A stretch of DNA of 11,510 nucleotides from the NCBI GenBank assembly GCA_025965815.1, contig JAOPWF010000692.1, positions 1 through 11,510 on the forward strand. The letters run 5' to 3'. Below the pieces are notes generated by a model. It saw nothing but the letters and a program-made list of their open reading frames with translations, searched no databases and had not been told where the DNA came from. A program made the translations under genes and the position numbers. Below, one piece after another: positions 1-11,510 of this stretch. Numbering within the stretch: position 1 is the stretch's first letter; each line of letters begins with the position of its first letter. Origin of the DNA: Mycobacterium sp. GTDB taxonomy: Bacteria; Actinomycetota; Actinomycetes; Mycobacteriales; Mycobacteriaceae.

Positions 1-1313
1 CGGTTCCGCCGCAAAAGCATTTGACCCGCGCCGGCGCCCTGCGGTTGAGCCCGGGCCTGAGGCGCAGCTCGTTGATCGGTGGGATTCGCTACTACGACAC
101 CGTCGTCGACGACGCCCGGCACACCATGACCGTGGCACGTACCGCGGCGCATTACGGGGCCGTGGTGCGCTCGTCGACGCAGGTGGTCTCGCTGCTGCGC
201 GAGGGCGACCGGGTCGTCGGGGTGCGGGTGCGCGACTCGGAGGACGGCGCGATCACCGAGGTACGCGCGCACGTCGTGGTCAACGCGACGGGGGTGTGGA
301 CCGACGAGATCCAGGCGCTGTCCAAGCAGCGTGGGCGCTTCCGGGTCCGCGCGTCCAAGGGTGTGCACATCGTCGTCCCGCGCGACCGGATCGTCAGCGA
401 GGTCGCGATCATCCTGCGGACCGAGAGGTCGGTGCTGTTCGTCATCCCGTGGGGGACGCACTGGATCATCGGCACGACTGACACCGACTGGAACCTGGAC
501 CTCGCCCACCCGGCGGCCACCAAGGCCGACATCGACTACATCCTGAACACGGTCAACACCGTGCTGGCCACGCCCCTGACCCATGAGGACATCGACGGTG
601 TCTACGCCGGCCTGCGGCCGCTGCTGGCCGGGGAGAGCGACGACACGTCGAAGCTGTCCCGCGAGCACGCCGTCGCGGTGCCCGCACCCGGGCTGGTCGC
701 CATCGCCGGCGGCAAGTACACCACCTACCGGGTGATGGCCGCCGACGCGATCGACGCCGCTAGCGAGTTCACCCCCGCCCGGGTCGCGCCGTCGATCACC
801 GAGAAGGTCCCTCTGATGGGCGCCGACGGTTATTTCGCGCTGATCAACCAGACCGAACACGTCGGCGCCTTGTACGGCCTGCACCCGTACCGGGTCCGCC
901 ACCTGCTGGACCGGTACGGGTCGCTGATCGGCGAGGTGCTCGCCACCGCCGAGGGCCGCCCCGATCTGCTCACACCGATCACCGCCGCGCCGGTCTACCT
1001 CAAGGTCGAGGCCTGGTACGCCGCGGCCGCCGAGGGCGCCCTGCACCTGGAGGACATCCTCGCCAGGCGGATGCGGATCGCCATCGAGTACCCGCACCGC
1101 GGTGTTGACTGCGCCCGCGAAGTGGCAGAGGTGGTCGCGCCGGTGCTCGGCTGGAGCCCGGAAGACGTCGACCGTGAGGTCTCCACGTACCTGGCCCGGG
1201 TCGAGGCCGAGGTGCTGTCGCAGACCCAACCCGACGACGAGTCCGCCGACGCGCTGCGCGCCGCGGCGCCGGAGGCACGCGCGGAGATCCTCGAACCCGT
1301 GCCGCTGAGTTGA
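1..1313 (+). CDS. glpD2: Glycerol-3-phosphate dehydrogenase GlpD2, 3' part (5' end outside window)
   Basis: FAD-dependent enzyme that oxidises sn-glycerol 3-phosphate to dihydroxyacetone phosphate and passes electrons to the respiratory quinone pool at the membrane. The frame is open from the first complete codon (position 3) to TGA at 1311-1313, giving 436 visible residues. The family is about 585 aa in M. tuberculosis (Rv3302c), so roughly 150 N-terminal residues, including the FAD-binding GxGxxG, lie before the window. Diagnostic stretches seen are IGGIRYYDTVVDDARHT, VVNATGVWTDEIQ, VIPWGTHWIIGTTDTDW (substrate/FAD domain), YAGLRPLL and VAIAGGKYTTYRVMA. The last ~130 residues form the C-terminal helical domain of the GlpD/GlpA family. 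An internal TTG at 21 is not the start, because homology continues in frame upstream of it. The stop overlaps the TTG start of the next gene by four bases, suggesting translational coupling. Recognition is close to certain; the symbol rests on resemblance to mycobacterial GlpD2. Confidence 0.95.
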   Translation, partial: VPPQKHLTRAGALRLSPGLRRSSLIGGIRYYDTVVDDARHTMTVARTAAHYGAVVRSSTQVVSLLREGDRVVGVRVRDSEDGAITEVRAHVVVNATGVWTDEIQALSKQRGRFRVRASKGVHIVVPRDRIVSEVAIILRTERSVLFVIPWGTHWIIGTTDTDWNLDLAHPAATKADIDYILNTVNTVLATPLTHEDIDGVYAGLRPLLAGESDDTSKLSREHAVAVPAPGLVAIAGGKYTTYRVMAADAIDAASEFTPARVAPSITEKVPLMGADGYFALINQTEHVGALYGLHPYRVRHLLDRYGSLIGEVLATAEGRPDLLTPITAAPVYLKVEAWYAAAAEGALHLEDILARRMRIAIEYPHRGVDCAREVAEVVAPVLGWSPEDVDREVSTYLARVEAEVLSQTQPDDESADALRAAAPEARAEILEPVPLS

Positions 1314-2176
1314 GAACGAAGACCGCCCCGCCGCTGCCGCCGCGCGACGGCCTCGGACCCGCGCGGCTACGAGTGCGTGGCGGGCCCGTGCTGGCTGAGC
1401 TGGCCGACCGGTTCGGAACAGCCGCGTACGCGAAAGTGCTTGCCGGAGAGGTGGTCGACGCCGATGGCACGGTGATCGACGACACGACGGTGTTGGCGCC
1501 CGGCGCCAGCGTGTATCTCTACCGTGATCTGCCCGACGAGGTGCCGGTACCGTTCGACATCCCGGTGCTGCACCGCGATGACGACATCGTCGTGGTGGAC
1601 AAGCCGCATTTCTTGGCGACGATGCCCCGCGGCGGCCATGTCGTACAGACGGCCTTGGTCCGGTTGCGCCGCGAGCTGGACCTGCCCGAGCTGAGCCCCG
1701 CGCACCGGCTGGACCGGCTGACCGCGGGCGTGCTGCTGTTCACCACCCGCCGGGAGGTCCGCGGCGGGTATCAGACGTTGTTCGCCCGCCACCAGGTGCA
1801 CAAGACCTACCTGGCGCGGGCCGGCTCTGACCCGAATGTTGCGCTGCCCACGGGGGTCCGCAGCCGCATCGTCAAGCGCCGCGGCTTCCTGCAGGCCGTC
1901 GAGGAGCCGGGGGAGCCCAACGCGGAGACGCTCGTCGAGGCGTTGACACCGGGTCTGTACCGGCTGAATCCACGCACCGGGCGGACTCACCAGCTGCGGG
2001 TGCACATGGCGTCGCTGGGGCTGCCCATCCAGGACGACCCGTTGTATCCCACGGTCATCGACGTGGCTCGCGACAACTTCTCGCGGCCGTTGCAGTTACT
2101 GGCTCACAGCATCGAATTCGATGATCCGCTGACCGGGATGCGCCGCCGGTTCGTCAGCCGCCGCACGCTCGACTAG
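1310..2176 (+). CDS. RluA-family RNA pseudouridine synthase
   Basis: Predicted 288-aa enzyme isomerising a uridine in rRNA or tRNA to pseudouridine; the target base cannot be read from sequence. The catalytic motif HRLDRLTAG is at residues 132-140, with Asp135 the expected nucleophile. The second family hallmark, [12 protein letters not shown], is at 222-233. Residues about 35-75 ([18 protein letters not shown]) look like a degenerate S4-type RNA-binding segment, and DIVVVDKPH at 92-100 is the usual start of the synthase fold. The likely start is TTG at 1310, whose first base precedes the glpD2 TGA (TTGA overlap). No good Shine-Dalgarno is visible, so translation probably depends on the upstream gene. 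A GTG at 1373 is an alternative that would shorten the protein by 21 residues. It corresponds to M. tuberculosis Rv3300c, which also lies near glpD2. Its stop lies in a CTAG shared with nei2 coming from the other strand. Confidence 0.9.
2173..2176. other. Shared stop codons of two convergent genes (CTAG)
   Basis: The four bases CTAG contain the TAG stop of the plus-strand pseudouridine synthase gene (2174-2176) and the TAG stop of minus-strand nei2 (2173-2175). There is no spacer for an intrinsic terminator, so each transcript must run into the other gene antisense or be ended by a factor-dependent route. Confidence 0.9.
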
Positions 2177-2940
2177 CGCTGACAGGACGGGCACCAGTAG
2201 GTGATCCGGTCTCCGCTGTTATCCGACTGAATTAGGGTGCCGCAGCGGCGGCATTCCTGTCCGCGTCGGCCGTACACCCACAGTTCGCGTCCGCGTCGGG
2301 TGTCGCCGGTGGTAGCCCGGTTCCATCGGAAACGGTTGAGCCACAACATCTCCCGGGCCCGGCTGACCAACCGACGCGGGTCGGCAACGTCGCTGACCGG
2401 TGCGGTGGGCAGGTGGCCGGTGAGGAAGCACAGCTCGTTGCAGTAGACGTTGCCGACGCCGGCCAGCACCCGCTGGTCGAGCAGGGCATCGGCCAGCGGC
2501 CGGTCGGGGTCGGCAACCAGGTTGGCCGCGGCGATCTTCGGGTCCCAGTCGGGTCCGAGCAGGTCGGGACCCAGGTGTGTGACGGCGTCCTCGTCGTGTT
2601 CGCGGTCGAGCACTTCCAGCACGCCCAGGTCGACGCCCGCGGCCTGCACCCAGTCCGCTCCCGACCCTGCCTCCAGGATGATCCGGATGCGGTGACCGGC
2701 CCGGCTGGGCCGAGAGCCGACCTGCCAACTGCCCTCCATTTTGAGGTGCGAGTGGATGCTGAACGGACCGACGCGGATGAACAGGTGCTTGCCGCGGCTG
2801 ACCACCTCGTCGACGACGTGGCCGGTCAGGTCGGTAGTGGCGTAGCGCGGCACCCGGATATCGCAGCGGGTCAGCGTCCGCCCTTCCAGCGCCTCGCGCA
2901 GGTTGGCGGCGGCGTGCCACACCGTGTCGCCCTCCGGCAT
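2173..2940 (-). CDS. nei2: Endonuclease VIII-like DNA glycosylase Nei2
   Basis: Fpg/Nei-family base-excision repair glycosylase/AP lyase acting on oxidised, mainly pyrimidine, bases. It has 255 aa, the same length as M. tuberculosis Rv3297. The N-terminus MPEGDT gives, after Met removal, the catalytic Pro and Glu. The conserved Lys is K51 in SRGKHLF. The helix-two-turn-helix element is [12 protein letters not shown] (161-172). A C-terminal zinc finger is formed by C230-x2-C233 and C250-x2-C253. All catalytic and zinc residues are present, so the protein should be active. A GGAGG Shine-Dalgarno (complement of 2952-2956) lies 11 bases before the ATG. The gene starts only 28 bases after the stop of the glycosyltransferase and so may be co-transcribed with the Nit1C operon. 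In M. tuberculosis nei2 sits beside the helicase gene lhr, which is not present here. The 3' end overlaps the pseudouridine synthase gene by four bases, convergently. Confidence 0.95.
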
Positions 2941-2968
2941 GTCGCGCTGAGCCTCCGTTTCGCCACCG

Positions 2969-4033
2969 CTATCCGACCTCGTTATAAAACGCTACATGCG
3001 CGGCGGCGGCCGCATCCCAGCTGTAGGAGCGCGCCAGCCGCTGTCCGCCTTCCCGCCGGTACGCGTACTCACCGTCGAGCGCGCGGGCAAGCTCGGCCGT
3101 CATGGAGTGGTGGTCGTCGGCGTACTCGACGTGCTCGCCGAACACCTCGCGCAGCACCGGCAGGTCGCGCGCGACGACTGGGACCCCCGCGGCCAGCGCC
3201 TCCATCGCCGCCAGCCCGAAGCCCTCCTTGGTCGAGAAGAACGGCAGGACGGCAGCACCGGCCATCAGTCCGGGCATGTCCGCATCGTCGATGGTGCCCA
3301 GCATCACCGGTTCGACACCCAGTTCCCCGGCGCGTGCCTCGAACGCGTCCCGGTACGGCCGGTAGTCGAACAGGGTCTCGCCGCCGGCAAACACCAGCCG
3401 CACATCCGGCCTGCGCAGCGCGGCGAACACCTCCAGCAGGTCGATGCTGCCCTTGCGCGGCTCGATGCCGCCCACGGCCAGCACATAGTCGGAGAAGCGC
3501 GCCCGCCACGGGTCACCGACTCCGTCGTAGAAGCGTTGCGCGTCAACGCCGTTATGGATCACGGCTGGCTGCCGGCCCCAACCGTCGCGGACCTCGTGGG
3601 CGACAGCGCGGGAGACGCAGACGTGTGCGTACGGGCGGACGATGGCGCGCTCGTGGCACGCCGCAAGTTCCGGCGTGGTGAAGGTGTCCAGGTGATGCAC
3701 GGTCCGGATACACCGCCGCACCGCGTTGGCGCTGATGCAGTCCTGTGCGTGCACGATGTCGTACCGCCGGCATGCATCAGTAAAAGCCCTGCCCAGCAAG
3801 TGAATCGACCGCAGGATCCGCGGCCCGACCGGCTCGCCCTCGATCGGCGGGAAGGGTACCGCCGCCACGGTCACCGCCGGATCGACGGGCCGGTAGAAAG
3901 TGGTGTCGCCGCCACGGCCGAGCGTCCAGACCGTCACATCGTGACCGGCCCTGGCCAGTGCTTCGGCCAGCGCCAGTGTGTGCACGACGCCGCCGCGCGG
4001 TTTCGTCGAATAGGTCAGCAGCGCGATCCGCAT
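2969..4033 (-). CDS. MSMEG_0565-family GT4 glycosyltransferase (last Nit1C gene)
   Basis: GT-B fold, retaining GT4-type glycosyltransferase of 354 aa; donor and acceptor are unknown. The N-terminal Rossmann domain begins [20 protein letters not shown], where the GG loop is typical of GT4 acceptor/donor contacts. [11 protein letters not shown] (158-168) and [11 protein letters not shown] (186-196) mark the linker and the start of the donor-binding domain. The EX7E motif is E270-GFGLAAM-E278, inside [14 protein letters not shown]. No signal peptide or membrane segment is seen, so the enzyme is cytosolic or peripheral. The ATG (4031-4033) follows directly on the TGA of the preceding nitrilase-like gene with no spacer, so translation is probably coupled. 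In the Nit1C cluster of actinobacteria and proteobacteria a glycosyltransferase of this family is a regular member (TIGR04047 type), which suggests the pathway product or an intermediate is glycosylated. The family call is firm; the role is inferred. Confidence 0.9.
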
Positions 4034-4864
4034 TCAGGCCCTGACGGTGGGGTGATAGGAGTCGATCTGCCGCTCCCCCAGGTGATTCAGGACAGCGCGG
4101 GCCCGCTCGATCTCACGCGCGACGTCGATGTCGGCAACGGCCAGGCCGCCCTTGGACCAGGTTTTCGCGACGATGTTGCCACCGGGGTCAACGACCTTGG
4201 CCTGGCCGAGGAAGCGCAACGTGCCAGTGATCCCGGTGAGGTTGGACGACGCCAGCACCACCTGATTCTCGGCGGCCCGTGCCATGTCATATAGGTCGAA
4301 CAGCCTGGCCTGCCGGTCGTTCGGCATCCTAGCGGCCCGGTCGGTGACGCTGGCCGGCCACGCGGACAACGCCGCGATCACCTGCGCGCCACCGAGAGCC
4401 AGCGTGCGTGCCGACTCGGGAAAGGTCTTGTCGTAGTCGATCAGCATGCCGATCCGGCCGACCGGGGTGTCGAACGGCTCGAATCTGTCGCCCGCGGAGT
4501 AGATCAGGTTCTCCCGCGCCGGTTGATGCACCTTCCGGTGCCTGCCGAGGATGCCGTCGCCGCACAGGCAGGCCGCGGCGTTGTAGACGTTCACCCCGTC
4601 CCTTTCGGCGTATCCGACGCATACCGTCATCGGTCCGGACATGGCGCACAGCGCCTGCAGTTCCGGGCTGCCTGCGTCCAGTGTCGGTGGACGTTCGCCG
4701 GGGGACGGGTTGGACAGGCTGCCGATGTACCCGCCGAGGGTGGCGTCCGGCAGCACGAGCAGGTCAATCCGTTCGGCGCGCAACCGCTCGATGATGCCGC
4801 CCAGCTTGTCCATCGACCGCTCGATGTCGCGGCCGAAGTGTGCGGCCATCGCGGCGATCCTCAT
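4034..4864 (-). CDS. Nitrilase-like protein with catalytic Glu and Cys replaced by Asp (probable pseudo-nitrilase)
   Basis: Carbon-nitrogen hydrolase (nitrilase superfamily) fold, 276 aa. The three catalytic positions can be aligned with the intact paralogue two genes upstream. The Glu of LPEACLGGY is Asp40 in LPDATLGGY (codon at 4745-4747). The Lys is kept as K111 in HRKVHQP. The nucleophilic Cys of QICYDKAFPE is Asp143 in LIDYDKTFPE (codon at 4436-4438). Between DTPVGR and SAWP about 30 of 39 residues match the active paralogue, so the fold is preserved and this is no decaying pseudogene: the frame is intact throughout. A thioester mechanism is impossible without the Cys. It may be a regulatory or structural partner of the active nitrilase, or bind a ligand. 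The start ATG at 4862-4864 overlaps the TGA of the flavin oxidoreductase gene (ATGA). Longer in-frame extensions upstream lie inside that gene and are rejected. Confidence 0.92.
   Translation of the reverse strand: MRIAAMAAHFGRDIERSMDKLGGIIERLRAERIDLLVLPDATLGGYIGSLSNPSPGERPPTLDAGSPELQALCAMSGPMTVCVGYAERDGVNVYNAAACLCGDGILGRHRKVHQPARENLIYSAGDRFEPFDTPVGRIGMLIDYDKTFPESARTLALGGAQVIAALSAWPASVTDRAARMPNDRQARLFDLYDMARAAENQVVLASSNLTGITGTLRFLGQAKVVDPGGNIVAKTWSKGGLAVADIDVAREIERARAVLNHLGERQIDSYHPTVRA
4444..4474. repeat. Near-identical coding repeat, copy in the pseudo-nitrilase gene
   Basis: These 31 bases match 6894-6924 in the same orientation with one mismatch; 23 of them (4452-4474) are identical without a break. 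They encode the DTPVGR-IGM strand just before the catalytic Cys position. The match reflects common descent of the two nitrilase genes, possibly helped by gene conversion, rather than a mobile repeat. Confidence 0.85.
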
Positions 4865-6162
4865 GCCGCGTGGGTCCTCTCGTTCTTTTTCGTCCCCGCG
4901 CCACTGGCGATCTGCGTGTGCAGGTACTCCGCGTCGCGACCGACGGAGGCGAAGCGTCCGGATCCCCAGGTGTGCAGCCAGGGCAGCCCGAGGAAGTACA
5001 GGCCCGGCACGGCGGTGACGCCGCGACGGTGGCAGACAGCACCCTCGCCGTCGAAAACCGTTGCCTTGAGCCAGGAGTACTCGGCGGCGAAGCCGACGCA
5101 CCACACCACCGACGTGATCCCGGCCGACGCCAGGTCCAATGTGACCGGCTCGCGCGGGGGTCGCCACACCGGCACATAGCGGTCCTCAGGGGGCGCCGGG
5201 ATGGAGTTGCGTTCGATGTAGCTGTCGATGAGGTCCTTGATTTGCTCTGCCACGGCGTCGGCCCCGTCCAGGTTGCGTTCCAGGGTGGGCGCGAAGGTGA
5301 GCGTGCTGCCGTCGCCGGAGAGCAGCCGGCCGTAGAGCTGCATGCCTTCCAGGGCGAACGCGCGCAGGTCGATGTCGCGTCCCCCGTCGCGGCCGGTCAT
5401 GTAGTGGTTCGTGCTCTCCCGCTTGGCGACTCCACCCGCCTGCGCTTCGATCGGCACATCGTAGGTGCCGATCTCCGATAGCCAGGCCACACAGTCCCGA
5501 CCCCGGTAGAACCGCGCGCAACGCGGCGCCGTGCCGGTCACCAGGTGCACCGCCCGGCCCTCCAGATGCAGGTCTTCGGCGATCTGCGCCCCGGACTGGC
5601 CGGATCCGACGATCAGCACCTCGCCGTCCGGAAGCTGTTGGGAGCCACGGTAGTCGGCGGAGTGTAACTGAAACACGCTGGCGGGCAGGCGTTCCGCCAT
5701 ACGCGGCAGCTTTGGCTTCTGGTACCCGCCGGTCGCGACGACGACCTGGTCGGCGTGCATTGCACCCGCGGAGGTCGTCAGGTCAAACCCGCCGGCTGTG
5801 TCATTCCCGGCTCGTCCCCCGCAAGCGGGAGGTGCCGCCACCGCCTGGACGAGATTGGTGACCGTGACCCCCTCCCGCACCGGCGGCCCGAATGAGTCCG
5901 CGTAGTCCAGCACGAAGCGGTAGACCTCGTCACGCGTCATGAAGCCGTGCGGGTCGCCGCGGTCGTAGGGGAATCCGGGCAGGTCGCACTGCCAGTTCGG
6001 GGTGACCAGCGTGAAATTGTCCCAGCGCCGATCCCGCCAGTCGTGGCCGATTGAATCACGCTCCAGCACAACATGCTCGATGCCGGACTGCTTCAGATAC
6101 CAGGACATCGACAGCCCGGCCTGCCCCGCCCCGATGGCGACGACCTGGTGATGTTCGGTCAT
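4861..6162 (-). CDS. MSMEG_0569-family flavin-dependent oxidoreductase
   Basis: FAD- and NAD(P)H-dependent monooxygenase-like protein of 433 aa, related to the FMO/YUCCA group. The FAD-binding GxGxxG is GAGQAG at 11-16, after the first beta strand [18 protein letters not shown] (140-150) is the ATG-type motif. [10 protein letters not shown] (164-173) is in the place of the FMO-identifying segment. The NAD(P)H-binding GxGxxG is GSGQSG at 186-191. [11 protein letters not shown] and [16 protein letters not shown] form the C-terminal conserved region. It would use NAD(P)H and O2 to hydroxylate or oxidise an amine, sulfur or carbon centre; the substrate is unknown. The ATG at 6160-6162 overlaps the preceding TGA (ATGA) and has a GGGAG Shine-Dalgarno (complement of 6170-6174) seven bases upstream. 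Residues about 110-125 ([15 protein letters not shown]) are a low-complexity insert encoded by a palindromic stretch at 5799-5836. TIGR04046-type member of Nit1C clusters. Confidence 0.92.
5799..5836. repeat. Short palindromic repeat-like insert inside the flavin oxidoreductase gene
   Basis: The stretch contains a perfect 5-bp stem, CCCGC (5818-5822) and GCGGG (5825-5829), around an AA loop, within a GC-rich block flanked by the less conserved coding segment for [11 protein letters not shown]. It keeps the reading frame and falls in a surface-loop region between conserved strands. It resembles the small interspersed palindromes of high-GC genomes, but copy number cannot be judged from one window. 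Confidence 0.35.
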
Positions 6163-6461
6163 GCGCTCGCTCCCGGTGTCATGCGTAGCACGGTGACGTC
6201 GCCAGCCGTCTCCCCGTTGCCGTACCTGCGCCGCGCCGCCTGCAGCTCCTCGATCTGCGCGGCGGCCGATGTGCAGTACGTGCCGAACCTGGCCTTGACG
6301 CGCTCGCTGGCCTGAGTCAACGCGATAATAGTCAGCGACATGAATTCGTCGATCGGGTATGTCGCGCTGTCCTGCAGGTAGTCGTGGATGACCAGGGACG
6401 GCGAGTAGCACTGTTCGGTGACGCCGTCGGGCCAGCGGACGGTGAAGGTCATCTCAGGCAT
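6159..6461 (-). CDS. MSMEG_0570-family nitrogen starvation response protein
   Basis: Small protein of 100 aa, beginning MPEMTFTVRWPDG and continuing CYSPSLVIHDYL, the signature of the TIGR04042 family found only in Nit1C-type clusters. No catalytic motif is evident. A basic, Ala-rich helical stretch follows (SLTIIALTQASERVKARFG), with Cys18 and a second Cys near residue 61. No signal or membrane segment is seen. The ATG at 6459-6461 was chosen because it starts the conserved block. A longer in-frame reading from 6575 lies inside the nitrilase gene and adds an unrelated Cys/Ser-rich tail. The start overlaps the nitrilase stop by eight bases, and the stop overlaps the flavin oxidoreductase start (ATGA), so translation is coupled on both sides. 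It may be an accessory subunit of one of the neighbouring enzymes; function is unknown in all organisms as far as I know. Confidence 0.9.
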   Translation of the reverse strand: MPEMTFTVRWPDGVTEQCYSPSLVIHDYLQDSATYPIDEFMSLTIIALTQASERVKARFGTYCTSAAAQIEELQAARRRYGNGETAGDVTVLRMTPGASA

Positions 6462-7350
6462 GGGCGGACTCGCTGAACTGGCTGGTCTCGACGATGGACT
6501 GGTACAGGTCCGGTCTGCGGTCGCGCAGGTTGTACATCCCGCCGCCACGGGCCGCCTCGATGCGTTCAGTGACATCCACCTCGGCGGTCGCGAGCCCGGG
6601 CCGCACCCCGGTGGTCGCGATGACGTCCCCGCCGGGACCGACGATCTTCGCGCTGCACACGAACCGCAGCGAACCGAAGGTGCCCGCCTGGTTCGACGCG
6701 ACCCACACCACCTGGTTCTCCACGGCGCGCGCCTGGTCGTAGATGTCGAAGCGGTGCTTCCATCGGTCGTCCTCTAGGTTGGCGACGGTGGCGGTACGGG
6801 CGGTCGGCCAGGCGGACAGCGACGCGATGATCTCGGCGCCGTCGAGGGCCAGTGCGCGTGCCGCTTCGGGAAACGCCTTGTCGTAGCAGATCTGCATGCC
6901 CATCCGGCCGACCGGGGTGTCGAAGGCCGCATACCCCGAACCGGCTTTGTAACAGAGGTTTTCGCCGAGCGGCTGATGGACCTTGCGGTAGGAGCCGAGG
7001 ATGCCGTCGCCGGTCAGGGTAACCGCGGCGTTGTAGCGGTCCTCGCCGACGGCCTCGCAGAATCCCAGCGTGACGACCATGTCGCCGGCCATCGCCCGCA
7101 ACCGGTCGAATTCGGGTGCGTCGAGCGGGAACGCCGGCGGCAGCGCCTCGAGACGCCGGACCTTCTCGGCCTCGCTTTCGTCGCCGCCACCGAGGCTCGG
7201 GAGGTAGCCCCCGAGGCAGGCCTCGGGCAGCACCAGCAGCTGCGCGCCGAGGGATCGCGCCTCGTCGATGAGTCGCTGAATCGTCGTGAAGCACGCTTGC
7301 AGGTCGCGGTCGAAATCCGCGGCGGCGACCGAGATAACGGTGTGTGTCAT
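6454..7350 (-). CDS. Nit6803-type nitrilase, intact catalytic triad
   Basis: Nitrilase of the Synechocystis Sll0784 (Nit6803) family, 298 aa. It would hydrolyse a nitrile to the carboxylic acid and ammonia through a cysteine thioimidate/thioester. The triad is complete: Glu43 in LPEACLGGY, Lys123 in YRKVHQP and Cys155 in QICYDKAFPE (codon at 6886-6888). A further conserved Glu, E130, lies in PLGEN. Length and motifs match characterised Nit1C nitrilases, which act on aliphatic/aromatic nitriles and are needed for growth on cyanide in some pseudomonads. The substrate here is unknown. The ATG (7348-7350) overlaps the TGA of the GNAT/AIR-synthase gene by four bases, with an AGGA Shine-Dalgarno (complement of 7357-7360) six bases before it. 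A degenerate paralogue lies two genes downstream. The much longer in-frame extension upstream is a shadow of the preceding gene. Such enzymes commonly form dimers and helical oligomers. Confidence 0.95.
   Translation of the reverse strand: MTHTVISVAAADFDRDLQACFTTIQRLIDEARSLGAQLLVLPEACLGGYLPSLGGGDESEAEKVRRLEALPPAFPLDAPEFDRLRAMAGDMVVTLGFCEAVGEDRYNAAVTLTGDGILGSYRKVHQPLGENLCYKAGSGYAAFDTPVGRMGMQICYDKAFPEAARALALDGAEIIASLSAWPTARTATVANLEDDRWKHRFDIYDQARAVENQVVWVASNQAGTFGSLRFVCSAKIVGPGGDVIATTGVRPGLATAEVDVTERIEAARGGGMYNLRDRRPDLYQSIVETSQFSESAHA
6894..6924. repeat. Near-identical coding repeat, copy in the active nitrilase gene
   Basis: This is the partner of the direct repeat at 4444-4474, 2450 bases away. 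Recombination between the two would remove the MSMEG_0570-family and flavin oxidoreductase genes and leave one hybrid nitrilase gene. Confidence 0.85.
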
Positions 7351-8780
7351 GGCATGTCCTGTCGTGCCGGTCCCAGCCCCGTGACGGCGGCGGCGATGGC
7401 CGTGGTGGCCGCACCGTCGGGCCACCGGATGGTGACGAGCGGATCGGAGAGGGTCGCACGGAAGGTGCCGCACGCTCGGGAGGTTGCCGGGCCGGGCGAC
7501 ACGACGCACCGTCCGGGGGTGTCCGCGGTGATCATCGCGAAGCCGGGGAAACAGGTCAGCCAGTCGCCCGCGCGGGCGTCGGTCGGCGTGGGCACGTCTC
7601 CGATGGCGATCTCGGCGCGTAGTCCGCTGGCCTCGGCCATCATCCCGGCAGTGCCGATCAGGCCGGCCATGCTGACGTCCTTGGCGGCGTGCGGGGCGGT
7701 GGCGCCCACGATGCCGGCCAGCTGCCGTAGATCGGCGGGGCCGCGCCGGGAGGTCGAATCCCATTGCTGCCCGGTGTAACCGGGGCGCCAGCCGCCGGAT
7801 AGGTCGGCGGTGACGGTCAGCGCATCACCGGGACGGGCGCCGCCGCCGGGAACGGGCTGCTTGGTGTGCCCGAATGCGGTTACGGACAACGCGGCGGGAA
7901 CGCCGACCTGGGTGTGGCCGCCGAGCACTGGGACGTCCCACGCCTGCGATGCGTTGGCCAGGCCGCGGATGATGCGGGTCAACTGGGAGGCGGTCGGTGC
8001 GCCGACAGCGTCGAGCATGCCGGTGGCCGTGGCGCCCATCGCGGCGAGGTCGTTGAGGTTGACCAGTGCTCCGCACCAGCCTGCCCATTCGGGGTCGCGC
8101 GCCACCATCGACGGCAGGATGGCGTCGCAGGCGGCGACCATGCCCCCGGCACCAACCGGGACACCGTCGTCGCCCCGGAACTTCGATGGACCGAGGGCTG
8201 CCGGGTGACGCTCGAGCGGCTCGAGCACACCGGACAGCAGCGACTTGGTCGCCGCTGCCAGCCGGGCGAACCGGTCGCAGGGCCACCGCACGCGTAGATG
8301 TGGGGTACTGCCGATAACGGTGCGGCCCAACGTGATCCAGCCGAGCTCGCCGAACAGGGCCGCGTAACGCTGCTGAACGGTCGCCTCGAATCGCAGCACG
8401 CCGTTGGTGTCCGCCCATGCGCACGCCGCGCGAATCAAAGCCCGGCCGACGCCGTCGCCGCGGGCCGCGGGCGACAACACCAGCCGGCTGCCGGTCCACC
8501 AGCCCAGGCCGGGGTCGATGACGGGTGCGAGGCGGACCCCGCCCAGCAGATGGCCGGACGGGTCGAGGGCAACCAGGACGGTGGTGGCGGGGTCGGCGTC
8601 GAGGGCGTCACGGTCGGTGCTGGAGAACAGCTGTTGCTTCTCGACGAACACGTGTTGCCGCAGCGCGGCATACTCGGCGGCGATGGGTGCCGGCTGTTCG
8701 TCCACCGTGGTGATGAGGTAGCCCTGCGGCGGTGCGGCGGCTTCGCCGGAGAGTAGTGAGACGAGCAGGTTTTCGGTCAC
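7347..8780 (-). CDS. Fused GNAT acetyltransferase / AIR-synthase-like protein (MSMEG_0567; Sll0786-Sll0787 type)
   Basis: Two-domain protein of 477 aa. Residues about 20-180 are a GNAT N-acetyltransferase domain, with the acetyl-CoA loop ARGDGVGRALIRAA at 106-119 (R-x-x-G-x-G). Residues about 195-477 are a PurM/SelD/ThiL-superfamily domain: FRGDDGVPV (201-209) resembles the GDDaav metal-ATP motif, NLNDLAAMGA (241-250) the ND-aaMGA motif, and PVLGGHTQ (284-291) the GGHT/GGET loop. In Synechocystis the two parts are separate genes, sll0786 and sll0787. The superfamily activates an amide or selenide oxygen with ATP; the substrate here is unknown. The start is taken as GTG at 8778-8780, seven bases after an AGGAG (complement of 8788-8792). 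A second GTG six bases upstream overlaps the preceding TGA but is only one base from the AGGAG. The longer open frame to 9515 is antiframe shadow. The TGA overlaps the nitrilase ATG. Confidence 0.9.
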   Translation of the reverse strand: MTENLLVSLLSGEAAAPPQGYLITTVDEQPAPIAAEYAALRQHVFVEKQQLFSSTDRDALDADPATTVLVALDPSGHLLGGVRLAPVIDPGLGWWTGSRLVLSPAARGDGVGRALIRAACAWADTNGVLRFEATVQQRYAALFGELGWITLGRTVIGSTPHLRVRWPCDRFARLAAATKSLLSGVLEPLERHPAALGPSKFRGDDGVPVGAGGMVAACDAILPSMVARDPEWAGWCGALVNLNDLAAMGATATGMLDAVGAPTASQLTRIIRGLANASQAWDVPVLGGHTQVGVPAALSVTAFGHTKQPVPGGGARPGDALTVTADLSGGWRPGYTGQQWDSTSRRGPADLRQLAGIVGATAPHAAKDVSMAGLIGTAGMMAEASGLRAEIAIGDVPTPTDARAGDWLTCFPGFAMITADTPGRCVVSPGPATSRACGTFRATLSDPLVTIRWPDGAATTAIAAAVTGLGPARQDMP

Positions 8781-8782
8781 GA

Positions 8783-9862
8783 TCACGCTCCTGCCGCGGA
8801 GAGCAGGCCGCAGGCGCCGCAGGCCGCGCAGCCGGCCTGCTGGTCGGCGCCGGTCATTCCCGCAGCCCGCAGCAGTGAGGCGACGCGTCCGGTGACGTCG
8901 GCGACCAGGTCGGCCGATGGAGGGGCGGCGCCGTCGGAGGTGGCCAGCGAACCGGCGAGCGGCCGGAAAGGCACCACGAACGGATAGACGCCCATGTCGA
9001 TCAGTTCGTCGGCGGCGGCGACGATATAGTCGGCGCTGTCGCCGAGGCCGATGAGCACATAGGTCGACACCCGGTTGCGGCCGAACACGCGCACGGCTTC
9101 GGTCCAGGCTGCGCGGTACTCGGCCAGCGGGACCGTCGACTTGCCGGGCATCCACGCCCGCCGCACGTCGTCGTTCATCGACTCGATGTGGATGCCGATG
9201 GCGGTCGCCCCGGCCGCACGGAGCTCGCCGATGACGGACAGGTCCGTAGGTGGCTCGCACTGCACCTGGATCGGCAGTTGTGGGAGGACGGCCTTGACGG
9301 CCCGCACGCACCTGGCGAGATGTGCCGCGCCCCGGTCTTTTCCGTTGGTGGTTCCGGTGGTCATCACGAGCTGGGTGATCCCGTCCAGGCGGACCGCGGC
9401 CTGCGCCACCTCCGCTATCTGCCCGGGTGACTTCACGGCAACGGTGTCGCCGGCGTACAGCGACTCCTCGATGGTGCAGAACCGGCAGCGCTGCGACTGG
9501 CTGTAGCGGATGCACTTCTGGATGACGGTGGTAGCGAGCACATTGGTGCCGTGCAGGCGCGCGATCTGCTCGTAACTGGTGCCGTCGGCGGTGGTGAGGT
9601 CGTAGAACCGCGGCCGGGCGACCGGGTGCACCTGGACACCCGTGTCGACACCGTCTAAAAGCACACGGGTGCCGTCGATCACGAGCTCACTGGACGGATT
9701 GATGGGAATCGTCGCTCCGTTGCCGGCGATGCTGACGTGCCCGTCGTCCGATGGCCCGGCGCCGGCGCGGCGCGATACCGGCGCCACCATCCGGGCGCCG
9801 CGCACGGCCAGGTCCGCCCGGACGCGCAGGCCGGGGCCGGTGGTCAAGGGAACCGAAGGCAT
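8783..9862 (-). CDS. MSMEG_0568-family radical SAM protein with atypical cysteine motif
   Basis: Radical S-adenosylmethionine enzyme of 359 aa. The cluster-binding cysteines are probably C117, C126 and C129 (CIRYSQSQRCRFC), a C-x8-C-x2-C arrangement in place of the classic C-x3-C-x2-C. Downstream TIM-barrel landmarks are QLVMTTGTTNG (164-174), QVQCEPP (199-205), GIHIESMND (223-231) and YVLIGLGDS (268-276). A second triplet, C345-x2-C348-x2-C351, is near the C-terminus and could bind an auxiliary Fe-S cluster. The first ~80 residues form a beta-rich N-terminal domain of unknown role. The reaction is unknown; the family (TIGR04043 type) is confined to Nit1C clusters. The ATG at 9860-9862 has an AGGGG just upstream, which overlaps the stop of the first operon gene; the spacer is eight bases. 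Family recognition is firm; active-site assignment is by motif only. Confidence 0.92.
   Translation of the reverse strand: MPSVPLTTGPGLRVRADLAVRGARMVAPVSRRAGAGPSDDGHVSIAGNGATIPINPSSELVIDGTRVLLDGVDTGVQVHPVARPRFYDLTTADGTSYEQIARLHGTNVLATTVIQKCIRYSQSQRCRFCTIEESLYAGDTVAVKSPGQIAEVAQAAVRLDGITQLVMTTGTTNGKDRGAAHLARCVRAVKAVLPQLPIQVQCEPPTDLSVIGELRAAGATAIGIHIESMNDDVRRAWMPGKSTVPLAEYRAAWTEAVRVFGRNRVSTYVLIGLGDSADYIVAAADELIDMGVYPFVVPFRPLAGSLATSDGAAPPSADLVADVTGRVASLLRAAGMTGADQQAGCAACGACGLLSAAGA
8788..8792 (-). promoter_or_regulatory. Shine-Dalgarno deciding the GTG start of the GNAT/AIR-synthase gene
   Basis: AGGAG on the minus strand lies inside the 3' end of the radical SAM gene. The GTG at 8778-8780 is seven bases away, an ideal spacing. 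The GTG at 8784-8786, which forms a GTGA overlap with the upstream stop, is one base away. Spacing favours the first; either gives essentially the same protein. Confidence 0.7.
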
Positions 9863-9870
9863 ATTCGCCC

Positions 9871-10401
9871 CTAGACCATGTAGGTCGAGTTGATGATGGC
9901 GCCCTTGCGGGCATAGTGGATCACGGCGTCCTGGACATCGAGGGGATGCGCGGGGATCACGCCTTCGATGAGGTCTTCCTCGCGACCTCCGTGCAGCGCC
10001 AGGCCGAATCGGCAGCAGAACACCGTGCCGCCCTCTTTGATGAAGCTGCCCAGGGCGTCGTTGATGTTCTGCTCACCGGGGAACGCGCTGTCACCGGCGG
10101 TAGGGAATCCGCGGGTGGCCAGGCAGTTGATCGCGCCGGGTCCATAGAAGTAGATGGCCGACTCGAAGCCCTTGCGCAGTGCGCGGGTCGCCTGCAGGAC
10201 CGCGACGAAGCTGACGGACGATTCGTGCGCGATGCCGTGCACCAGGGTGAAGTACGTCTCGCCGTCATTGGCCTTGTAGTCGGGAAAGATCTTGGTGCCG
10301 CCGTAGATGTTGGAACCCTTGGGCAGCGACGGGTGCGGGATCTCGCCGAGCGACTTCTCGATGTTGGTGGCGATGGCGTCGTCGATTTCGGTGGTGGTCA
10401 T
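9871..10401 (-). CDS. MSMEG_0572/Sll0783-family nitrogen starvation response protein (first Nit1C gene)
   Basis: A 176-aa cytosolic protein of the family that includes Synechocystis Sll0783, a nitrogen-starvation-induced protein whose loss affects polyhydroxybutyrate accumulation. The region FTLVHGIAHESSVSF to IYFYGPGAINCLATRGFP, with alternating strands and helices, suggests a DsrE-like alpha/beta fold (inference). Conserved-looking cysteines are C93 in GAINCLATRGFP and the pair C129-C130 in TVFCCRFGLALHGG. No nucleotide-binding or catalytic signature is evident. The ATG (10399-10401) has a strong AGGAG (complement of 10407-10411) five bases upstream, the best ribosome site in the cluster, as expected for an operon leader. 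The stop TAG is eight bases before the radical SAM gene. Function may be sulfur or persulfide handling, or sensing, but neither has been shown. The family assignment is firm. Confidence 0.92.
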   Translation of the reverse strand: MTTTEIDDAIATNIEKSLGEIPHPSLPKGSNIYGGTKIFPDYKANDGETYFTLVHGIAHESSVSFVAVLQATRALRKGFESAIYFYGPGAINCLATRGFPTAGDSAFPGEQNINDALGSFIKEGGTVFCCRFGLALHGGREEDLIEGVIPAHPLDVQDAVIHYARKGAIINSTYMV

Positions 10402-10424
10402 GAATGCTCCTGTGGTGGACTGCG

Positions 10425-10451
10425 ATTAACGCTTGTTCACACCATTGTCAG
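10425..10451 (-). promoter_or_regulatory. Possible promoter of the Nit1C operon
   Basis: On the minus strand CTGACA (10446-10451) resembles a -35 TTGACA with one mismatch, and GTTAAT (10425-10430) matches four of six bases of the -10 TATAAT. The spacer is only 15 bases, shorter than the usual 16-18. It would give a 5' leader of about 17 bases before the first ATG. The call rests on consensus alone. Confidence 0.25.
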
Positions 10452-10602
10452 CGCCACATTGCTTCGGAATGGTTTCATCAGGAATAACAGCTGATTTCGT
10501 AATCCTGTGAGCTTGCTGCGTCCACCGACCGCGCAAAGATGCCGTCTACCAGCAGATTTCGCGATGCTTCACAGCATATGCCAAGACGCAAACGGAAGAG
10601 AG

Positions 10603-10615
10603 TTCACGCGGTGAA
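10603..10615. promoter_or_regulatory. Inverted repeat TTCAC-n3-GTGAA, candidate operator
   Basis: A perfect 5-bp inverted repeat with a 3-base centre lies about 200 bases upstream of the first operon gene. The size and symmetry suit a dimeric repressor site, but it is short enough to occur by chance and is far from the likely promoter. Confidence 0.2.
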
Positions 10616-10744
10616 ACACAATGGCGCATTTCGGGCCAGGAGCGAGTTACAACCACGTCATAAGGTCCGCGATGGTCGTTACCGCCAGTGCATCACGAAT
10701 TTACGTAGCGAAACGCGATGGTTCGCGGCCGGCGACATGGGTCG

Positions 10745-11510
10745 TCAGCGAGACAGCACCTCGACCGGTGTGAACCGGGGCGGCTGCCCTGCCATGTGTG
10801 ATTCGAGCCACGTCGAGCGCCGGGCGCGCTGCCGTCGGTCGATCACATCGGCGCACCTGGGGAGAATCCGGCGGCCCATCTCATTGACGAGATTGGGCAC
10901 GAGGGGGGTCAGCGTAAGCCATCGGCGCCAGCCAGGGTCGGGCAACTCATTGACCTCAAAGGTCTTGGCGTAGAGGAAGAATCTACCCCAGTTGCGAACC
11001 TTGTTGTATTCCTTCGTCTTTCGCCTACGGACGTTTCCCGTGTCCTCGTCGGCGGGTCGAAACGCGGCAACGAACGACTGCGCGAGCATCTTGGCATCGG
11101 CACCGTCGCGTTTGTTGTCTTGCAACATGATCGTGTAGGCCATCCGCCACCAGTCTTCGACGGTCTCGGGGTAGTGGCTCGGCTCGACGCCGAGGACATA
11201 CCCGACGTAGCGCCAGAAGTGCATGTGATCGAGGATCTCCTCGTCGGTAACCAAATACCCAATCTTCTTGGCGTGCTCGTTCAGCATGAACGACGTGAAA
11301 AGGGTCCCCAGCTGGGCGTTCTGGCTGAGGGGGATGCCGAGCCGGGGGCCGTCCCATTCAGGGTGCGGAGCGATCCGGCGGCGAATCATCGAGTGCATGA
11401 TCCGCACCGTCACCGCGGTCTTGCGACCCTCGCCGCCGGGGCGAAGGCCGCCCGGCTCGGAGACGTCAATCCAGAAGCGGCACGTTTCGAGGAATCGGCC
11501 GAATGCGCTT
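10745..11510 (-). CDS. DUF2236 / MpaB-family oxygenase, C-terminal part (5' end outside window)
   Basis: The open frame runs from the window edge to TGA at 10745-10747, giving 254 visible residues. The visible start FLETCRFWIDVSEPGG and then GRKTAVTVRIMHSMIRR are the hallmark region of DUF2236 proteins, the family of the Streptomyces MpaB oxygenase and of latex-clearing protein Lcp, several of which bind haem. Further family features are GIPLSQNAQLGTLFTSF, HMHFWRYVGYVLGV (haem-pocket region in relatives) and EDWWRMA. A GTG at 11411-11413 is not the true start because homology runs on upstream through the window end. The substrate is unknown; mycobacteria carry many paralogues. The base composition is lower in GC than in the Nit1C genes. 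It is on the same strand as the operon but 343 bases upstream, so it is probably a separate unit. The family call is good; the function is open. Confidence 0.85.
   Translation of the reverse strand, partial: SAFGRFLETCRFWIDVSEPGGLRPGGEGRKTAVTVRIMHSMIRRRIAPHPEWDGPRLGIPLSQNAQLGTLFTSFMLNEHAKKIGYLVTDEEILDHMHFWRYVGYVLGVEPSHYPETVEDWWRMAYTIMLQDNKRDGADAKMLAQSFVAAFRPADEDTGNVRRRKTKEYNKVRNWGRFFLYAKTFEVNELPDPGWRRWLTLTPLVPNLVNEMGRRILPRCADVIDRRQRARRSTWLESHMAGQPPRFTPVEVLSR

What the first reader, a model, noticed from the sequence alone, without database searches (positions are those of the whole stretch)
4034..4864. A pseudo-nitrilase encoded beside an active nitrilase
The second nitrilase-superfamily protein has Asp40 where the catalytic Glu should be and Asp143 where the nucleophilic Cys should be, while the Lys (K111) and the surrounding core are conserved (about 30 of 39 residues identical to the intact paralogue around the Cys site). 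The triad is otherwise considered invariant in active members. An intact frame and ATGA coupling argue for selection, so a role as a regulatory subunit, mixed-oligomer partner or ligand sensor for the active nitrilase is plausible. A different chemistry using Asp143 is less likely.
Basis: partly seen in the sequence, partly recalled or inferred. Interest (0 to 1): 0.75.

Follow-up and report, generated by a model that had tools for sequence, protein, structure and literature searches.

The report
Ancient nitrilase-fold protein with aspartate nucleophile site
Beside a normal nitrilase-type enzyme, this actinobacterial operon carries a second copy whose reactive cysteine has become an aspartate; every member of its family examined shares that change and the gene is protected by selection, so it is probably a working non-hydrolytic partner or an enzyme with different chemistry, not an ordinary amidase.

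Summary
The gene at 4034-4864 (minus strand, 276 aa, intact frame, ATGA overlap with the gene before it) is a nitrilase-fold protein with Asp40/Lys111/Asp143 where its operon neighbour has Glu/Lys/Cys. It is not a strain-specific loss. In 360 distinct homologues plus the window, Asp143 and Lys111 are in 361 of 361; Asp40 is in 356. In 65 copies read from whole genomes (window included), Asp143 is in 65. The family forms one clade, has dN/dS as low as the catalytic paralogue, and a paralogue of that catalytic type was found in 64 of 64 genomes with it. Four extra nitrilase copies outside the clade have drifted triads. The operon is the actinobacterial version of Nit1C / 'gpr', in which the Nit6803-type nitrilase is replaced by this pair. 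A paper calls the M. smegmatis gene at the matching place (MSMEG_0566) a putative aliphatic amidase; I did not read its sequence. Most likely it is a non-hydrolytic, pocket-keeping partner, perhaps of the active paralogue. Coevolution did not support that partner, the glycosyltransferase gene is its closest neighbour, and Asp-based chemistry is not excluded.

The parts
4034..4864 (-). Nitrilase-fold protein with Asp at the nucleophile site (called PSN here), 276 aa
4745..4747 (-). Asp40 codon, position of the catalytic Glu (Glu48 in MtCPA)
   Evidence: D in 356 of 361
4532..4534 (-). Lys111 codon, retained catalytic Lys
   Evidence: K in 361 of 361
4511..4513 (-). Glu118 codon, second conserved Glu (Glu132 in MtCPA)
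   Evidence: E 324 and D 37 of 361; V in two genome copies, D in one
4436..4438 (-). Asp143 codon, position of the nucleophilic Cys
   Evidence: D in 361 of 361; aligns with the C146A-variant position of 6ypa
6454..7350 (-). Paralogue with intact Glu/Lys/Glu/Cys (called NIT here)
   Evidence: 49% identity to PSN
2969..4033 (-). MSMEG_0565 family glycosyltransferase, next gene downstream
   Evidence: TIGR04047, 437.8 bits against cutoff 259.85
4861..6162 (-). MSMEG_0569 family flavin-dependent oxidoreductase, overlaps PSN by ATGA
   Evidence: TIGR04046
6159..6461 (-). MSMEG_0570 family nitrogen starvation response protein
   Evidence: TIGR04042
7347..8780 (-). MSMEG_0567 family GNAT / AIR-synthase-like fusion (start codon uncertain)
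   Evidence: TIGR04045, TIGR04050
8783..9862 (-). MSMEG_0568 family radical SAM protein
   Evidence: TIGR04043
9871..10401 (-). MSMEG_0572/Sll0783 family protein, first gene of the operon (called DSRE here)
   Evidence: TIGR04044
10461..10476 (-). GlnR-box-like sequence, 60 bases upstream of the first gene (weak)
   Evidence: one mismatch to a recalled consensus; 7 matches found in the window against 5.55 expected by chance

Best explanation
PSN is an old, fixed family of non-hydrolytic nitrilase-fold proteins in the actinobacterial Nit1C (gpr) nitrogen-starvation operon. It comes from the same stock as NIT, swapped the nucleophilic Cys for Asp once as far as sampled, and kept most of the pocket. 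I think the Asp143-Lys111 pair keeps the pocket's charge pattern (Asp in place of the thiolate) so that it still binds a pathway amide, nitrile or carbamoyl compound without cleaving it, and that PSN acts as a binding or regulatory subunit, most likely in mixed dimers with NIT, where its conserved C-terminal arm could wall the partner's active site as neighbouring subunits do in MtCPA. Shown: conservation, single clade, purifying selection, predicted fold, co-occurrence with NIT. Inferred: ligand binding, absence of hydrolysis, the partner and the arm mechanism.
Against: Mirror-tree gives no special PSN-NIT link (partial 0.077; 0.20, 0.12, 0.21 in groups), while PSN-DSRE is higher (0.72 overall; 0.31, 0.14, 0.45). 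NIT occurs with Nit1C genes where no PSN was found in G492 and G513. NIT sequence and gene order changed between lineages while PSN changed less. PSN lies directly before the glycosyltransferase in 80 of 80 named and 63 of 64 unnamed PSN loci, but directly after NIT in 0 of 80 and 20 of 64. No binding or activity datum exists.
Confidence: 0.42

Rival explanations
1. PSN is an enzyme with new chemistry on the nitrilase fold: Asp143 with Lys111 acts as nucleophile or acid-base pair on an intermediate of the pathway, with no strict need for an acid at position 40.
For: D143 and K111 are invariant (361 of 361) while position 40 varies (H3, N1, E1 of 361; G and H in two of 65 genome copies), so the pair, not the old triad, is what selection holds. 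Q185 and L188 are invariant in PSN, where NIT has invariant W and R (76 of 76), so the two families have fixed, different residues.
Against: I recall no Asp-nucleophile member of the superfamily. No substrate is known. Binding alone could hold the same residues. I had no coordinates to measure side-chain geometry.
Confidence: 0.25
2. PSN is a binding protein that works with the glycosyltransferase or the MSMEG_0572-family protein rather than with NIT, sensing, carrying or presenting a pathway metabolite.
For: PSN lies directly before the glycosyltransferase in 80 of 80 named and 63 of 64 unnamed PSN loci. G492 and G513, which have NIT and Nit1C genes but no PSN found, gave no glycosyltransferase match at 1e-40. 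The highest partial distance correlation of PSN overall is with DSRE (0.72); within groups PSN-DSRE ranks 3rd and 2nd of 21 pairs, but is only 0.14 in the third group. In G188 PSN sits beside its own DSRE copy, apart from NIT.
Against: The DSRE signal may only reflect shared vertical descent; there was no species-tree control. Partial PSN-GT correlation is low (0.119 overall, 0.19, 0.22, 0.19 in groups). A Burkholderia plasmid cluster has the glycosyltransferase with no second nitrilase annotated. In G188 no glycosyltransferase lies beside PSN. PSN was not found without NIT in 64 genomes.
Confidence: 0.23
3. PSN is a decaying duplicate with no function, or the change is a sequencing or assembly error.
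For: Both canonical catalytic residues are lost.
Against: 361 of 361 keep D143; dN/dS 0.20; the 'TGA inside' flags are natural C-terminal stops in all five flagged copies; close non-identical copies carry the same residues.
Confidence: 0.02

Closest known systems
Nitrilase superfamily, CN_hydrolase PF00795; nearest solved structures include N-carbamoylputrescine amidase MtCPA (5h8i) and Pyrococcus nitrilase/amidase (3ivz, 1j31, 6ypa)
   Same: Fold, Lys, second Glu, pocket Tyr and Pro, nucleophile-elbow position, C-terminal arm residues
   Different: Nucleophilic Cys is Asp in 361 of 361, the Glu48 position is Asp in 356; score far below the TIGR03381 cutoff (69.3 against 410.25)
Nit1C cluster (PMC1199592, sections 5 and 7 read) with subfamily 1 (Nit6803) nitrilase
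   Same: Six of the seven described Nit1C gene kinds, and the glycosyltransferase of the Burkholderia/Rubrivivax variant, are present
   Different: The Nit6803-type nitrilase is replaced by NIT plus PSN; GNAT and AIRS are fused; the seven-gene description has no second nitrilase
gpr operon MSMEG_0565-0572 of M. smegmatis (PMC6039565, passages and Discussion read)
   Same: NCBIfam names of the window's genes refer to the same MSMEG numbers, and those numbers follow the gene order of our loci with NIT before the radical SAM gene, so MSMEG_0566 sits at PSN's place
   Different: The paper treats MSMEG_0566 as a putative aliphatic amidase that could feed nitrogen assimilation; the D/K/D family points away from that. 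MSMEG_0566's own sequence was not read here
Prozyme-type dead paralogue (T. brucei AdoMetDC/prozyme, PMC5201418, abstract read)
   Same: Conserved catalytically dead paralogue kept beside the active one
   Different: Unrelated enzyme in a protist; complex and activation are proven there, only inferred here
Heteromeric plant nitrilase NIT4A/NIT4B2 (sorghum; passage in PMC5154151; the primary paper was not held)
   Same: Two nitrilase paralogues working as one complex
   Different: Whether one sorghum subunit is catalytically dead was not checked here

Membership tests
Nitrilase superfamily (PF00795) | Family score and overall fold | tested here: met
Nitrilase superfamily (PF00795) | Glu-Lys-Cys catalytic triad | tested here: not met
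   D/K/D; Cys in 0 of 361
Nit6803 family nitrilase (TIGR04048) | Score above curated cutoff | tested here: not met
   PSN 30.3 and NIT 37.8 against 502.6
N-carbamoylputrescine amidase (TIGR03381) | Score above curated cutoff | tested here: not met
   PSN 69.3 and NIT 104.5 against 410.25
Nit1C cluster | MSMEG_0572/Sll0783, radical SAM, GNAT, AIRS, 0570 and 0569 family genes together | tested here: met
   the GNAT-AIRS fusion passes TIGR04045 and TIGR04050
Nit1C cluster | Subfamily 1 (Nit6803) nitrilase | tested here: not met
   contrast Burkholderia L172, 580.1 bits
gpr (GlnR-dependent) operon | GlnR binding upstream of the first gene | tested here: inconclusive
   one-mismatch site at 10461-10476, 7 matches against 5.55 by chance
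Pseudoenzyme partner (prozyme type) | No own activity and physical complex with the active paralogue | not testable with these tools
   needs purified proteins
Pseudoenzyme partner (prozyme type) | Coevolution with the active paralogue beyond the operon background | tested here: inconclusive
   PSN-NIT partial 0.077; 0.20, 0.12, 0.21 within groups; no species-tree control

The most novel reading that the evidence does not exclude
The nitrilase fold has been re-used, once and early in actinobacteria, for Cys-free chemistry in which an invariant Asp143-Lys111 pair acts on an intermediate of the Nit1C/gpr pathway, and the pathway needs both this enzyme and the Cys-type paralogue to replace the single Nit6803 nitrilase of other phyla.
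Probability: 0.22. Interest if true: 0.85.

Novelty: new variant of a known kind. Interest (0 to 1): 0.6.

Why it matters
The Nit1C cluster is found in several phyla and its chemistry is settled in few of them (cyanide assimilation in some Pseudomonas, passages of PMC11049912; peroxide resistance in M. smegmatis). Actinobacteria appear to run it with a nitrilase pair of which one member cannot use the superfamily's cysteine chemistry. MSMEG_0566, the M. smegmatis gene at that place, is 8.94-fold higher in wild type than in a glnR deletion strain under nitrogen starvation (table passages of PMC4222082) and is annotated as an amidase. Knowing whether this member binds, activates or catalyses would make the pathway testable in a laboratory strain and would correct names such as 'predicted amidohydrolase' or 'nitrilase' seen on its database entries.

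Tried and rejected
Strain-specific loss, error or decay: rejected.

'One TGA inside' flags (G029, G280, G395, G225, G188): in all five the stop lies at the natural C-terminus, so these are not interrupted genes.

The named-genome scan used the peptide patterns MLIDYDK and AWPAS[VI]TD, so its 81 of 81 for D143 is biased. The counts to go by are those. One search pools only the best 120 of each of three searches (of 4467, 4186 and 3046 hits), so distant members are under-sampled. In one search one row, L118, matched PSN best (49%) but has E/K/E/C; I left it out of the 65 because in the tree it lies with triad-complete copies (SH-aLRT 99), not in the PSN clade.

PSN as obligate partner of NIT judged by coevolution: not supported. 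PSN as obligate partner of the glycosyltransferase: not general (Burkholderia has one with no second nitrilase annotated; in G188 PSN has none beside it).

An earlier reading that in L127 and L138 PSN follows the glycosyltransferase was an artefact of ordering open frames by their stop-to-stop ends; by matched regions the glycosyltransferase follows PSN there too. Because this makes the PSN-glycosyltransferase adjacency stricter, I lowered the best explanation from 0.45 to 0.42 and raised the glycosyltransferase/DSRE rival from 0.20 to 0.23.

dN/dS is Nei-Gojobori on non-independent pairs in GC-rich genes; only the comparison between genes is meant. Trees are quick searches with SH-aLRT only. 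The nine pocket positions were picked by me from MtCPA residues that I could align by hand through; MtCPA Tyr130, Ala183, Ile184, Glu187 and Trp277 were left out.

The first structure model (20 sequences) was poor around the pocket, so a second with 55 sequences was made.

Publications on a pseudo-nitrilase: searches (0 papers; 20 of 52 listed; 11 of 11 listed) showed none that I recognised as describing a bacterial one; only titles and abstract starts were seen, and most subscription journals are not held.

Full report
WHAT IS THERE. On the minus strand the window holds an eight-gene operon: MSMEG_0572/Sll0783 family (DSRE here, 9871-10401), MSMEG_0568 radical SAM (8783-9862), a GNAT-AIRS fusion (7347-8780), a carbon-nitrogen hydrolase with intact triad (NIT, 6454-7350), MSMEG_0570 family (6159-6461), MSMEG_0569 flavoprotein (FLAV, 4861-6162), the protein of the finding (PSN, 4034-4864) and MSMEG_0565 glycosyltransferase (GT, 2969-4033). 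PSN overlaps the flavoprotein by ATGA, and its TGA is directly followed by the next ATG. GC3 of PSN (0.874) is in the range of its neighbours (0.850-0.881). The window is one contig of an 877-contig genome, 80.9% complete.

CONSERVATION. Three protein searches each listed the best 120 of 3046-4467 hits. The 360 listed proteins are 360 different sequences, none identical to the window's. Aligned with the window: D143 361 of 361, K111 361 of 361, D40 356 of 361 (H3, N1, E1), position 118 E324 and D37. Whole-genome searches of 397 genomes of the order and 396 of the phylum (overlapping samples) led to 65 PSN copies, window included, all of which were read: D143 in 65; D40 replaced by G in L149 and H in L156; E118 replaced by V in L157 and L158 and D in L115. 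L118, a best match to PSN at 49% with E/K/E/C, is not among the 65; it groups with triad-complete copies in the tree. Eighty named genome loci agree, 81 of 81 with the window, but that scan used patterns one of which contains D143. The one E40/D143 protein (P0334) lies inside the clade, so position 40 moves while 143 does not. Four NIT-like extra copies in one family, outside the PSN clade, show triads D--G, EQ-C, EQ-C and GN-S, with gaps near the Lys; I read this as loss without constraint, and as the contrast to PSN.

SELECTION AND HISTORY. Pairwise dN/dS (Nei-Gojobori, pairs with PSN dS 0.05-1.2) has median 0.200 for PSN (2636 pairs), 0.218 for NIT (2314), 0.247 for GT (2633), 0.190 for RSAM (2479), 0.256 for GNAT-AIRS (2634), 0.258 for FLAV (2190) and 0.108 for DSRE (2226). 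PSN rows form one side of a branch in both trees (SH-aLRT 94 with 39 rows; 95 with 55 rows). Names in the listings include Mycobacterium, Mycolicibacterium, Nocardia, Antrihabitans, Rhodococcus, Williamsia, Gordonia, Modestobacter, Geodermatophilus, Jatrophihabitans, Actinoplanes, Dactylosporangium and Amycolatopsis. The change is therefore old, and single as far as sampled.

COMPANY. In the order sample 62 genomes have PSN (63 copies) and all 62 have a NIT-type match (partial in G253's row, but its locus L138 shows the triad); in the phylum sample G604 and G758 add two more with both. In the 80 named loci NIT is in the locus in 75; of the other five genomes four have a full-length NIT elsewhere and one (L074) a partial NIT at a contig end. 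PSN lies directly before GT (under 200 bases between matched regions) in 80 of 80 named loci and in 63 of 64 unnamed PSN loci, the exception being G188 (L155); NIT lies directly before PSN in 0 of 80 and 20 of 64 (which also counted L118 among its 65 unnamed rows). Two genomes of another family, G492 and G513, have Nit1C genes with a triad-complete NIT, but no PSN was found at 1e-30 and no GT at 1e-40; in G492 the genes are on different contigs. A Burkholderia plasmid cluster has Nit6803 (580.1 bits to TIGR04048) and the glycosyltransferase with no second nitrilase annotated. In G188 PSN sits beside its own DSRE copy, and the genome's only GT match (43%) is about 91 kb away on the same contig.

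PARTNER. Distance correlations over 98 loci with seven genes gave partial PSN-NIT 0.077, PSN-GT 0.119, PSN-DSRE 0.72 and NIT-FLAV 0.76. Within groups PSN-NIT is 0.20, 0.12, 0.21, PSN-GT 0.19, 0.22, 0.19 and PSN-DSRE 0.31, 0.14, 0.45 (51, 20 and 27 loci). There is no species-tree control, so these numbers neither prove a DSRE link nor rule out a NIT complex; they do not support one. MtCPA forms octamers whose pocket entrance is walled by neighbouring subunits with swapped C-terminal arms (abstract and passages). PSN keeps R256, H261 and Y270 in 361 of 361 in that region, and 56 positions are invariant in PSN and NIT alike (157 rows), so mixed dimers are feasible but unproven.

POCKET. Nine PSN positions were matched by hand to MtCPA pocket residues; six are at least 99.7% invariant, against 56 of 276 overall (Fisher p 0.003). 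I picked these nine from the paper's residues that I could align; five others were left out. In the 81-row and 76-row sets the nine average 1.000 in PSN and 0.978 in NIT, so PSN's pocket is held at least as tightly as the catalytic one. The two families also differ in a fixed way at 185 (Q against W) and 188 (L against R). I read this as a pocket still under strong constraint without the cysteine.

LITERATURE. The seven-gene Nit1C description has no second nitrilase (sections 5 and 7 of PMC1199592). In M. smegmatis MSMEG_0566 is listed at 8.94-fold in a table of genes with more mRNA in wild type than in a glnR deletion strain under nitrogen starvation (passages of PMC4222082) and with the value 2.96 in a nitrogen-limitation table (passage of PMC4617892, heading not read). 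The operon MSMEG_0565-0572 is called gpr, GlnR-dependent peroxide resistance, and MSMEG_0566 'a putative aliphatic amidase' (passages and Discussion of PMC6039565). The MSMEG numbers follow the gene order of our loci in which NIT precedes the radical SAM gene; I did not read the MSMEG_0566 sequence itself.

VERDICT. A real, conserved, old member of the nitrilase fold that fails the defining triad test. It works most likely as a non-hydrolytic binding or partner subunit (0.42), with Asp-based chemistry (0.25) and a binding role with the glycosyltransferase or DSRE (0.23) as live rivals.

Noticed in passing
window 6454-6456 and 93 related loci: PMC6039565 proposes that the TGA of MSMEG_0571 is read as selenocysteine into MSMEG_0569. 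In the window the frame after the NIT TGA is open into the flavoprotein, but of 93 loci with both genes close together only 24 are in frame and open (one of them after TAG), 35 are in frame with stops and 34 are out of frame, so the read-through is not conserved.
   Followed up: yes
   Followed up: partly
G188 contigs C14, C27, C50 (L155): Three MSMEG_0572-family copies at contig ends, one beside PSN and another beside NIT, with no glycosyltransferase next to PSN.
   Followed up: partly
L005-L084: Two gene orders: NIT after the radical SAM gene (54 loci, as in the window; NIT 71-79% to the window's except L083 at 59%) or before it (19 loci; NIT 54-59%), while PSN identity is 65-76% and 66-69%.
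   Followed up: partly
window 10461-10476 (-): GlnR-box-like sequence upstream of the first gene; matches in the window are not more than chance.
   Followed up: partly
L173 (Rhodococcus qingshengii plasmid pN9T4-1): The whole eight-gene operon lies on a linear plasmid with IS256-family transposase genes annotated on both sides, a possible route of transfer.
   Followed up: no
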